Source: Oscillospiraceae bacterium (GTDB lineage: Bacteria; Bacillota; Clostridia; Oscillospirales; Ruminococcaceae). Taken from it: 64,000 bases of DNA. Positions within the stretch are counted from its first letter, which is position 1, and each line of letters opens with the position of its first letter. Positions 1 through 64,000 of this stretch are shown here, piece after piece. Location of the stretch: positions 1-64,000 of the forward strand of contig JAQXHC010000049.1 in the NCBI GenBank assembly GCA_029007035.1, given 5' to 3'. The notes under the pieces were generated by a model. The model worked only from the letters and a program-made list of their open reading frames with translations. It was not told where the DNA came from and ran no database searches. Position numbers and translations under genes: made by a program.

Positions 1-236
1 CTAAATCGGAATTTAGGGCAAATATCTGCGTAACTTGTTGAGGGAAACCCTTTTGAAAAAGGGTTCTCCCTCAAACTCCCTTCCTAAAACTTTAGCTCAT
101 TTTTTCTCAGAGGGGCTTAAGCCCCTCTGAGAAAAAATAAATAAAAGTCTTTGGAAAGGGGTCTGGGGAAGAACCTTTCCTCAGAAAGGTTTTCCCCAGC
201 AGGATTTCGGGTATACTGCCGTAAATTCCGATTTAC
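1..236. repeat. MITE-like non-coding element with terminal inverted repeats and three internal hairpins (may extend left of the window)
   Basis: TAAATCGGAATTTA at 2-15 is the exact reverse complement of TAAATTCCGATTTA at 222-235. Internal hairpins at 38-74, 100-137 (perfect 38-bp palindrome TTTTTTCTCAGAGGGGCTTAAGCCCCTCTGAGAAAAAA) and 163-199. Confidence 0.7.
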
Positions 237-441
237 GTTAGCATTGCGGTGAGCGGAAGCAAATTACAATTTCCGTGAAAAAAGCCTGAGTAGATTGCGG
301 TCTTCTCAGGCTTAACTTGTATACAGCATTTTTTTTACGGAATACATGATCAATTATACGTATACGGCTGAAAATGCGTAAGGGAAACATTCATACATAA
401 AAACGGGTTGATTTTATGAAAATTATTGTGGACAATTGTAC

Positions 442-470
442 TTGACAAACGGACAGATTTATGGTATAGT
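442..470 (+). promoter_or_regulatory. Sigma-70/A promoter, TTGACA-N17-TATAGT, for the ACT-hom operon
   Basis: TTGACA 442-447, 17-bp spacer, TATAGT 465-470. Confidence 0.6.
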
Positions 471-543
471 TATTGAGTAGAGTACAGTTGTTCTCCGACG
501 GCGGACGGATTTATCCGCAATTTTTGACGGGGGTGGCGATACG

Positions 544-984
544 TTGAAAAATTCTCAGCTGATTGTTGCGGACTCGAAAATACTTCCAGATGTCTTTACA
601 AAGGTTCTTGAGGTAAAGAAGCTGATGGCTCAGAAAGGCGAAAAAAGCTTTGCCTCTGCCTGCAAGCGCATCGGTATTTCAAGGAGCGCTTATTATAAGT
701 ACAAGGACTGCGTATTTTCATATGAGGAGCTTTTCACGCGCAAAATCGTGAATATTTATCTGCTGCTCAGCGACCGTCCGGGCGTTCTTTCGAGCGTTCT
801 CGTCTACCTGCACAGCCTGAAAGCCAACATTCTCACAGTCAATCAGAGTATTCCTGTGGACGGTGCGGCTGCGGTAAATATCTCGCTGCGTCTTACGGAA
901 AATTCAGAGAATGAGCTGTCGGATTTAAATTCAATCAGTATGCTTGACGGAGTTTCAGAGGTTAAGATCCTCTCCGCCGAGTGA
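544..984 (+). CDS. ACT domain-containing protein (UPF0735 type)
   Basis: ORF of 146 aa, TTG start; C-terminal ACT-like segment DRPGVLSSVLVYLHSLKANILTVNQSIP; immediately upstream of hom. Confidence 0.85.
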   Translation: MKNSQLIVADSKILPDVFTKVLEVKKLMAQKGEKSFASACKRIGISRSAYYKYKDCVFSYEELFTRKIVNIYLLLSDRPGVLSSVLVYLHSLKANILTVNQSIPVDGAAAVNISLRLTENSENELSDLNSISMLDGVSEVKILSAE

Positions 985-1002
985 TTTATCGGAGGTCTGA
1001 AT

Positions 1003-2139
1003 ATGTCAGTTAAATTTGCGGTTTTAGGTCATGGAGTTGTCGGCTCGGGAGTCGTTGAGCTGTTCTATAAAAATAAGGAAAGCATTGAAAAACGTGCCGG
1101 CACGGAAATGGACGTCAAGTATATCCTTGATCTCCGCGATTTTCCCGATTCTCCATATAAGGATAAATTTACAAAGGATTTCAATGATATTCTGAACGAC
1201 GATGAGGTCACAGCCGTTGCTGAATGTATGGGAGGCGTTGAGCCTGCTTTTACTTTTGTAAAGGCGTGCCTTGAGCGTGGAAAGAGCGTATCTACGTCGA
1301 ATAAGGAGCTTGTTGCTGAGAAAGGCGATATTCTTCTTGCTGCCGCAAAGGCGCACAGCTGCAATTTCTTCTTTGAGGCGAGCGTTGGCGGAGCGATTCC
1401 GATAATCCGTCCGCTTCACAAGTGTCTTGCTGCTAACGATATTTCCGCTGTTGCAGGCATTCTCAACGGTACGACGAATTTCATTCTTACAAAAATGTAT
1501 AAGGAAAATATGTCTTTCGGTGACGCTCTCGCTCTTGCACAGCAGCTTGGCTATGCCGAGAAAGACCCGACCGCTGATATCGAGGGTCATGACGCCTGCC
1601 GCAAAATCTGCATAATTTCGTCGCTCGTTTTTGGAAAGCACGTTTATCCGAAGAGCGTATTCACTAAGGGAATTTCGGAAATAAGCCTTGATGACGTAAA
1701 AAATGCTGATTCTATGGGCTTTGCGGTTAAGCTTATTGCATCTGTACGCAGACTTGATAACGGAAAAATTCTTCCCGCGGTCATGCCTATGCTTGTGCCG
1801 TATGACAATATTATTTCCAATGTCAACGACGTTTTCAATGCTGTTACTGTGGACGGCGACGGCATCGACAAGGTGATGTTCTACGGCAGGGGAGCAGGAA
1901 AGCTTCCGACGGCGAGCGCGGTTCTGGGTGACGTGATTGATTCGGTCAAGCATTCGGTTACGGTTTTCTCTCAGTCATGGGAGTCGTCCGACGATGACAA
2001 GTTTATCGAGCCGGTTGCGAATTTCAGCGCACGCTGGTATATCCGCGACAGCTCCGGCAGCCGCATTACCGATAAGGTTATGACCTTTGCAGAGGCGAGT
2101 GCTCTCGGTGCTGATTCGTGCATTCCCGTACTTGAATAA
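1003..2139 (+). CDS. hom: Homoserine dehydrogenase
   Basis: N-terminal GHGVVGSGVVEL Rossmann motif; GILNGTTNFILTKM and GYAEKDPTADIEGHDACRK motifs. Confidence 0.95.
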   Translation: MSVKFAVLGHGVVGSGVVELFYKNKESIEKRAGTEMDVKYILDLRDFPDSPYKDKFTKDFNDILNDDEVTAVAECMGGVEPAFTFVKACLERGKSVSTSNKELVAEKGDILLAAAKAHSCNFFFEASVGGAIPIIRPLHKCLAANDISAVAGILNGTTNFILTKMYKENMSFGDALALAQQLGYAEKDPTADIEGHDACRKICIISSLVFGKHVYPKSVFTKGISEISLDDVKNADSMGFAVKLIASVRRLDNGKILPAVMPMLVPYDNIISNVNDVFNAVTVDGDGIDKVMFYGRGAGKLPTASAVLGDVIDSVKHSVTVFSQSWESSDDDKFIEPVANFSARWYIRDSSGSRITDKVMTFAEASALGADSCIPVLE

Positions 2140-2141
2140 CT

Positions 2142-2215
2142 AAGGCAACACCGCACAAAAAACGCCTGACGGCTTTGCCCGTCATCTGCAAGGCGTGGTT
2201 TATCCGGTGATTTCA
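2142..2215. repeat. Degenerate copy of the aaggcaacacc repeat family
   Basis: AAGGCAACACC plus GGCTTTGCCCGTCATCTGC, resembling CGGTTTTGTACCGTATCTGC in the 62831-62915 copy. Confidence 0.5.
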
Positions 2216-2222
2216 TGAATGT

Positions 2223-2259
2223 AACAGGCGTTTCCAAGTATCCGGAAACGCCTGTTTTT
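2223..2259 (+). terminator. Intrinsic terminator downstream of hom
   Basis: AACAGGCGTTTCC-N8-GGAAACGCCTGTT perfect 13-bp stem followed by TTT. Confidence 0.8.
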
Positions 2260-2268
2260 GGAGGTTAT

Positions 2269-2757
2269 ATGGTAATTCACAACATTCCGCCTGTCTTTGA
2301 CGAAAACAGCAGAATCCTGATTTTAGGTTCATTCCCGTCGGTTAAATCGCGGGAAATGCAGTTTTTTTACGGTCATCCTCAGAATCGTTTCTGGAAGCTT
2401 CTTGCGCGTCTTTTCAATGATGATGTACCTGCAGATATTCCCGATAAACGGTCGTTTCTGCTTCGTAACCGGGTTGCTGTGTGGGATGTGGTCAAAAGCT
2501 GTGAAATCAAAGGCTCTGAGGACAGCAGTATCACCGATGTGACGGTCAATGACCTATCGATAATTCTCGGAAAGTGTGATATATCGCAGATCTTCTGCAA
2601 CGGAGGTACTTCTTTTTCTCTGTATAAAAAATACTGCGCCGACAAAATCGGACGACCAGCCGTGAAGCTTCCGTCCACCAGTCCTGCGAACGCAGCCTAT
2701 TCCATCGACAGGCTTTGCGAGCAATGGAAAATAATTCTGACTACAGATTCAAAGTGA
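2269..2757 (+). CDS. DNA-deoxyinosine glycosylase / uracil-DNA glycosylase superfamily protein
   Basis: ILILGSFPSVKSREMQFFYGHPQNRFWKLL and LPSTSPANAAYS motifs; start chosen at ATG 2269 behind GGAGG. Confidence 0.8.
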   Translation: MVIHNIPPVFDENSRILILGSFPSVKSREMQFFYGHPQNRFWKLLARLFNDDVPADIPDKRSFLLRNRVAVWDVVKSCEIKGSEDSSITDVTVNDLSIILGKCDISQIFCNGGTSFSLYKKYCADKIGRPAVKLPSTSPANAAYSIDRLCEQWKIILTTDSK

Positions 2758-3223
2758 GCTTTTTGCCCGATGCTTCGTATTTTTCAATCTTAACGCCGGA
2801 CATTTTGAACATTATCATTGATGCCTTAACGCTGTCGGTATCGGCATATTTATTTTCGCGATAGATTATGTGTCTGATGCCGCACTGGATTATCGCCTTG
2901 GCGCATTCGTTGCAGGGAAACAGCGTAACATAGAGCTTGCAGCCGTTCAGAGATGCGGTGCCGCTGTTGAGAATCGCGTTTAGCTCCGCGTGGCATACAA
3001 AGGGATATTTAGTGTTTAGAGGGGAATCTGACTCGCGCTCCCACGGCATTTCGTCGTCGCAGCAGCCTGTCGGCATACCGTTATATCCAACGGACACGAT
3101 GCGTTTATCGGCATTTACGATGCACGCGCCCACCTGTGTGGAGTTGTCTTTGCTCCTTTCGGCAGAAAGCATGGCAATGCCCATGAAATATTCGTCCCAG
3201 TCTATATAATCGGTTCTTTTCAT
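2741..3223 (-). CDS. dCMP deaminase family protein
   Basis: CHAELNAILN and PCNECAKAIIQ zinc-binding deaminase motifs; start at MKRTDYIDWDEYF with upstream AGGTGA. Confidence 0.9.
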   Translation of the reverse strand: MKRTDYIDWDEYFMGIAMLSAERSKDNSTQVGACIVNADKRIVSVGYNGMPTGCCDDEMPWERESDSPLNTKYPFVCHAELNAILNSGTASLNGCKLYVTLFPCNECAKAIIQCGIRHIIYRENKYADTDSVKASMIMFKMSGVKIEKYEASGKKLTLNL

Positions 3224-3488
3224 TCGGTTCACCTCATAATCAATTTTTTTTATTATACAATATTGAGTTATGAATGTCAAGACGACCGCTCTTAACCGGT
3301 TATATTTGGTAAAATTGCATAAATCGAATTGTGTGCAATGTGTGATAATCACGAAAATATTGAATTGCATAAGTTAGGGTTGACTTTGATTTCAGGTGAT
3401 GTTATAATTGTAATGGATATGTATGGTGTTTTTCCGTATGTATAATATGCTGAGCTTTGTCATTATGGAATTGAGGTGTTGCAGAAAG

Positions 3489-4517
3489 ATGAAGTGCCGC
3501 AGATGCAATGAAGAAGTTCCTGACGGAGTGCAGTTTTGCCCCTATTGCGGAGCGAATCTTGCAATGATGAACCGCACCGAAATGGAAAACGAACGTCTCA
3601 GAACCGAGGAAAACAACCGCAGGTCTGTGTCGCGTGAGTTCAGCAGCCATGAGCAGGAGCGTTTCGATGAAATTCTCCGCAGCAGGCAGAAAAAATCATC
3701 GGGTTCAAAGAAGCTTGTTCCGGTAATTATAGCCGCTGTCGTTATTCTATGCGGCGGTATAGGCGGATTTGTATTGATGCGTCCGTCCGGAAATGACGAT
3801 AAGGAAACGTCGCAGAATGTAAGCTCTGTTTCCGAAAGCAGTGCTGCTCCGGCAGAAAACAACGATTATATTGCTGCTCTCGATGATGAAATTGCCAATA
3901 GTCTTTCCGGAAACAAATATCGTGATGCGATTGCAGCTGTTGACAAAACAGCTTCCGAGCATTCGGAGAACAGCGATTTTGTTGCTGAATGCAATGCAAA
4001 AAAATGTGATATTTACACCAAATGGGTCGCATACGCAGAAAGTCAGGGAAATTATTTCGGTTCGGACGGCGCAGTTGCCGCTGCATCGGAGCTTGACGGA
4101 CTTTCGGGAAATGCTGATGTGGAAGACTGTATCGCAAGAGGCGTTGAATATGAAAAAGCAAACTATATCACGATTATCAATGCAAAGCGCGCTGAACTGG
4201 GTTATTCTCCGCTTGAAGAAGTTCCGGCTGTCAGCGGAATTGCAGCTTCAAATGTAAAAAAACTTATCGATTCCGGGGCTGATTCGGCTTCCTATGATAT
4301 TACAGAGGAGCTTAATACAGCTTTCCCCAAGTGGATGGAGTGGAAAACTTCCTCATCCGCAGGCACAGACGGAGCACAGAGCTTTGCTGATTCCCTTGAT
4401 AAAAGCGATGAAACAGGTGAATTCAATTCCAGCTTCGGATATATCGGAGTCGGTGCTGAATATAATAAAAAGAACAAATCGATTGCGTGGTATGTTATCA
4501 CGATAAGCGATAAGTGA
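3489..4517 (+). CDS. Zinc-ribbon domain membrane protein with CAP-like extracellular domain
   Basis: MKCRRCNEEVPDGVQFCPYCGANL zinc ribbon; single TM VPVIIAAVVILCGGIGGFVL; C-terminal NAKRAELGYSPL resembles a CAP/SCP N-terminus. Confidence 0.6.
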   Translation: MKCRRCNEEVPDGVQFCPYCGANLAMMNRTEMENERLRTEENNRRSVSREFSSHEQERFDEILRSRQKKSSGSKKLVPVIIAAVVILCGGIGGFVLMRPSGNDDKETSQNVSSVSESSAAPAENNDYIAALDDEIANSLSGNKYRDAIAAVDKTASEHSENSDFVAECNAKKCDIYTKWVAYAESQGNYFGSDGAVAAASELDGLSGNADVEDCIARGVEYEKANYITIINAKRAELGYSPLEEVPAVSGIAASNVKKLIDSGADSASYDITEELNTAFPKWMEWKTSSSAGTDGAQSFADSLDKSDETGEFNSSFGYIGVGAEYNKKNKSIAWYVITISDK

Positions 4518-4544
4518 TAAATGATTTTTTATGAGGTGACAATT

Positions 4545-5417
4545 ATGTTAAAAAAATGTGTGACTTTTATTGCGGCTGGAATCGTTGCTGCTTCCTGTAT
4601 GGCATTTACTGTGAGTGCTGCCGGTAATGAGACAGTTCCCGCTGCCGTTTATGCTTCCGAGAGCCTGAATAAGACGGCTTCCGAGGGTCAGATTACAATC
4701 AAGCTCAGTGCTGATGCTGAATATTTCAGCCTGCCTGCATTTACTCTGCTCTGTGGAGACACTGTTATCGGAGCAAAAAAGCTTGATGGTCTGGCGGGAG
4801 GAGCTAATTCATGGACATTCAAAAAGCTTGATACCGACAGCTCATATAAGCTCAAGGTCACCGTACCGAGCGGCTATCTCATTAACGGAAAATCTGAAAG
4901 CTTCACTCAGAGTGTAAGCGTCGGATCGACATACAGCTTTACTTTTAAAAAGCAGGAGACTCCCGAGACTGAGCCGCCTACGGAGGAAGAAACTACAACA
5001 AAACCTCAGGCAACCGAGCCAAAGCCGACTTCGCCTCCTGTAACCGACAGTCCCGAGGATAAGACCGAGCCGTCCAAGGAAGAGGATACTAAGCCTGCTG
5101 AGGAAGATAAGGGTTCCGATACCGATAAGAATGAAAGTGCTGAGACAACGGAATCATCCGAATCCGGCAATAGCAATCAGCAGTCGGACAGTGATAAGAA
5201 CACTTCCGACAAGAACAGCTCCAATAAAAATAATTCGGATAAAAACAGCTCAAACAAGAATAACTCCAATAAAAACGATTCCGACAAAAAGGATGACGGC
5301 AAGAAAGAGGATTCTGCTGATACCGGAGTTCAGCCGCCTTTTGTAGCTCTTGGAGCGCTTGGAGTTTGCGCTGTGATTGCAGGTGCTTGCGTTATCGGCA
5401 AGAAAAAGAACAAGTAA
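4545..5417 (+). CDS. Secreted/cell-surface protein with Thr/Glu/Pro- and Asn/Ser/Lys-rich linker and C-terminal anchor
   Basis: Signal peptide; SDKNSSNKNNSDKNSSNKNNSNKND low complexity; C-terminal DTG-hydrophobic-KKKNK sorting-like tail. Confidence 0.7.
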   Translation: MLKKCVTFIAAGIVAASCMAFTVSAAGNETVPAAVYASESLNKTASEGQITIKLSADAEYFSLPAFTLLCGDTVIGAKKLDGLAGGANSWTFKKLDTDSSYKLKVTVPSGYLINGKSESFTQSVSVGSTYSFTFKKQETPETEPPTEEETTTKPQATEPKPTSPPVTDSPEDKTEPSKEEDTKPAEEDKGSDTDKNESAETTESSESGNSNQQSDSDKNTSDKNSSNKNNSDKNSSNKNNSNKNDSDKKDDGKKEDSADTGVQPPFVALGALGVCAVIAGACVIGKKKNK

Positions 5418-5478
5418 ATCTGTCTGGCAGGTATAATCGTTTTTTGGCATAACATAATTGTGAATAAAATGTAAATTA

Positions 5479-5522
5479 TAGTCCTTATTCAATGGGTTTC
5501 TGTTGAATAAGGACTTTTTTTA
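5479..5522 (+). terminator. Intrinsic terminator
   Basis: AGTCCTTATTCAA-loop-TTGAATAAGGACT then TTTTTT. Confidence 0.85.
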
Positions 5523-5705
5523 TCCCCTTTGTAGAACCGGTTATATTAATCCTCTAAACGTTGATAGATAAAATTGCGAGAAGAAATTCTGACAGTCAAG
5601 TCGCCCATCGAGTATGTGCGACGACGAATAGCGCAATTAATGCCGCTATTTTGTCTATTGTTGTTTTGAGGATTAGTTATTATATCAAATATAAGGAGGT
5701 AGGTC

Positions 5706-6140
5706 ATAATCAGAAACTCAATCTGTACTGTATTTGGCGCACTGGGAGCTGCGGCTTCGTACCTTATTGGCGGTTTTGACGGCACAGTGATTACTTTGCT
5801 GATTTTTATTGTCATTGATCTGGTAAGCGGAATTACAGTCGCGGCGGTTTTCAGACGTTCGCCGAAATCTGAAAGCGGTTCGCTTCGCTCGTCGGTTTGC
5901 TTCAGGGGACTCTGCGGAAAGGGTATGATTCTTATGTTCGTTCTTATAGGCAGACGGCTTGACCTGTCCCTCGGCACGGATTATATCAGGGACGGCGTGT
6001 GTATTGCATTTGCTTCGGGCGAGCTGCTCAGTATAATCGAAAATGCCGGTATTATGGGAATCCCGATGCCGTCGGTCATTACAAAAGCAGTCGATTTGCT
6101 TGGAAAGGAGAACAGAAAAAATAATGATGAAAGGAATTGA
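5706..6140 (+). CDS. Phage-type holin (toxin secretion/phage lysis holin family), probable ATA/ATC start
   Basis: In-frame translation IIRNSICTVFGALGAAASYLIGGFDGTVITLLIFIVIDLVSGITVAAV; AGGAGG at 5694-5699; in-frame stop TAG at 5700-5702; next standard start is GTG 5787, inside the hydrophobic domain. Confidence 0.75.
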   Translation: MIRNSICTVFGALGAAASYLIGGFDGTVITLLIFIVIDLVSGITVAAVFRRSPKSESGSLRSSVCFRGLCGKGMILMFVLIGRRLDLSLGTDYIRDGVCIAFASGELLSIIENAGIMGIPMPSVITKAVDLLGKENRKNNDERN

Positions 6141-6903
6141 TGTTTCAAGACATCAGGGGGACATAAATTGGCAGAAGGTGAAAGATTCCGGAATCGAATT
6201 TGCCATGCTCCGTGCAGGATACGGAAAAATCGCGTCTCAGGAGGATTCACGGTTCAAGGCAAATTACAGCGGCTGCACGGCTGTCGGGATTCCATGCGGA
6301 GTCTACTGGTACAGCTATGCTCTCACCCCTGATGATGCAGTTAAAGAAGCTGAGGCGTGTCTTGCGGTCATAAAAGGGAAGAAGCTTGATTTTCCTGTTT
6401 ATTTTGATATTGAGGAAATGTCTCAGTTTGCACTCGGACCTGATAAATGCACTGCAATTGCGGAAGCATTTTGCCGCAAAATTGAGGGGGCGGGATATTG
6501 GGCGGGTATTTACAGCTATAAGTATTTCCTCCAAAGCCGTCTGATTCTTGAGATCAGAAAAAGATTTGCCGTATGGGTGGCTCATACCGGAGTTCACAGT
6601 ACTAATTACGGTCCTCAGTTCGGAATATGGCAGTACAGCCATAACGGTTCAGTTCCCGGAATTGACGGCAGAGTGGACTGTGATTACTGTTATATCGATT
6701 ATCCGCGTCTTATCGCAGAAAAGAGACTCAACGGCAGTGAGATAATGCCGCATACCCGTGTGTATACAGTTAAAAAGGGTGATTCACTCTGGAAAATAGC
6801 AAAGATGTATTTTGGAACCGGTACACGCTGGAGAGAAATTATGGAGTTTAACGGACTCCGTAATGAGACGATTTTTCCGGGTCAGAAGCTGAGAATACCA
6901 TAA
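6124..6903 (+). CDS. GH25 family lysozyme/endolysin with C-terminal LysM domain
   Basis: GIDVSRHQGDINWQKVKDSGIEFAMLRAGYG, FDIEEMSQF, IDGRVDCDY; C-terminal YTVKKGDSLWKIAKMYFGTGTRWREIMEFNGLRN LysM. Confidence 0.9.
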   Translation: MMKGIDVSRHQGDINWQKVKDSGIEFAMLRAGYGKIASQEDSRFKANYSGCTAVGIPCGVYWYSYALTPDDAVKEAEACLAVIKGKKLDFPVYFDIEEMSQFALGPDKCTAIAEAFCRKIEGAGYWAGIYSYKYFLQSRLILEIRKRFAVWVAHTGVHSTNYGPQFGIWQYSHNGSVPGIDGRVDCDYCYIDYPRLIAEKRLNGSEIMPHTRVYTVKKGDSLWKIAKMYFGTGTRWREIMEFNGLRNETIFPGQKLRIP

Positions 6904-6954
6904 AAATAAATCCACAACATATCCGATGCGGATTTTTTCTGAATACAAAAAAAG

Positions 6955-6988
6955 ACACGGCTGAAAATGAATCATGCCGTGTTTTTTA
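6955..6988. terminator. Intrinsic terminator between lysozyme and trkH
   Basis: ACACGGC-loop-GCCGTGT followed by TTTTT. Confidence 0.65.
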
Positions 6989-6989
6989 T

Positions 6990-7020
6990 TCAGGCAACAT
7001 CGCTCGGTTTTAGAGGTCTG
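6990..7020. repeat. Fragment of the aaggcaacacc repeat family
   Basis: AGGCAACATCGCTCGGTTTTAGAGGTCTGC, similar to the 62831-62915 copy. Confidence 0.4.
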
Positions 7021-7021
7021 C

Positions 7022-8458
7022 TTATTTTTTTCTTATTGCGAGCATCATGAAAATCGGATAGATCTCAAGGCGTCCGATGAGCATATCAAGGCTCAGCACT
7101 ACCTTGGAAAATGAATTCAGACCGCCGAATCCTCCATTTGGACCAAAGCGTCCTACGCCGAATCCGATATTGTTCATGCAGGTGATGACTCCCGATGCTG
7201 ATTCTTCGATTGAGTAGCCATTGAGAGAAATCAGCAGAAGTGACGTGATCATGATACATACAAAAAGTATCGCATAAGATGAGACGCCTCGCACAATGTC
7301 TTGTTCCACCGGTTTTCCGTCAACTTTAACGCTGACAACCGCGCGTGGATTTACGACATATTTAAGCTCCTTCATAGCACTTTTCACGAGGATAAGCCAG
7401 CGCGCAATTTTCATTCCGCCGCCTGTCGAGCCTGCGCATGAGCCGACGAACATCAGCACAACCAGAAGAGTCTGGGAAAATACCGGCCATTGGGTAATAT
7501 CCGCAGTTGCGAAGCCTGTCGAGGTTATCGTCGATGAAACCATGAAGAACGAGTGACGAAGCGCACTGCCGAAGCCGCCGTAGAATTTCATTATGTTAAT
7601 GGCGATTATTATGGTCGCCGAGATAATCAGTCCGAAGTAAACCCTGAGCTCCTCATTTTTGTAAACCTGAGAGAATTTTCTGATGAGCAGGTAATAATAC
7701 ATATTGAAGTTTACTCCGAAAAGTATGATAAATACCGCGATCACCATTTCAATATACAAACTGTTATAATGCCCTATGCTTGCGCTGTAGATTGAAAAAC
7801 CGCCTGTACCGGCAGACGAACATGAATGGATAATGCTGTCGTACAGCGGCATACCGCCGAAAAGGAGCATTATTATTTCAAGCAGTGTAAGTGAAATGTA
7901 AATACAGTAAAGAATCCTGGCGGAGTCGCTTGATTTGGTAACGAGTCTGCCGACCTTAGGACCGGCGCATTCGGCACGCATCATGTGCATGGTTCGTGAA
8001 TCATTGCTCGACATAACCGCAAGTACAAGGACGAGAATTCCCATACCGCCGAGCCAGTGAGTAAATGCACGCCAGAAAAGTCCCGATCTCGAGAGTGATT
8101 CAACATCGGAAAGAATGGTAGCGCCTGTAGTTGTAAATCCGGAAACTGTTTCAAACAGAGCATTGAAATAGTTTGGAATATCTCCCGAAATCACGAACGG
8201 AAGCGCTCCGATAAGCGAAACGAGAATCCAGGCGGCAGCTACGCTCACAAAGCCCTCCAATGAGAAAACTGAATTGTTTTTCGGTTTTCTGAAGGTCAGT
8301 GCAAAGCCGGTTGCAATGAGAATCGCCATCGGTATACCAAAGGCAAGATACACCTGATTTTCTCCGTATATCAGACCGACAATAACAGGCAGAATCATAA
8401 ACGCTCCAACCAGCTTGAGTATCTGTCCGATAATGAAAAACGTCATTTTATAATTCAT
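7022..8458 (-). CDS. trkH: TrkH family potassium uptake protein
   Basis: ETVSGFTTTGATIL, SSAGTGGFSIY, TSTGFATADI, CMNNIGFGVGRFGPNGGF selectivity-filter-like repeats. Confidence 0.95.
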   Translation of the reverse strand: MNYKMTFFIIGQILKLVGAFMILPVIVGLIYGENQVYLAFGIPMAILIATGFALTFRKPKNNSVFSLEGFVSVAAAWILVSLIGALPFVISGDIPNYFNALFETVSGFTTTGATILSDVESLSRSGLFWRAFTHWLGGMGILVLVLAVMSSNDSRTMHMMRAECAGPKVGRLVTKSSDSARILYCIYISLTLLEIIMLLFGGMPLYDSIIHSCSSAGTGGFSIYSASIGHYNSLYIEMVIAVFIILFGVNFNMYYYLLIRKFSQVYKNEELRVYFGLIISATIIIAINIMKFYGGFGSALRHSFFMVSSTITSTGFATADITQWPVFSQTLLVVLMFVGSCAGSTGGGMKIARWLILVKSAMKELKYVVNPRAVVSVKVDGKPVEQDIVRGVSSYAILFVCIMITSLLLISLNGYSIEESASGVITCMNNIGFGVGRFGPNGGFGGLNSFSKVVLSLDMLIGRLEIYPIFMMLAIRKK

Positions 8459-8471
8459 GAATTTACCCCAG

Positions 8472-9833
8472 TCAGTCGAAAATATCGCTTATATCGTGAA
8501 GTCCTTTATTCGTTGTGACTATGATAACGCTGTCGTTCATCTGCAGACTATCCTCACCCCGGGGAATAATCAGCTCGTTGCCTCTTACGATGCTTGCGAT
8601 CAGCACATCTTCACGAACTTTAAGGTTTTTAAGCGGAACACCGATAAAGCTGTCGGAAGTTCTGATAACGAATTCAATTGCCTCAAGCTTATCGCCCACG
8701 AGCCTGTAAAGCGTAACAACTCCGCTTCCCGTGGCATTTTGTTTTGCTCGGACATACTGAAGGATCTGATTAACGGTAATGGATTTCGGGGAAATAGTGC
8801 TGTCGAGTCCGATGCTGTCGGAAAGCTGGAGAAGCGACATTCTGCTTACTTTTGTGACAGCTTTTTTAACACCGTTCTTCTGGGCAAGGAGTGAGAGGAG
8901 AATGTTTTCCTCATCGATGCCGGTAAGAGCAACGACCGCGTCAGCGTCAAAAACGTGTTCTTCTTCAAGAATGTCGTGGTCTGTACCGTCGGCGCAGGAT
9001 ATATCGACCTTATTCAGTCTTTCAGAAAGATCAAGACAACGTTTTTCATTGATTTCGATAATTTTAACCTTTACGCCTGTCTCGATGAGCTGATTAGCAA
9101 GGTGATAGGCAATTCTTCCGCCTCCGATGAGTACTGCGGACTTTACGCGCCGCTCACGGTAGGTTTCGCTGATCGTCTTTAAGAATTTAACCATTTCGCT
9201 GTGCGAAGCGGTCATATGGATTTTATCGCCGGTATGCAGGACAAAATCTCCTTTGGGGATAATAAGCTCGCCGTCTCTCTGTACTGCACAGATTAGTACG
9301 TCCAGCTTCAGTTTGCGCGACATTTCAAAAAGAGCCGTGTTGTTGAGTACGCTGCCCTCATTTATTCTGATTTCAGCCAAATCGACTCTGCCTTTGGCAA
9401 ATGACTCGATATTTATCGCTGTCGGATAACGCAGCATTTTTGCAATTTCGTTAGCAGCCGTATAGTCGGGGTTAATCATCATGCTTATGCCCAGCTCCTC
9501 GCGCATGAATACGAGCTGATGCGAGAATTCGGGATTTCTTACTCTTGCGATGCAGTGACGTGCTTTCATTTTCTTTGCGATAAGGCAGGATAAAATGTTG
9601 ACCTCGTCTGAGCCGGTAGTTGCTATGAAGATGTTTGCCTTCTCGACATTTGCTTCTTCAAGAACGCTTGTGGAAAGACAGTTTCCGACGATTCCCATAA
9701 CGTCGGAATCGTTGGTAATATTGTTGATAAGGTTTTCACTTTGGTCAATAACGGTTACATTATGCTCGGACGCGCCGAGAATCTCTGCAAGTGAGCTGCC
9801 GACTTTTCCGCAGCCTACTATAATTATTTCCAT
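8472..9833 (-). CDS. trkA: Trk system potassium transporter TrkA (two RCK domains)
   Basis: MEIIIVGCGKVGSSLAEIL and AVLIGGGRIAYHLANQL NAD-binding motifs; adjacent to trkH. Confidence 0.95.
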   Translation of the reverse strand: MEIIIVGCGKVGSSLAEILGASEHNVTVIDQSENLINNITNDSDVMGIVGNCLSTSVLEEANVEKANIFIATTGSDEVNILSCLIAKKMKARHCIARVRNPEFSHQLVFMREELGISMMINPDYTAANEIAKMLRYPTAINIESFAKGRVDLAEIRINEGSVLNNTALFEMSRKLKLDVLICAVQRDGELIIPKGDFVLHTGDKIHMTASHSEMVKFLKTISETYRERRVKSAVLIGGGRIAYHLANQLIETGVKVKIIEINEKRCLDLSERLNKVDISCADGTDHDILEEEHVFDADAVVALTGIDEENILLSLLAQKNGVKKAVTKVSRMSLLQLSDSIGLDSTISPKSITVNQILQYVRAKQNATGSGVVTLYRLVGDKLEAIEFVIRTSDSFIGVPLKNLKVREDVLIASIVRGNELIIPRGEDSLQMNDSVIIVTTNKGLHDISDIFD

Positions 9834-10195
9834 TTCATTCCCTCGGTTATTATGTTTTTTCGGATATCCTGTTCTATCCATTCAGTACTATTATATATCT
9901 GTGCAGGCGCTTTGTCAATAGGCGGAAAAGGAATTTTCTCTCTATGTCATGGGGCGGTTTTTTCGTGCTTTTAAGCGTACTGGTATAAAAACTTACCGCT
10001 GAATCGACAAAATGTGAACTATTGCACACTGATTTGGAAAGAATAGTACATATATACTGTTTCAATATGGTGTAAAAAGAGATAAAAAAGGAATCGAAAC
10101 TTCATAACAGAATTATTGACAATGTAAAATTTATATGATATTATTAAAATAGATAAAAAGATGCGGCAGAATAACTTTATAGGAGGAATTACATT

Positions 10196-13100
10196 ATGAA
10201 ATTCAGAAAGCTGATAAGCGCAGTAACCTCAATTGCACTTTCGTTTTCGGTGCTTTCGGGACTTAATTTCGTAAAGCCCGAAAAAAATATTACAGCTGAA
10301 GCGGCTGCGTCGTCGTGGAAATTTGATTTCGGCAACGGCGGAACTGCTTCGGGATTTACGGGAGTATCCGCATCAGAGGGATATTCCGCATCAAAAGGCT
10401 ATGGATTTGCTGAACCTGCCAATATGGCAGATGTTTCGGCTTCCGGTGCGAATGAGCTGAGCGATGCAGTTCAGTTCAAGAGTACATCGCTGACAAATAC
10501 GTTCAACGTGGATCTTGACAGAGGACTTTATCAGGTTACAGTTCATCTCGGCAACACCAACAGAACGACCGTCAGAGCGGAGGGAATGCTCCAGATCATA
10601 AACATGACAGGCAACAATGCCGTTGATACATTTCAGATTCCCGTAACCGACGGTCAGCTCAATATCATGGCGACCGAGGGTAAGGCAGGCTATGCATTTA
10701 CAATGAGCAGCCTTGAGATCACCAGAATTTCGTCTGATCCTGCAATGAAACCTACTATCTGGATTTGCGGAGATTCGACGGTCTGCAATTATTATCCGCT
10801 TGCAACAAGCGTTCAGGGCGGCTGGGGACAGATGCTCAATCAGTTTGTTGACACGAACGACTATGAGATACGCAATATGGCTGCGAGCGGTCAGTATGCA
10901 AAGGGCTTCGTGGATGCAGGTCAGTTCGACCCTATTGAGTATTATGGCAAGTCCGGAGATATTTATATTATTTCAATCGGAATAAATGATACCAATTACT
11001 CCAATGCCGATGAGTATTATACAACTGTGACCGACATGGTAAAACGTGCAAAAGCAAAGGGCATGGAGGTTATTCTTGTAAAGCAGCAGGGAAGAAACGG
11101 AGACTGTTCGAGAAATCCGCTGCTTACAGGCAGATGGTTCGGCACTCAGCTCGATACGATCGGCAGCGAGCAGAACTGTCAGGTTATTGATCTTTTCAAG
11201 CTGTGGCAGGATTACTGCCTTACACTCTCAGCTGACGCTGTTACAGCTCTTTACATGGACGGAGATACTCTGCATCCCAACAGAGCGGGCGCAATAAAGC
11301 TTGCGGAGCTTGTAGCGTCACAGATCAACTTCGGAGCTTCCGAGCCGCTGGTTGGTGCGGTAATGGATGAAAGCGCCGACTATATGTTCAGAAACGCCCA
11401 CAGCGGTCAGTATATGGAGGTTGCAAATGCTTCTGCCGCGGCAGGCACAAATGTTCAGCAGTGGGGAGCAGACAAACCTTCCGCTCATAATACGTGGACA
11501 GTAAAGGCTGCTTCTGACGGCTACTATTATATACTGTCCAATCTTGGTGACGGAGCTGCATATTATCTTGACATTGACTACGGAAAATCCGAAAACGGCA
11601 CCAATATAGGTATATACACCAACACTAATTCAGACGCTCAGCTTTTCAAATTCGTTGAAAACGACGACGGAACATACAAAATCGTCACAAAGGTATCTGA
11701 AGATAAGAGTGCGGTCGAGGTTGCAGGCGCGTCGGAGGAGAGCGGAGCGAACGTTCAGGAATGGGAGCTCAATGGTGCTGATTGTCAGAACTGGTATGCG
11801 GAAAAGGTAACATATCCCGAGCCGACAACCGTTCCCACGACCGAGCCGGTTACGACAGTAACCGCAACAGAGCCGCCGACAGCTCCTCCTCAGCTGAATT
11901 ATACACCCGGAGATGCGGACTGCAGCGGTGATGTGACTATTAATGACGTTGTTGTAATTCTCTGCTATGCAGCTGACGGCGATGCTTCTCCGCTTTCGGA
12001 GGATGCTTTGAGAAATGCTGACGTGTATCAGCAGGGAGACGGTGTAAATGCAAGCGATGCTGTAACGATTCAGAGGTATCTTGCAAAAATCATAGCTTCG
12101 TTCGACGTTAAAGTTCCGGAAATAACTGCAACCGCAACCGAAACAACAACCGCCGCTGAAGCTGTTCCCGAAATATACTATGCGATCGATGCAGAATACG
12201 TAAACGGTATAAGTGAAACGGTTAATACCGGCTACAAGGGTGACGCGTATGTTAACCTTGACAATACGACAAGCAGCTATATTACGTGGACTGTCAACGC
12301 TGCCAGAACAGGAAATTATCTTGTAATGATCAGGAATGCCAACGGCACGGACTCTGACCGGAAGATGAAAATTGAGGTCAACGGTGCATCGGATTACTGG
12401 GTTCAGTCCTTTATCGGCACAGGCAGCTGGACTGACTGGGCTGAAAGAGGAATCGTTCTTCCGCTCCGCGAAGGCAGCAATACAATTAAATTCACTTCGC
12501 TTACGGAAAACGGAGGTCCGAACTTAGACTACATAACGATCGAGCTGACCGATGAGCCGATTGCCGAAATATATATTCCCGACGAAGAACCCGATGTGCC
12601 TGTTTCCGATAAGCCTGTTATTTATATCGCCGGAGATTCAACGGTTCAGAGTTATCGGGAGAGCTATGCGCCGCAGCAGGGCTGGGGTTATTATCTTGGT
12701 GACTATTTCACCGATAACGTAACAGTTTCAAATCACTCGATTGCAGGACGAAGCTCCAAGAGCTTTTACGATAATGGCAGACTCCAGACAATTCTTGACG
12801 AAATGAAAGAGGGGGACTATCTGTTCGTTCAGTTTGCAATTAACGATTCAGCCGCAAGCAATGCTGAAAGATACGCTCCCGTCTGCGGAAATGTCGATAA
12901 TCCCACCGAGGGCTCATACGAGTTCTACATGGAAAAATACATTGAGGGTGCATTGGCAAAAGGCGGAACTCCCGTTCTTGTAACGACTGTTATCGGACTG
13001 AAAGCATATTCAAACGGTATGTTCGTAAACAGCTACGGAAACTATTGTCAGGCATGCAAGGATATGGCAGCGAAATACAGCATTCCCTGCATCGACCTCA

Positions 13101-13288
13101 ATACGCTTATGGTCGATCATTATAACTCGATCGGATATGATGCAGCATATAAGTATCATCTTATCGGCGCAGTTGAGGGTTCGACGGATATGACTCACTT
13201 TACTGAAACTGGTGCAAATGCGGTTGCCGGACTTGTTGCCGATGCAGTAAAGAAGCTTAATATTCCTCTTTCACAGTATGTAAAATAA
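10196..13288 (+). CDS. Multidomain secreted pectin esterase: SGNH (CE12-like) - ricin/CBM13 - dockerin - CBM35-like - SGNH (CE12-like)
   Basis: Two GDST...GxND...DxxH catalytic sets (WICGDSTVCNYY / GINDTN / DGDTLHPN and YIAGDSTVQSYR / AINDSA / DMTHFTETG); QQWGADKPSAHNTW ricin-like; dockerin GDADCSGDVTINDVVVILCYAA...ADVYQQGDGVNASDAVTIQRYLAK. Confidence 0.88.
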   Translation: MKFRKLISAVTSIALSFSVLSGLNFVKPEKNITAEAAASSWKFDFGNGGTASGFTGVSASEGYSASKGYGFAEPANMADVSASGANELSDAVQFKSTSLTNTFNVDLDRGLYQVTVHLGNTNRTTVRAEGMLQIINMTGNNAVDTFQIPVTDGQLNIMATEGKAGYAFTMSSLEITRISSDPAMKPTIWICGDSTVCNYYPLATSVQGGWGQMLNQFVDTNDYEIRNMAASGQYAKGFVDAGQFDPIEYYGKSGDIYIISIGINDTNYSNADEYYTTVTDMVKRAKAKGMEVILVKQQGRNGDCSRNPLLTGRWFGTQLDTIGSEQNCQVIDLFKLWQDYCLTLSADAVTALYMDGDTLHPNRAGAIKLAELVASQINFGASEPLVGAVMDESADYMFRNAHSGQYMEVANASAAAGTNVQQWGADKPSAHNTWTVKAASDGYYYILSNLGDGAAYYLDIDYGKSENGTNIGIYTNTNSDAQLFKFVENDDGTYKIVTKVSEDKSAVEVAGASEESGANVQEWELNGADCQNWYAEKVTYPEPTTVPTTEPVTTVTATEPPTAPPQLNYTPGDADCSGDVTINDVVVILCYAADGDASPLSEDALRNADVYQQGDGVNASDAVTIQRYLAKIIASFDVKVPEITATATETTTAAEAVPEIYYAIDAEYVNGISETVNTGYKGDAYVNLDNTTSSYITWTVNAARTGNYLVMIRNANGTDSDRKMKIEVNGASDYWVQSFIGTGSWTDWAERGIVLPLREGSNTIKFTSLTENGGPNLDYITIELTDEPIAEIYIPDEEPDVPVSDKPVIYIAGDSTVQSYRESYAPQQGWGYYLGDYFTDNVTVSNHSIAGRSSKSFYDNGRLQTILDEMKEGDYLFVQFAINDSAASNAERYAPVCGNVDNPTEGSYEFYMEKYIEGALAKGGTPVLVTTVIGLKAYSNGMFVNSYGNYCQACKDMAAKYSIPCIDLNTLMVDHYNSIGYDAAYKYHLIGAVEGSTDMTHFTETGANAVAGLVADAVKKLNIPLSQYVK

Positions 13289-13293
13289 AAGAT

Positions 13294-13325
13294 TAAAAAC
13301 TCCGGTTTTCTGCCGGAGTTTTTTA
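13294..13325 (+). terminator. Intrinsic terminator
   Basis: AACTCCGG-TTTTCTG-CCGGAGTT then TTTT. Confidence 0.8.
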
Positions 13326-13346
13326 CATATTGTTCAGAAAAATCAA

Positions 13347-13373
13347 GGGACATCCGAAAGGATGTCCCTTTGA
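13347..13373 (-). terminator. Intrinsic terminator downstream of rpmB
   Basis: AAGGGACATCC-GAAA-GGATGTCCCTT. Confidence 0.7.
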
Positions 13374-13395
13374 AATATACTAATGTACGCTTTGA

Positions 13396-13581
13396 TTAAG
13401 CTCTCTCAACCTTGCCGGAACGCAGGCATCTTGAGCAAACGTAGATATGACAAGGAGTCCCCTTGACGATAGCCTTAACACGCTTTACATTAGGCTTCCA
13501 TGTTCTGTTTGAACGTCTGTGAGAGTGAGAAACTTTAATTCCAAAAGTAACACCCTTACCGCAGATTTCACACTTTGCCAT
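13396..13581 (-). CDS. rpmB: 50S ribosomal protein L28
   Basis: MAKCEICGKGVTFGIKVSHSHRRSNRTWKPNVKRV. Confidence 0.97.
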   Translation of the reverse strand: MAKCEICGKGVTFGIKVSHSHRRSNRTWKPNVKRVKAIVKGTPCHIYVCSRCLRSGKVERA

Positions 13582-13802
13582 TAGGTTGCACCTCCTTAAA
13601 TAACTTCGTATAAAAATACAACATGATTATTTTATCACATATCGGAAAAAAAATCAAGTCTTTTTTTGAAAAAAATGAAAAAAATTTTTGGAGATACAAA
13701 TTTGCGGATTTGACTTGAAAAATCTGATTATATGTAGTATAATAAAAAAGAATATATTTACCATAAATTATTGTCTTATTGTAAAGTAAAAAGGGAGAGA
13801 AT

Positions 13803-14501
13803 ATGGGACTTAATGATTTTTTTCAGTATTTCGCAAGGATACTAACGCTGCTGCTGGTGCTTCCTGTTCACGAGGCTGCTCACGGACTGGTTGCAAAGTG
13901 GTTCGGAGACGATACGGCGGAGCGTCAGGGAAGAATTACGCTTAATCCGATGGCGCATCTTGACCTGTTCGGTTCGCTTCTGATTATTTTCACAGGCTTC
14001 GGCTGGGCAAAGCCTGTGCCTATAAATCCAATGCGCATGAAGAAATACCGCGCGGGAATTTCACTTACTGCACTTGCCGGACCTGTTTCAAATATTCTTG
14101 CAGCATTGGTGTCGGGACTGATATATAATCTGATGATGTGTTCGCAGACGGTTGTCAATCAGTATTACGAGTATAATTTCGGCGGAGAGGTCACGCCTTT
14201 AATATGTCTGCTGATGGTCCTCTCGTTTCTTTTTCAGATAAATATCGGACTGGCAGTATTTAACCTGATTCCGATTCCGCCGCTTGACGGCTTCAATGTT
14301 CTCAGATATTTTACAAGTGAAAAAGTTGACCGCTGGTTCTATACCTATCAGCGTGAAATCAGTATGGGACTGCTTATTTTACTCGTATTGCTGAGAATCA
14401 TTCCGTCCGAATACAATTTTATCTCGATTATTGCAATGAAGTTCAGCGACCTGCTGTGGCACGCTGTTTCATGGATTCCCAAGCTGAAATGGGGCTTATA
14501 A
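13803..14501 (+). CDS. Site-2 protease family protein (M50)
   Basis: HEAAHG (HExxH) and NLIPIPPLDG motifs. Confidence 0.92.
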   Translation: MGLNDFFQYFARILTLLLVLPVHEAAHGLVAKWFGDDTAERQGRITLNPMAHLDLFGSLLIIFTGFGWAKPVPINPMRMKKYRAGISLTALAGPVSNILAALVSGLIYNLMMCSQTVVNQYYEYNFGGEVTPLICLLMVLSFLFQINIGLAVFNLIPIPPLDGFNVLRYFTSEKVDRWFYTYQREISMGLLILLVLLRIIPSEYNFISIIAMKFSDLLWHAVSWIPKLKWGL

Positions 14502-14502
14502 T

Positions 14503-15255
14503 ATGAGCGGGATTTCATTCAAGCTTGAAGTATATGAGGGACCGCTTGATGTTCTGCTAAGTCTGATTTCAAAGCATAAGCTGAATATCTGTGACATTGA
14601 AATATCGAAGCTTCTGGAGCAGTATCTGCTTTATATTGACGAATGTCATGAGCAGAATCTTGAGCTTGCAGGGGAGTTTCTTGAAATGGCGGCGCGGCTT
14701 ATCTATATCAAAACCGCTTCGCTTCTGCCGCAGCCCGAGGAGGCTGAGCAGCTGAAAAAAGAGCTTGAAGGCGCATTGATCGAATATTCGCTTTGCAAGA
14801 AGGCAGCGGCTCATCTTGCGGAAAAATATATCGGAAACGACATATTTGTCCGCAGACAGGCTAAAATAAAGGCAGACACAACTTATAGTCTTGTCCACGA
14901 GCCTGAAAAGCTTTCCGCAGCATACGCGATGATTGCCGGCAAAAAAATCCGTCCGGAAAATCAGAAGCGGCATATTGAAAGTAAAATCAATTCAGTGGTT
15001 CAGCGGCGTATCGTCTCGGTTATGTCAAAGGTCATACGGATTTTCAGGGAGCTTTACAAATCGGGTGAGGTCTTTATTGATACGCTTTATACGGGTGTAT
15101 CCGACCGCTCTGAACGGGTTGCGACCTTTCTTGCTGTGCTGGAGCTGACCAAATCAGGCAGAATCTGTATCAGCGATGACAATATGAGAATTTACTTTAA
15201 AAATAAGAAGGACGGTGAACGTCGGTCATGGAAATCAAGGAAGCTCTCGGAGTAG
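14503..15255 (+). CDS. scpA: Segregation and condensation protein A
   Basis: FKLEVYEGPLDVLLSLISKHKLNICDI and EFLEMAARLIYIKTASLLP. Confidence 0.96.
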   Translation: MSGISFKLEVYEGPLDVLLSLISKHKLNICDIEISKLLEQYLLYIDECHEQNLELAGEFLEMAARLIYIKTASLLPQPEEAEQLKKELEGALIEYSLCKKAAAHLAEKYIGNDIFVRRQAKIKADTTYSLVHEPEKLSAAYAMIAGKKIRPENQKRHIESKINSVVQRRIVSVMSKVIRIFRELYKSGEVFIDTLYTGVSDRSERVATFLAVLELTKSGRICISDDNMRIYFKNKKDGERRSWKSRKLSE

Positions 15256-15788
15256 TCGAGGCGATTCTTTTCGCCAGCGGAGAGCCGATCGAGCTGCGTC
15301 ATTTATCGGAAGCAAGCGGAATCGAAACGGAAACGCTGCCGTCGGTCATTCAGCTCCTGAACGACAGATATGACGGCTGCGGGAGCGGAATCTGCATCAA
15401 AAGGCTTGAAAACAGCTATCAGATGTGTACGCGGACGGAGTTTGCGCCTTACATAAGGGCGGCTCTGGAGACGAAAAAAACGACTCCTCTGTCTGCTGCG
15501 GCAATGGAAGCTCTGACAATTATCGCCTATAATCAGCCTGTTTCAAAGGGCTTTGTGGAGAATATCAGAGGAATTGACAGCTCCTCTGTGGTTAATAATC
15601 TTGTGGAAAAGGGACTCGTTGAGGAGGCAGGCAGACTTGATGTGCCGGGAAAACCGATTGTTTATCGGACAACCTCCAATTTCCTCAGAAGCTTCGGACT
15701 GAACTCAATTGCGGATCTGCCGCCGCTTCCGGGTCATTCGGAGCAAACTTCGATGCTGGAGCTTGACGATACGGATACAGCTGAATAA
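15228..15788 (+). CDS. scpB: SMC-Scp complex subunit ScpB
   Basis: VEAILFASGEPIEL, LSAAAMEALTIIAYNQPVSKGFVENIRGIDSSSVVNNLVEKGLVEEAGR; overlaps scpA. Confidence 0.96.
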   Translation: MEIKEALGVVEAILFASGEPIELRHLSEASGIETETLPSVIQLLNDRYDGCGSGICIKRLENSYQMCTRTEFAPYIRAALETKKTTPLSAAAMEALTIIAYNQPVSKGFVENIRGIDSSSVVNNLVEKGLVEEAGRLDVPGKPIVYRTTSNFLRSFGLNSIADLPPLPGHSEQTSMLELDDTDTAE

Positions 15789-15820
15789 CAACCGAAAAAA
15801 TATACACGGAGGTGAGCAGT

Positions 15821-16657
15821 ATGATAATTCTAAAAATTCTACTTATAATAATACTTGTAATTCTCGGAACAGTTCTGATTCTGCTGCTCATGCCCGTGAG
15901 AGTGAAATTTGAGTTTATTGGTGAAAAAGTGAATTATCACCTGAAATACGGCTTTCTGAACATTATTGACAGCAGCGGCGGAGGTCTGGTTTCAAGGTTG
16001 ACAAAAAAGCGTTCTGAATCAAAAAAATCGGAGAATTCAAAGGCTGAGAAAAGTTCAGCAGAGGATAATTCCGGCATTCAGGCTGAAAAATCTGAGGTTT
16101 CGGAATCTGCCGCAGAGAAAGATAATGTTGAATCTTCATCTCCGGAAGAACCGCAGGAGAATTCAGCTGCGGAGGAAGCTTCGTCGGATGGGAGCGATTC
16201 TGATGCGGCTGATACAGCAGAAACGAAAAAAACTCTCGGAGAAAAGGTCGGCTTTATACTTGAGATATGGAACAGTGCAAAAAAACCTGTACGGAAAATT
16301 TTCAAGGGCTTTCATTTCACCGATATTATGATTGATTTTGTAATTGCTGACGAGGACGCGTACAAATGCGCGCTTAAATACGGAAAGATCTCGGGAGCAG
16401 TTTTTAATCTGCTGGCGTTCATGCGGCTTGTTTTTACGTCAAAGGAGAAAACGATCGATGTCCGTGCAGGCTTCGGACAGGAGAAAAGCCGTTGGGACGC
16501 AGGTGTTAAGGTCTATTTTCTCCCCATTACAGCGGTTATCTCGGGAATCTGGTTCCTGATAACATATATTTTCAGAATTTATCTGCCCCATAAAAAAAGT
16601 GCAAAAAAATCTGTCGGGCAGCAGAAATCTATGCCGAAAGGCGAATGTGAGGTATAA
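15821..16657 (+). CDS. DUF2953-like membrane protein
   Basis: N-terminal TM, acidic Ser/Glu-rich linker, VDVRAGFGQEKSRWDAGVKVYF; located upstream of gerW/ytfJ. Confidence 0.7.
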   Translation: MIILKILLIIILVILGTVLILLLMPVRVKFEFIGEKVNYHLKYGFLNIIDSSGGGLVSRLTKKRSESKKSENSKAEKSSAEDNSGIQAEKSEVSESAAEKDNVESSSPEEPQENSAAEEASSDGSDSDAADTAETKKTLGEKVGFILEIWNSAKKPVRKIFKGFHFTDIMIDFVIADEDAYKCALKYGKISGAVFNLLAFMRLVFTSKEKTIDVRAGFGQEKSRWDAGVKVYFLPITAVISGIWFLITYIFRIYLPHKKSAKKSVGQQKSMPKGECEV

Positions 16658-16659
16658 AT

Positions 16660-17076
16660 ATGAGTGCAAATCAGACACCAATCAGCGAACTCCTCGGAAT
16701 ATCAATGGACAAGGTAAGGGAAATGGCTGATATAAACACGATTATCGGCGATCCCGTCAAGCTTGATGACGGAGTGACTATTATTCCTGTTTCAAAGGTA
16801 TCCTACGGCTTTGCATCAGGCGGCTCGGATTTGCCGTCGAAGTCGGAGAAGAACCTCTTCGGAGGCGGAGCAGGAGCGGGAATTTCAATCAAGCCCGAGG
16901 GATTTATCTCAGTTACCGGAGGAAACGTTAAATATATTCCGGCAGCTGCGTCAAGTGATCCGATCAGTTCTGCAATCAGCTCAGTTCCCGAGGTTATTGA
17001 CAAGATTTCCGGATTCATCAAGAAAAAGAAGGATTCCGAAAGCGGCGACGAGATCAGTATCGCCGAGGAGGAATAA
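16660..17076 (+). CDS. GerW family sporulation protein (YtfJ)
   Basis: NTIIGDPVKLDDGVTIIPVSKVSYGFASGGS...GGGAGAGISIKPEGFISVT. Confidence 0.92.
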   Translation: MSANQTPISELLGISMDKVREMADINTIIGDPVKLDDGVTIIPVSKVSYGFASGGSDLPSKSEKNLFGGGAGAGISIKPEGFISVTGGNVKYIPAAASSDPISSAISSVPEVIDKISGFIKKKKDSESGDEISIAEEE

Positions 17077-17153
17077 AACGACGTATTTCCCGTCATAAAT
17101 CCGGAAAAACAGGCATATCTTTTTAGGACGATTAAAGTCTGCGGAGGTATGCT

Positions 17154-18311
17154 ATGAAAAAAATTATAACAATTTTTGCGGCTGCGGCAACGCTGATTTC
17201 TGTTTTCAGGTCTGATCCGCAGACCGCGGCTCATTGTGCGAAAAAGCCCGATATATCAGCGCGTGCAGCTGTTCTTATCACTGCCGATACCGGAGAGACA
17301 GTCTATTCGCTCAACAGTGATGTAAAGCTTCCGATGGCAAGCACGACCAAAATTATGACGACTCTGCTCTGCCTTGAAAGCGGAGACCTTTACGAGGAAT
17401 TTACCGTAGACAGCGATGCTATCAGGGTTGAAGGCTCGTCAATGGGGCTTCAGGAGGGCGATACGGTTACAAAATACGCCCTTTGCTGCGGAATGCTTCT
17501 TCCATCGGGAAACGATGCCGCGAATGCAGCGGCAGTCAGAATTGCCGGAAGTATTGAGGCTTTCGCAGAACTGATGAACAGCCGAGCTGCTGAGATCGGT
17601 ATGACCCGAACCTGCTTTGTGACTCCCTCGGGACTGGAGGGAGAGGGGCACGGTTCGAGTGCATATGATATGGCAATTCTGGCACGGGAGGCTCTGAAAA
17701 ATGAGCTTTTCCGCGATATATGCTCGTCAAGGAGCATTAGTCTTAAATTCGGAAATCCGCCTTACGAGCGGAGTCTTTATAACACAAACAAGCTTCTTTC
17801 AATGTACGACGGTGTTTACGGTGTGAAAACGGGATTCACTGACGAGGCGGGAAGATGTCTTGTTTCAGCGTGCGAGCGCGGCGGAGTTGAGCTTATTTGC
17901 GTGACGCTGAACGATAAAAACGACTGGAATGACCATATTGCCATGTACGAATACGGCTTCGGGGCTGTAAAAAAAGAGCAGGTCAGGCTGCCGGACGGCA
18001 TTGATGCTGATGCTGCAGGAGGAGAGTCTGATAAGCTTGCGCTGACTGCGGAAAACGGTTATATTGAGCTGTGTTCCGTTGACGGGAAGCTTCCCGAGGT
18101 TCAGTATACGGTGATTTCGCCGCCGTTTGTGTATGCCCCCGTATCGGCTGGAGAGGAGTGCGCACAGCTTAAAGTCAGCTGCGGTGGCAGGGAGATTACA
18201 AGAATTCCTCTGAAGGCAAAGGAGGATTATCCTGTAAAATCCCGAAAAAACAGTGAAAAACGCAGTTTTATTCAAAAAATATTCGACAAGCTCGGGAAGC
18301 TTTTTTCCTGA
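17154..18311 (+). CDS. D-alanyl-D-alanine carboxypeptidase
   Basis: SxxK (MASTTKIMT), SGN (LPSGNDAA), KTG (GVKTGFTDEAG) motifs. Confidence 0.95.
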   Translation: MKKIITIFAAAATLISVFRSDPQTAAHCAKKPDISARAAVLITADTGETVYSLNSDVKLPMASTTKIMTTLLCLESGDLYEEFTVDSDAIRVEGSSMGLQEGDTVTKYALCCGMLLPSGNDAANAAAVRIAGSIEAFAELMNSRAAEIGMTRTCFVTPSGLEGEGHGSSAYDMAILAREALKNELFRDICSSRSISLKFGNPPYERSLYNTNKLLSMYDGVYGVKTGFTDEAGRCLVSACERGGVELICVTLNDKNDWNDHIAMYEYGFGAVKKEQVRLPDGIDADAAGGESDKLALTAENGYIELCSVDGKLPEVQYTVISPPFVYAPVSAGEECAQLKVSCGGREITRIPLKAKEDYPVKSRKNSEKRSFIQKIFDKLGKLFS

Positions 18312-18329
18312 GAGAAAGCGGAGATAAAT

Positions 18330-19061
18330 GTGGAAAAAATCAGAATACAGAAAATGATAGCCGACAGTGGATTCTGCTCGCGCCGAAAGGCAGAGGAGCT
18401 TATTGCAGGCGGCAGAGTCAGGATTAACGGTCATCCGGTAAAGCTCGGGGATAAGTGCGGCTTCCGTGACATTATCACTGTCGACGGCGAGCGAATAACC
18501 GTGCCAAGGAGAAAAAATTATTTATACATTATGCTTAACAAGCCGAGAGGATATGTAACAACGGTTTCCGACGAGCTTGACAGACGATGCGTTATGGATT
18601 TGCTGGAGGGAGTAGAAGAACGCGTATATCCCGTTGGCAGGCTCGACAGGAACTCCGAGGGACTGCTTCTCTTTACAAACGACGGTGAATTTGCCAATGG
18701 AATCATGCATCCAAGCCGTCATATTACAAAAACATACCGCGTAACAGTCCGTCCTGATGTGTCCGATGCCCAGCTCGTCAAGCTGGCAGAGGGTGTTGAG
18801 ATTGACGGACGGAAAACACTCCCTGCTACGGTTGTCGTAAAGGACAAAGAGCCGGGCAGAGCAGTACTGCTGATTACGATAAAAGAGGGCAGAAATCGTC
18901 AGATTCGTAAAATGTGCGAGGCTGTGGGACTGGAGGTTGCACGTCTGCGCAGAATCAGCATCGGTCCGCTGAAGCTGGGAATGTTAAAGCCCGGCGACTA
19001 TCGTGAGCTTACTGCCGAAGAACTTCGCGCTCTCAGAAACGCAATGGGCAAGGAGGGGTAA
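18330..19061 (+). CDS. rRNA pseudouridine synthase (RluB/RsuA family)
   Basis: S4 domain IQKMIADSGFCSRRKAEELI; YPVGRLDRNSEGLLLFTNDGEF; EGRNRQIRKMCEAVG. Confidence 0.95.
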   Translation: MEKIRIQKMIADSGFCSRRKAEELIAGGRVRINGHPVKLGDKCGFRDIITVDGERITVPRRKNYLYIMLNKPRGYVTTVSDELDRRCVMDLLEGVEERVYPVGRLDRNSEGLLLFTNDGEFANGIMHPSRHITKTYRVTVRPDVSDAQLVKLAEGVEIDGRKTLPATVVVKDKEPGRAVLLITIKEGRNRQIRKMCEAVGLEVARLRRISIGPLKLGMLKPGDYRELTAEELRALRNAMGKEG

Positions 19062-19062
19062 G

Positions 19063-19431
19063 ATGCTCGAAATACAGGAAAAGCTCACACCGGACGGCTA
19101 TGAGGAGCTTATAAAACGAGCAGCTGACCCGTCGCTTCATATTACCGAAGCACTGGATAAAAATGATGTTATCGGCTATATAGCGTATTCCTACAAACCG
19201 GATGTGACAGTGATTTACGATTATGACGACGGCGGAGACCTTATGCTCTGTGACGGTTTGATACGCTCGGTTTTGTTCAAGACCTGTCTTAAAGGAATCG
19301 AAAAGGTCGAGCTTAAATGTTCCGACGAGAAATGCGTGCCGCTTGAAAGGCTTCGTTTCGTACCTGAGGGAGTCAGGGTAATTGAAAATCCCGACAGTTT
19401 TATGAACGGCTGCAAAAACTGCAGCCACTAA
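19063..19431 (+). CDS. Hypothetical protein
   Basis: ORF with GGAGGGG upstream of ATG 19063; no family recognised with confidence. Confidence 0.6.
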   Translation: MLEIQEKLTPDGYEELIKRAADPSLHITEALDKNDVIGYIAYSYKPDVTVIYDYDDGGDLMLCDGLIRSVLFKTCLKGIEKVELKCSDEKCVPLERLRFVPEGVRVIENPDSFMNGCKNCSH

Positions 19432-19553
19432 CATAATAAATTTGATTAAAAGCAGTCAAAAGACTTGCAATGCTTTTCGGAATGTTGTATAATATACTTT
19501 AGGCAGAAGTTCATGCCGTAAAAGCACATATAATTATGAAAGGAGCGGTATGA

Positions 19554-20507
19554 TTGCCGATTCGTATTTCGTCGGAGCTTCCGGCATTCAAAACGCTTGG
19601 AGAAGAAAACATATTCGTTATGTCCAGCGAGCAGGCTGAACATCAGGATATTCGTCCGCTGAGGGTGATAATCCTCAATATAATGCCGAAAAAGATTGAA
19701 ACTGAGGCTCAGCTGATGCGTTTGCTCAGCAATACTCCGCTTCAGGTGGACATCGAACTGCTTCAGATGGCGTCCCATGAGTCAAGCAACAGAAACACTT
19801 CACAAAGCCATCTCGACGCATTTTACACTACCTTTGACCAGATCAGGGACAAGCGGTATGACGGCATGATTATTACAGGCGCACCCGTTGAACTGCTCGA
19901 CTATGAGCAGGTGGACTACTGGGACGAGATATGTAAAATCATGAGCTGGTCGAAAACCCACGTTTTTTCCACGCTTCATATCTGCTGGGCGGCTCAGGCG
20001 GGACTATATTACCATTTCGGAATTCCTAAATATCCCCTTGACCGGAAAATGTTCGGTATTTTTCCGCATAAGGCAGAGGTCGATAACTGTCTTTTGCTGA
20101 AAGGCTTCGATGATGTTTTTCTTATACCTCATTCGAGAAATACCGAGGTTCGCCGTGAGGACATAGAAAAGGTACGTCAGCTTAAAATTCTTACATCATC
20201 CGAATTTTCGGGAGTTCATATCGTCGCCAATACCAACGGGCGGCAGTATTTTATCACCGGTCATTCCGAATATGACCGCGAAACACTTGCACAGGAGTAT
20301 TTCAGAGACGTTGAGAAAGGCATTGATATACGGATCCCCTATAATTATTTTCCAAATGACGATCCCGCGGAAAAGCCGGTTTTCTCATGGGGCTGTACCG
20401 CTAACCTGATGTTTTCAAACTGGCTGAACTACTGCGTATATCAAAAAACCCCCTATGACCTTGAGGAGCTGGAGCTTCGCAACTGGCTGTGGGAAACGAC
20501 TTATTAA
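19554..20507 (+). CDS. metA: Homoserine O-acetyl/succinyltransferase
   Basis: MPIRISSELPAFKTLGEENIFVM, LNIMPKKIETEAQLMRLLSNTPLQVDIELL, STLHICWAAQAGLYYHFGI; TTG start. Confidence 0.95.
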   Translation: MPIRISSELPAFKTLGEENIFVMSSEQAEHQDIRPLRVIILNIMPKKIETEAQLMRLLSNTPLQVDIELLQMASHESSNRNTSQSHLDAFYTTFDQIRDKRYDGMIITGAPVELLDYEQVDYWDEICKIMSWSKTHVFSTLHICWAAQAGLYYHFGIPKYPLDRKMFGIFPHKAEVDNCLLLKGFDDVFLIPHSRNTEVRREDIEKVRQLKILTSSEFSGVHIVANTNGRQYFITGHSEYDRETLAQEYFRDVEKGIDIRIPYNYFPNDDPAEKPVFSWGCTANLMFSNWLNYCVYQKTPYDLEELELRNWLWETTY

Positions 20508-20519
20508 AGGAGAATTGAA

Positions 20520-21077
20520 ATGGACGAAAACAACAACTATAACTACGATTACAATTACAGCGACCCGAATCCCAAGAGCGGCCGCACAGGTTTTGCTATT
20601 ACTGCCCTTATCATGGGTATACTCAGCATTCTGCTTTGCTGCTGCGGAGCAGGAATCATCTTTGCTCCTCTCGGCATCATTTTCGCAATTATTTCTCTTG
20701 CTACCAGCAGAGGCGGTACGGGAATGGCTATTACAGGACTTGTGCTTTCATCTATTTCCGCGGTCTTTATCATAATCGTATGCGTAAGCTATCATCAGAT
20801 TATCGGCGATGTTATAAGGTTTTCCGGCGAGAGCGAAAAGGTTATAACTGAATATCAGGAAACAGGAGAACTTCCGGATTATCTTGATAAATACAACGGC
20901 GATGAATACAAGGACTTCTGGAAGTCGGCAGGTTATGATGACTTTAATGATTATTTCGACCAAATTCTCAAATCTGCAAATATTTCAACCTCCAAAAACA
21001 GCAGCAGCGAAAGCGGGGAGGAGTCCAAAAATAAAAATGATGATGTTGTAGATCTCGGTTTTTTACCGGCTGTCTGA
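20520..21077 (+). CDS. DUF4190-like membrane protein
   Basis: TGFAITALIMGILSILLCCCGAGIIFAPLGIIFAIISL two-helix motif. Confidence 0.7.
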   Translation: MDENNNYNYDYNYSDPNPKSGRTGFAITALIMGILSILLCCCGAGIIFAPLGIIFAIISLATSRGGTGMAITGLVLSSISAVFIIIVCVSYHQIIGDVIRFSGESEKVITEYQETGELPDYLDKYNGDEYKDFWKSAGYDDFNDYFDQILKSANISTSKNSSSESGEESKNKNDDVVDLGFLPAV

Positions 21078-21089
21078 AGAAAATCAACA

Positions 21090-21124
21090 TTAACGGCGGA
21101 ACTGTCATGTTCCGCCGTTTTTAC
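21090..21124 (+). terminator. Intrinsic terminator
   Basis: AACGGCGGAAC-TGTCAT-GTTCCGCCGTTTTT. Confidence 0.8.
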
Positions 21125-21135
21125 TTGGAATAATA

Positions 21136-22005
21136 CTATTCGGCAAGAGCTTTGCGCATGAATTCTTCGGTGGTGAGAAGCCCGCTGCGGTTATAGCGGT
21201 CGATTCCGTAAAGACATTCGGGATTTCGTGTGATGTAATTCGGACGCTCATAGCAGGTAAGCGTCATGAAAAAACCGCTTTCTTTCAGCACGGGCAGAGC
21301 CTCGGGAGAGATATATCCAAACGGATAGGCGAAAACAGTCGGAATTATGCCGTCGTGATCGTGGATCTCTGCCTGAAGGAGGTTGATATCTCTGTTCAGA
21401 ATATCGCAGTATTCCTCAGTGCTTTCGCCGTTCATTTTTGAGCAGCCCTTTCTGCCCCCGGACGAGGAGTGCATATTGTAAGTATGGTTGCCGATTTCAA
21501 CGCGTCCCGACTTTATAAGACTGTCGATATCCTCCCATGTAAGGTAGGAATATCGGTCAACATGAGGGTCTGCGGCGGCATTATAATCAATATAGCTTCC
21601 AACCACTGACACAATTGCGTGCATATCGTATTTTTCCAGCAGGGGAAGCAGAATTGACAGATTGTTATAAAATCCGTCATCGAAAGTCAGCAGTACGGGC
21701 TTTTCGGGCAGCTCTCCTTTATTTTGGGTAAAGTTAATCAGCTGTTCGGCTGTTACGGCGGTATAGCCGTTGGTTTTAAGATAATTCAGATCGCTTTCGA
21801 GCTGCTTTGGAGTTACAAGATATTTCTGCGGTGAACTTTCACATACGCTGTGATACATTATTGCGGGCATGAAAATACGTTCCTCATCTTCGGCAGAAAA
21901 AACAATAGCCTTGCCTATACAGAAAAAAATAAGGCATATTCCGAGAATTACCGCGTCGAGCAGCAGCAGACGAAAAAACCTTTTTACATTACAGCATTCA
22001 TACAT
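21136..22005 (-). CDS. Polysaccharide deacetylase family protein
   Basis: PVLLTFDDGFYNN, EIGNHTYNMHSSSG, FAYPFGYIS. Confidence 0.92.
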   Translation of the reverse strand: MYECCNVKRFFRLLLLDAVILGICLIFFCIGKAIVFSAEDEERIFMPAIMYHSVCESSPQKYLVTPKQLESDLNYLKTNGYTAVTAEQLINFTQNKGELPEKPVLLTFDDGFYNNLSILLPLLEKYDMHAIVSVVGSYIDYNAAADPHVDRYSYLTWEDIDSLIKSGRVEIGNHTYNMHSSSGGRKGCSKMNGESTEEYCDILNRDINLLQAEIHDHDGIIPTVFAYPFGYISPEALPVLKESGFFMTLTCYERPNYITRNPECLYGIDRYNRSGLLTTEEFMRKALAE

Positions 22006-22260
22006 AGATTATCAGCTCCTGTAGATTTGGTTTTTTTATAGGATATGAAGCAGAAATTTGTATAATGCCTGTCTTATTGAATGAATTTTCGGGTTAAGCT
22101 TTAAATAATGCTTCTGTCTCAGGCTTCAGATGGAATAAAGCCGCCGGAACCTGAATATAATAAATGTAAGGTTATTGCTGCGCCAATTGATCAGGCCGTA
22201 AATTTCAGGAATCAGCTGGCGGAACGATTCATTCAGACAGCGGCGAGGTGAGCTTTATAT

Positions 22261-23415
22261 ATGACACGATACAGAAAAAGAAAGCTGTTAGGCGGGATAA
22301 AGATATGCGGACTTATAATGCTGCCTGTGGCGGCTTCATGCGTAATTCCGGGTATTTCGTCTGCTCTGAGCAGAGCAGAGGAGATTTCGATCCGCCGTAA
22401 TACAGCCGCAAACGCTCCTGCCGCCGCAGAAAGCGGGCAGACGAGCTATAATTACAGAAACGAGCAGGGAGATATCCTCAGCGACGAGGAGATTCTGTCA
22501 AGCGGCTACGGATTTGCGGAGGAGACAGAGGATGCGGCTGACACGGAAAATCCGTTTTATGCTGTCTCAGATAATCCGGGAGCAAAGCCGTATCCGACCG
22601 AGGACGAGTGGGTTCCCGGAGGAAGCATAGTACGCACCACCTACGGTACATTCAGCGGAGCGACTTATTTTGACCTTGAAAAATGCGGACAGGTAAATAA
22701 TCAGTCGTCCCTCAGCAACGATGAGGTTTTTGCGGAGAGCAAATACCTGCCTGATTTTACCCTTACCGATACCGATGAACCTCAGGTTCTGATATATCAT
22801 ACTCACACTACCGAGAGCTTTGAGCCGTATGTACGCGATTTTTGCGACGCAAGCTTCAACTACAGGACCACCGATCCAACGAAAAATATGGTCATGGTAG
22901 GCGACGAGATATGTAAGGAGCTTGAAAAAGCGGGCATCGGAGTTATTCATGCTGCGGAAATTCACGACTATCCGTCGTATAACGGCTCTTATGCCCGGAG
23001 CAGAGCGACAATAGAGCCTATTTTAAAGCAGTATCCCTCAATCAAAGTTGCTCTTGACATTCATCGGGACGCGATCTCCTCCGGAGGAAACGCCTATCAG
23101 CCGTATGTGGAGATAGACGGACGTGAGGCAGCTCAGGTTATGATTATTTCCGGCTGCGACGATGGAACACTTGGAATGCCCAATTATCTTAAAAATTTCC
23201 GATTTGCTTCTTGTCTCCAGCAGCAGCTGGAGGGTGACTATCCGGGATTTACCCGTCCGATTCTGTTTGATTACCGCAAATACAATCAGGATCTGACGAC
23301 AGGCAGTCTGCTTATCGAGGTCGGCTCTCACGGCAATACACTGGAGCAGGTTCAATATTCGGGTCAGCTGATAGGAAAATCGCTGGCAGAACTGCTGACC
23401 TCAATAAAGAAATAA
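22261..23415 (+). CDS. spoIIP: Stage II sporulation protein P
   Basis: QVLIYHTHTTESFEPY, IKVALDIHRDAI, TGSLLIEVGSHGNTLEQ. Confidence 0.92.
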   Translation: MTRYRKRKLLGGIKICGLIMLPVAASCVIPGISSALSRAEEISIRRNTAANAPAAAESGQTSYNYRNEQGDILSDEEILSSGYGFAEETEDAADTENPFYAVSDNPGAKPYPTEDEWVPGGSIVRTTYGTFSGATYFDLEKCGQVNNQSSLSNDEVFAESKYLPDFTLTDTDEPQVLIYHTHTTESFEPYVRDFCDASFNYRTTDPTKNMVMVGDEICKELEKAGIGVIHAAEIHDYPSYNGSYARSRATIEPILKQYPSIKVALDIHRDAISSGGNAYQPYVEIDGREAAQVMIISGCDDGTLGMPNYLKNFRFASCLQQQLEGDYPGFTRPILFDYRKYNQDLTTGSLLIEVGSHGNTLEQVQYSGQLIGKSLAELLTSIKK

Positions 23416-23430
23416 CGGAGAACGTCAAAT

Positions 23431-23733
23431 ATGCATAAAAAAAAGAAAAGACCTGCAGTCATACTGATATTTTCATATCTGCTTATGACTACAGGAATGT
23501 TCATGTTTTTGCTGGTTTATTCAAATTCATACAACAAGCTCAGCTCCGAGCATATTTCACCGGCGTCAGTGACTGTAACGGGCAGCAGCATAAATCTGAG
23601 TGTTGCGGGAATTGATATAGAATCGGACATATCCGCATTTATGCCTGACAGCAGGCTTTATTATATTATGTATCTTGTCACTCCGGATGAATTACGCTGG
23701 ACGATAAACATAGCTTCGGCTCTTATATATTGA
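23431..23733 (+). CDS. Small membrane protein, hypothetical
   Basis: 100-aa ORF with N-terminal TM, 15 nt after spoIIP. Confidence 0.55.
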   Translation: MHKKKKRPAVILIFSYLLMTTGMFMFLLVYSNSYNKLSSEHISPASVTVTGSSINLSVAGIDIESDISAFMPDSRLYYIMYLVTPDELRWTINIASALIY

Positions 23734-23787
23734 CAACAGCCGCAGGACGGTCCGGACAGCAGGATCTATCGGCGGAGTAATAAAACA

Positions 23788-24351
23788 TCAGTGCTTGATA
23801 AACTCTACAGACATTGATTTCATCTGATAATAAAAATCGTTCAGTTCGCCCTGATAAATCAGCTCTGCATACGGGAAGCCTCTGAAATCATCCGGCTTAT
23901 AGAGACAAAACGGCTTTTCAAGTGGAATCCCTATTTTCTCCAGCGTATATGCAACAAACTGCGAGCAAAGGAAATTTTTTCTGCGTTTCCACTCAATATT
24001 AAGATAAACTGCAATCAGACCGAGAATATTATATGAAAAAATATTTCGGTTTTTGCAGAAATATTCAATTGTATCCTCATATATTTCACGCTGTTTGCGG
24101 GTTACGGGAATCCGGTAGATCTCGCACGGAATGAAGTCGTACTTTCCGAGAGTACCCTTGCCGACAATTTCCTGATTAAACGTAGCAGGAAGAGGAACCG
24201 GCGAATATGTGCGGCAGAAGCTGTACATTGCCGAGAGACTCAGGTCACCTGCAAGAGATACATGGTTGTATGGCTTCTTTGTCATCAGTTTGAAAAACTT
24301 TGCAACAGTTGTTCCGGTTTGTGCGATAACTAAGTAGATATAATCGTTCAA
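23788..24351 (-). CDS. Putative permuted NlpC/P60-like (YiiX/YaeF-type) protein
   Basis: PYNHVSLAGD (candidate His) precedes NFLCSQFVAYTLEKIGI (candidate Cys). Confidence 0.55.
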   Translation of the reverse strand: MNDYIYLVIAQTGTTVAKFFKLMTKKPYNHVSLAGDLSLSAMYSFCRTYSPVPLPATFNQEIVGKGTLGKYDFIPCEIYRIPVTRKQREIYEDTIEYFCKNRNIFSYNILGLIAVYLNIEWKRRKNFLCSQFVAYTLEKIGIPLEKPFCLYKPDDFRGFPYAELIYQGELNDFYYQMKSMSVEFIKH

Positions 24352-24476
24352 CGAGACAATCGCCTCCGTTCAGAAAATTTATTATATTTATTATATCATA
24401 AACACTTGCATTTTTCAAGAGTTTTTGATATAATATTATTGAAAGATATTTTCGGGAATATTTTTCGGTATTATAT

Positions 24477-24550
24477 GCGCCTGTAGCTCAGTGGATAGAG
24501 CAGTAGCCTCCGACGCTATGTGCGCAGGTTCGACTCCTGTCAGGCGTACC
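24477..24550 (+). tRNA. tRNA-Arg (anticodon CCG)
   Basis: Cloverleaf: GCGCCTG acceptor, D-arm GCTC..GAGC, anticodon stem GTAGC-CTCCGAC-GCTAT, T-arm CAGGTTCGACTCCTG. Confidence 0.92.
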
Positions 24551-24618
24551 AGTTTAATTAAATGTTAAACATTAAACATGATTAAGGGAATAAAATGCGG
24601 ATGTACGGAGGGATCAGC

Positions 24619-25074
24619 ATGAAAAAAAGAAAAGCAGACAAGGAACTGGAAAAGCTTTATAATGACCTTGAGGAAGCACGCGGATTTACACGTCATGAGG
24701 CTCATGATTTACGTGACTTTTTTCTCGGAATACTCATGTTCGGCGGGGGACTGTTCATGATTCTGCAGAATGCACAGGTTACAAGTTCACTGGGATATGG
24801 AGGATATTTCTATAATATAGGTTCATTCGGCATCCCTAACGGACTTATAATGCTGCCGGTCATTATCGGAATCGTAATGCTTTTCATGCTCGATAAGAAG
24901 CTGCCGGGATGGATTGTCACGATTCTCGGAGTAATATTTATTCTATTTACTATACTTATGCACACTCGTCTCGTATGGAGAACAACCAGCGCGTATGTAT
25001 TTATTATCATGTTCGGACTCGTTGCAGCAGGCGGAGGTCTGATGCTGAGAGTTCTTTTCAGGTCAAAAAATTAA
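24619..25074 (+). CDS. Hypothetical membrane protein
   Basis: Four hydrophobic segments; ATG 24619 behind GGAGGG. Confidence 0.65.
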   Translation: MKKRKADKELEKLYNDLEEARGFTRHEAHDLRDFFLGILMFGGGLFMILQNAQVTSSLGYGGYFYNIGSFGIPNGLIMLPVIIGIVMLFMLDKKLPGWIVTILGVIFILFTILMHTRLVWRTTSAYVFIIMFGLVAAGGGLMLRVLFRSKN

Positions 25075-25086
25075 TTATATACATAT

Positions 25087-25119
25087 AAAAGTCCGTTGAT
25101 TTTTCAGCGGACTTTTTTT
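25087..25119 (+). terminator. Intrinsic terminator
   Basis: AAGTCCGTTGA-TTTT-TCAGCGGACTT then TTTTT. Confidence 0.8.
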
Positions 25120-25130
25120 GCAAAGTTTAT

Positions 25131-25158
25131 GTCAACCTAATCACAAAAAGAGGTTGAC
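25131..25158 (+). promoter_or_regulatory. BirA operator
   Basis: GTCAACC-N14-GGTTGAC; overlaps the -35 (TTGACG 25154-25159) with 17-bp spacer to TATAAT 25177-25182, upstream of bioY-bioB. Confidence 0.85.
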
Positions 25159-25206
25159 GAAGATAAAAAGACGTGATATAATAGACTCAGAAAGCAGGTG
25201 TTAATA

Positions 25207-25770
25207 ATGAAAACAAGAAAAATCGTATTTATGGCGTTGTTTACAGCGCTGATAGCAGTAGGAGCATTTCTGAAAGTGCCGACTCCGATTTGTCCTCTGA
25301 CATTTCAGCTTATGTTCTGCACTCTCGCAGGTGTACTTCTCGGCGGAGAGATGGGTGCAGTGTGCGTATGCTGTTACATATTCCTCGGCTTGATCGGACT
25401 GCCGATATTTACGGCAGGAGGCGGTATCAGCTACGTATTTCAGCCAACATTCGGGTATCTGATAGGTTTTGTTTTCGGAGCCTATGCGGCAGGCAAAATC
25501 GCAAATGCAGTTCCCGAGCCGTCATTCAAGCGCCTTTTGACGGCGAATTTTACAAGTCTTGCAATTGCCTATTTGTTCGGAGTTATCTATTATTGGGCAA
25601 TTTGCAGACTCTATCTGCAAAACGGACTCAGCTTCGGAAAGATCATTCTTTACTGTCTGCTGATGCCTGTTGTCGGTGATATTTTTGAATGTATTTTTGC
25701 CGCGGCAGTTTGCAAAAGACTGTTTCCGGCATTGAAAGGAATTATCAATGGGGTTCGTGCATCAAACTAA
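25207..25770 (+). CDS. bioY: Biotin transporter BioY
   Basis: FLKVPTPICPLTFQLMFCTLAGVLLGGEMGA; operon with bioB. Confidence 0.95.
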   Translation: MKTRKIVFMALFTALIAVGAFLKVPTPICPLTFQLMFCTLAGVLLGGEMGAVCVCCYIFLGLIGLPIFTAGGGISYVFQPTFGYLIGFVFGAYAAGKIANAVPEPSFKRLLTANFTSLAIAYLFGVIYYWAICRLYLQNGLSFGKIILYCLLMPVVGDIFECIFAAAVCKRLFPALKGIINGVRASN

Positions 25771-26704
25771 GGAACGCATTCTCGCAGGCAGCAGTATAAA
25801 CCGGAATGAGGCTCTGAGACTAAGTTCTGAGCCGCTTGACGAGCTTTGCTCTGCCGCAGATGAAATAAGAAAAAGCTTTTGCGGAAACAGCTTCGACATT
25901 TGCACAATTATTAACGGAAAGTGCGGACGCTGTCCCGAGGACTGCAAATTCTGTGCGCAGTCGTCGCGGTATAAAACAGAAATCAGCGAATATCCGCTTC
26001 TTGACGCAGATACTATTGCGGAGCAGGCTAAGAAGAATGCGGACAGCGGTGTGATGCGGTTTTCGATTGTAACGTCGGGGAAAAGACTCAGCCCGCCGGA
26101 AGTGGACTCAGTCTGTAAGAGCATCGCCGCAATCAAGACCCGTACCGATATCGGAGTTTGTGTGTCGCTCGGACTCCTTGACGAGGAGGATTTCCGCAAG
26201 CTGAAATCAGCAGGTGCGGAGAGGGTTCACTGCAACCTTGAATCATCGGAAAGCTATTTTAAATCGGTATGTACGACGCATACCTATGCTCAGAAAATAG
26301 AAACGCTCAAAGCCGCACAGCGCGCCGGACTTAGCGTTTGCAGCGGCGGAATCATGGGACTTGGCGAGAGCATGGAGGACAGGATCGATATGGCAATTAC
26401 TCTCCGCGGACTCGGAATTAAGTCAGTTCCCGTAAATTTTTTAAGTCCCATTCACGGTACGCCCTACGAGAGAAATCAGCCTTTGTCCGATGAGGAAAAG
26501 CTGCGTATTATCGCTGTTTACCGGTTTATTCTGCCTGACGCTTATATTCGTCTTGCAGGAGGAAGGGGACAGATTCCGGATAAGGGGGAGCGCTGCTTCA
26601 GATCGGGAGCTAATGCAGCCATTTCAGGCGATATGCTCACAACATCGGGAATTACTACAGTAACAGATATGGAGCTTATCCGCAGACTCGGTTTTATAGT
26701 CTGA
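25748..26704 (+). CDS. bioB: Biotin synthase
   Basis: Radical SAM CPEDCKFCAQS; SGGIMGLGESMEDRI; RLAGGRGQ. Confidence 0.96.
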   Translation: MGFVHQTKERILAGSSINRNEALRLSSEPLDELCSAADEIRKSFCGNSFDICTIINGKCGRCPEDCKFCAQSSRYKTEISEYPLLDADTIAEQAKKNADSGVMRFSIVTSGKRLSPPEVDSVCKSIAAIKTRTDIGVCVSLGLLDEEDFRKLKSAGAERVHCNLESSESYFKSVCTTHTYAQKIETLKAAQRAGLSVCSGGIMGLGESMEDRIDMAITLRGLGIKSVPVNFLSPIHGTPYERNQPLSDEEKLRIIAVYRFILPDAYIRLAGGRGQIPDKGERCFRSGANAAISGDMLTTSGITTVTDMELIRRLGFIV

Positions 26705-26764
26705 TGTATGACGTTTGGATATTGGATTTTATGTTATATTGAAATCTGATTTATTAAATATAAT

Positions 26765-26799
26765 AATTTCGCCGCACATAACCGTGCGGCGAAATTATT
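26765..26799. terminator. Bidirectional intrinsic terminator between bioB and queF
   Basis: AATTTCGCCGCAC-ATAACC-GTGCGGCGAAATT. Confidence 0.8.
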
Positions 26800-26800
26800 A

Positions 26801-27292
26801 TTATCTGTTGTCAATTTTTTCGGGATATAAATCGTGATTGGTAAGACGCTCGAAAGCAACCTTTTCCCAAATCGTTCCCTCTCTGCCGTAGTTGCAGTAG
26901 GGATCGATCGAGATGCCACCTCTTGGCGTGAATTTACCCCATACCTCGATGTATTTCGGGTCCATGAGTTTAATCAGATCTTTCATGATTATGTTCACGC
27001 AGTCCTCGTGGAAATCGCCGTGATTACGGAAGCTGAAAAGGTAAAGCTTCAGCGACTTGCTCTCCACCATTTTCACATCGGGAACATAGGAAATGTAAAT
27101 TGTCGCGAAGTCGGGCTGTCCGGTAATCGGGCAAAGACTCGTGAATTCCGGGCAGTTGAATTTAACGAAATAATCGTTCTCCTGATGCTTATTTACGAAA
27201 GTCTCGAGTACCTCGGGGGTGTATCCGTAGGAATATTTCGTATTCTGTGAGCCAAGCCTGGTTATATCCTTGGTTTCATCCGGTGTTCTCAT
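26801..27292 (-). CDS. queF: NADPH-dependent 7-cyano-7-deazaguanine reductase QueF
   Basis: [47 protein letters not shown]. Confidence 0.96.
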
Positions 27293-27301
27293 TGAAGCCT
27301 C

Positions 27302-27988
27302 CTATTTTTCGTATTCTACGGGGTCGGTGACTCCGTTTGATTCAAATGCATTTCTTCTGTCGATGCACGTTCCGCAGACTCCGCATTGCTTTTCGCCGCC
27401 TTCATAGCAGCTCCATGTCAGGTGATAGGGCGCGTTTAATTCGAGTCCTTTTTTTACAACGTCCTTTTTCGGCACATACACGAAGGGCGCTTCGACTTTA
27501 AGCATATTTCCGCTTCCGATATAAACCGCGTCGCTGATAGCCTTGTTGAACTCGGGCGAACAGTCGGGGTAGGCATTGCCTGCGCTGTCGTCGCCGTGTG
27601 CTCCGTAGTAAATAACATCGCAGCCCTTTGAAATCGCGATAGCTGCCGCCGACGAGATAAACAGTCCGTTTCTGAAAGGAACATAGGTTGAAACAGGGGA
27701 GCCGTTTGTCTTTTCAATCTGACTGCTGTAGGACTCATGAGGGATTTCCTTTTCCGAACTGCTCAGCAGCGAGCAGTCAGAGAATCTGAACATTTCGCTC
27801 AGATCGAGCAGGATATATTCCACTCCGTAATAGTCGGCGACAGCCCTTGCAGAGCGGATTTCCTTTGAGTGCTTCTGACCGTAGGTGATTGACAGGGCGG
27901 TAACATTTTCTTTACCGAAATTATTTACAGCGAGGGCGAGACAGGTAGTGCTGTCCACTCCGCCGCTTGACAGTACAAGTGCTTTCAT
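27302..27988 (-). CDS. queC: 7-cyano-7-deazaguanine synthase QueC
   Basis: ALVLSSGGVDSTTCLALA; YYGAHGDDSAGNAYPDC; CGVCGTCIDR. Confidence 0.97.
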   Translation of the reverse strand: MKALVLSSGGVDSTTCLALAVNNFGKENVTALSITYGQKHSKEIRSARAVADYYGVEYILLDLSEMFRFSDCSLLSSSEKEIPHESYSSQIEKTNGSPVSTYVPFRNGLFISSAAAIAISKGCDVIYYGAHGDDSAGNAYPDCSPEFNKAISDAVYIGSGNMLKVEAPFVYVPKKDVVKKGLELNAPYHLTWSCYEGGEKQCGVCGTCIDRRNAFESNGVTDPVEYEK

Positions 27989-27997
27989 AATAACTCC

Positions 27998-28567
27998 TTA
28001 TCTCATAAACAGGCGGTTCTGCAGGGCCGCGTCGGTTTCAAATCTTCCTCGGAGCGTGGTTGTGTATGTTTTTGAGGTTGTATTTTTGATGCCGCGCGCG
28101 GTCATGCAGCTGTGGTGAGCTTCGATCAGAACGGCAACGTCCTCCGATCCCGTAGCTTTCTGCATGATTTCGGCAATGTCGCTTCCGATGCGCTCCTGAA
28201 GCTGAAGTCTTTTCGCCGCCATGTCAGCGATTCGTGCAATTTTGCTCAGTCCGAGAACTTTATTTTTCGGAATATATGCGACGGTGATCTTCATATCGTA
28301 CATCAGCGCAAGGTGATGTTCACAGTGGCTGAATACGTTGATATCCCGAACGGTAACCATGTCGTTGTTCTCCGAGGTGACCTCGAACGACTTGTCAAAC
28401 ATCTCAGCGATTTCGTCGTTGGTATAGTTCATGCCCTCGAAGATCTCCTCATACATATTCGCGACACGCTGAGGGGTTTCTATCAGTCCCTCGCGTCCGG
28501 GGTCGTCGCCGAGAGCCCTGATAATTCCCTCTATATGGAACTTTATTGCTTCTTTGTCTATAGCCAT
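27998..28567 (-). CDS. folE: GTP cyclohydrolase I
   Basis: [54 protein letters not shown]. Confidence 0.97.
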
Positions 28568-28569
28568 TT

Positions 28570-29226
28570 TCAAACTCCTTTTTTATCGGGCTCCCAGATG
28601 AATTTGTGCATCTGAAGCTGAAAATTAACACCGTTCAGCTCATTTTCTTTCATGAATTCAACTGCGGTTTTAGGTTCAAGCTGGCCGAAAACGCAGCTCA
28701 GATAGACCTTACACCGCTTAATCAGACCGTATTGTCTGATTATCTCATAGGAACGGTTCAGGTCCTCAACACTTCCGCAGACGAATTTCACAACGTCTTC
28801 TGATTCAAGAATACCGTAGTTGGACATAAGCATCTTGTCCTCCATTCCGCTGGACGGAGTCTTATAGTCAATGGTGAAATGGGGACGGAATTTCCCGTCA
28901 ACAGGCGCAAGAGGGACGCTGCCGTTTGTCTCGACTTCGACCCGGAGCTCCGATTTTATGAGCATTTCGATAAGCCCGGTTATTCCCTCGCGTAGAAGCG
29001 GTTCGCCGCCTGTGAGCGTTACATTCCGGATATGTGTACCCAGGACGTAATCGAGAATTTCCTCCGCAGAGAGAAGCTCTCCCTTGTAATCAAAGCTGTT
29101 TGCCCATTTGGTATCGCAGTAACTGCAGCGCAGATTGCATCCTGCGAATCTGATAAACACGGCGAGCTGACCTGCATATTGTCCCTCTCCGTTTATGCTG
29201 ACAAATTTTTCTGCAACATTGAACAT
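28570..29226 (-). CDS. queE: 7-carboxy-7-deazaguanine synthase QueE
   Basis: [45 protein letters not shown]. Confidence 0.95.
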
Positions 29227-29231
29227 TTTCA

Positions 29232-29651
29232 TCATTCCTCGTAAACCGCGCAATTTGTGGGTGTTTCGTAAACAGTAACTCTCTTTACTCTGAATCCGCA
29301 GTCTGTCAGCTTATCAAAAAAGCAGCGTGCGAAGTTCTCGGAAGTCGGGCGGAAACCGACCTCTGTCAGAGAGATTTTTTCTGCTTTGAGAGCCATAACA
29401 GTCTCCGGACGGAGTGTATTCTTCTCGTAAATCAGTGTATGGTCGAATGAGTCCGCAAGCTGTTTCAGCGTTTTTTTCAAATCTCCGAAATCAACAACCA
29501 TACCGCGGCACTGACCGTCGGATTCAAGCGTTTCAGAGCAGATTTCGGCGATGATTTTCCATGTATGACCGTGGATATTGCGGCATTTTCCGTTGTATCC
29601 GCTTAGAAAATGCGCGCTGTCGAAGGTTGCCTCGGATTTAAGAATATACAT
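29232..29651 (-). CDS. queD: 6-carboxytetrahydropterin synthase QueD
   Basis: FDSAHFLSGYNGKCRNIHGHTWKI; MVVDFGDLK; DHTLIYE. Confidence 0.96.
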   Translation of the reverse strand: MYILKSEATFDSAHFLSGYNGKCRNIHGHTWKIIAEICSETLESDGQCRGMVVDFGDLKKTLKQLADSFDHTLIYEKNTLRPETVMALKAEKISLTEVGFRPTSENFARCFFDKLTDCGFRVKRVTVYETPTNCAVYEE

Positions 29652-29659
29652 AATTCCTC

Positions 29660-29692
29660 CAAAAAAGCTGTGTCCTGAACAGGGCACAGCTT
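29660..29692 (-). terminator. Intrinsic terminator/attenuator in the que leader
   Basis: On - strand AAGCTGTGCCCTG-TTC-AGGACACAGCTTTTTT directly before the GGAGG of queD. Confidence 0.85.
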
Positions 29693-29711
29693 ATGAATCA
29701 ATGATAGATTG

Positions 29712-29760
29712 CCGGTCCCGGTTTTGTTTAACGACAGGAAGGTACGAATGAACTGTCGGT
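29712..29760 (-). ncRNA. PreQ1-I riboswitch aptamer (candidate)
   Basis: - strand ACCGACAGUUCAUUCGUACCUUCCUGUCGUUAAACAAAACCGGG: stem-loop plus A-rich tail resembling the T. tengcongensis preQ1-I aptamer; at the 5' end of the que operon transcript. Confidence 0.7.
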
Positions 29761-29766
29761 ATCTAT

Positions 29767-29795
29767 ATTATAGTACTATTTTTTTTGAATGTCAA
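29767..29795 (-). promoter_or_regulatory. Consensus promoter TTGACA-N17-TATAAT for the que operon
   Basis: TGTCAA at 29790-29795 and ATTATA at 29767-29772 on + strand. Confidence 0.85.
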
Positions 29796-29946
29796 TACTT
29801 TTGTTCATTTGTGACGATGTTAAAGTGCAGTATTGCAACAGCGGAGAGTATATTACAAAATGTTGAATAACAGATAATATTATGCTATAATTGTGTTACT
29901 TTAATGAAATCGGTTGCGTCAATATAAATGAAGGGGGTGGAAAGGA

Positions 29947-30504
29947 ATGGACGATAATACCATTATAGATCTATATTTTGAGCGTTCTGAAAAGGCAGTA
30001 AAGGAGAGTGAAATAAAATATGGCGGTATATGTCACAGGATAGCTGAAAATATACTCCATAACCGCGCCGACAGCGACGAATGTGTAAACGATACATGGA
30101 TGAGCGCCTGGGGAGCTATGCCGCCGGAGCGTCCCGATTGTCTCGGAGCATTTTTTGCAAGGATCACAAGAAATATTTCAATCAGCCGATGGCGGAAAAA
30201 TTCGGCGCAAAAACGAAAAGGCGATGAAGCTGCAATATGCCTTGATGAGCTTAACGAATGCCTTTCGGATTGTAACGGAGATCGCTTTCCGGAAAATTAT
30301 GAAATCCGTGATGCACTCAATCGCTTTCTGGGTACGCTTAATGAGAAAGCGAGAATAATATTTATGCAAAGGTATTGGTATGTCTGCACAATCAGGCAGA
30401 TAGCAGATGAACATTCCATAAAAGAGGGAGCAGTAAAAATGTCGCTGATGCGCACACGCAACAGGCTGAAAGAATTTCTTTATGAGGAGGGTTTCGATAT
30501 ATGA
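29947..30504 (+). CDS. RNA polymerase sigma factor, sigma-70/ECF family
   Basis: CVNDTWMSAWGAMPPERP; ARITRNISISRWRKN; RQIADEHSIKEGAVKMSLMRTRNRLKEFL. Confidence 0.9.
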   Translation: MDDNTIIDLYFERSEKAVKESEIKYGGICHRIAENILHNRADSDECVNDTWMSAWGAMPPERPDCLGAFFARITRNISISRWRKNSAQKRKGDEAAICLDELNECLSDCNGDRFPENYEIRDALNRFLGTLNEKARIIFMQRYWYVCTIRQIADEHSIKEGAVKMSLMRTRNRLKEFLYEEGFDI

Positions 30505-31691
30505 ATGAAGATAACCGTTTTTTTGAGAGCCTGAGTGATGTTGATGATAAATACGTCATAGAAGCAATGCCGGAAATCAAGCCGAAAAAGTTAAGCTTTA
30601 AGTATATTGCCGCAGGGATATGTGCAGCAAGTATTTGTGCGGCAGCCGTTGGAGTAATTGTATTGCATAATACAAAAAAAGCGCCTGATATGCCGTATAG
30701 CAAAAATTATCATTACAGCTTTGAGTATCAGGACGAAAATAATCACCTTGAAAAAATAAAACCCGATCCTGGAGTTGATGGAATGGGATTCGAGGGTTTC
30801 TGGGCACATGACGTATCAGAACTGCTGGAGAATAATCCATGGACGAAAGAATGCAGTCTGACAAGCCTGCCCGTATTTGCAGAATCCAACAACGAAATTT
30901 TCAGTATGGAAAACTATTATTCCGCGGAGGAAATGAAAGACAGGCTCTCGGGAATTTCCGACGAGCTGGGCGGAGAGTTCAACGTTACCAATGAGCCTGC
31001 GGACGGTTCATATATCGAGGCTTCGGTATACGGTGCCAGACTGAAAATGCAAAGCAGCGGTCAAATAAATATAAATTTCAACGGAGTCCTGAATCTGCCG
31101 GAAAAGTACAGAATTTCCGATGGCTGCGGCAGGGAAAATGCCGAAGCAGCTGTGAATTATCTTGCAGAGAGATACTATGATGTCCTGAAATTTGAATATC
31201 CCGTTCCGTCGGTTTACACGGATTATGATATTTACAGCAAACCGTATACACGTTTTGAGGTTTATGACAAATCCGACGATCCGTTGACTGCGATACTGAA
31301 TTTCAATTTCCGAAAAGCATCATTCAGCGGAAACGGCGACCTCGAGTATATTTGTATCTATGATAATCTCGCGTGCAAAACGGTAGTTGGAATGTATCCG
31401 ATTATCGACTATGAAACAGCTGAGAAAATGCTCATGGATGGCGATTACACAACAACTGTCTGGGAGGAGAATCGTCTTCCGGACGGATTTGAAGCTGATG
31501 ATGTGACATTCAGCGGTCTTTATTACAAAAGAACAGAAGATTATAAATATAATATTCCCTATTATCGTTTTCTTATTGAATTGCAGAACAGCAATCTGCC
31601 CGAAGATATGAAAGAATACGGAGCATTTTATGTGCCTGCAATCGCACCCGAATACCTGACTGACGTTAATACGGATACTGCATTCAATTAG
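30501..31691 (+). CDS. Putative membrane-anchored anti-sigma/regulatory protein
   Basis: ATGA overlap with sigma factor gene; single TM near N-terminus (FKYIAAGICAASICAAAVGVIVL), large extracytoplasmic domain. Confidence 0.6.
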   Translation: MNEDNRFFESLSDVDDKYVIEAMPEIKPKKLSFKYIAAGICAASICAAAVGVIVLHNTKKAPDMPYSKNYHYSFEYQDENNHLEKIKPDPGVDGMGFEGFWAHDVSELLENNPWTKECSLTSLPVFAESNNEIFSMENYYSAEEMKDRLSGISDELGGEFNVTNEPADGSYIEASVYGARLKMQSSGQININFNGVLNLPEKYRISDGCGRENAEAAVNYLAERYYDVLKFEYPVPSVYTDYDIYSKPYTRFEVYDKSDDPLTAILNFNFRKASFSGNGDLEYICIYDNLACKTVVGMYPIIDYETAEKMLMDGDYTTTVWEENRLPDGFEADDVTFSGLYYKRTEDYKYNIPYYRFLIELQNSNLPEDMKEYGAFYVPAIAPEYLTDVNTDTAFN

Positions 31692-31762
31692 GGCGCTGAG
31701 CGGCAGTGTCAATACGTACCGGTCAGGAAAATGCGTCATCCGTTAATTCGCGGTGATGCTTT

Positions 31763-31793
31763 AAGGGCGGTCATTGACCGCCCTTTCATTTTT
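31763..31793. terminator. Intrinsic terminator
   Basis: AAGGGCGGTCA-T-TGACCGCCCTTTCATTTTT. Confidence 0.7.
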
Positions 31794-31817
31794 GATGTAT
31801 ACTGTCTCCGGTGTGAT

Positions 31818-33104
31818 TTATTGCTCTTTTGAATAGAGAATATTCATATCAACGTCCCCGTAAATTCCGTCAATATTGCCGTAGCAGCTTGCCTGCCATA
31901 TACTGTATCTTCCCGTGTAATCAGTCTCATCGGTATAGTGTGCGAGCCAGATTGTGGAATCGCTGTGCTCGTACCAGAAATTGTTCAGGAAATTTTTGCT
32001 GCTGTAGAGCATAGCCGAATATCCGAGACGTTCCGTTTCGTCTTTAAAAGCCTCGTAATACTCATTGAGGTCATTTATGCTCATGCCGTACTGCTGGAAA
32101 TTCGAGAAGCTTTCCCAGTCGAAGGCAATCGGAAAATCAAGCTCCTCGCCGTCAAGCATTTCGGCGATCCACTGAGCATTCTCCCTTGCTTTTTCTTCGC
32201 TGTTTGCAGTTGTATAGAGATATACTCCCACATCCAGTCCCGCGGCTTTTGCCGCAGCCATGTTCGCCCTGTAATACTCGTCCACTGTGTATTCGTCGTA
32301 GTAGTGACCGATCCGCATTATTACGAAGCTGCAGCCAGCATTTTTTACGGCTTCAAAATCGATATTGCCCTGCCATTTTGAAACATCGATTCCGAAGCAT
32401 ACGTCTGTTCCTGCATAACGCTCTATGAAATCAGAAAACTGAACCCGCGGATTGTTGTCCTCCGGGGCGGAAAGCTCGTCTACAACTTTGATTTTCACAT
32501 TCCAGCTCGTTGAGTTTCCCGAAGCGTCAGTAACAGTCGCTTCAAGCGGATAAGTGCCGCACACGCTTGTATCGACCTGTCCTGTATATGTAAGTCCCGG
32601 ATTTCTGTCATAATTGTCTCCGAAGCCAACATAATCGGTGAGGTCGAAGGTCTTTCCGCATTTGATTTCCGCGCCGTTGCCTGAATTGAGCAAAATCGGG
32701 GCAGTAGTGTCCTCAACGGTATATTCGACGTTCTGTTCGTAGAGGACTCCGTCCATTATGTAGCGCGCGGTTATTTCAAATACTCCCGTTTCGGATGTAT
32801 CGACAATTTCATCGCCGTTTTCAAGCTGAATTGCGGGATTATCGATCAGCTCTCCGAGAGTGATTCTGTCATAAACTTCTGCGGATTCGGAAACAGACAA
32901 TACCGCGCTGCCTGTGGGGACAGCGGCAGATGCCTGAGTATTTTCGGGAACTGTAGCTTCCGCGGTTGTTTCGGATGAATTATTTTCCGTCTGAGCAGTA
33001 GTTACGGGAACAGGCTCGGAAAGCTCCGCCGTTCCGACATGACCGCCGCAGCCTGCAAGCATTGAAAGTGAAAGTATGTATGGTATAATTCGTTTGATAT
33101 TCAT
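31818..33104 (-). CDS. GH25 lysozyme lipoprotein with Ig-like (DUF5011-type) domain
   Basis: Lipobox SMLAGCGG; ITARYIMDG..., DTTAPILLNSG; FGIDVSKWQGNIDFEAVKNAGCSFVIMRIGH; YGDVDMNILY. Confidence 0.9.
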   Translation of the reverse strand: MNIKRIIPYILSLSMLAGCGGHVGTAELSEPVPVTTAQTENNSSETTAEATVPENTQASAAVPTGSAVLSVSESAEVYDRITLGELIDNPAIQLENGDEIVDTSETGVFEITARYIMDGVLYEQNVEYTVEDTTAPILLNSGNGAEIKCGKTFDLTDYVGFGDNYDRNPGLTYTGQVDTSVCGTYPLEATVTDASGNSTSWNVKIKVVDELSAPEDNNPRVQFSDFIERYAGTDVCFGIDVSKWQGNIDFEAVKNAGCSFVIMRIGHYYDEYTVDEYYRANMAAAKAAGLDVGVYLYTTANSEEKARENAQWIAEMLDGEELDFPIAFDWESFSNFQQYGMSINDLNEYYEAFKDETERLGYSAMLYSSKNFLNNFWYEHSDSTIWLAHYTDETDYTGRYSIWQASCYGNIDGIYGDVDMNILYSKEQ

Positions 33105-33120
33105 ATAATCTCCTTTATTT

Positions 33121-33202
33121 TTAACCTGTTCTCATAGATAAGGTGTTTTCTCAAGGATTAATTCCCGAAAAACGCACGCATGATTCTATGGGAACAGGTT
33201 TT
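33121..33202. repeat. MITE-like element, family B (short copy)
   Basis: TIRs TTAACCTGTTCTCATAGA / TCTATGGGAACAGGTTTT; homologous ends to 47991-48158. Confidence 0.65.
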
Positions 33203-33238
33203 GCGGCGGCAATGAAAAAACATTGCCGGAAATAAGTA

Positions 33239-34042
33239 TCAGCCAAGCATAACATCAAGCAGCATCATAATTGCAAATCCGCACATAATGCCCATAGTAG
33301 CAAAATATGGCTGGGCGTCCATGTTGCGCTGACATTCGGGAATCAGCTCATGAACAGCCACGAGAATCATAGCTCCTGCGGCAAAGGCGAGCGCATATGG
33401 CAGGAAAGTCTCGATATGCACAACGAGCATTGCGCCTATTACACCTGCAACCGGTTCGACCATTCCCGATGCCTGACCGAGCAGGAAGCTTTTTCGCCTT
33501 GAAACTCCCTCACGTCTCAGCGGAAGAGAAACAGCAGCTCCCTCCGGAAAATTCTGCAATCCGATTCCCACGGCAACAGTGACCGCACCCATTAAGCTTT
33601 CCATAGAATATCCGCCGTTTCCGAGCGTACCGAATGCGACTCCAACAGCGAGCCCCTCCGGGATATTGTGTAGAGTAATTGAGAGAATCAGCATCAGAAT
33701 TCGGTTGAATCTTTCTCCTGGATTTCCGCCCGAGCTGTCGGTTTTTTTTCTCATTGCCGAGACCGTTTTATCCGAAATCCACATAAACAGTGCACCACTG
33801 AGAAATCCGACGGTTGCGACGAGATAAGCCGGAGTTGTCAGAGTCTCTTCCGCGCGTTCAATGGCAGGCTGCAGAAGTGACCAGAAGCTTGCGGCAATCA
33901 TTACACCTGCGGCAAATCCGAGCATGAGATTCAGAAATTTTGGGTTTGGGTTCTTAAAAAATACGACTGTTGCAGCTCCGAGAGCGGTTACTGCCCACGT
34001 TCCCAGCGTAGCTGCAAGAGCCATTAAAACAATACTGTCCAT
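33239..34042 (-). CDS. ZIP family metal transporter
   Basis: LHNIPEGLAVGVAFG and GIGLQNFPEGAAVSLPL. Confidence 0.95.
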   Translation of the reverse strand: MDSIVLMALAATLGTWAVTALGAATVVFFKNPNPKFLNLMLGFAAGVMIAASFWSLLQPAIERAEETLTTPAYLVATVGFLSGALFMWISDKTVSAMRKKTDSSGGNPGERFNRILMLILSITLHNIPEGLAVGVAFGTLGNGGYSMESLMGAVTVAVGIGLQNFPEGAAVSLPLRREGVSRRKSFLLGQASGMVEPVAGVIGAMLVVHIETFLPYALAFAAGAMILVAVHELIPECQRNMDAQPYFATMGIMCGFAIMMLLDVMLG

Positions 34043-34261
34043 ACATATTTTTCCTCCTCATGTACAGTATATGACGGAGAAAAAACATTGTGACTGTCTC
34101 AACGGTTATTATAACATAATTCGACAAATATTGCAACCCTCTGAAGGCTTCGGACGTCGTCCCGCGAATAAAGCTGAAGCCCGACGGATGCGAGGTTCGT
34201 CGGGCTTCAAGAGGTTTATATGAAATTTATGATAATTGCATGGCTCAGAATCTCAGTTTAT

Positions 34262-37200
34262 TCATCCCCATGGGTTCTGGTTTCCGCTGCTGCCTGATGT
34301 GCTTACGGCAGTTCCACCGCTGATTGTTCCGTTTGCATATACAGACTGGGATGAATCAGAGGTAATCAGGTCAGTTCCGCCTGAAATCGTTCCGCCTGTG
34401 TAGCATTTAAGATTTGTATTATTGAGGGTTATATTGCCCATGCCCTGCATTGTTGTGAACGATACTACAACATTTCCCGAGGCGTCAGCGATTGTGAACT
34501 GAGTGTTTGCTGAAACAGTGCCTGTGGACTGTGAGGAAATCTCAGCGATTGTACCGCCTGTAAGGCTTTCGGAATAGCCGTCTCCGCAGTCAAGCGGCTC
34601 CTGACCGTTGGCAATTACACAGCCTCCGCTGATGTTGAGAGGACCATTTGAATCGAATGCATCATGGTCGCCGCTTGCAGACTGAACAATTGCAATACCG
34701 CCTGCTATAGTCAGCTGATTGCCGCCTGAGGTGCCGAAACCGCCGCCGGGATTCCAGCCGCCGGGAGAGCTATTACCTGAGCCGTCTGCGCCGCCTGCTG
34801 CATTATATCCGTCGTCGCCGGCTTTTACAACAACAGTACCGCTGTACTGATAGATATTATTGCCCTCTATTCCTTCGTAGCACTTAGTAACGTAAATTTC
34901 AAAATCGCTGTTTGCGCCGCCTTCTTTGCCGAGAGTAAAGTCGTTATCCGAATGGCATGCGTCATCTGCGGTAGCGAGATTCATTGCTCCTCCGAGGATA
35001 TTCATGTTTCCTCCGCAGTGGATACAGTCGTCAGAGGAATCAATGGTAATACTGCCGCCGTTGATGGTAATATTTCCGCCGCTCTGATATGTAGTTCCTG
35101 TTTCGTCGTAGAGTCCTACGGATTTGATACCCTTGGCGCTGATGTCAACCTTATTGCTGTTGCCGTCCATGCCGCCGCCGGGACCTCCCCAGCCGCCGGG
35201 ACCTCCCCAGCCGCCGGTGCTTCCGCCGCTTGCACTGCCTGTAAAGCCTGAACCCTGATATGTGTAGATATTAAGGCTGCCGCCGTTCATTGTGAAGTCC
35301 TGTTCTGCCTGTATACCGTCGGCATAAGCATTAATATCAATTGTACCGCCGTTGATCAGAACGAATCCCTTTCCTGTTTCGGTGCTTGTAGCTTTGATAC
35401 CGTCGCCGCTTGTAGTGGTCTTAACTGTAACATTAAGAGTGGAGAAGTCAGTGTCTGCAGCATCGCCGATTCTTACTGAATCGTTTCCTCTGATAGCGTC
35501 GTCAACTGCCGTTACATTGATAGTTCCGTTCCATATCTTAAGATCGTTTTTGCAGACGATTCCGTCTTCGGTATTACCGTTAACGATAAGCGTGCCTTTG
35601 CCCTTGAGCTTGAGGTCGTCTCTTGCAAAAATCGGAGCATTGACTGTAATTGTTTCGTTATCGCTGTTCACATATGTATCGGTATGAGATGTACCGTCGG
35701 AAATCGTATTAACAGTGCCGTCTTTGGCGGAAATCGCACATTCATCGCCGACATTTTCAACATAAATCGGGGCAACGCTGCTGTTTGAGAGTGTGAGTCC
35801 GTTGAGCGAGAGAGTAACGTAAGCCGCAGGCTCGGCGGTATCATCGGTATTTACGACGATCTGACCGTTTGAACAGTTTCCGCTGAAAGAATAGTCGCCT
35901 GATTTTGTAACAGTAACGGTTGTTCCGCTAACGGTCATGTTCTCGGCTGAATTGATGTCAACAGCTTCGCCTGCTGCATTGGCAAGTGTCACACCGCTGT
36001 CTGAGAAATTGACAGAAACGACAACATTATCGCCTGTACCCGGTGTGATAACCTCTCCGCCGCTGAGGATATCAACATTCTGATACTGAGTAACGGCGCC
36101 TGTATTGAGGAAGTTCGCATTCTTATCGGTTCCGTGACCAACCTGCTGACCGCCGACATATACGCTGTATGAACCGTCCGCAGAGAGGGAAGCGTCGCTG
36201 ATGAGAACATAGTCATATTTCTTGATCGGCGAGTATGTAAGTGAGCCTATGGTGATAGCGTTATCCTTTGTCCACTCCGCAGCCATATCGAGGAGCACAG
36301 TTGTCTGTGTTGTGCCGTCCGTGCTGATGAGCTCGTTGCCGTTAACCTGATAATCGGTAGCAGTTGCGATAACGGTACCGCCTGTGATGTTAAGCAGTCC
36401 GTTTGCGTCAAGACGTAAGCCTCTGTCGCCGCAGGCTGTGAGTGTACCGCCGGAAACATTTATTTCGAGAGCAGCCTGAACCGCATCGTTACCTGCCTTG
36501 ACATCGGCGGTTCCGCTGATCATGTAAATTGAACCGTCAGATTTGATACCGTCGGCAGAGGATTTGATCTGAATTGACGCTCCCTCGATTTCAATGTCCT
36601 TATCGGACTTGATAGCATCGGCATCACCGGCAAGAACTGCGTCGGTAGTGAGGTCATCGGTATTGACAACGATTGTTCCGCCGTTGAGGCTGATTTTCTT
36701 TTCGCTGTTGATACCGGCATTCATAGTGCTGTTGATATTGAGCGTACCGGTGCTGTTTTTAGTGATTGTAAGCTTGTTATTCGTAAAGATTACGCCGCTT
36801 TCGGTGTATGCAGCCGCAGCTGTATCGGTGAGAGTGTTAGTGCCGTTAACAGTGATCTTGGTTTTATCAGAGCCCGAAAGAGCAGTTGAATAGATGCACG
36901 GAGCGCTGCTGCCTGTCATTGTTACATCGTTAAGAACAATTTCGACCTCGCCGATGTCATCAGCGGGAGTTTCAACGATAATCTGACCGTCAGCAAGGTT
37001 GCCGTCTACGTGATAAACGCCGGAAGCTCCGATAGTAACCGTTTTGCCCTCAACAGTGAGATAATAGCCCTCGGTGGTGATTGAGTCAGTAAGGAGGTGG
37101 ATATATCCCTCATTTGCAACAGGTTCAACATCGCCCTCTTTATATGATTCAGGTAGAGAGGCAATCTGTTTTGCGAGATATTTCTGAATTGAAATAGCGT

Positions 37201-37468
37201 CGCTGGTGTTAACGCCGTCGCCTCTCTGGTAAACGTCCGAAGCGTTGAGCTGCTCGTCAGTCATAGGATTTGCATCGGCAGAAGCAGCATAGCACATAAT
37301 TGAAACAACATCGTTTACTGTGATGCTGCCGTCCAGATCAGCATCGCCGTATTTTACTTCCTCCGCTGCGGCAGAAACATTTGCTGCCGGAATGGACGGA
37401 AGTGCAGCCGCCAGAACGCACAGTGACGATATTCCGGCAAACAGCTTCCTGAATTTTCTGTTTTTCAT
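34262..37468 (-). CDS. Secreted dockerin protein with carbohydrate-binding/beta-helix (DUF4353-like) domains
   Basis: Signal peptide; N-terminal dockerin GDADLDGSITVNDVVSIMCYAA...ASDVYQRGDGVNTSDAISIQKYLAK; repeated GNxxxGQIxVxT...Lxxxxxx(S)SAPIY and DGIxxxxxxxIxxGxxxI repeats; Gly/Trp/Pro segment. Confidence 0.8.
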   Translation of the reverse strand: MKNRKFRKLFAGISSLCVLAAALPSIPAANVSAAAEEVKYGDADLDGSITVNDVVSIMCYAASADANPMTDEQLNASDVYQRGDGVNTSDAISIQKYLAKQIASLPESYKEGDVEPVANEGYIHLLTDSITTEGYYLTVEGKTVTIGASGVYHVDGNLADGQIIVETPADDIGEVEIVLNDVTMTGSSAPCIYSTALSGSDKTKITVNGTNTLTDTAAAAYTESGVIFTNNKLTITKNSTGTLNINSTMNAGINSEKKISLNGGTIVVNTDDLTTDAVLAGDADAIKSDKDIEIEGASIQIKSSADGIKSDGSIYMISGTADVKAGNDAVQAALEINVSGGTLTACGDRGLRLDANGLLNITGGTVIATATDYQVNGNELISTDGTTQTTVLLDMAAEWTKDNAITIGSLTYSPIKKYDYVLISDASLSADGSYSVYVGGQQVGHGTDKNANFLNTGAVTQYQNVDILSGGEVITPGTGDNVVVSVNFSDSGVTLANAAGEAVDINSAENMTVSGTTVTVTKSGDYSFSGNCSNGQIVVNTDDTAEPAAYVTLSLNGLTLSNSSVAPIYVENVGDECAISAKDGTVNTISDGTSHTDTYVNSDNETITVNAPIFARDDLKLKGKGTLIVNGNTEDGIVCKNDLKIWNGTINVTAVDDAIRGNDSVRIGDAADTDFSTLNVTVKTTTSGDGIKATSTETGKGFVLINGGTIDINAYADGIQAEQDFTMNGGSLNIYTYQGSGFTGSASGGSTGGWGGPGGWGGPGGGMDGNSNKVDISAKGIKSVGLYDETGTTYQSGGNITINGGSITIDSSDDCIHCGGNMNILGGAMNLATADDACHSDNDFTLGKEGGANSDFEIYVTKCYEGIEGNNIYQYSGTVVVKAGDDGYNAAGGADGSGNSSPGGWNPGGGFGTSGGNQLTIAGGIAIVQSASGDHDAFDSNGPLNISGGCVIANGQEPLDCGDGYSESLTGGTIAEISSQSTGTVSANTQFTIADASGNVVVSFTTMQGMGNITLNNTNLKCYTGGTISGGTDLITSDSSQSVYANGTISGGTAVSTSGSSGNQNPWG

Positions 37469-37671
37469 GGTAAAAACTCCTTTTTAAAAATATGTTTTTG
37501 ATTCGGTTCCTATGAATCAACATAAACGTGAACTTTTCTAACTGAGTATGATTATAAATTTGCTTGCTTAAAATAATCTTAAAAATTCAGGAAATTTTTA
37601 CAGATTCCAAAAATCTGTAAAATAATGGAAAAAATGCCGTTCTATATACAAATATGGTATAGATAATCGAA

Positions 37672-37702
37672 AAGGTCTTTCTGCTGATGCGGAAAGACCT
37701 CC
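37672..37702 (-). terminator. Intrinsic terminator downstream of pdxT
   Basis: GGTCTTTC-loop-GGAAAGACC. Confidence 0.6.
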
Positions 37703-37712
37703 TGATAAATTT

Positions 37713-38273
37713 TCATATCGATAAAAACAGTTCATGAATTCTTGTGTCATCGGTGAGTTCGGGGTGAAATGATAATCCGATCTGATTTCTGAAACGAACA
37801 GCCGTAATTTTATTATCAGTGACATTAAGAATCTCTACATCGTCCGAAAGAACGCTTTCAATAAACGGAGCGCGGATAAAACGCATTGGATAATCAGCGA
37901 TTACACCTACATTTCCGACAGCTGAAAAGCTTCCGAGCTGCCGTCCGTAGCCGTTTCTGTAAACTGAAACGGGCAAAGTTCCGAAAACAGTCTCATCACC
38001 GCCCGAAATTCGCTCTGAAAGAAGAATAAGTCCCGCACACGTTCCCATAACAGGAGCGCCTGCGCAGATAAATTCTTTTATAGGTTCAAACAGACCCAAT
38101 TCGTGAAGAAGTTTTCTTTGTGTAGTGCTTTCGCCTCCGGGAAGAATAAGCCTGTCAATATCATCCGTTATATCGGACGGAGTTCTTATAAAGCGATAAT
38201 CCACGCCGAGTTTTTCAAGACAGTCGCCGTGCTCGCGGAACGCTCCCTGAACTGCTATGATTGCGACTGCCAT
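37713..38273 (-). CDS. pdxT: Pyridoxal 5'-phosphate synthase glutaminase subunit PdxT
   Basis: LILPGGESTTQRKLL; GAPVMGTCAGLILLSE; FHPELTDDTRIHELF. Confidence 0.97.
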   Translation of the reverse strand: MAVAIIAVQGAFREHGDCLEKLGVDYRFIRTPSDITDDIDRLILPGGESTTQRKLLHELGLFEPIKEFICAGAPVMGTCAGLILLSERISGGDETVFGTLPVSVYRNGYGRQLGSFSAVGNVGVIADYPMRFIRAPFIESVLSDDVEILNVTDNKITAVRFRNQIGLSFHPELTDDTRIHELFLSI

Positions 38274-39148
38274 TACTTGCCCCTTTCAGCCATAAGAAGC
38301 GCGATTTCCTGTTCGTTTATTCCGACCATCGCTTCACCGAGATTTTCGGAAAGCTTTGCAAGGATATCTGGATTGTCGTAATTGGTCACAGCTTTTACGA
38401 TTGCCTGAGCGCGCTTTTCGGGATTGCCTGATTTGAAAATTCCCGATCCGACGAAAACGCCCTCCGCACCAAGCTGCATCATCAGAGCTGCATCCGCAGG
38501 AGTTGCAACACCGCCTGCTGCAAAGTTCACAACAGGAAGCTTGCGGTTATCGTGAACATATTTTACAAGCTCAACGGAAACCTGAAGCCGCTTTGCCTCC
38601 TCAAACAACTCGTCATCACGGCGTGAAGCAAGCTGGGATATTTCGCTCTGTATCATACGCATATGTCTTACTGCCTGAACTACGTCGCCAGTACCTGGTT
38701 CACCCTTTGTGCGAATCATAGAAGCACCCTCGGAAATACGTCTCAGAGCCTCGCCGAGATTTTTCGCGCCGCAGACAAAAGGAACGCGGAAACGGGTCTT
38801 ATCAATATGATAAACGTCGTCGGCGGGTGAGAGAACCTCACTTTCGTCTATATAGTCAATTTCGATTGCTTCGAGAATCTGAGCTTCAGCGAAGTGACCG
38901 ATTCTGCACTTTGCCATAACAGGAATGCTGACAGCCTCCTGAATACCTTTGATCATAGCAGGGTCGCTCATTCTTGAAACTCCTCCTGCTGCGCGTATAT
39001 CCGCGGGAATGCGTTCGAGAGCCATAACTGCGCATGCGCCTGCCGCTTCGGCGATTTTAGCCTGTTCGGGAGTGGTTACATCCATAATTACGCCGCCCTT
39101 TAGCATCTGAGCAAGCTCCTTGTTAAGCTGATAACGATCATTGTTCAT
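38273..39148 (-). CDS. pdxS: Pyridoxal 5'-phosphate synthase lyase subunit PdxS
   Basis: [52 protein letters not shown]. Confidence 0.98.
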
Positions 39149-39183
39149 GTTGATTACCTCCATTTATTCCAGCCGCAGGACTG

Positions 39184-39262
39184 TTGACATTTAATTACAA
39201 TCATAGTATAATCAAAATGTGACCATATTTCAATAATCAAAATATGTTTTTTTAATATGGTC
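39184..39262. promoter_or_regulatory. Divergent pdxST/pdxR promoter-operator region
   Basis: + TTGACA(39184)-N17-TATAAT(39207); - TTGAAA-N17-TATACT (39233-39205); direct repeats ATAATCAAAATGTG 39208-39221 and ATAATCAAAATATG 39233-39246; inverted GACCATATT 39221-39229 / AATATGGTC 39254-39262. Confidence 0.75.
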
Positions 39263-39277
39263 AGAAAGAGGATAATT

Positions 39278-40591
39278 ATGCTTACATACGAACTTGACAG
39301 GTCAGATTCTGAACCTATGTATGTCCAGATATATGAAAAAATAAAGAACGACATAGAGCAGGATAAAATAAAAGCAGGCGAAAAACTGCCGTCTAAAAGG
39401 AGTTTTGCCGCGCAGCTCGGACTGAGCGTGATCACTGTTGAAAATGCATATAACCAGTTGATTGCCGAGGGATATATAAGGTCAGTTCCGAAAAAAGGAT
39501 ATTTTGCGGAAAGATTCATTAAAAAAAATACAGGTCAGCCGGCGGCAGGAGAGCGTTATGTTACTGATTCCGAATCGGAAGGAAGTGATGCCGAAAACGA
39601 ATTATTTCCGTTTACTATATGGGCAAAGCTCATGCGTGAGGAGCTTTCATCAAATCAGCGCCAGCTGCTTACAAAACCGCCATCTGAGGGGGTATACGAG
39701 CTGAGAAAAGCTATATCCCGTCATCTGAAGCAGTTCCGGAATATAAACGCAGCGCCGGAACAGATAATCATCGGCGCAGGAACGGAATACCTTTATATGC
39801 TTATGAATCTTCTTTTCGGAGATAATTATATTTTCGCTGTCGAAGAGCCGGGATACTCAAAAATTGCCGAAATATACGCAAATTACGGCATAAAATGCGA
39901 ACGGCTTCCGGTTCTCCCCGACGGGATTGATACGGATTATCTGAGAAAAATCAAAGCTGATATAATTCATATTTCTCCTTCGCATCATTTTCCGACCGGA
40001 GTGATAACGTCAATCAGCAAGCGTTATTCGCTTCTTGAATGGGCTTCACAGTCTCCCGACAGATTTATCATAGAGGATGATTATGACAGCGAATTCAGAC
40101 TTTCCGGAAAACCGATACCCTCACTCTACAGCATTGATGTTATGGATAAGGTCATTTACATGAACACATTCAGCAAGAGTCTTTCTTCGACAATCAGAAT
40201 CAGCTATATGGTGCTTTCGCCGGCGCTTTTACAGAAATTCAGAGAAAAGCTCGGATTTTATTCATGCCCTGTTTCAACATTTGAGCAGTATACTCTTGCA
40301 CGGTTCATCGATGAGGGATACTTTGAAAAGCATATCAACAGAATGCGCGTCCACTACAAAAAATGCCGGAATGAGCTTTTTGAGAAAATGAAAAAGTACG
40401 ATCTGTTCAAAAATTCCGTAATATCGGGCGAGAATTCGGGTCTGCACTGTGTTGTCCGGTTCAGCACCGACCTGAGTGATGAGGAACTGCTTGATAAAAT
40501 CACCTCTCTCGGATTCAGAGCATCGATGATAAAGAAATATTATCATGACGATGAGATCCCCGATTTGCACACGCTTATTTTCTTTTACTGA
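39278..40591 (+). CDS. pdxR: PdxR-type MocR family (GntR-HTH/aminotransferase) regulator
   Basis: GntR wHTH IYEKIKNDIEQDKIKAGEKLPSKRSFAAQLGLSVITVENAYNQLIAEGYI; aminotransferase-like domain; divergent from pdxST. Confidence 0.92.
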   Translation: MLTYELDRSDSEPMYVQIYEKIKNDIEQDKIKAGEKLPSKRSFAAQLGLSVITVENAYNQLIAEGYIRSVPKKGYFAERFIKKNTGQPAAGERYVTDSESEGSDAENELFPFTIWAKLMREELSSNQRQLLTKPPSEGVYELRKAISRHLKQFRNINAAPEQIIIGAGTEYLYMLMNLLFGDNYIFAVEEPGYSKIAEIYANYGIKCERLPVLPDGIDTDYLRKIKADIIHISPSHHFPTGVITSISKRYSLLEWASQSPDRFIIEDDYDSEFRLSGKPIPSLYSIDVMDKVIYMNTFSKSLSSTIRISYMVLSPALLQKFREKLGFYSCPVSTFEQYTLARFIDEGYFEKHINRMRVHYKKCRNELFEKMKKYDLFKNSVISGENSGLHCVVRFSTDLSDEELLDKITSLGFRASMIKKYYHDDEIPDLHTLIFFY

Positions 40592-40764
40592 ATAAGAATG
40601 TGCACTATAACATGATTTGAATTAATTCAAGTACACAATAATGCACACCATGATTTATAATATTACAAAAACATCATAAAACAGGATAATAATTCATTGT
40701 AAATTAAAAATAAATATTGTATAATATAAAAAACATTCATATAAAGATCGGGAGGAATTGTATA

Positions 40765-43398
40765 ATGAAAAAGCTCAAAAAAGCCGCAGCATTTGCAGCT
40801 GGACTTGTGACGGCGATGTCATGCGTGTCCGGACGCATTGCACCAATAAGGAATAACTCCGCAAAAGCTGCTGCGGAATCCGTTCTTGCATTCCCGGGAG
40901 CTGTTGGCGGAGGGCGATACGCCACAGGCGGACGCGGCGGCGAAGTCGTGCATGTGACAAATCTTAACGACAGCGGAGCAGGCTCGTTCCGCGATGCAGT
41001 CAGCAAGCCGAACCGAATCGTTGTTTTTGACGTAAGCGGTACTATCGAGCTTGCGAGCAACATTCTTGTTTCCGACAATGTGACGATTGCCGGTCAGACA
41101 GCTCCGGGAGGCTCCGGAATCACACTGAAAAACTATAAACTCGGAATGAGCGGCAATAATATCATCTGCCGCTATCTCAGTTCCCGTCCGGGTCCCTACA
41201 TGGCGACCAGCAGCGGAAACGATGCCTGGGGCGGAGCAAAAGGCTCTAATTCGATTATCGATCACTGCTCCATGAGCTGGACGACCGACGAGCAGTGGGG
41301 ACTTTACTCCAATAACGAGTACTACACCGTTCAGTATTCGGTTATCGGTCCTGCTGATTCATGGGGCGGTCACAGCAAGGGAATACATGGCTTCGGACTG
41401 ATGATGGGCAAAGGCTACAGCACATTCGATCATAATCTTATCATACACAACGTATCAAGAAACTTCCGCGGCAAGGTCGTCGGTACAGAAACCGCCGATT
41501 TCACCAACAACGTTATTTATAACTGGGCATATCAGACAGCCTACGGTACAATCGGACATCTGAACTACGTCAACAATACGCTGAAGATGGGCAACGGCAC
41601 CACCGGAGGCAAGCACTATGTAAGCGTGGACAGCAGTACAAGTCCGCAGAATTTCAAGATATATCTTTCAGGCAACAGAATGCTCAATAAGGACGATTCT
41701 GTTTACGGAACAGTGACCTACGATAACTGGGCAGGAATTACAGTAAAGGACGGACTTGGAATAACCCTTGACGATCTGAAAAGCAGTTCTTCATTTACAA
41801 CCGAAGTCAACGGAGTGAATGTCTCGACTGCCCTCACAGCAGAAAGTGCAGAAGATTCCTATGCTCACGTATTATCCTATGCAGGCAACGGTATTTCACC
41901 AGATGCAAGAACCGATGTTGATAAACAGGCGGCGAACGAGGCTCTGACAGGTACCGGAAATCTCAGCGGCACCGCCGCGTATTCCGAAGCCGATGATGCG
42001 CAGAAAGAAAAGCTCGACAGCTATAAAATACAATGTGGAGTAACTTATACATATCCCTCTGCTGTACTCGAAAAGGCCATAACAGACTCTGACAATGATG
42101 GAATGCCTGATGAGTGGGAGCTTGCAAGAGGACTCAATCCCAACGACCCGGGTGATACAAACGGGGATTACTGCGGTCAGGGATACACAAACATCGAGTA
42201 CTATATCAATGACCTTACCGTTGATTCGTTCCCCGATGGAGTAGTAACTCCGTCCCCCGAAATGAGTATCGAAACAATTTCGGCATTTGAGACAATTGAA
42301 GCTGAGAATTTCAGCGAGCAGAGCGGAGTAACTACCGAGGACTGCTCCGAGGGCGGACAGAATGTGGGATATATCGAAAACGGGGATTATATCATGTTCC
42401 GCGGAGTCGACTTCGATAACGGCGCGAAGAGCTTTACTGCGCGGCTCGCAGGAGGAACTGCTGGAATTGAGCTGTACCTTGACAGGCTCACGGACCAACC
42501 TGTCGCCTCACTCAGCTTTAACGGAACGGACGGCTGGCAGAACTGGGAGAATGTTTCATTCAATATTCCGACGATTTCCGGAGTTCACAGTCTGTATATA
42601 AGGTTCACGGGAGGAGAGGGCTATCTCCTGAATATAAATAATTTTGTGTTCGGCAGAGACGCTGTCCCACTCAGCGGACGGCTTATCACTAACCTTGTTG
42701 TTAACGACAGTGATAACGCTTCCAGCTGGAAAATTGCTGAAAAAGCTTCAGCAGGCTCGCTTGTTTTCGGCGACCGTGATGTTACATTTACAGAGCTTCC
42801 GAATGAGCTTGACGGAGCTGAACAGATTCTGACTGCCTGCGATTCCAAGTATTACGAAGCAGAGCTTGCTTCGTTTACAGCAGGGGAGGATATTACGGTA
42901 TATGCAGGATTTGATGCAAGAGTATCGCCGCTTCCGTCGTGGCTCGCAGCCTGGAAGGAAACAGGACTGACCTGCACTAACTCAGGCGACGTTGTATTCA
43001 ATCTTTACAGGCTTGACGTTTCCAAAGGAGATACGGTCATCCTCGGCGCAAACGGACAGTCAGCCTCATGCGTGAATTATACTGTATTTGCAGTTGAAAG
43101 CTCATCTGTCGGACCGACTGAAGCTACAGAGCCTTCAACCGTGCCTGAAACCGACATTCCAACAACGGACAAAGAAATAATCTACGGCGATGCTGACAGC
43201 AGCATGGAAATCAACATTAATGACGTTGTAGCTGTAATGTGTTATGCAGCGGATCCCAGCGGCTCCACGATGACCGAAAGCGAGCTTGATGCCGCAGACG
43301 TATTTCAAAGAGGTGACGGAGTTAACGCAAGCGATGCTATTTCAATTCAGAAATATCTTGCTAAGGTGATAATGGCTCTGCCCGAATCGTGGAAATAA
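40765..43398 (+). CDS. Secreted pectate lyase (PL1-like) with CBM6-like and C-terminal dockerin domains
   Basis: FPGAVGGGRYATGGRGGEVVHVTNLNDSGAGSFRDAVSKPNRIVVFDVSGTI; TIEAENFSEQSGV...NGDYIMFRGVDF CBM6-like; GDADSSMEININDVVAVMCYAA...ADVFQRGDGVNASDAISIQKYLAK. Confidence 0.9.
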   Translation: MKKLKKAAAFAAGLVTAMSCVSGRIAPIRNNSAKAAAESVLAFPGAVGGGRYATGGRGGEVVHVTNLNDSGAGSFRDAVSKPNRIVVFDVSGTIELASNILVSDNVTIAGQTAPGGSGITLKNYKLGMSGNNIICRYLSSRPGPYMATSSGNDAWGGAKGSNSIIDHCSMSWTTDEQWGLYSNNEYYTVQYSVIGPADSWGGHSKGIHGFGLMMGKGYSTFDHNLIIHNVSRNFRGKVVGTETADFTNNVIYNWAYQTAYGTIGHLNYVNNTLKMGNGTTGGKHYVSVDSSTSPQNFKIYLSGNRMLNKDDSVYGTVTYDNWAGITVKDGLGITLDDLKSSSSFTTEVNGVNVSTALTAESAEDSYAHVLSYAGNGISPDARTDVDKQAANEALTGTGNLSGTAAYSEADDAQKEKLDSYKIQCGVTYTYPSAVLEKAITDSDNDGMPDEWELARGLNPNDPGDTNGDYCGQGYTNIEYYINDLTVDSFPDGVVTPSPEMSIETISAFETIEAENFSEQSGVTTEDCSEGGQNVGYIENGDYIMFRGVDFDNGAKSFTARLAGGTAGIELYLDRLTDQPVASLSFNGTDGWQNWENVSFNIPTISGVHSLYIRFTGGEGYLLNINNFVFGRDAVPLSGRLITNLVVNDSDNASSWKIAEKASAGSLVFGDRDVTFTELPNELDGAEQILTACDSKYYEAELASFTAGEDITVYAGFDARVSPLPSWLAAWKETGLTCTNSGDVVFNLYRLDVSKGDTVILGANGQSASCVNYTVFAVESSSVGPTEATEPSTVPETDIPTTDKEIIYGDADSSMEININDVVAVMCYAADPSGSTMTESELDAADVFQRGDGVNASDAISIQKYLAKVIMALPESWK

Positions 43399-43506
43399 AA
43401 CAGAATAAATTAAACCGCCCGTTCATTTTATTATGAACGGGCGGCGCTGTTTCGGATTTATCGTTGATATTGATGATATTGAAAAATCGCTTTATCCATC
43501 AACATT

Positions 43507-44391
43507 TCAGGGATTATCATTATTCGGAGGAATAATGACAATAGCCTGCGAGCCCATGGAGGCAAAAGCGTCCTCGCAGTCGGCTCTGGGATAAGAGGTT
43601 ACCTTGTCCTCTGACATGGAATCGGAAAAATAAAAGCAATTATCGTCTGCTCCTATAAGCAGGAGCGCGTGTTCGGGACAGATAAACGTAAATTCATTTC
43701 CGTCTGGAAGAATCCAGCTTTTACCGGGATATGCTTTTTTCATACCGATTGTTGCCCATACAAGGACGGGGTTTCCCTTGGATGTATATTTTTTCGTCAG
43801 CTCATCAATTGAAGCAGCATCCTCGGCTCTGACAAAATAGCCCTCGGGAAGAGCCTTTTGAACTGCGCGGAGAATCACAGTGGAATAGCATCCGTAGCCG
43901 CTTGATGATTCCGGGTCGCCGATAAAATACTCCCACGGACTCTCTCCGTACATAATTCCGTCGTCTGCGGTACGGGGATAATCGGCGGTTGGCAGGCAGC
44001 TTCCGATAAATTCCGCAGCAGAGATATTAATTCCGTAGAACTGCATAAGCGAAACGGCGGCAACGCTTTCACAGCCGGTAGGGAAGTCATCAAGCTGATA
44101 CAAATGCGGAACATTTTTAATATAGCACTTTCTTTGTTCATTATTTTCACGCGCGGCAGAATGTTTTTCAGCTTCATCGGCAGAGGCGTCACTATAATTA
44201 TTGATCTGACAGTCGGATTCATCTGAACTGTAATCATAATGATCCGCGTCGGTATTAAATCTTTCGACAGTTTCAATTACCGCCGGCATATCCAAAATAC
44301 AATGACTCAGACAAAAAGCCGTTCCTGCTGCTGCGGCGGCAATAAATGTCAGAATCGCCGCGGCGTGTTTCTTTCTTTTTCTGCGTCCCAT
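43507..44391 (-). CDS. C39-like family peptidase (Peptidase_C39_2 type)
   Basis: N-terminal TM; PHLYQLDDFPTGCESVAAVSLMQFYGINIS; CPEHALLLIGADDNCFYFSDSM. Confidence 0.85.
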   Translation of the reverse strand: MGRRKRKKHAAAILTFIAAAAAGTAFCLSHCILDMPAVIETVERFNTDADHYDYSSDESDCQINNYSDASADEAEKHSAARENNEQRKCYIKNVPHLYQLDDFPTGCESVAAVSLMQFYGINISAAEFIGSCLPTADYPRTADDGIMYGESPWEYFIGDPESSSGYGCYSTVILRAVQKALPEGYFVRAEDAASIDELTKKYTSKGNPVLVWATIGMKKAYPGKSWILPDGNEFTFICPEHALLLIGADDNCFYFSDSMSEDKVTSYPRADCEDAFASMGSQAIVIIPPNNDNP

Positions 44392-44461
44392 AAAATAAAG
44401 ACTCCTTTCCGTGGACTGTCTTTATTCTATATGGTCAAGCCGTCAGAGTTGTATAATTATG

Positions 44462-44477
44462 GCATCTTAATTGCATC
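44462..44477 (-). promoter_or_regulatory. Candidate response-regulator binding site (two 11-bp-spaced GCATC repeats)
   Basis: GCATCTTAATTGCATC, 14/16 identical to GCATCAAAATTGCATC upstream of the RR gene. Confidence 0.5.
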
Positions 44478-45246
44478 ATAATTCATAGCGGATATTGAAA
44501 GCAATCTCATGGCTGTTATACTGCATGTTGTAATTATATGTGATTCCTTCTTCCACAACGGTCATCATATATGTTTCCTTTAACGTAATATACGGATTTT
44601 CGATATAGTCAATTTCTTGTTCTTCCTGAACGTGAATGTCTGCGTAAACGAATTCATCATAAATCGACCGCCAGACGGCGTTGCCGAACTGGATGCCAAT
44701 AATTTCACGTATACATTCAGCTAACTGCTGCATTTCTTCTGAAATAAGTTCATTTTCAGATTTACCTGACGTATCTATATAAGTAAACCGGATAATACTA
44801 AGAGTTGAATCATCTATAAGAAAGTGTAAATAAACATCGTTGTAATATGCATGAACTTCCCAGAATATCGCGGTTCTATTTGGTTCCTGTGATACAAAGA
44901 GCATTGTACCCACAAACTCAAAATTAAGAGAAACATCATGAGGGCCGTTCATTTTTATACAGATATCTGAAAAAAAGTTGTTTGCTTTCAGCATTACTTC
45001 ATCGGGTGTCCGAGTTGCCTGGTCGATTGGTACATTAATATAGGCTTGTTCGGTGGCGGCAATACCTGCTTTCTGACACAGTGTCAGTTCTTTTGTAAGG
45101 TCAAGTGTAACTGCGGACAGTTCCTCTGACTTCACAGCGGAACTTTTTTGGTCCAGAAAGCGGAAAATGAAATCGGGCAGCATAAAACCTCCTGCTAAAA
45201 CAGCAGCGACGAGTAATACGGCGGTTATTTTCAGCAGTTTTTTCAT
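44476..45246 (-). CDS. Hypothetical extracytoplasmic protein in two-component operon
   Basis: N-terminal signal/TM; start overlaps HK stop (45243-45246). Confidence 0.6.
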   Translation of the reverse strand: MKKLLKITAVLLVAAVLAGGFMLPDFIFRFLDQKSSAVKSEELSAVTLDLTKELTLCQKAGIAATEQAYINVPIDQATRTPDEVMLKANNFFSDICIKMNGPHDVSLNFEFVGTMLFVSQEPNRTAIFWEVHAYYNDVYLHFLIDDSTLSIIRFTYIDTSGKSENELISEEMQQLAECIREIIGIQFGNAVWRSIYDEFVYADIHVQEEQEIDYIENPYITLKETYMMTVVEEGITYNYNMQYNSHEIAFNIRYEL

Positions 45247-46640
45247 TCTTTCTTCCCCCTCAGTTCAACATTGATAAGAGTCCCTTTGCCAACTTCGCTG
45301 AAAAAATCAAGCTTGCCGTTGTGGAGCTTTACAATCTCCGCGCACAGGGCAAGTCCGAGACCTGCACCGCCCTGCTTACGGGAACGTGATTTGTCAACAC
45401 GGTAGAAAGCCTCGGTAATTTTTTCAAGCTCGTCCCTGGGGATACCCCTGCCGTTGTCGAGGATAACGATTCTGCATCCGCCGCCGCTCAGCATGATCTG
45501 TCTGATTCTTATGCTGCCGCCGTGTTCCATTGACTTAATGGAATTGTCAATAAGATTAATCAGAAGCGATTTTATCAAATCTGTTTCAAGCAGACAGACT
45601 CCCTCCTGACTCTGAATGGTGAGAATAACATTGTTCTGGCGAAGCTTCGCATCAACAGAACGTGCTGCGTCGTCGAGGAGCTTCGCGGGACTTGCCTCGG
45701 TAAGTTCAAAATCCTGTTTTTTAAGCACCAGCAGATCAAGGAGCTTGAGCGACAGTCTTTCAAGTCTCCGTCCCTCTCTGAAAATGTACTCGGCACATTC
45801 GCGCCGCTCACTGGAGGGCAAATCACAGCTCCGCATAAGATCGGCATATCCTATCATTGAGGTCATAGGCGTTTTCAGTTCATGAGCAAAGCTGCCCATA
45901 AACCGTTCCTGCTGTTCCATAGCGTCTTCAAGAGCCTGAATTTTCTGAACAAGATTTTCAGCCATGACGTTGAATGTATCGGAAAGCTGTTCCATTTCGT
46001 CGCCGCTGTGAACGTCCGAGCGGAGAGTAAGGTCACCTTCGCCGATTTTTTTCGATACTCTTGAAAGATGACGGAGCGGCATGGTTAGGAAATGCGCCGT
46101 AACAAAAGAGATAACCGCACTGAGAGCAGTAACGATTATGAAAAAAATTCTGTATATTCTGCTCTGGGTATTTCTCAGAGTATACAGATTGGAAATATCC
46201 CTCACGGCATCAAGGTAAAGGAGCGATTCGCCTGCGTTGAAGCATCCGGTTATCTGCAGAAAATGTCCCCCGGAACTTTCAAAAACTCTGAATGCACACT
46301 GAGTTTCAGAGCAGTTTTGTTTCAGCTCCGGATCGGTTTTTACATCACCGCTGCGGTATAGATAACCTTTTTCGTCTGACAGTCCGAGCATATCCCAGTC
46401 CGAACCCTGTTCGTCCATCTGTTTCAGAATATCAGCAACGTCCTGTTCGGAGTTCTGTTCGCTTACGCTGTTTACGAGGATAAGCGTCGACTGCATCGAG
46501 CGGTAGGAGCGCATTGCCTGAGACTGTTCAAGTCTGAGCGAGCCGCGGAACGACAGCGAAATAAGCGCGGCTCCGCCAACACCGTAAATTACCGATGTCA
46601 GCAGAATCATGGCAATAGTCAGCTTTGTACGGAATCTCAC
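45243..46640 (-). CDS. HAMP domain sensor histidine kinase
   Basis: HAMP MPLRHLSRVSKKIGEGDLTLR; SFAHELKTPMTSMIGYADLM; NLIDNSIKSM; DNGRGIPRDEL; GGAGLGLALC. Confidence 0.95.
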   Translation of the reverse strand: MRFRTKLTIAMILLTSVIYGVGGAALISLSFRGSLRLEQSQAMRSYRSMQSTLILVNSVSEQNSEQDVADILKQMDEQGSDWDMLGLSDEKGYLYRSGDVKTDPELKQNCSETQCAFRVFESSGGHFLQITGCFNAGESLLYLDAVRDISNLYTLRNTQSRIYRIFFIIVTALSAVISFVTAHFLTMPLRHLSRVSKKIGEGDLTLRSDVHSGDEMEQLSDTFNVMAENLVQKIQALEDAMEQQERFMGSFAHELKTPMTSMIGYADLMRSCDLPSSERRECAEYIFREGRRLERLSLKLLDLLVLKKQDFELTEASPAKLLDDAARSVDAKLRQNNVILTIQSQEGVCLLETDLIKSLLINLIDNSIKSMEHGGSIRIRQIMLSGGGCRIVILDNGRGIPRDELEKITEAFYRVDKSRSRKQGGAGLGLALCAEIVKLHNGKLDFFSEVGKGTLINVELRGKKE

Positions 46641-47296
46641 GTTTTCACACCCAGCCGGTATCCGACTTTCGGAATCGACTGCAATTCTTTTTCGAGACCG
46701 ACCTTTTTGCGCAGTCTCTGAACGTGAAGGTCGACAGTTCTGCTTGTTCCGTCATATTCTCCGCCCCATACCCTTTCGTAAATCGTCTCGCGGTACAGAG
46801 CAATGTTCGGATTTCCGGCGAAAAGCAGCAGCAGTTCATATTCCTTGTTGGTCAGCGGAATTTCATTCCCGTTACGAAAAACCGTCCTTGAAACAGTGTC
46901 GATGACAAGACCGCATATCTCAATTTTCTCGCCGAGCTTGTGAAATCTCCGCAGCACGACCTCGATCCGCGCCAGCAGCTCGACGATTTCAAAAGGCTTG
47001 ACGATATAATCCTCCGCACCCATTTTCAGTCCCTTGACGCGGTCCTCGAGAGCATTTTTTGCAGTAATGAAGATCGTCGGTATATCAAGATATTTGCTGT
47101 ATTCAAGCAGTTCGTATCCGTCAGCTCCCGGCAGCATAATGTCGAGCAGCAGCAGGTCGAACCGCTCTTTTTCAAGCAGATTTGCAGCCTCCAGACCGTC
47201 GTAGACGCAGGTGCAGCTGTAGCCGTATTTTGTAAGACTCATGCGGATAAGATTTGCAATAGGCTCTTCGTCTTCGACAATACAAATTTTTATCAT
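46637..47296 (-). CDS. OmpR-family response regulator
   Basis: IKICIVEDEEPIANLIRMSL; DLLLLDIMLPGADGYELL; winged-helix LTNKEYELLLLFAGN...GTSRTVDLHVQRLRKKVG. Confidence 0.95.
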   Translation of the reverse strand: MIKICIVEDEEPIANLIRMSLTKYGYSCTCVYDGLEAANLLEKERFDLLLLDIMLPGADGYELLEYSKYLDIPTIFITAKNALEDRVKGLKMGAEDYIVKPFEIVELLARIEVVLRRFHKLGEKIEICGLVIDTVSRTVFRNGNEIPLTNKEYELLLLFAGNPNIALYRETIYERVWGGEYDGTSRTVDLHVQRLRKKVGLEKELQSIPKVGYRLGVKT

Positions 47297-47314
47297 ATTA
47301 TAATCCCCTCCGAT

Positions 47315-47351
47315 CATCAATTGTGCATCAAAGCTGCATCAAAATTGCATC
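47315..47351 (-). promoter_or_regulatory. Four CATC repeats at exact 11-bp spacing upstream of the response regulator gene
   Basis: CATC at 47315, 47326, 47337 and 47348 (last three GCATC). Confidence 0.65.
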
Positions 47352-47404
47352 GCTTATGGTTATTCTGCCGGACATTTCCATGTGCGAATCATGTTCAAGC
47401 AAGT

Positions 47405-47965
47405 TCAGCTTTTACGGCTTTCGGAAAGAAATTCTGCTGTTTCGCGGATCCGGCTGATACAATCTTCGTCGAGTGCAGCAGGAATTTTATCGGTGTTGTG
47501 ACTGCAGACACAGGGAAAGATTTCGGCTGCGTTAATCTGTTTAAGAATGAATTTAGCCGTATCATAAGCTTTCAGCGGATTTCCGGTTCCGCCGCCTGTG
47601 AGGATGACCGCACCTCTTTTACGCTTGACCGGGATCGGCTCGCGTCTGACATATTTCGCGAAGTAGTAGAGCTGAAAGCGGCTTGCAATGTCGAGGAGCT
47701 TTCCTGTAAGTTCAGAAAAATAAATAGGCGACGCAATGACAGCATTGTCACAGACTTCGATATATCGATAAATGTCCTGCATTTCGTCGTCAATGGCGCA
47801 GCTTGATTTTTCGCGGCATATGCGGCAGTCCACACACGGTGACAGATTTGCAGAATAGCAGTTTACAATTTTTATATCGCCCGAAAGTCCTTCGGTAAGT
47901 TTATTTATAAGTGCGGCAGTATCGCCGTTTTTATGCGGCGAGCCATTTAGAATAAGTGTTTTCAA
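47405..47965 (-). CDS. Flavodoxin family protein / NADPH-dependent FMN reductase
   Basis: KTLILNGSPHKNGDTAALINKL; DNAVIASPIYFSELTGKLLD; GGGTGNPLKA. Confidence 0.9.
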   Translation of the reverse strand: MKTLILNGSPHKNGDTAALINKLTEGLSGDIKIVNCYSANLSPCVDCRICREKSSCAIDDEMQDIYRYIEVCDNAVIASPIYFSELTGKLLDIASRFQLYYFAKYVRREPIPVKRKRGAVILTGGGTGNPLKAYDTAKFILKQINAAEIFPCVCSHNTDKIPAALDEDCISRIRETAEFLSESRKS

Positions 47966-47990
47966 TGTATCACTCCGTTAAAATGTTTAT

Positions 47991-48158
47991 TTAGAACCTG
48001 TTCACATAGGAAATGCGTGAAGATTTTCGCGCAGGATTGTATTGCTGACACGGCAAAAATGTGCAGGCATACTTGACGTATGGAAAGCATTTTTAACGCA
48101 GTAAGCGACAAAATTTGCCGGAAAGACGTGTGCAGATGCCTATGTGGAAAGGTTCTTA
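47991..48158. repeat. MITE-like element, family B (long copy)
   Basis: TIRs TTAGAACCTGTTCACATAGG / CCTATGTGGAAAGGTTCTTA (17/20 complementary). Confidence 0.7.
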
Positions 48159-48301
48159 GAGTTGTGCCGTATTTTTTACGTATATATGCAAAATCAGATG
48201 TATGCTGAGCGTCGGAAGTGTCTTTATTATATCAGATTATTTTCGCTTTTGCAAGTTAAGAAAAAAACGCATATTGATTATGTGAATTGCCGTAATCTTA
48301 T

Positions 48302-48342
48302 ACAAAAAACGGCGTCCTACTAACGTAAGACGCCGTTTGAAT
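48302..48342 (-). terminator. Intrinsic terminator downstream of rubrerythrin
   Basis: AAACGGCGTC-loop-GACGCCGTTT with T-run on the - strand. Confidence 0.75.
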
Positions 48343-48367
48343 CGGTTATTTATCTTATGGATACAGA

Positions 48368-48919
48368 TTACTTGAAGTATCTGTTGAGAAGTCCCTCGAA
48401 AGCCTTGCCATGTCTTGCTTCGTCCTTTGCCATTTCATGAACTGTGTCGTGAATAGCATCGAGGTTAAGCTCTTTTGCTCTCTTAGCGAGGTCAAGCTTG
48501 CCCTGTGTAGCGCCATGTTCTGCGGCAACTCTCTTTTCAAGGTTTTCCTTTGTTGAAGAGGATACAACATCGCCGAGAAGCTCTGCGAACTTAGCAGCGT
48601 GCTCAGCTTCCTCATAAGCAGCCTTTTCCCAGTAAAGTCCGATTTCGGGATAACCCTCTCTGTGTGCAACTCTTGCCATAGCCAGATACATACCGACTTC
48701 TGTGCACTCGCCTGAGAAGTTAGCCTTGAGACCCTCGATAATTTCGGTGTCGGTAACAGCCTTAGCTACACCAACCTCGTGCTCGCAGGCGAAAACAAGC
48801 TTTTCGTCAGCAGCCTTTTCAATGAATTTCGAGCCGGGAACTCCGCACTGAGGACATTTCTCGGGGGGATTGTCACCCTCGTGAACATAGCCGCAAACAG
48901 GACATACATACTTTTTCAT
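48368..48919 (-). CDS. Reverse rubrerythrin (N-terminal rubredoxin domain)
   Basis: N-terminal [29 protein letters not shown]; diiron EXXH motifs in [19 protein letters not shown] and [31 protein letters not shown]. Confidence 0.95.
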
Positions 48920-48958
48920 ATCATTATACCTCCATGATTATAAAATAAATTTAAAAAT

Positions 48959-49222
48959 TTAGACTGAATGTTTAACTCTGTCTCTTTCTTCGGCGCGCTT
49001 ACCATTATTGAAGCGCTCTGTTGTGCCGACGAGATAACCTGTTATTCTTCTGATTCTGTCAAAAGGAACATCGGCAAAACTGAATTTAAGGTTTGCGTAA
49101 TCACCGTCGGGAGTAATAGTAAGCTCAGTGATTTCCTTTCCGTGATATTTTTTTCTGCCGTATGCGATGTAGGCATTGATTTCCTCCTGGGGAATTTCTT
49201 CGCCGATAACATTTATCTTCAT
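48959..49222 (-). CDS. Small stand-alone NrdD-like glycyl-radical-domain protein
   Basis: 87 aa ending FDRIRRITGYLVGTTERFNNGKRAEERDRVKHSV; resembles the C-terminal glycyl-radical loop of class III ribonucleotide reductases. Confidence 0.7.
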   Translation of the reverse strand: MKINVIGEEIPQEEINAYIAYGRKKYHGKEITELTITPDGDYANLKFSFADVPFDRIRRITGYLVGTTERFNNGKRAEERDRVKHSV

Positions 49223-49312
49223 ATTCAGCACCTCCGAATAATTATCTGAAAAATCAATAAAACAGCTTGACTTTTCGTTGTGTTTATTGTATCATAAAAG
49301 ACGAAAAAAATC

Positions 49313-49328
49313 TGTTGCATTTGCAACA
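49313..49328. promoter_or_regulatory. Perfect palindrome TGTTGCA-TT-TGCAACA, candidate Crp/Fnr-family operator
   Basis: Perfect 7-bp half-sites between promoter TTGACT(49267)-N17-TATCAT(49290) and the ATG of the Crp/Fnr-like gene. Confidence 0.65.
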
Positions 49329-49344
49329 ACGGAGGAATTTTTTT

Positions 49345-50010
49345 ATGAAACCCGAAGAAAACATATTATTCAAAGGAATATGCACAGACAATTGCATCCG
49401 TATGCTTGGCTGTTTTAATGTCGAGATAAAGAAATATCATACGGGCAGCTGCGTAGCCGATTTTTCAAAGGCGAGCGATAAAATCGGAATAATTTTAAGC
49501 GGAACGGCGGTTACAGTAAAGTATGATATAAACGGGGTAAGAACGATTATAGAAAAGCTCGGGGAACAGGGGATTTTCGGTGAATTCTTTACGTTTTCCG
49601 GCTCATCGAGAAACTGTATGCAGGTCGTATGCGAGAGCGACTGTGAGATTATGTTTGTTCGGTATTCAGAGCTTACAAAGAGATGCGAAAAGGCGTGTGA
49701 ATGTCACTCGGCAGTGGTACAGAATCTGCTTATGCTCATGTCGGAAAAGGCTATATCGCTGAGCGAGAGGATAGAAGTGCTGAGTCAGCGGACGATCGAG
49801 GACAAGCTCATAAGCTGTCTGCAAATAATCGAGGATAAAACTCCGGCAGGAAAAACTCCGCAGATACCATTTTCAACAACCGCCCTTTCGGACTATCTCT
49901 GTGTGAACCGAAGCGCGCTCCAGAGAGAAATAACAAAGCTAAAAAATCAGGGTGTTCTGACAATTACGAAAAGAAAATTCAGGCTTATGAGAAATCAGGA
50001 TACTGATTGA
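49345..50010 (+). CDS. Crp/Fnr family transcriptional regulator
   Basis: cNMP-like domain ...GIILSGTAVTVKYDINGVRTIIEKLGEQGIFGEFFTF; wHTH TTALSDYLCVNRSALQREITKLKNQGVL. Confidence 0.9.
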   Translation: MKPEENILFKGICTDNCIRMLGCFNVEIKKYHTGSCVADFSKASDKIGIILSGTAVTVKYDINGVRTIIEKLGEQGIFGEFFTFSGSSRNCMQVVCESDCEIMFVRYSELTKRCEKACECHSAVVQNLLMLMSEKAISLSERIEVLSQRTIEDKLISCLQIIEDKTPAGKTPQIPFSTTALSDYLCVNRSALQREITKLKNQGVLTITKRKFRLMRNQDTD

Positions 50011-50091
50011 CATATTATTATAAATATGGTATAATCGAAAAGGTCTCAGGCATAGAATCAGTGAGACATTAAACAAAGAGAGGATTTTTTT

Positions 50092-50940
50092 ATGACAGAT
50101 ATAATTAAAGCGATAATACTGGGAATCGTTGAGGGAATCACCGAATGGCTTCCGATAAGCAGCACGGGACATTTAATTCTCGTGGACGAATTCCTAAAGC
50201 TCGGATTGGACGAGGATTTCAAAGAGATGTTCGACGTTGTGATACAGCTCGGAGCGATAATGGCAGTTGTAGTTATCTTCTGGAGCAAGCTTTGGCCCTT
50301 CGGAAAGAAGCGCAATGAGAGTCCGCTCAGCGAAAGCGGCTTCGGAGCTATGATTAAAAAGGACATTTTCTCAATGTGGTTCAAGGTTATCGCTGCGTGT
50401 ATTCCGGCTGCTGCTGTGGGACTTGTTCTTGACGACTGGATCGACGAGCATTTCTATAATCCGTGGACTGTCGCAATTGCGCTGATCGTATTTGGTATCG
50501 CATTCATTGTCATCGAAAATTACAATAAGAACAAGACCGCGAAAATCAACAATATCGATGACCTCACCTATAAAACGGCGTTCATTATCGGAGTATTCCA
50601 GCTTATTGCGGCTGTATTTCCCGGAACCTCGCGTTCGGGTGCGACTATAGTCGGAGCGCTTCTTATCGGAGTTTCGAGAACTGTTGCGGCTGAATTTACG
50701 TTCTATCTTGCAATTCCCGTAATGTTCGGAGCGAGTCTGCTGAAGCTCATAAAATACGACGGCGGATTCAGCTCAGCTGAAATTTCGGTTCTTGCGGCTG
50801 GTATGATTACTGCTTTTGTTGTATCGGTAATCGTAATAAAATTCCTTATGGAATACATAAAAAAGCACGATTTCAAGGTGTTTGGCTGGTACAGGATAAT
50901 ACTCGGAGCGCTTGTTATAATTTATTTTGCATTTAAATAA
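50092..50940 (+). CDS. uppP: Undecaprenyl-diphosphate phosphatase
   Basis: AIILGIVEGITEWLPISSTGHLILVDEF; AVFPGTSRSGATIVGALLIG. Confidence 0.98.
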   Translation: MTDIIKAIILGIVEGITEWLPISSTGHLILVDEFLKLGLDEDFKEMFDVVIQLGAIMAVVVIFWSKLWPFGKKRNESPLSESGFGAMIKKDIFSMWFKVIAACIPAAAVGLVLDDWIDEHFYNPWTVAIALIVFGIAFIVIENYNKNKTAKINNIDDLTYKTAFIIGVFQLIAAVFPGTSRSGATIVGALLIGVSRTVAAEFTFYLAIPVMFGASLLKLIKYDGGFSSAEISVLAAGMITAFVVSVIVIKFLMEYIKKHDFKVFGWYRIILGALVIIYFAFK

Positions 50941-50952
50941 GGAGTGTCGGAA

Positions 50953-51342
50953 ATGAAAACAATTGAAGAAGTTAGAGAACTGTTCTCAAAGGACAGATAC
51001 GCAACTGAAAATGGAGCTGTAATCGATGAAATAGGCGAACATTATGCCAAGTGTTCGCTTGCAGTTGACGCTCACCATAAAAATGCAATGGGGGCTGTAA
51101 TGGGAGGCGTTTCCTTTACCCTTGCGGATTTTGCCTTTGCTGTTGCGTCAAACTGGGAGGGCGTTCCGACGGTTTCGCTCAGTTCAACGATTAATTATCT
51201 CGGCAAGGTCAGAGGAGAGCGTCTCATCGCCGAGGCAATCCTTATCAAGGACGGCAGAACGACCTGCTGTTACAGCATTTCCGTAACCGACGAGCTGGGA
51301 AACAAGGTTTCCGAGATTATAACGACAGGCTATCACGTATAA
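50953..51342 (+). CDS. PaaI-family hotdog-fold thioesterase
   Basis: HHKNAMGAVMGGVSFTLADFAFAVASN; YLGKVRGERLIAEA. Confidence 0.9.
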   Translation: MKTIEEVRELFSKDRYATENGAVIDEIGEHYAKCSLAVDAHHKNAMGAVMGGVSFTLADFAFAVASNWEGVPTVSLSSTINYLGKVRGERLIAEAILIKDGRTTCCYSISVTDELGNKVSEIITTGYHV

Positions 51343-51344
51343 TT

Positions 51345-51378
51345 GAGTCAGCACCGTTTTACGCGGTGCTGATTTTTG
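51345..51378 (+). terminator. Intrinsic terminator
   Basis: TCAGCACCG-TTTTAC-GCGGTGCTGATTTTTG. Confidence 0.8.
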
Positions 51379-51515
51379 TTGTATGAGCTCTTGAATACGT
51401 TAGTATTCCTGCGGCTTTATAGGCTGAGCAATATTCAGTATTGTTCGGGGTTGCAATCCGGCTGAGAATGTGTTATAATACTGTAGAGATTATTATTCCG
51501 AAAGGATTTGAGAAT

Positions 51516-53534
51516 ATGTCAAAGAACAATTCAGCAGAGAATAAACAGTTTGAGATTCCACGTCCGCAGTTTCCGAAGCGGGCAGTAATCACGGGCGGAA
51601 TGCCTTACGGAAATAAGGAGCTTCACTTCGGTCACGTCGGAGGAATGCTCGTATTCGCCGATACCTATGCGCGTTTTCTCCGCGACAGAATAGGCAGCGA
51701 AAATGTAATTTTTGTCACCGGCACAGACTGCTACGGTTCTCCTATTGCAGAAGGCTGGAGAAAAAAAGTTGAATCCGGAGAGTTTGAAGGCTCGCTGGAG
51801 GAATTTGTCAGCAGAAACCACGGCAAACAGAGAGCAACCCTTGATGCCTATGGAATATCGCCCAATCTGTTCGGAGCGTCGGGACTCGGCAGAACAAAGG
51901 AGATTCATGCCGAGGTGACCTATGATTTTATTAAATCGCTTTATGACAAAGGACAGCTTGACAAAATAACCACAATGCAGTTTTACGATGAGAAAGCGGG
52001 AGTGTTTCTTAACGGCAGACAAGTAGTCGGTAAATGTCCCGTAGAAGGCTGTACATCAGAAAAGGGATATGCTGACGAGTGTGATTTGGGACATCAGTAT
52101 ATGCCCGAAAACCTGCTCAATCCCGTGAGTACGCTGACAGGCGAAACACCGACGATGCGGCCTGTAACCAACTGGTATTTCAAACTCAGGGATTATGAGC
52201 AGCTGCTGAAAAACTGGATCGAGGAGCTCCGCAAACGCAAAAACGTCCGTCCCGTTGTACACAAGACAATATCCGAATTCTTAAAGCCGCCTGTAATTTA
52301 TATAAAGCGCGAATTTGAGGAAAAATACATCGGAATCAGATCGCAGATGCCCGAGCATACCTACCTTGAGGAGAAGAAAAAGCCGTCATTTACCATTGAA
52401 TTTACGACTCTTTCTGACTGCGACGATGCATGCAGACTGCTTACCGAAAACGGAATCCGCTATCGTACCGGAAAAACACTCGTACCATTCAGATTAACAG
52501 GTAATATCGAATGGGGAGTTCCTGCTCCTGTGCTTGAGGGCGAGGAGGGACTTACCGTATGGGTATGGCCGGAGTCACTGTGGGCGCCTGTTTCGTTTAC
52601 TCAGGCATATCTTGAACAGTGCGGAAGACAGCGTGATGAATGGCGCGATTACTGGTGCAGCAAGGAATCAACGGTTTATCAGTTCATCGGACAGGATAAC
52701 ATCTATTTCTACGGAATTGCCGAGCCTGCAATGTGGATGGCTCAGCAGATATCAGATGAAAAGACGGAGAATCCCGGTGACGGCGAACTTCAGATGCCTG
52801 TAATCGTTGCGAATCACCACATACTTTTCCTTGATAAGAAAGCCTCAAGCTCAGGTGAGGTAAAGCCGCCGATGGCAGACGATCTGCTCAATTACTATAC
52901 CCCCGAGCAGCTTCGTATGCACTGGCTCGGTCTCGGACTGGGACAGCGTTCCGTAAGCTTCATGCCCAAGCCTTACAATCCCGATGCAAAGCCCGGAGAT
53001 GCCGACCCTGTTGTCAAGGACGGATTGCTTCTGTCAAACGTTTATAACCGAATAATCCGTACTGCATTCTATACAACCCAGAATTATCTTGACGGAGTAT
53101 TGCCCGATGTTAAGCCGGAAGAAAGCTTCCTTGCCGACGCGAAAAAAGCTGTTCTTGAATATGAGCGCCATATGTCAAAATTTGCGTTTCATCAGTGCAC
53201 ATATGTGCTTGACAGTTATATCAGAAATGCAAGCAAGTATATGGCTAAAACACTTAATCCCGATACTCAGACTCCGGAGGAGCTTTCGCAGACTCTTTCC
53301 AATTTATTCTATACAATCAGAATAGCCGGAATACTGCTTCACCCAATGGCACCGTTCGGAACCGAAAAGCTCCGTGAATACCTGATAGCTGACGAGAGAA
53401 TATGGTCGTGGGACACAATTTTTGAGCCTGTGAATTACTTCACCGGAACAAATCACAAGCTTAAATTCCTGCCTCCGAGAACTGATTTCTTCACCCGTCA
53501 CGAAAGCCAGTTTGTTCAGCAGGAGGAAGAATAA
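51516..53534 (+). CDS. Class I tRNA ligase, methionyl-tRNA synthetase-like
   Basis: HFGHVGG (HIGH-like); zinc motif KCPVEGCTSEKGYADECDLGH; LTGNIEWGVPAP; degenerate KMSKS (DKKASSSGE). Confidence 0.85.
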   Translation: MSKNNSAENKQFEIPRPQFPKRAVITGGMPYGNKELHFGHVGGMLVFADTYARFLRDRIGSENVIFVTGTDCYGSPIAEGWRKKVESGEFEGSLEEFVSRNHGKQRATLDAYGISPNLFGASGLGRTKEIHAEVTYDFIKSLYDKGQLDKITTMQFYDEKAGVFLNGRQVVGKCPVEGCTSEKGYADECDLGHQYMPENLLNPVSTLTGETPTMRPVTNWYFKLRDYEQLLKNWIEELRKRKNVRPVVHKTISEFLKPPVIYIKREFEEKYIGIRSQMPEHTYLEEKKKPSFTIEFTTLSDCDDACRLLTENGIRYRTGKTLVPFRLTGNIEWGVPAPVLEGEEGLTVWVWPESLWAPVSFTQAYLEQCGRQRDEWRDYWCSKESTVYQFIGQDNIYFYGIAEPAMWMAQQISDEKTENPGDGELQMPVIVANHHILFLDKKASSSGEVKPPMADDLLNYYTPEQLRMHWLGLGLGQRSVSFMPKPYNPDAKPGDADPVVKDGLLLSNVYNRIIRTAFYTTQNYLDGVLPDVKPEESFLADAKKAVLEYERHMSKFAFHQCTYVLDSYIRNASKYMAKTLNPDTQTPEELSQTLSNLFYTIRIAGILLHPMAPFGTEKLREYLIADERIWSWDTIFEPVNYFTGTNHKLKFLPPRTDFFTRHESQFVQQEEE

Positions 53535-53680
53535 TCATTATCATAACAGGTATTATTTCATGACCGTTTCCGTACATCAGCATACAGGCATACGGCAAAG
53601 GCGACTGGTAAATAATAACTGACTGCCGGTTCCTTTATGTGACAATACTGTGAGATTTATGTTACAATTTGATAATTTGC

Positions 53681-53709
53681 TTGACAAGAAAAATCTCGTT
53701 GTGTATAAT
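53681..53709 (+). promoter_or_regulatory. Consensus promoter TTGACA-N17-TATAAT for the lipoprotein pair
   Basis: TTGACA 53681-53686; TATAAT 53704-53709. Confidence 0.8.
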
Positions 53710-53760
53710 ATATTTGTCGGAGCAGCAAATATCAGCTCCGTGACCGAAAGGATAATTCAA

Positions 53761-54675
53761 ATGAAATTCAGAAGAAATAAAACAGCTGTTTTTCTTGCAT
53801 CGCTGCTTATCGCAATGACGATTTCAGGCTGTAAGGATAAAAATAATAAACAGCAGAGCGAGAGCGTTCCCGATGAAATCCTGCGCCAGCCGTTTACGTT
53901 CAGCTTTGACGAGGATACGACTGTACCGGGCTCTGCCGGAAACAATGCTGAGCTTAATGCACAGGATCCTACAGCTCCGAAAGCAACGACGGCTGAAGAG
54001 CAGACAAATCAGGGCGGCAGCACAGTGTATGTAGAAGTTACCGACGCTTCCGGACAGACTGTTACTCAGTATGTTCCCGTAACGGACGCATCGGGAGTTC
54101 AGGCAACTGAGAACGACGGCGAACCTAAAACCGAGTCTGTAGCTGTAACAGAGGCTGTATCGTCAGTTCCGGATAGTACCGGCGAGTCGGCTCAGAATGG
54201 TACGCAATCCGAAAATACAACAAATCCGCCGTCAACGGAGAAAGTCACGAATTATAAAACAGGAAAGACCTATTGGTTCGATATCTCAAAGGGCGAGGAC
54301 TTCGTGTTTAACGGAGATTTTGTTTCCATGACATTCAAGGTCAATGAAAATGTTCCCGACGGAATTTATGATATCGAGATTGTAAAACCGGATTTTGCAA
54401 ATTATGCCGGTGAGACCGTTAAGCCGAAAAATTCCGTCAATGCGCGTATTTATGTTAATACCGACGGCGCGTCAACAAAGGATTACGATGACGGCTTCAG
54501 CATCTACGGTCAGGAAGTATCATGCCGTGCAGGAGACGAGGTTACGGTTAATTTCAGGCTTTCCAACAATCCCGGTGTATGCGCTGTAATATTCAAATTC
54601 AGGTATGACGCAGATGTTCTGGAACTTAAAGACTGTTCTCCGGTAGGTGAATATGCCGAAATTCAAACAAAGTAG
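53761..54675 (+). CDS. Lipoprotein with Thr/Val-rich repeats and cohesin-like (apparently permuted) C-terminal domain
   Basis: Lipobox MTISGC; VSMTFKVNENVPDGIYDIEI followed by AGDEVTVNFRLSNNPGVCAVIFKFRYDADVLEL. Confidence 0.7.
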   Translation: MKFRRNKTAVFLASLLIAMTISGCKDKNNKQQSESVPDEILRQPFTFSFDEDTTVPGSAGNNAELNAQDPTAPKATTAEEQTNQGGSTVYVEVTDASGQTVTQYVPVTDASGVQATENDGEPKTESVAVTEAVSSVPDSTGESAQNGTQSENTTNPPSTEKVTNYKTGKTYWFDISKGEDFVFNGDFVSMTFKVNENVPDGIYDIEIVKPDFANYAGETVKPKNSVNARIYVNTDGASTKDYDDGFSIYGQEVSCRAGDEVTVNFRLSNNPGVCAVIFKFRYDADVLELKDCSPVGEYAEIQTK

Positions 54676-54738
54676 TCACGAGCTGTTTAAGAAAACATAC
54701 CGTACTCTTTGTGAATAATGTCAGAAAGGAAAATAAAA

Positions 54739-55635
54739 ATGAATAACAAATTCAGACGTACCGCCGCAGTATTTGCAGCGATTCTTGCAGCCACAATGGT
54801 AGCGTCGGGCTGCGCAGATAAAAAAAATAAAAATGAATCATCAGAGGAGATAATTCTGAAGCTTCCGCTTGAATTTAATTATAATCAGAATTCTGACAGC
54901 GACGAGCTCAACGCAGCAGACCCGACAGGTTCAGGAGCACAAAACGGCGGATATGTTGTCGTAACCGAGCCGAACGGTCAGCCCGTTACCGAATATATCA
55001 ACGTAACCGATGCCAACGGCGAACCTGTAACACAGATTGTCGAGGTTACAAATGCTTCCGGAGAGGTCGAGAAGGACGCTTCCGGACAGCCTGTTACAAA
55101 GGTAGTTGAAGTTACCGAAGCTGCTGAAAAGACTGAAGCAGGCGGTTCATCATACAGTGCAAAGATCGACAGTGCAAACATTCAGTGGGTTGATATTTCA
55201 ACCGGCAAGGATTTTGTATTCAACGACAATTTCTTTACCGTATATTTCAAGGTTAAGGACACGGCAGCTGACGGAGTTTATGATATCAAAATAACCGAGC
55301 CGTCGTTTTCAAGCATTGTTAATGGCGGTACAGTCGTTGTAGCTGATAAAATTATGGACGGAAAGGTATTTATTTCCACCGACGCAGAGGAGCAGCCTTC
55401 TGTTCCCGACAGCGGATTTACAATGTATACCGATTATATTGCCTGCAAGCAGGGCGATGAAATTCAGCTTTCTTTCAATATGAAGAATAATCCGGGTATT
55501 GTCGGAATGAACTTCTGGTTCGAATACGATAAGAATGCTCTTGAAATCGTAAGGGGCAGAGCCTCCGGAGATTACGCTGAAATCGCAAACGCTGATTTCC
55601 ATGAAAATCCGCAGAATACCGAGGCAAAAAAGTAA
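54739..55635 (+). CDS. Lipoprotein paralogue with PVT-repeat linker and cohesin-like (apparently permuted) C-terminal domain
   Basis: Lipobox VASGC; FTVYFKVKDTAADGVYDIKI followed by QGDEIQLSFNMKNNPGIVGMNFWFEYDKNALEIV. Confidence 0.7.
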   Translation: MNNKFRRTAAVFAAILAATMVASGCADKKNKNESSEEIILKLPLEFNYNQNSDSDELNAADPTGSGAQNGGYVVVTEPNGQPVTEYINVTDANGEPVTQIVEVTNASGEVEKDASGQPVTKVVEVTEAAEKTEAGGSSYSAKIDSANIQWVDISTGKDFVFNDNFFTVYFKVKDTAADGVYDIKITEPSFSSIVNGGTVVVADKIMDGKVFISTDAEEQPSVPDSGFTMYTDYIACKQGDEIQLSFNMKNNPGIVGMNFWFEYDKNALEIVRGRASGDYAEIANADFHENPQNTEAKK

Positions 55636-55677
55636 TCGCCGACCGGTAAAAACCATACATTATTAAATGATTGAAGC

Positions 55678-55715
55678 AGCCGCTGGAGAATTATTCTTCA
55701 GCGGCGGTTTATTAT
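55678..55715 (+). terminator. Intrinsic terminator
   Basis: GCCGCTG(G)AG-loop-CTTCAGCGGCGGTTTATT. Confidence 0.6.
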
Positions 55716-55716
55716 A

Positions 55717-55876
55717 ATACTGATTCCATATCAACCTATTGAAAAATTTGCCGCTATCATTTCGTGGTTCTGCGTTGCCCGTCCTTGACAGACGACAGCC
55801 TGTCTGCGGTTGGGTGCCTTGACCTACAAAATGCTATCTGGCAACTTCTTTCAATAGAACGATAAGGGATCAGTAT
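55717..55876. repeat. MITE-like element, family D
   Basis: Ends ATACTGATTCCATATCAACCTATTGAAA / TTTCAATAGAACGATAAGGGATCAGTAT (about 22/28 complementary). Confidence 0.7.
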
Positions 55877-56063
55877 AAGAACCTGATTTCACAAGAAAAT
55901 CCGCACACATTTTTATGAAGAAAGGCTCTGAACAGAAAAAACGGCGGTCAGTTAAAAACAATGACCGCCGAATTTGTATGTAATTATAAGCAACTGATTT
56001 AATTATTGTTATTTAGCGATAAAAAGGTTGAAATTTAATTAAAACAGTGGTATAATGTAGATA

Positions 56064-57263
56064 TTACTTGGAAATGAGCGCGAGGGTATCTCTTGCTATG
56101 AGAAGCTCTTCATTAGTGGGAACAACCCATACCTCAACCTTTGAATCAGCTGCGGAAATTCTCTGGAGCTTTCCTCTGAGACCGTCGTTTGCCTTTTCGT
56201 CGAGCTTAATTCCGAAGAATTCCATATCGCTGCAGACAGCAGCTCTTACGTCATAAGCATTTTCGCCGATTCCGCCTGTGAAGAGAACAGCGTCAAGACC
56301 GTTCATTGCAGCAGCGTAGCTTCCGATGTATTTTTTAATTTCGTAAACGAGCATATCGGTAACGAGCTTTGATTTCTTATCACCGTGTGCGGCAGCCTCT
56401 GTGATATCGCGGTTATCCGAGGAAATACCGGAAACACCGAGGAATCCCGACTTTTTGTTCATATATTCGCTCATCTGTGCCGGAGTGAAGCCATGCTTGT
56501 CGGCAACGAATGTAACTGCTGAGGGGTCAACGCTTCCTGTACGTGTACCCATAACAACACCGTCAAGAGGAGTGAAGCCCATTGAGGTATCGATAGACTT
56601 TCCGCCCTGAACTGCGGTGATTGAGGAACCGTTTCCAAGATGACACGAAACGATTTTAAGGTCCTTGATGTCCTTGCCGAGAGCATCAGCGAGAGCAGCA
56701 GTGACAAATCTGTGAGAAGTACCGTGGAAGCCGTATTTTCTTACATGCAGATCTTCGTAGTCATTGTAAGGAAGACCGAACATATAAGCTTTCGGGGGCA
56801 TTGTCTGGTGGAATGCTGTGTCGAATACGACAACCTGCGGAACATTTTCCGGAATAACCTTTTTGCATGCCCACAGAGCAAGAGCGTGAGCGTGATTATG
56901 TACGGGAGCAAGCTCTTTGAGATCGTCAATTTTCTGGATAACTTCATCTGTTACGATAGTGGTTTTGTCGAAAACTTCCGCACCCTGTACGATTCTGTGA
57001 CCTACTGCCGAGATTTCGTCCATCGACTTGATAACGGCTGTATCACCTGTAGTAAGAGTTTCAACGAGCTTTTCAAAAGCCTCTGTGTGTGTGGGGAAGC
57101 TGCAGTCAGCTTCAAATTTTCTGCCGTCGCTTGTTTTGTGGGAGATGTGTCCGTCAATTCCTATTCTGTCACAGTTTCCCTTAGCGATAACGCTTTCGTC
57201 GTCCATGTTGATGAGCTGGTACTTCAAAGACGAGCTGCCTGCATTAACAACCAAAATAATCAT
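56064..57263 (-). CDS. ackA: Acetate kinase
   Basis: MIILVVNAGSSSLKYQLI; FDTAFHQTMPPKAYMFGLP; YGFHGTSHRFV; GRxG-type VMGTRTGSVDP; FTGGIGENA. Confidence 0.98.
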   Translation of the reverse strand: MIILVVNAGSSSLKYQLINMDDESVIAKGNCDRIGIDGHISHKTSDGRKFEADCSFPTHTEAFEKLVETLTTGDTAVIKSMDEISAVGHRIVQGAEVFDKTTIVTDEVIQKIDDLKELAPVHNHAHALALWACKKVIPENVPQVVVFDTAFHQTMPPKAYMFGLPYNDYEDLHVRKYGFHGTSHRFVTAALADALGKDIKDLKIVSCHLGNGSSITAVQGGKSIDTSMGFTPLDGVVMGTRTGSVDPSAVTFVADKHGFTPAQMSEYMNKKSGFLGVSGISSDNRDITEAAAHGDKKSKLVTDMLVYEIKKYIGSYAAAMNGLDAVLFTGGIGENAYDVRAAVCSDMEFFGIKLDEKANDGLRGKLQRISAADSKVEVWVVPTNEELLIARDTLALISK

Positions 57264-57421
57264 GTTTAGCACAATCCTTTCAGAAATTAGTATTTGCATA
57301 TATAATTATATACTTTTTTCAGCAAAATGCAAGTCTTTTTCCGAAATTTATGAATAAAAAACTGTATGAATCCGAAAAAAACGGTTTAACATAATATAAC
57401 AGAAAGAAAAGAGGGAGTTTT

Positions 57422-58627
57422 ATGAAGGTCAGCGGAATAATCTGCGAATACAATCCGTTTCACAACGGACATCTTTACCACATCAGAGAAACAAGGAAAA
57501 ACGGAGCGACTCATGTTGTTGCGGTTATGAGCGGAAACTTCGTACAGCGCGGCGATACAGCCATTATTGACAAAATTGACAGGGCACGCCTTGCTGTAAA
57601 ATCGGGGGCGGACCTCATAATCGAGCTTCCGGTACAGTACAGTCTTTCATCTGCTGAAAATTTTGCAAACGGAGCGATATGGCTGCTGAAATCTCTTGGA
57701 GTTGTTGAGGAGCTTTCATTCGGCAGCGAGTGCGGAGACGTTGAAAAGCTTAAAAAAGCTTTGGAAATAACCGACTCTGCTGCGAAAACACACCGTGACG
57801 AAATACTTGGAATAATGGAAAAGGGGTATACATATCCAAGAGCGCTCAGCTCGGTTATAAACGGAATCGACAGTGAAGCAGCAGCAGTAATTTCCGAACC
57901 GAATAATCTGCTTGCCATAGAGTATATGCGCGCACTTGAACGGTTTGCTCCCGCAATAAAGCCGTTTACCGTCAGAAGAACAGGGGCTGCTCACGACGGC
58001 GCGCCGGTCAGCGACGCATACGCAAGCGCGTCATATATCCGCGAGCTTATTTCATCCGGTCAGTACGGAGAGGGAAAGCTTTCGCAGTATACAACTCAGA
58101 TATGGGCGCAGGCGGTTTCAAATGCTGTAAGAAACGGCGAATCTGCCGATATATCGCGTCTTGAACGGATCATACTCTATAAGCTCAGAACCTCATCGCC
58201 AAAGGAACTTGCGTCAGTAAGTGACGTAGGACAGGGATTTGAGAATCGCCTCATCAGTTCAAGAATGGCAGGTTCACTGGACGAGCTTTTCGTAACGCTT
58301 AAGACGAAACGCTATACCATGGCTCGTATCAGGAGAATCCTGCTGTGTATGCTTATCGGAATCACAAGGAGCGATATGACTCATCTTCCGCCGTATGGAA
58401 GAATTCTCGCACTGAATGAAAGGGGAAAAGAGATACTTGCACTTGCAAAAGGCAAGGCTTCAATTCCGTTTGCAACGTCAATTTCAAAGCTGTCGCAGAA
58501 GAACCCGACGGCGCGCAGATTTGCGGAGCTTGAAATCAGAGCCTCCGATATTTACGGACTTGCGCTGGGAACTATAAATTCAGCGCAAAAGGATTATAAA
58601 GCGAAAATAATGATCGATTTGGAGTAG
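57422..58627 (+). CDS. tmcAL: tRNA(Met) cytidine acetate ligase (nucleotidyltransferase family, YlbM-like)
   Basis: VSGIICEYNPFHNGHLYHIRETRKNGATHVVAVMSGNFVQRGDTAIIDKIDRARLAVKSGADLIIELP. Confidence 0.95.
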   Translation: MKVSGIICEYNPFHNGHLYHIRETRKNGATHVVAVMSGNFVQRGDTAIIDKIDRARLAVKSGADLIIELPVQYSLSSAENFANGAIWLLKSLGVVEELSFGSECGDVEKLKKALEITDSAAKTHRDEILGIMEKGYTYPRALSSVINGIDSEAAAVISEPNNLLAIEYMRALERFAPAIKPFTVRRTGAAHDGAPVSDAYASASYIRELISSGQYGEGKLSQYTTQIWAQAVSNAVRNGESADISRLERIILYKLRTSSPKELASVSDVGQGFENRLISSRMAGSLDELFVTLKTKRYTMARIRRILLCMLIGITRSDMTHLPPYGRILALNERGKEILALAKGKASIPFATSISKLSQKNPTARRFAELEIRASDIYGLALGTINSAQKDYKAKIMIDLE

Positions 58628-58632
58628 TGACA

Positions 58633-59544
58633 TTGAAAAAAACACTTATTGCTATAATTTCCGTCGTCATCTGTGCTGCCGGATTTGGATGTACATCGAC
58701 GGTTCAGCCTATGGATGAAAACCCAACGGTTTCGGGAACTGCACCTGTACCGTCTGAAACAACGGCTCCGGCCGCAACAGAGGTTCCGACAGAACCGCCA
58801 ACAGAAGTCCCGACCGAGCCTCTTGAAATGCCAATTGACTATGAACTTCCGTCATCAGCGGAGATAAAGGCAGAGGCTGTTCTGCAGAAACCGGAACTTC
58901 CGACGGGCTGCGAGGTTACGGCACTTTGTACGCTGCTAAATTATCTTGGATTCAGCATCGACAAGGAGACTCTGTTTGATGATTTTATGCCGCACACGTC
59001 AAATGCCGACTGTACCTTTGATGATAAATATATCGGTGATCCGAGAGCGGATAACGGTTTTGGATGCAATGCTCCCGTTGTAGCTGAAACTGCTGAAAAT
59101 TATCTGAAATCGGTAAATTCCGATATGCGGGTGATGAATCTCACAGGCACTCCGTTCAGAGAGCTTTTCTATCAGATTGAGCAGGGGCGTCCTGTCGTTA
59201 TCTGGGGAAGCGTCAACATGAGGGACGTCACTTTCAAGCTTCGCTGGACGACACAGGACGGCAGGGAAGCATGGTTTGCAACTCTTGAGCATTGTCTTGT
59301 TCTGACCGGATATGATATTAATAACGGAATCGTTTATGTATGTGACCCATTAAAGGGAAATACCGAATATTCGCTTGAACGTGCCGAGAGTGTCTATGAC
59401 CAGATGGGACAGCAGGCGGTAATAATTTACGGAGATAATGAAATTAATTCCGAGCCTGACAACGTAAATACTGAAATACGCGAAATGGCCGCAATGGAAA
59501 GGGAGCGTCAGGCTGCTGTAAACGAGGAGATAAACGATGATTAA
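58633..59544 (+). CDS. C39-like family peptidase lipoprotein
   Basis: Lipobox AAGFGC; KPELPTGCEVTALCTLLNYLGFSIDKETLF; LEHCLVLTGYD; TTG start at 58633 (alternative GTG 58627). Confidence 0.85.
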   Translation: MKKTLIAIISVVICAAGFGCTSTVQPMDENPTVSGTAPVPSETTAPAATEVPTEPPTEVPTEPLEMPIDYELPSSAEIKAEAVLQKPELPTGCEVTALCTLLNYLGFSIDKETLFDDFMPHTSNADCTFDDKYIGDPRADNGFGCNAPVVAETAENYLKSVNSDMRVMNLTGTPFRELFYQIEQGRPVVIWGSVNMRDVTFKLRWTTQDGREAWFATLEHCLVLTGYDINNGIVYVCDPLKGNTEYSLERAESVYDQMGQQAVIIYGDNEINSEPDNVNTEIREMAAMERERQAAVNEEINDD

Positions 59545-60184
59545 GGGAGTAATTTTCGACCTTGACGGAACTCTGATTGATTCGATGGGAATCTGGCACA
59601 CTATAGATATGAAATTCCTGCGTGAAAACGGGATAGAAAATCCGCCTGAAAATATTTCGGATCTGATGAAGAAAATGACGGTCGAGGAGTCTTCGCTCTA
59701 TTTTATAGAGAAATTCGGACTCAATGTAACTCCGGAATATGTTGCAGGACGCGTTGAGGAGCTTGTGTCAGTCGAGTATCAGAAAAATATAGGATTAAAG
59801 CCGTATGCTGAGGAGATTCTCGATTTCCTCAGAAGCAGAAATATTCCCTGCGGAGTTGCAACGGTGACATATAAATCCCTTGCGGAAGCTGTTCTTCGCC
59901 GTCACGGACTGCTTGACAGGCTGAGCTTCATACTTACCGATTCGGAATATCCCAAAGGCAAAAACGATTCGGGCATCTTTCTCGGAGCGGCTGAGCTGCT
60001 TGGAACAAAACCATCGGAAACGGCTGTAATCGAGGATTCGCTTCACTGTATCGAGACGGCGTCCGGTGCAGGCTTTTTCACTGTCGGAGTATTCGATGAG
60101 GCATCGGCTTCCGACTGGGAACAGATAAGTTCTTCGGCAGACAGAGCATTCAGATCGCTGAAGGATATTGAAAAATTATTTTAG
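59537..60184 (+). CDS. HAD family phosphatase (beta-phosphoglucomutase-like)
   Basis: VIFDLDGTLIDSMGIW; IPCGVATVTYKSL; VIEDSLHCIETASGAGF. Confidence 0.93.
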   Translation: MIKGVIFDLDGTLIDSMGIWHTIDMKFLRENGIENPPENISDLMKKMTVEESSLYFIEKFGLNVTPEYVAGRVEELVSVEYQKNIGLKPYAEEILDFLRSRNIPCGVATVTYKSLAEAVLRRHGLLDRLSFILTDSEYPKGKNDSGIFLGAAELLGTKPSETAVIEDSLHCIETASGAGFFTVGVFDEASASDWEQISSSADRAFRSLKDIEKLF

Positions 60185-60200
60185 TAAAGGCTGATAATAT

Positions 60201-61277
60201 ATGAGCAAGGTTATGGTTGGAATGAGCGGAGGAGTGGACAGCTCCGTTGCGGCAATGCTTCTCAGAGAGCAGGGATATGACGTAATGGGTGTTACGATGA
60301 AGCTGTTTTCCGACGAGGATATAATTACAGCGCAAAAGGAGGGTAAAACCTGCTGTGCGCTGTCTGACGTAGAGGATGCACGGAGCGTTGCGTATAAGCT
60401 TGGATTCGATCATCTCGTTTTCAATTTTAAAGACACATTCCGCGAGCACGTAATGAAAGATTTTGCACAGAGCTATCTTTCGGGACGGACTCCGAATCCC
60501 TGTATAGAGTGCAACAGACACTGCAAGTTTGATAAGCTGCTCCGACGTGCTATGGAGCTTGAATATGACTATATTGCGACAGGTCATTACGCGGTGAACG
60601 AATACGATTCCGAATCGGGCAGGTATCTGCTGAAACGTCCAAAGGACAGGAGCAAGGATCAGACATACGTGCTGTACAGTCTTACGCAGTTTCAGCTTGC
60701 TCACACTCTTTTCCCTCTCGGCGGCATGGATAAGCAGCAGGTCCGCGCTCTTGCGGAGCAGGCAGGTCTTGTTAATTCCGCTAAACCCGACAGCCAGGAT
60801 ATCTGTTTCGTTCCCAACGGAAAATATGATGAATTTATCCGCAAATTCACCGGTAAGGAACCTGCACACGGCAATTTCACCGATACAGAGGGAAATGTTC
60901 TCGGCGAGCACAGAGGCATAATAAGCTACACGATCGGTCAGCGCAAGGGACTGGGAATAGCTCTTGGGCGTCCGGTGTATGTGGTGAGCAAGGATGCCGG
61001 CAGCAATACCGTTGTTCTCGGTGACGAATCGGATTTATATACTTCATCACTGACTGCGGAAGACGTTAATCTTATATCGGTTGAAAAGCTTGAAAAGCCA
61101 ATGCGTATCACGGCTAAGACCCGCTACAGCCAGACAGAGCAGCCTGCTGTGCTGAGCAGTGCAGGAGACGGGATTTACAGAGTCGAGTTTGATAAGCCGC
61201 AGCGTGCCGTCACAAGCGGACAGGCTGTGGTATTTTACGACGGAGATATTGTGGTCGGAGGAGGAACAATCATATAA
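60201..61277 (+). CDS. mnmA: tRNA 2-thiouridine(34) synthase MnmA
   Basis: VMVGMSGGVDSSVAAMLL; GRTPNPCIECNRHCKF; ATGHYA; PDSQDICFVPNGKY. Confidence 0.97.
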   Translation: MSKVMVGMSGGVDSSVAAMLLREQGYDVMGVTMKLFSDEDIITAQKEGKTCCALSDVEDARSVAYKLGFDHLVFNFKDTFREHVMKDFAQSYLSGRTPNPCIECNRHCKFDKLLRRAMELEYDYIATGHYAVNEYDSESGRYLLKRPKDRSKDQTYVLYSLTQFQLAHTLFPLGGMDKQQVRALAEQAGLVNSAKPDSQDICFVPNGKYDEFIRKFTGKEPAHGNFTDTEGNVLGEHRGIISYTIGQRKGLGIALGRPVYVVSKDAGSNTVVLGDESDLYTSSLTAEDVNLISVEKLEKPMRITAKTRYSQTEQPAVLSSAGDGIYRVEFDKPQRAVTSGQAVVFYDGDIVVGGGTII

Positions 61278-61999
61278 TGGACTACACCTTTGAGAAGCTT
61301 ACCGAAAAACTTTTTGTCTGTGCAAGCTCTGACCATCGCTTCGGAACAGATGCTTTTCTTCTGGCATATTTTTCGGGTTACCGTGCAAAGGACAAGGTAT
61401 GCGACCTGGGAACGGGCTGCGGAATCATACCGATGATTATGCAGAAAAGCCTGCCGCCTGCGGTGACCTACGCAGTCGACATTCAGGAGGGGGCGATCAG
61501 GCAGCTTCGTCTCGGACTCGAGCAAAGCGAAACGACTGGAATAGTCCCGATATGTGCAGATTTACGTGAGCTATGGGAGGACGCTCCTCTCGGACAGCTT
61601 GATCTTGTAACCTGCAATCCGCCGTATAAGGCAGCAGATACTGGATTTGAGAGTGTGATTTCGGCTCAGAGAATCGCTCGTCACGAGGTAATGTGCAATA
61701 TAGATGACGTGTGTGAAGCGGCTTCAAAGCTTTTGAAATACGGCGGCAGACTTTGTATGTGCAACCGCCCCGAACGTCTGAGCGACGTGGTAACGGCGAT
61801 GAAAAAATATGGTATAGAGCCGAAAAGGCTGCGGCTGGTGTCAAAAAATCCCGACGCTGCTCCGTGGCTTTTTCTGATTGAGGGCAAAAAAGGCTCAAAA
61901 CCTTTTATGAAAATCGAGCCGCAGCTTTATATACGAAGCGGAGACGGCTTTTCCGATGAACTGAAACAGATTTACGCAGTGGGAAAGGAAACGGAATGA
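61277..61999 (+). CDS. tRNA1(Val) (adenine(37)-N6)-methyltransferase family protein
   Basis: FGTDAFLLAYF; VCDLGTGCGIIPMIM; LVTCNPPYKAADTG (NPPY). Confidence 0.92.
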   Translation: MDYTFEKLTEKLFVCASSDHRFGTDAFLLAYFSGYRAKDKVCDLGTGCGIIPMIMQKSLPPAVTYAVDIQEGAIRQLRLGLEQSETTGIVPICADLRELWEDAPLGQLDLVTCNPPYKAADTGFESVISAQRIARHEVMCNIDDVCEAASKLLKYGGRLCMCNRPERLSDVVTAMKKYGIEPKRLRLVSKNPDAAPWLFLIEGKKGSKPFMKIEPQLYIRSGDGFSDELKQIYAVGKETE

Positions 62000-62832
62000 G
62001 CGGAATTTTTTATATTATCGGAACACCTATAGGAAATATGGAGGACATTACCGCAAGACAGATTGAAACACTGAAAAGCGTGGATTTTGTTTGTGCGGAG
62101 GATACGAGAGTAACAGTAAAGCTTTTCAACCGCTACGGTATAAAAAAGCCGCTTGTCAGCTTTCACGGGCACAGTCCGAGGTCGGCGGCGGAAGCGATAA
62201 TCAGCAGAATTATCGGAGGCGAGAACTGCGGTATAGTCACCGACGCAGGTATGCCCTGTATTTCTGACCCCGGTGAAGTCCTTGTGGGAATGTGCGCGGA
62301 AAACGGCATAGATGTGAAAGTTGTACCGGGACCGAGCGCGGTTGTATCGGCGGTTGCGGTGTCCGGACTTCCTGCGTCACGGTTCATGTTCGAGGGTTTT
62401 CTTCCGGTTAATAAAAAACAGCGTTCCGAGCGCCTTAAACTTCTGCGGAACGAGACGGGACTTATGGTATTTTACGAAGCACCCCATAAGCTGAGGACCA
62501 CACTTGGCGACCTTGCAGACTTTTTCGGCGGAGACAGACGGATATCGCTCTGCCGTGAGCTGACAAAGGTTCATGAGGAGGTCATCAGACTGACACTTTC
62601 AGGTGCTGTCGATTATTACAATACGGTTGAACCAAGGGGAGAGTTTGTTCTCGTTATTGAGGGGAAAACCGAAGCCGGCGACGAGAGGATTACTGCTGAG
62701 GAGGCTCTTGCAAGAGTTGAAAACCTTGTAAATATGGGTGAAAAACCGGTAAATGCCTGCAAAGAGGTTGCAAAAGAGTACGGCTTTAAAAAGAGCGATT
62801 TATATTCGGCATTCTGCGGAAAGAAAAAATAA
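61996..62832 (+). CDS. rsmI: 16S rRNA (cytidine(1402)-2'-O)-methyltransferase
   Basis: IIGTPIGNMEDITARQIETLKSVDFVCAEDTRVTVKL; GIVTDAGMPCISDPGEVLV; VVPGPSAVVSAVAVSGLP. Confidence 0.97.
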   Translation: MSGIFYIIGTPIGNMEDITARQIETLKSVDFVCAEDTRVTVKLFNRYGIKKPLVSFHGHSPRSAAEAIISRIIGGENCGIVTDAGMPCISDPGEVLVGMCAENGIDVKVVPGPSAVVSAVAVSGLPASRFMFEGFLPVNKKQRSERLKLLRNETGLMVFYEAPHKLRTTLGDLADFFGGDRRISLCRELTKVHEEVIRLTLSGAVDYYNTVEPRGEFVLVIEGKTEAGDERITAEEALARVENLVNMGEKPVNACKEVAKEYGFKKSDLYSAFCGKKK

Positions 62833-62915
62833 GGCAACACCTTATAAAGCGTGCCGCTCGGTTTTGTACCGTATCTGCCTGCATCTCCGGTATAAGCCCG
62901 GAGAGGTATTGCCCT
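62831..62915. repeat. Family C aaggcaacacc element with imperfect TIRs
   Basis: AAGGCAACACC ... GGTATTGCCCT; overlaps the rsmI stop codon. Confidence 0.6.
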
Positions 62916-63082
62916 GAAATTAAAACTTATAAATATTGGATAAACACTGTGCAAAAGCATCAAAGAACTTGACATTTTACCCGAAATATGATATAATATA
63001 TTAGCTTATATTATTTACAAAGCTGAAAACTATATATACTATATATTAAAAATCATCTGTAATTCGGAGAAAAGAGGTTATT

Positions 63083-63928
63083 ATGATTTGTGATTTGCAC
63101 TGCCATACAAAGCTTTCTGACGGCTCTCTCGGAATAGAGGACGTCATAGCACAGGCTAAAAAGACAAATATCGACGTTATTTCAATTACAGACCATGATA
63201 CGATGGCATCATTTTCACGCTCGGATATTCTCGGAAAACGCCATGAGGTTCAGATTCTTCACGGAGTCGAGCTTTCGGCATGGGACAAGGAACGGCAGAG
63301 AAAGGTACATATCCTGTGCTATGCTCCGGGCAAACCCGACCGTCTCGAGGGACTGTGCCTTAAATCCTGTGAAATCAGAAAGGCATGTTCAAAAGAGATG
63401 ATTGACAGGGTTATGGAAAAATATCCTATAACACTTGAAAGCGTTCTGAAGCATACAACAAGCTCTAAAAGCATTTTCAAGCAGCATATTATGCGCGCAC
63501 TTATTGATTACGGCTATGCGCTGGAATTTTACGGCGAGCTTGACAGGGAGCTTTTCAATCCGAAAGTCGGCTCGTGCTATGTGGAGAGAGCATATCCCGA
63601 TGTTAATTTTGTCCTTGATCTGATTCATACGGCAAAAGGTGTCGCGGTAATGGCTCACCCTGCGCTTTACGACAGTATTGAGCTTCTCGACGAGCTTTCG
63701 GCAAAGGGAAAAATCGACGGCGTTGAAATCGGACATTACTCCGCTGATGAAAACTACAGAGCAGAGCTTAAAAAAATCGCAGATAAATACGGTCTTATCG
63801 AAACCGGCGGTTCGGATTTCCATGGACTCTATAACAGCGTCCCGACTCATATCGGAAGCGAAACAACATCCAAGGAGAATTACGAGCGGATAATTAAACT
63901 CGCAAATAAAATGAATCAGAAAGGATGA
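63083..63928 (+). CDS. PHP domain phosphoesterase
   Basis: CDLHCHTKLSDGSLGIEDVI; ISITDHDTMASF; VAVMAHPALYDS; TGGSDFHG. Confidence 0.95.
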   Translation: MICDLHCHTKLSDGSLGIEDVIAQAKKTNIDVISITDHDTMASFSRSDILGKRHEVQILHGVELSAWDKERQRKVHILCYAPGKPDRLEGLCLKSCEIRKACSKEMIDRVMEKYPITLESVLKHTTSSKSIFKQHIMRALIDYGYALEFYGELDRELFNPKVGSCYVERAYPDVNFVLDLIHTAKGVAVMAHPALYDSIELLDELSAKGKIDGVEIGHYSADENYRAELKKIADKYGLIETGGSDFHGLYNSVPTHIGSETTSKENYERIIKLANKMNQKG

Positions 63929-63933
63929 GTAAG

Positions 63934-64000
63934 ATGAAATACGAATATACTCCCCACGGAGTCTGCTCCAGAAAAATATATATAGAAGTAGAGGACGGAA
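63934..64000 (+). CDS. TSCPD domain-containing protein (partial, runs off the window)
   Basis: MKYEYTPHGVCSRKIYIEVEDG, typical TSCPD N-terminus. Confidence 0.75.
   Translation, partial: MKYEYTPHGVCSRKIYIEVEDG

Follow-up and report, generated by a model that had tools for sequence, protein, structure and literature searches.

Small proteins that carry a spare glycyl-radical domain are known as partners of pyruvate formate-lyase (PFL), namely GrcA/YfiD of E. coli and Y06I of phage T4 (PMC8683613). PFL is cut by oxygen at its radical glycine, and YfiD repeats the strand that the cut enzyme retains, the residual segment being needed for recognition (PMC8683613). PFL is the only enzyme for which such spare parts have been demonstrated; other glycyl-radical enzymes may have them (PMC8683613). 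In class III ribonucleotide reductase (RNR), NrdD, the radical residue of the Prevotella copri enzyme is Gly711 (PMC11226230). A two-chain RNR is represented by the split class II enzyme NrdJa/NrdJb (cited in PMC9669993), in which C-terminal functions reside on the second chain. Neither a split class III RNR nor a spare part for NrdD was found described in the open-access literature, a scope outside which most subscription papers lie, and the novelty of both is provisional. A large survey of RNR dropped the sequences under 400 residues (PMC9531940), so that small radical pieces would have been invisible to it.

The stretch of DNA analysed here as a whole, referred to as the window, comprises 64,000 nucleotides of the genome of an Oscillospiraceae bacterium. 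It encodes an 87-residue protein, hereafter the mini protein, in which the first-pass annotation had recognized a glycyl-radical-like sequence resembling the C-terminus of NrdD. The features of its gene are the following.

48959..49222, minus strand: gene of the stand-alone glycyl-radical mini protein, 87 residues, stop codon included (open reading frame with ATG start, profile matches, homologues)
49073..49222, minus strand: N-terminal domain, residues 1-50, predicted beta-alpha-beta-beta, cysteine-free (AlphaFold2, pLDDT ~80)
48962..49072, minus strand: residues 51-87, glycyl-radical segment with homology to the end of NrdD (Pfam NRDD, NCBIfam NrdD, PDB 8p23)
49037..49039, minus strand: codon of Gly62, the predicted radical glycine (alignment with Gly711 of P. 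copri NrdD; invariance)
49230..49235, minus strand: ribosome-binding site GGAGGT of the mini gene (sequence)

The reading frame proposed in the first-pass annotation is real, with its ATG and its ribosome-binding site on the minus strand, and the C-terminus quoted there is also real, except that its last two residues were missing, the protein ending in ...DRVKHSV. The RITGY motif was rightly taken as NrdD-like; the threonine, which had been noted as a departure from the C/S/A of the glycyl-radical signature, is no oddity, fused NrdDs having RITGY too. Pfam NRDD matches residues 54-85 over the final 30 columns of the profile (31.8 bits, E=8e-8, against a curated cut-off of 26.2 bits), and the NCBIfam NrdD models match the protein at E=2e-11. 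The same residues align with P. copri NrdD (PDB 8p23), whose C-terminus is the sole solved sequence relative of the mini protein at E < 0.001; the family profile of the mini protein finds the sequence of this structure at E=2.4e-11. From the alignment, and given an offset of four residues in chain numbering, Gly62 would be the equivalent of the radical Gly711 (PMC11226230). The hexapeptide RITGYL occurs a single time across all six frames of the window. The C-terminal glycyl-radical motif of NrdD is hence present in the mini protein, and NRDD was the sole Pfam family obtained at E up to 1; no radical domain of PFL type matched, for which reason PFL was rejected as the partner. The ten-stranded NrdD barrel with its thiyl cysteine, whose absence had already been pointed out, and the zinc site that opens the NrdD radical domain are both missing from these 87 residues, which include no cysteine. 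Judged from its sequence, the mini protein repeats, as a chain of its own, the tail of class III RNR that bears the radical.

The N-terminal domain had no Pfam match that would relate its residues 1-50 to a known family. A Foldseek search of the PDB with the mini protein gave nothing below E=0.001; the best matches were HPF/YfiA ribosome hibernation factors, a likeness that, at E values of 0.28 and above, is non-significant and was taken as chance or topology only. In the AlphaFold2 model the radical part is uncertain (pLDDT ~50).

The mini protein resembles GrcA/YfiD and Y06I in its architecture, each being a short separate chain in which an N-terminal part precedes a C-terminal glycyl-radical segment, and this segment repeats the retained strand; as for GrcA/YfiD, the activase of the partner enzyme is encoded in the same genome. 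It differs from GrcA/YfiD in that its radical segment is of NrdD and not of PFL type, in that its N-terminal domain has a predicted order which the disordered one of YfiD lacks, and in that some lineages appear permanently dependent on it, its role in repair being a putative one. With P. copri NrdD it has in common the glycine-bearing radical loop and the tail that ends the protein, but it is a separate chain, without the zinc site and with an unrelated N-terminal domain. NrdJa/NrdJb is likewise made of two chains; however, it is a class II enzyme without glycyl radical, whereas the mini protein carries the radical segment and can be encoded far from nrdD.

Proteins of the 87-residue type were found at 80 loci from named genomes and at about 30 from the same taxonomic family, and about 13 of 391 sampled genomes of the class, from six families, carry one. 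Gly62 and 14 other positions are invariant among 52 diverse full-length homologues. The gene is under purifying selection: over 36 orthologues the overall pN/pS is 0.19, and it is lower in the radical part (0.11) than in the N-terminal domain (0.25). Each of the 27 family genomes with a mini gene that were tested encodes a close NrdD, as do 27 of 30 further named genomes; the three named genomes in which the NrdD match was missing are probably incomplete metagenome-assembled genomes (MAGs). Conservation of the glycine and association with NrdD, two of the three points on which the first-pass annotation had made its proposal depend, are both borne out, and nothing that contradicts the third, structural similarity to the glycyl-radical loop, was found. 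In several lineages the 87-residue gene sits between a complete nrdD and nrdG.

The family also includes paralogues in which the glycine is lost, RITGY being replaced by RSADY, RATDY or RSTDY, and the N-terminal domain is kept (L003:1501-1776, L030, L031, L152); two of them adjoin rsmA/ksgA. None was seen alongside a truncated NrdD. Their existence indicates that some members of the family do something else, and they are possibly regulators. In another family of the class, a variant with a divergent N-terminal domain lies right behind a complete nrdD (L233, L234). In a phage collection there were two matches over most of the mini protein, on unannotated human-faecal contigs labelled 'Bacteriophage sp.'; the homologue on contig MT838827.1 (L302) is 54% identical over the whole protein, and both contigs are possibly bacterial DNA.

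A strong indication of what the mini protein does came from 11 genomes of the family in which the close NrdD ends without a radical segment. The NRDD profile, of 562 positions, is covered from 1 to 532-540 by the truncated NrdD and from 532/533 to 562 by the stand-alone protein, whose match in genome G086 falls just below the curated cut-off. In all 11 the mini relative is the sole radical segment matching the close NrdD, and in all 11 it keeps the glycine. Only G065 has in addition a second, complete and divergent NrdD; G035 has a further sub-threshold NRDD match (E=0.009, positions 430-516), without radical end. No class I or class II RNR was found in any of the 11, among which G144, G071, G035, G091, G030, G015 and G095 are 96-100% complete. 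The truncated NrdDs retain the MGCR motif and the zinc cysteines and stop 18-24 residues past the last zinc-site cysteine, while in 80 of 82 intact NrdDs the radical glycine is located 17-20 residues past that cysteine; the truncated proteins therefore end approximately where oxygen cuts glycyl-radical enzymes. A programmed frameshift or readthrough of the truncated nrdD was discarded, no RITGYL being encoded in the three forward frames of the next 900 nt.

The truncation seems not to be a single event. On a quick tree of 126 NrdD bodies, the change counts of which do not distinguish gain from loss, it requires 7 label changes or more, no fewer than 6 of which are forced by supported branches, and by these sequences truncation of NrdD arose repeatedly. 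There are also mixed genera, represented by G030 and G142 and by G015 and G133, each pair with one truncated and one intact NrdD, and all four genomes encode the stand-alone protein. Among genomes many of which are MAGs, the 87-residue type is present in 11 of 12 without an attached or adjacent NrdD radical segment versus 14 of 52 with an intact NrdD, the latter two figures being tallied by hand and referring to the glycine-bearing type (Fisher p=5e-5); the exception among the 12, with a truncated NrdD and no mini protein, is a genome 55% complete. As a control, 48 genomes of the family without a radical-segment match were inspected. Three have the close type of NrdD, one of them truncated and without mini protein (55% complete), one with its own tail and one cut by a contig end.

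A different arrangement was found at 39 further loci, where nrdD is split and the radical segment is placed on a short gene of its own, usually followed by nrdG.

L034, L115-L144, L146, L147, L153, L236, L237, L239: loci with split nrdD, short gene and nrdG

Here nrdD ends 30-65 residues past the zinc cysteine, and the short gene has in most cases roughly 45-65 codons and encodes a protein without the 50-residue N-terminal domain. Class I or II RNR is also present in some of these genomes; none was found in G113, which is 99% complete. The split class III RNR has several apparent origins. Since the split-type NrdDs are devoid of the retained strand, the comparison suggests that two different routes lead to a two-chain class III RNR.

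In the organism of the window, whose assembly amounts to 2.18 Mb and is 87% complete, the situation is that of an intact enzyme. The genome encodes one complete NrdD, followed by nrdG, and the radical segment of the mini protein is 89% identical to the tail of this NrdD. A search that gave matches in control genomes detected neither a class I nor a class II RNR in this one. Because NrdD is intact, the use of a radical in trans is not obligatory here. A second stand-alone mini gene, cut by a contig end, has another nrdG 9 nt past its stop codon.

L002:988-1488 and 1498-1674: second mini gene and nrdG, apart from the nrdD-nrdG pair

This nrdG located right after the sister gene is suggestive of activation of the mini protein by the own activase of its partner. 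A third copy is glycine-less, with RSADY in place of RITGY.

The surroundings of the mini gene bear on when it would be expressed, and they contain the following features.

49286..49291, minus strand: predicted -10 element TACAAT (within TATGATACAAT) of the mini promoter (identical ATACAAT, equally spaced from the operator, in 40 of 47 loci)
49313..49328, no strand assigned: predicted operator TGTTGCA-NN-TGCAACA, with its centre at -41.5 relative to the start predicted for the mini transcript
49345..50010, plus strand: divergent Cys-rich Crp/Fnr-type regulator (cNMP_binding and HTH domains)
48368..48919, minus strand: reverse rubrerythrin (revRbr), 39 nt downstream of the mini gene
48307..48338, minus strand: terminator-like hairpin past revRbr, predicted end of the mini-revRbr unit

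Both neighbours named in the first-pass annotation were recovered. The regulator is a real gene, for which the ATG at 49345 is preferred as start over the TTG at 49267. The protein encoded on the same strand 39 nt downstream carries a RUBY_RBDX domain at residues 4-32 and then a rubrerythrin domain at 63-177, that is, the rubredoxin domain ahead of the diiron domain, as a reverse rubrerythrin does. The neighbourhood is conserved as well: of 53 Ruminococcus-type loci, 49 have revRbr behind the mini gene and 45 have the divergent Crp/Fnr gene. No terminator was found in the 39-nt gap, and a strong one lies after revRbr. The palindrome TGTTGC-N4-GCAACA precedes the mini gene in 47 loci, four of them from other genera, and in none of eight Ruminococcus loci that have no regulator gene; in 40 of the 47, ATACAAT is found at one fixed distance from it. 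The position of the operator centre was counted from the -10 element, and -41.5 is the classical position of a class II Crp/Fnr activator. Of seven genomes searched for the exact site, six have it nowhere else. The own genome has just one more exact TGTTGCAnnTGCAACA site (C2:7371-7386, L219), which lies between a gene for an Rrf2-like regulator and one for a ferredoxin-like protein with two 4Fe-4S motifs, both named by sequence. Six cysteines of the regulator (17, 23, 100, 114, 118 and 186) are nearly invariant, which makes an iron-sulfur redox sensor plausible. HcpR was rejected as the identity of this regulator, the conserved site TGTTGCAnnTGCAACA mismatching the published consensus sequences wTGTGAnnnnnnTCACAw, TTGACnnnnGTCAA and GTAACnnnnGTTAC (PMC1274295); other HcpR motifs, not printed, have been reported in some Clostridia (PMC1274295). 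The gene order, the lack of an internal terminator and the predicted common promoter point to co-regulation of the mini protein with peroxide defence.

Taken together, the mini protein is best explained, with a probability of about 0.8, as a detached glycyl-radical domain for class III RNR, which would act as a GrcA-like replacement of the tail where NrdD is intact. NrdG would convert Gly62 to its radical form; inserted into the NrdD barrel, the radical loop would then produce, in trans, the thiyl radical of the active site. Where a lineage has an NrdD that stops at the position of the glycine, the mini protein would be an obligate radical subunit. On account of the gene-content evidence, the supply of the glycyl radical to NrdD in trans is very likely in the family; that the mini protein is a detachable part is likewise very likely, and that it is a replaceable one is probable. 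Oxygen cleaves NrdD at the radical glycine. In the own organism, with its complete NrdD, the mini protein would most likely replace the tail of an NrdD cut in this way. Repair of this kind would be its most economical use there and is the best reading, by analogy with YfiD and cut PFL; a RIRRI/ERIKRI-like stretch is present both in the mini protein and in most truncated NrdD tails. Expression of the mini protein would depend on activation, by the neighbouring Crp/Fnr-type regulator, of the promoter common with revRbr, and repair is consistent with the link to a Cys-rich regulator and to a peroxide reductase. The spare part imagined in the first-pass annotation gains strong, although indirect, support from the NrdDs that end at the radical glycine and have the mini protein as sole matching radical segment.

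Unlikely, although the best of the alternatives, is that the mini protein serves as a regular alternative radical subunit, used depending on conditions and regardless of oxygen cuts, for instance with another allosteric control exerted through its N-terminal domain. That domain is predicted to be ordered and is under selection, the lineages with truncated NrdD have no matching radical segment other than the mini protein, and the radical domain attached to NrdD becomes disordered with dATP (PMC11226230), so that an alternative tail could matter. In an intact NrdD, however, its own tail should fill the site, and the location of the Ruminococcus gene beside a peroxide reductase fits damage better than allostery. 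Far less probable is the decoy, also raised in the first-pass annotation, which would compete for NrdG or block the barrel and thus slow the production of dNTPs during oxidative stress. A decoy does not need the glycine and the residues around it, which are invariant in the 52 homologues, and in 11 genomes the supposed brake would be the only radical segment matching the close NrdD; it is rather the paralogues with RSADY or RATDY, in genomes with intact NrdD, that could be brakes. Slightly less probable still is a partner other than NrdD, reached through the N-terminal domain with a borrowed radical tail. The domain has no recognized relative, its likeness to HPF/YfiA being weak and non-significant, but the presence of NrdD in 27 of 27 tested family genomes, the mini genes lying between nrdD and nrdG and a gene content that complements truncated NrdD all argue for NrdD itself. 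A decaying fragment of an nrdD duplication, such as the loss of the active residue in some relatives might evoke, is hardly credible against a pN/pS of 0.19 (0.11 in the radical part), an invariant glycine, a conserved promoter and a separate N-terminal domain not seen in NrdD.

The detached radical domain for NrdD may have a meaning beyond this locus. It is reasonably likely, with less assurance than for the mini protein itself, that class III RNR is modular in Clostridia, with an exchangeable radical subunit that is either a spare part or the sole carrier of the radical, that repair has repeatedly turned into a permanent two-chain enzyme, and that a dedicated Cys-rich Crp/Fnr activator would join it to peroxide defence. 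The mini protein is a concrete spare-part candidate for the enzyme by which DNA precursors are produced in the absence of oxygen, and the naturally truncated NrdDs offer ready partners for activation in trans, with no need for cutting by oxygen. Moreover, the mini protein could account for the ability of strict anaerobes to resume DNA synthesis once a brief exposure to air is over, without making a new enzyme of 80-90 kDa.

Follow-up and report, generated by a model that had tools for sequence, protein, structure and literature searches.

Lipoproteins of dockerin-rich ruminococcal genomes end in a circularly permuted cohesin

We identified, in a Ruminococcus-like gut bacterium, two paralogous lipoproteins that each end in one cohesin, in which the C-terminal half (strands 5-9) precedes the N-terminal half (strands 1-4). 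Cohesins are the socket modules of cellulose-degrading cellulosomes, and dockerins are the matching plug modules. The two genes are co-directional on the + strand of the 64,000-nucleotide stretch of DNA that was analysed (hereafter the window), at 53761-54675 and 54718-55635, and their proteins are 41 percent identical. Altogether, we consider it likely that these proteins are membrane-tethered, circularly permuted cohesins that hold dockerins. The features of the gene pair are as follows:

53681..53709, + strand: promoter-like TTGACA-N17-TATAAT, sigma-70-type, 12/12 consensus positions (consensus match only)
53761..54675, + strand: gene 1, lipoprotein with permuted cohesin, 304 aa (ORF, sequence, PF00963)
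53761..53832, + strand: gene 1 signal peptide and lipobox, acylated Cys at residue 24 (sequence)
53833..54267, + strand: gene 1 flexible linker, rich in Thr/Val/Glu/Ser (sequence)
54268..54465, + strand: gene 1 cohesin C-terminal half (strands 5-9), which comes first (half-HMM scan)
54466..54489, + strand: gene 1 linker from strand 9 to strand 1 (half-HMM scan, rotation scan)
54490..54645, + strand: gene 1 cohesin N-terminal half (strands 1-4), which comes second (PF00963, half-HMM scan)
54718..55635, + strand: gene 2, lipoprotein with permuted cohesin, 305 aa as first ORF (ORF, sequence, PF00963)
55183..55383, + strand: gene 2 cohesin C-terminal half, which comes first (phmmer against PDB, half-HMM scan)
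55384..55410, + strand: gene 2 linker from strand 9 to strand 1 (half-HMM scan, rotation scan)
55411..55566, + strand: gene 2 cohesin N-terminal half, which comes second (PF00963, phmmer, half-HMM scan)
55679..55705, + strand: intrinsic-terminator-like hairpin, 12 pairs, 3′ of gene 2 (consensus match only)

The lipobox, the Thr/Val/Glu-rich linker and the C-terminal domain of about 130 aa that had been described from the sequence were recovered in both open reading frames. The lipoboxes read TISGC and VASGC, as expected of bacterial lipoproteins, and the linkers contain VTDxxGxPVT repeat units. A GTG at 53650 was rejected as the start of gene 1 and the true start is the ATG at 53761, while for gene 2 the ATG at 54739 is likelier than that at 54718 because AGAAAGG lies directly upstream of it. 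With a promoter match before gene 1 and a terminator-like hairpin after gene 2, the pair resembles an operon of two genes, as judged from these consensus matches.

The original prediction that the halves of a cohesin are swapped in both paralogues was borne out beyond chance by searches with PF00963 and by phmmer against the PDB. The window proteins each matched PF00963 in two stretches, with 30.6 and 35.3 bits (E-values of 4.4e-7 and 1.6e-8), both above the curated cut-off of 24.1 bits, and ten domains of the family scored 37 to 57 bits. Single-sequence phmmer searches matched both halves of the cohesins 4ums, 3ul4 and 1aoh, in swapped order. A family profile built from 28 members in native order likewise retrieved 3kcp, 1aoh, 3ul4 and 4ums in swapped stretches with E-values of 1e-11 to 2e-13, the best matches being 3kcp (1.8e-13) and 1aoh (1.9e-13). 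Once the halves were re-ordered, the PF00963 score was higher in 10/10 members tested and the match became one full-length stretch (at best 2-139 of 139); similarly, positions 6-140 of the re-ordered family profile matched 4ums 5-150 in a single stretch (4.5e-14). Thus, all the elements of the module (strands 1-9) are present, with coverage of up to 2-139 of 139 for PF00963 and 5-150 for 4ums, and their linear order departs from the canonical one in the PF00963 and PDB searches as well as in the rotation scan. A full match to PF00963 with swapped strand order makes the domain a circularly permuted cohesin and not a standard member of PF00963. In the profile search, no unrelated family was matched in native order, the outcome that had been named as speaking against a cohesin.

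The rotation scan, in which domains were rotated in 5-residue steps against a profile of canonical ruminococcal modules only, gave the same picture. For all 47 non-redundant family domains, the optimum was no more than 5 residues away from the middle of the internal linker, and the median single-domain score rose from 35.8 to 75.2 bits at the best rotation. All 55 canonical modules, scored with control profiles from which their own locus was left out each time, were best at their native start; these canonical modules had been chosen with a profile of re-ordered permutants, and the PF00963 and PDB searches, which are free of that selection, led to the same outcome. The swapped order, with a linker of 8-17 aa between the halves, was found in 47/47 of the non-redundant relatives examined. 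Chance or composition as the source of the swapped match is rejected by the E-values and the rotation controls, and a frame error or truncation by the conservation of the swapped order in relatives from ten genera. The original prediction had left the choice between a circularly permuted and a bisected cohesin; the independent profiles, the family-wide conservation, the structure model and the rotation scan together with its control all speak strongly for the former, and there is no need for the bisected or truncated reading, as the two pieces cover the whole cohesin profile and do not overlap.

A structure model had been proposed as a check. AlphaFold2, given the domain of gene 2 in native order with 28 sequences, predicted a single, confident all-beta domain (pLDDT 89.7, pTM 0.82) whose strands correspond to those of a cohesin, in the order 5, 6, 7/8, 9, 1, 2, 3, 4 as assigned by sequence alignment. 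In Foldseek, whose comparison depends on chain order, this model had no match with E < 0.001 and no cohesin was present among the 50 best matches listed. In contrast, a canonical ScaC-like cohesin of the same genome retrieved R. flavefaciens ScaC at 3e-19, with cohesins throughout the list, and this from a less confident model (pLDDT 83). Such a contrast is what a permutation predicts. From sequence homology and the list of strands in the model, the permuted module very probably has the cohesin fold, a nine-strand jelly-roll barrel, in three dimensions.

We surveyed 299 genomes of the same family-level group and counted permuted cohesins in 32 of them, a count that includes weak or partial matches (a second copy in G107, and G175 at a contig end). 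These genomes belong to ten genera (g1, g6, g27, g28, g55, g86, g97, g107, g109 and g118), every sampled member of which has a permuted cohesin, and the named records are Ruminococcus and Oscillospiraceae MAGs, mostly labelled herbivore gut or rumen. At least 20 dockerin matches were found in all 32 carrier genomes and also in ten genomes without a permuted cohesin. The family is therefore present in 32/42 dockerin-rich genomes versus 0/257 others or, by genus, in 10/20 versus 0/106, some dockerin-rich genera being without it; the corresponding Fisher p-values of 1e-34 and about 1e-9 are both inflated by the relatedness of the genomes. The strict lipobox pattern was found in 46/47 family members, the remaining one reading VSGFGC. 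Conserved operon partners were absent from the 20 neighbourhoods inspected, which also had no conserved tie to the sca cluster, and NCBIfam holds no model for the family. A wider taxonomic spread was considered and rejected: most of the class-level full-span matches fall in long scaffoldin frames and, judged from frame lengths and match layout, appear to be tandem cohesins of canonical order in which the match spans the border of two modules.

The genome of the window has 63 dockerin matches at E<=10 and canonical cohesins in an apparent sca cluster. Three dockerin proteins had been predicted in the window. Those at 10196 and 34262 carry divergent dockerins (14.2 and 13.5 bits, below the Pfam cut-off), while the third (40717) has a C-terminus that is dockerin-like by eye, with no Pfam match. 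These internal or terminal dockerin-like modules are part of a GDSL-lipase/ricin-lectin protein (10196-13288), a Cthe_2159-like protein (34262-37468) and a CBM6 protein (40717-43398). Since they fall below the Pfam Dockerin_1 cut-off or are unmatched, Pfam-based dockerin counts are too low here. Elsewhere in the window, the proteins encoded at 58627-59544 and 43507-44391 both have a C39-like peptidase domain (PF13529), and the first of them is a lipoprotein by its lipobox and has a Thr/Pro/Glu-rich linker. The 298-aa product of 4521-5417, which is predicted to be secreted, is unmatched in Pfam at E<=0.001.

As to the origin of the permutation, a core of 41 permutants forms one clade (98 percent SH-aLRT), and for the permutants as a whole a single origin is neither demonstrated nor rejected (AU p 0.33). 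Canonical scaffoldins are also matched by the native-order profile, at places where two modules adjoin (for example G574, 18-137 of 145, 1.6e-17). Such matches in tandem scaffoldins would fit a permutation in which a module was duplicated and the outer halves were lost. In genus g97, one to three permuted-order genes come directly after a gene for a cohesin lipoprotein of canonical order (L098 1901-3600, - strand; L099 1930-3668, - strand; L100 696-4880, + strand), an arrangement that offers a natural setting to study the rise of the permutation. Two further loci (L086 1238-5515 and L087 1968-2954) encode canonical-order cohesins with unusually high scores against the re-ordered permutant profile (83-101 bits), which are possibly the nearest canonical kin of the permutants. 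The 1103-aa protein of L086 has a dockerin-like C-terminus too.

We propose the following role for these proteins. Each protein would be lipid-anchored at the cell surface, where a long flexible linker carries one complete permuted cohesin at its far end. The chain of this module runs through strands 5-6-7-8-9, a linker of 8-17 aa and strands 1-2-3-4, and its new termini lie in the former strand 4/5 loop; it most likely folds into the ordinary nine-strand cohesin barrel. The module would probably bind the dockerins of enzymes or scaffoldins that the cell itself secretes and thereby hold them at the membrane. The lipobox, the long flexible linker and the C-terminal position of the module suggest display from the membrane, and a receptor that is both membrane-anchored and dockerin-binding is plausible, being backed by the co-occurrence with dockerin-rich genomes. 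Homology and co-occurrence make dockerin binding reasonably probable; for membrane-proximal capture as the role, we see the balance as even. Dockerins bind cohesins on strands 8-3-6-5. The tether would join at strand 5, beside this sheet, rather than at strand 1 or 9, and the attachment geometry may therefore matter. Force-dependent binding has been described for the anchoring complex of R. champanellensis (PMC7456326). More speculatively, and with considerable doubt on our part, the permuted cohesins could have been selected as a distinct, near-universal class of membrane receptors of ruminococcal cellulosomes, in which the strand-5 tether alters the orientation and force path of the cohesin-dockerin bond or its specificity, and which would add a membrane capture step absent from current cellulosome models.

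The main competing explanation, which we regard as possible and clearly less probable than dockerin binding, is that the permuted cohesin-like barrel no longer binds dockerins and has a different function at the surface, for example self-association or the binding of envelope or glycans. This would agree with the variation, across the permuted family, of beta-3 positions that we take to be dockerin contacts in type I cohesins, and with the non-cellulosomal cohesin-fold modules among the Foldseek matches of the control (for example 2xdh from Archaeoglobus). However, the family is confined to dockerin-rich genomes, and no sampled member of the ten genera concerned is without it.

The adjacent, co-directional genes of the window, and the tandem copies in L051 and L100, could also be read as truncated half-cohesins that are completed between molecules, by strand-swapped dimers or by both paralogues together. 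Each protein nonetheless has one of each half, which together tile the profile, many genomes yielded a single copy only, the monomer model is confident over the whole domain and the short linker is conserved; such completion is thus quite improbable. Even less credible, to the point of being nearly negligible, are functionless decayed remnants of a tandem-cohesin scaffoldin, made of the C half of one module and the N half of the next. While the match across scaffoldin module borders (G574) shows a possible route to such a unit, the open frames, the lipoboxes and the domain are conserved across ten genera, and both the well-supported 41-member clade and the confident fold argue against decay.

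Cohesin-dockerin pairs are model systems in enzyme-scaffold engineering and in the study of protein binding that is tight and mechanically strong. A natural permutant that has been conserved indicates that the cohesin barrel tolerates new termini next to its binding face, and offers an existing part whose attachment geometry is different. The family also suggests that ruminococcal cellulosomes have a conserved component anchored in the membrane, which inventories using full-length canonical cohesin profiles would register only as weak half-matches. In the titles and passages of the open-licence literature that we searched, we found no published report of a natural circularly permuted cohesin. 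In R. flavefaciens FD-1, ScaK, ScaL, ScaM, ScaN and ScaP were described as putative divergent cohesins and left untested as too divergent (PMC5301203, PMC4081043); the main text of these two papers makes no mention of a permutation. From their description, some of these five proteins might be permutants.

Compared with known systems, the permuted module has significant whole-module homology and corresponding model strands to the type I cohesins CipA of C. thermocellum (1aoh), OlpA (3ul4) and P. cellulosolvens ScaB (4ums). It differs from the type I cohesins of PF00963 by a chain order that is permuted at the strand 4/5 loop and by a new linker of 8-17 aa from strand 9 to strand 1. Like R. flavefaciens proteins of the ScaC/ScaE type (5lxv; own-genome homologue G000:C36:46220), the permutants are small, single-cohesin proteins of ruminococcal cellulosome genomes. 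However, the ScaC/ScaE-type proteins keep the canonical order, and the ScaC-like protein of the same genome combines a dockerin with a conventional signal peptide, whereas a permutant is a lipoprotein whose chain ends in the cohesin. The architecture with a lipobox, a flexible linker and one C-terminal cohesin is shared with canonical-order cohesin lipoproteins, namely L006 (1207-1962, G000:C35:24454; 252 aa, below the Pfam cut-off) in the genome of the window and the upstream genes of L098, L099 and L100 in g97. While these proteins have the N-to-C order and fall outside the core permutants in a quick tree, that of L100 has the same VTDxxG linker units as the permutants, and the canonical genes of g97 adjoin the permuted ones.
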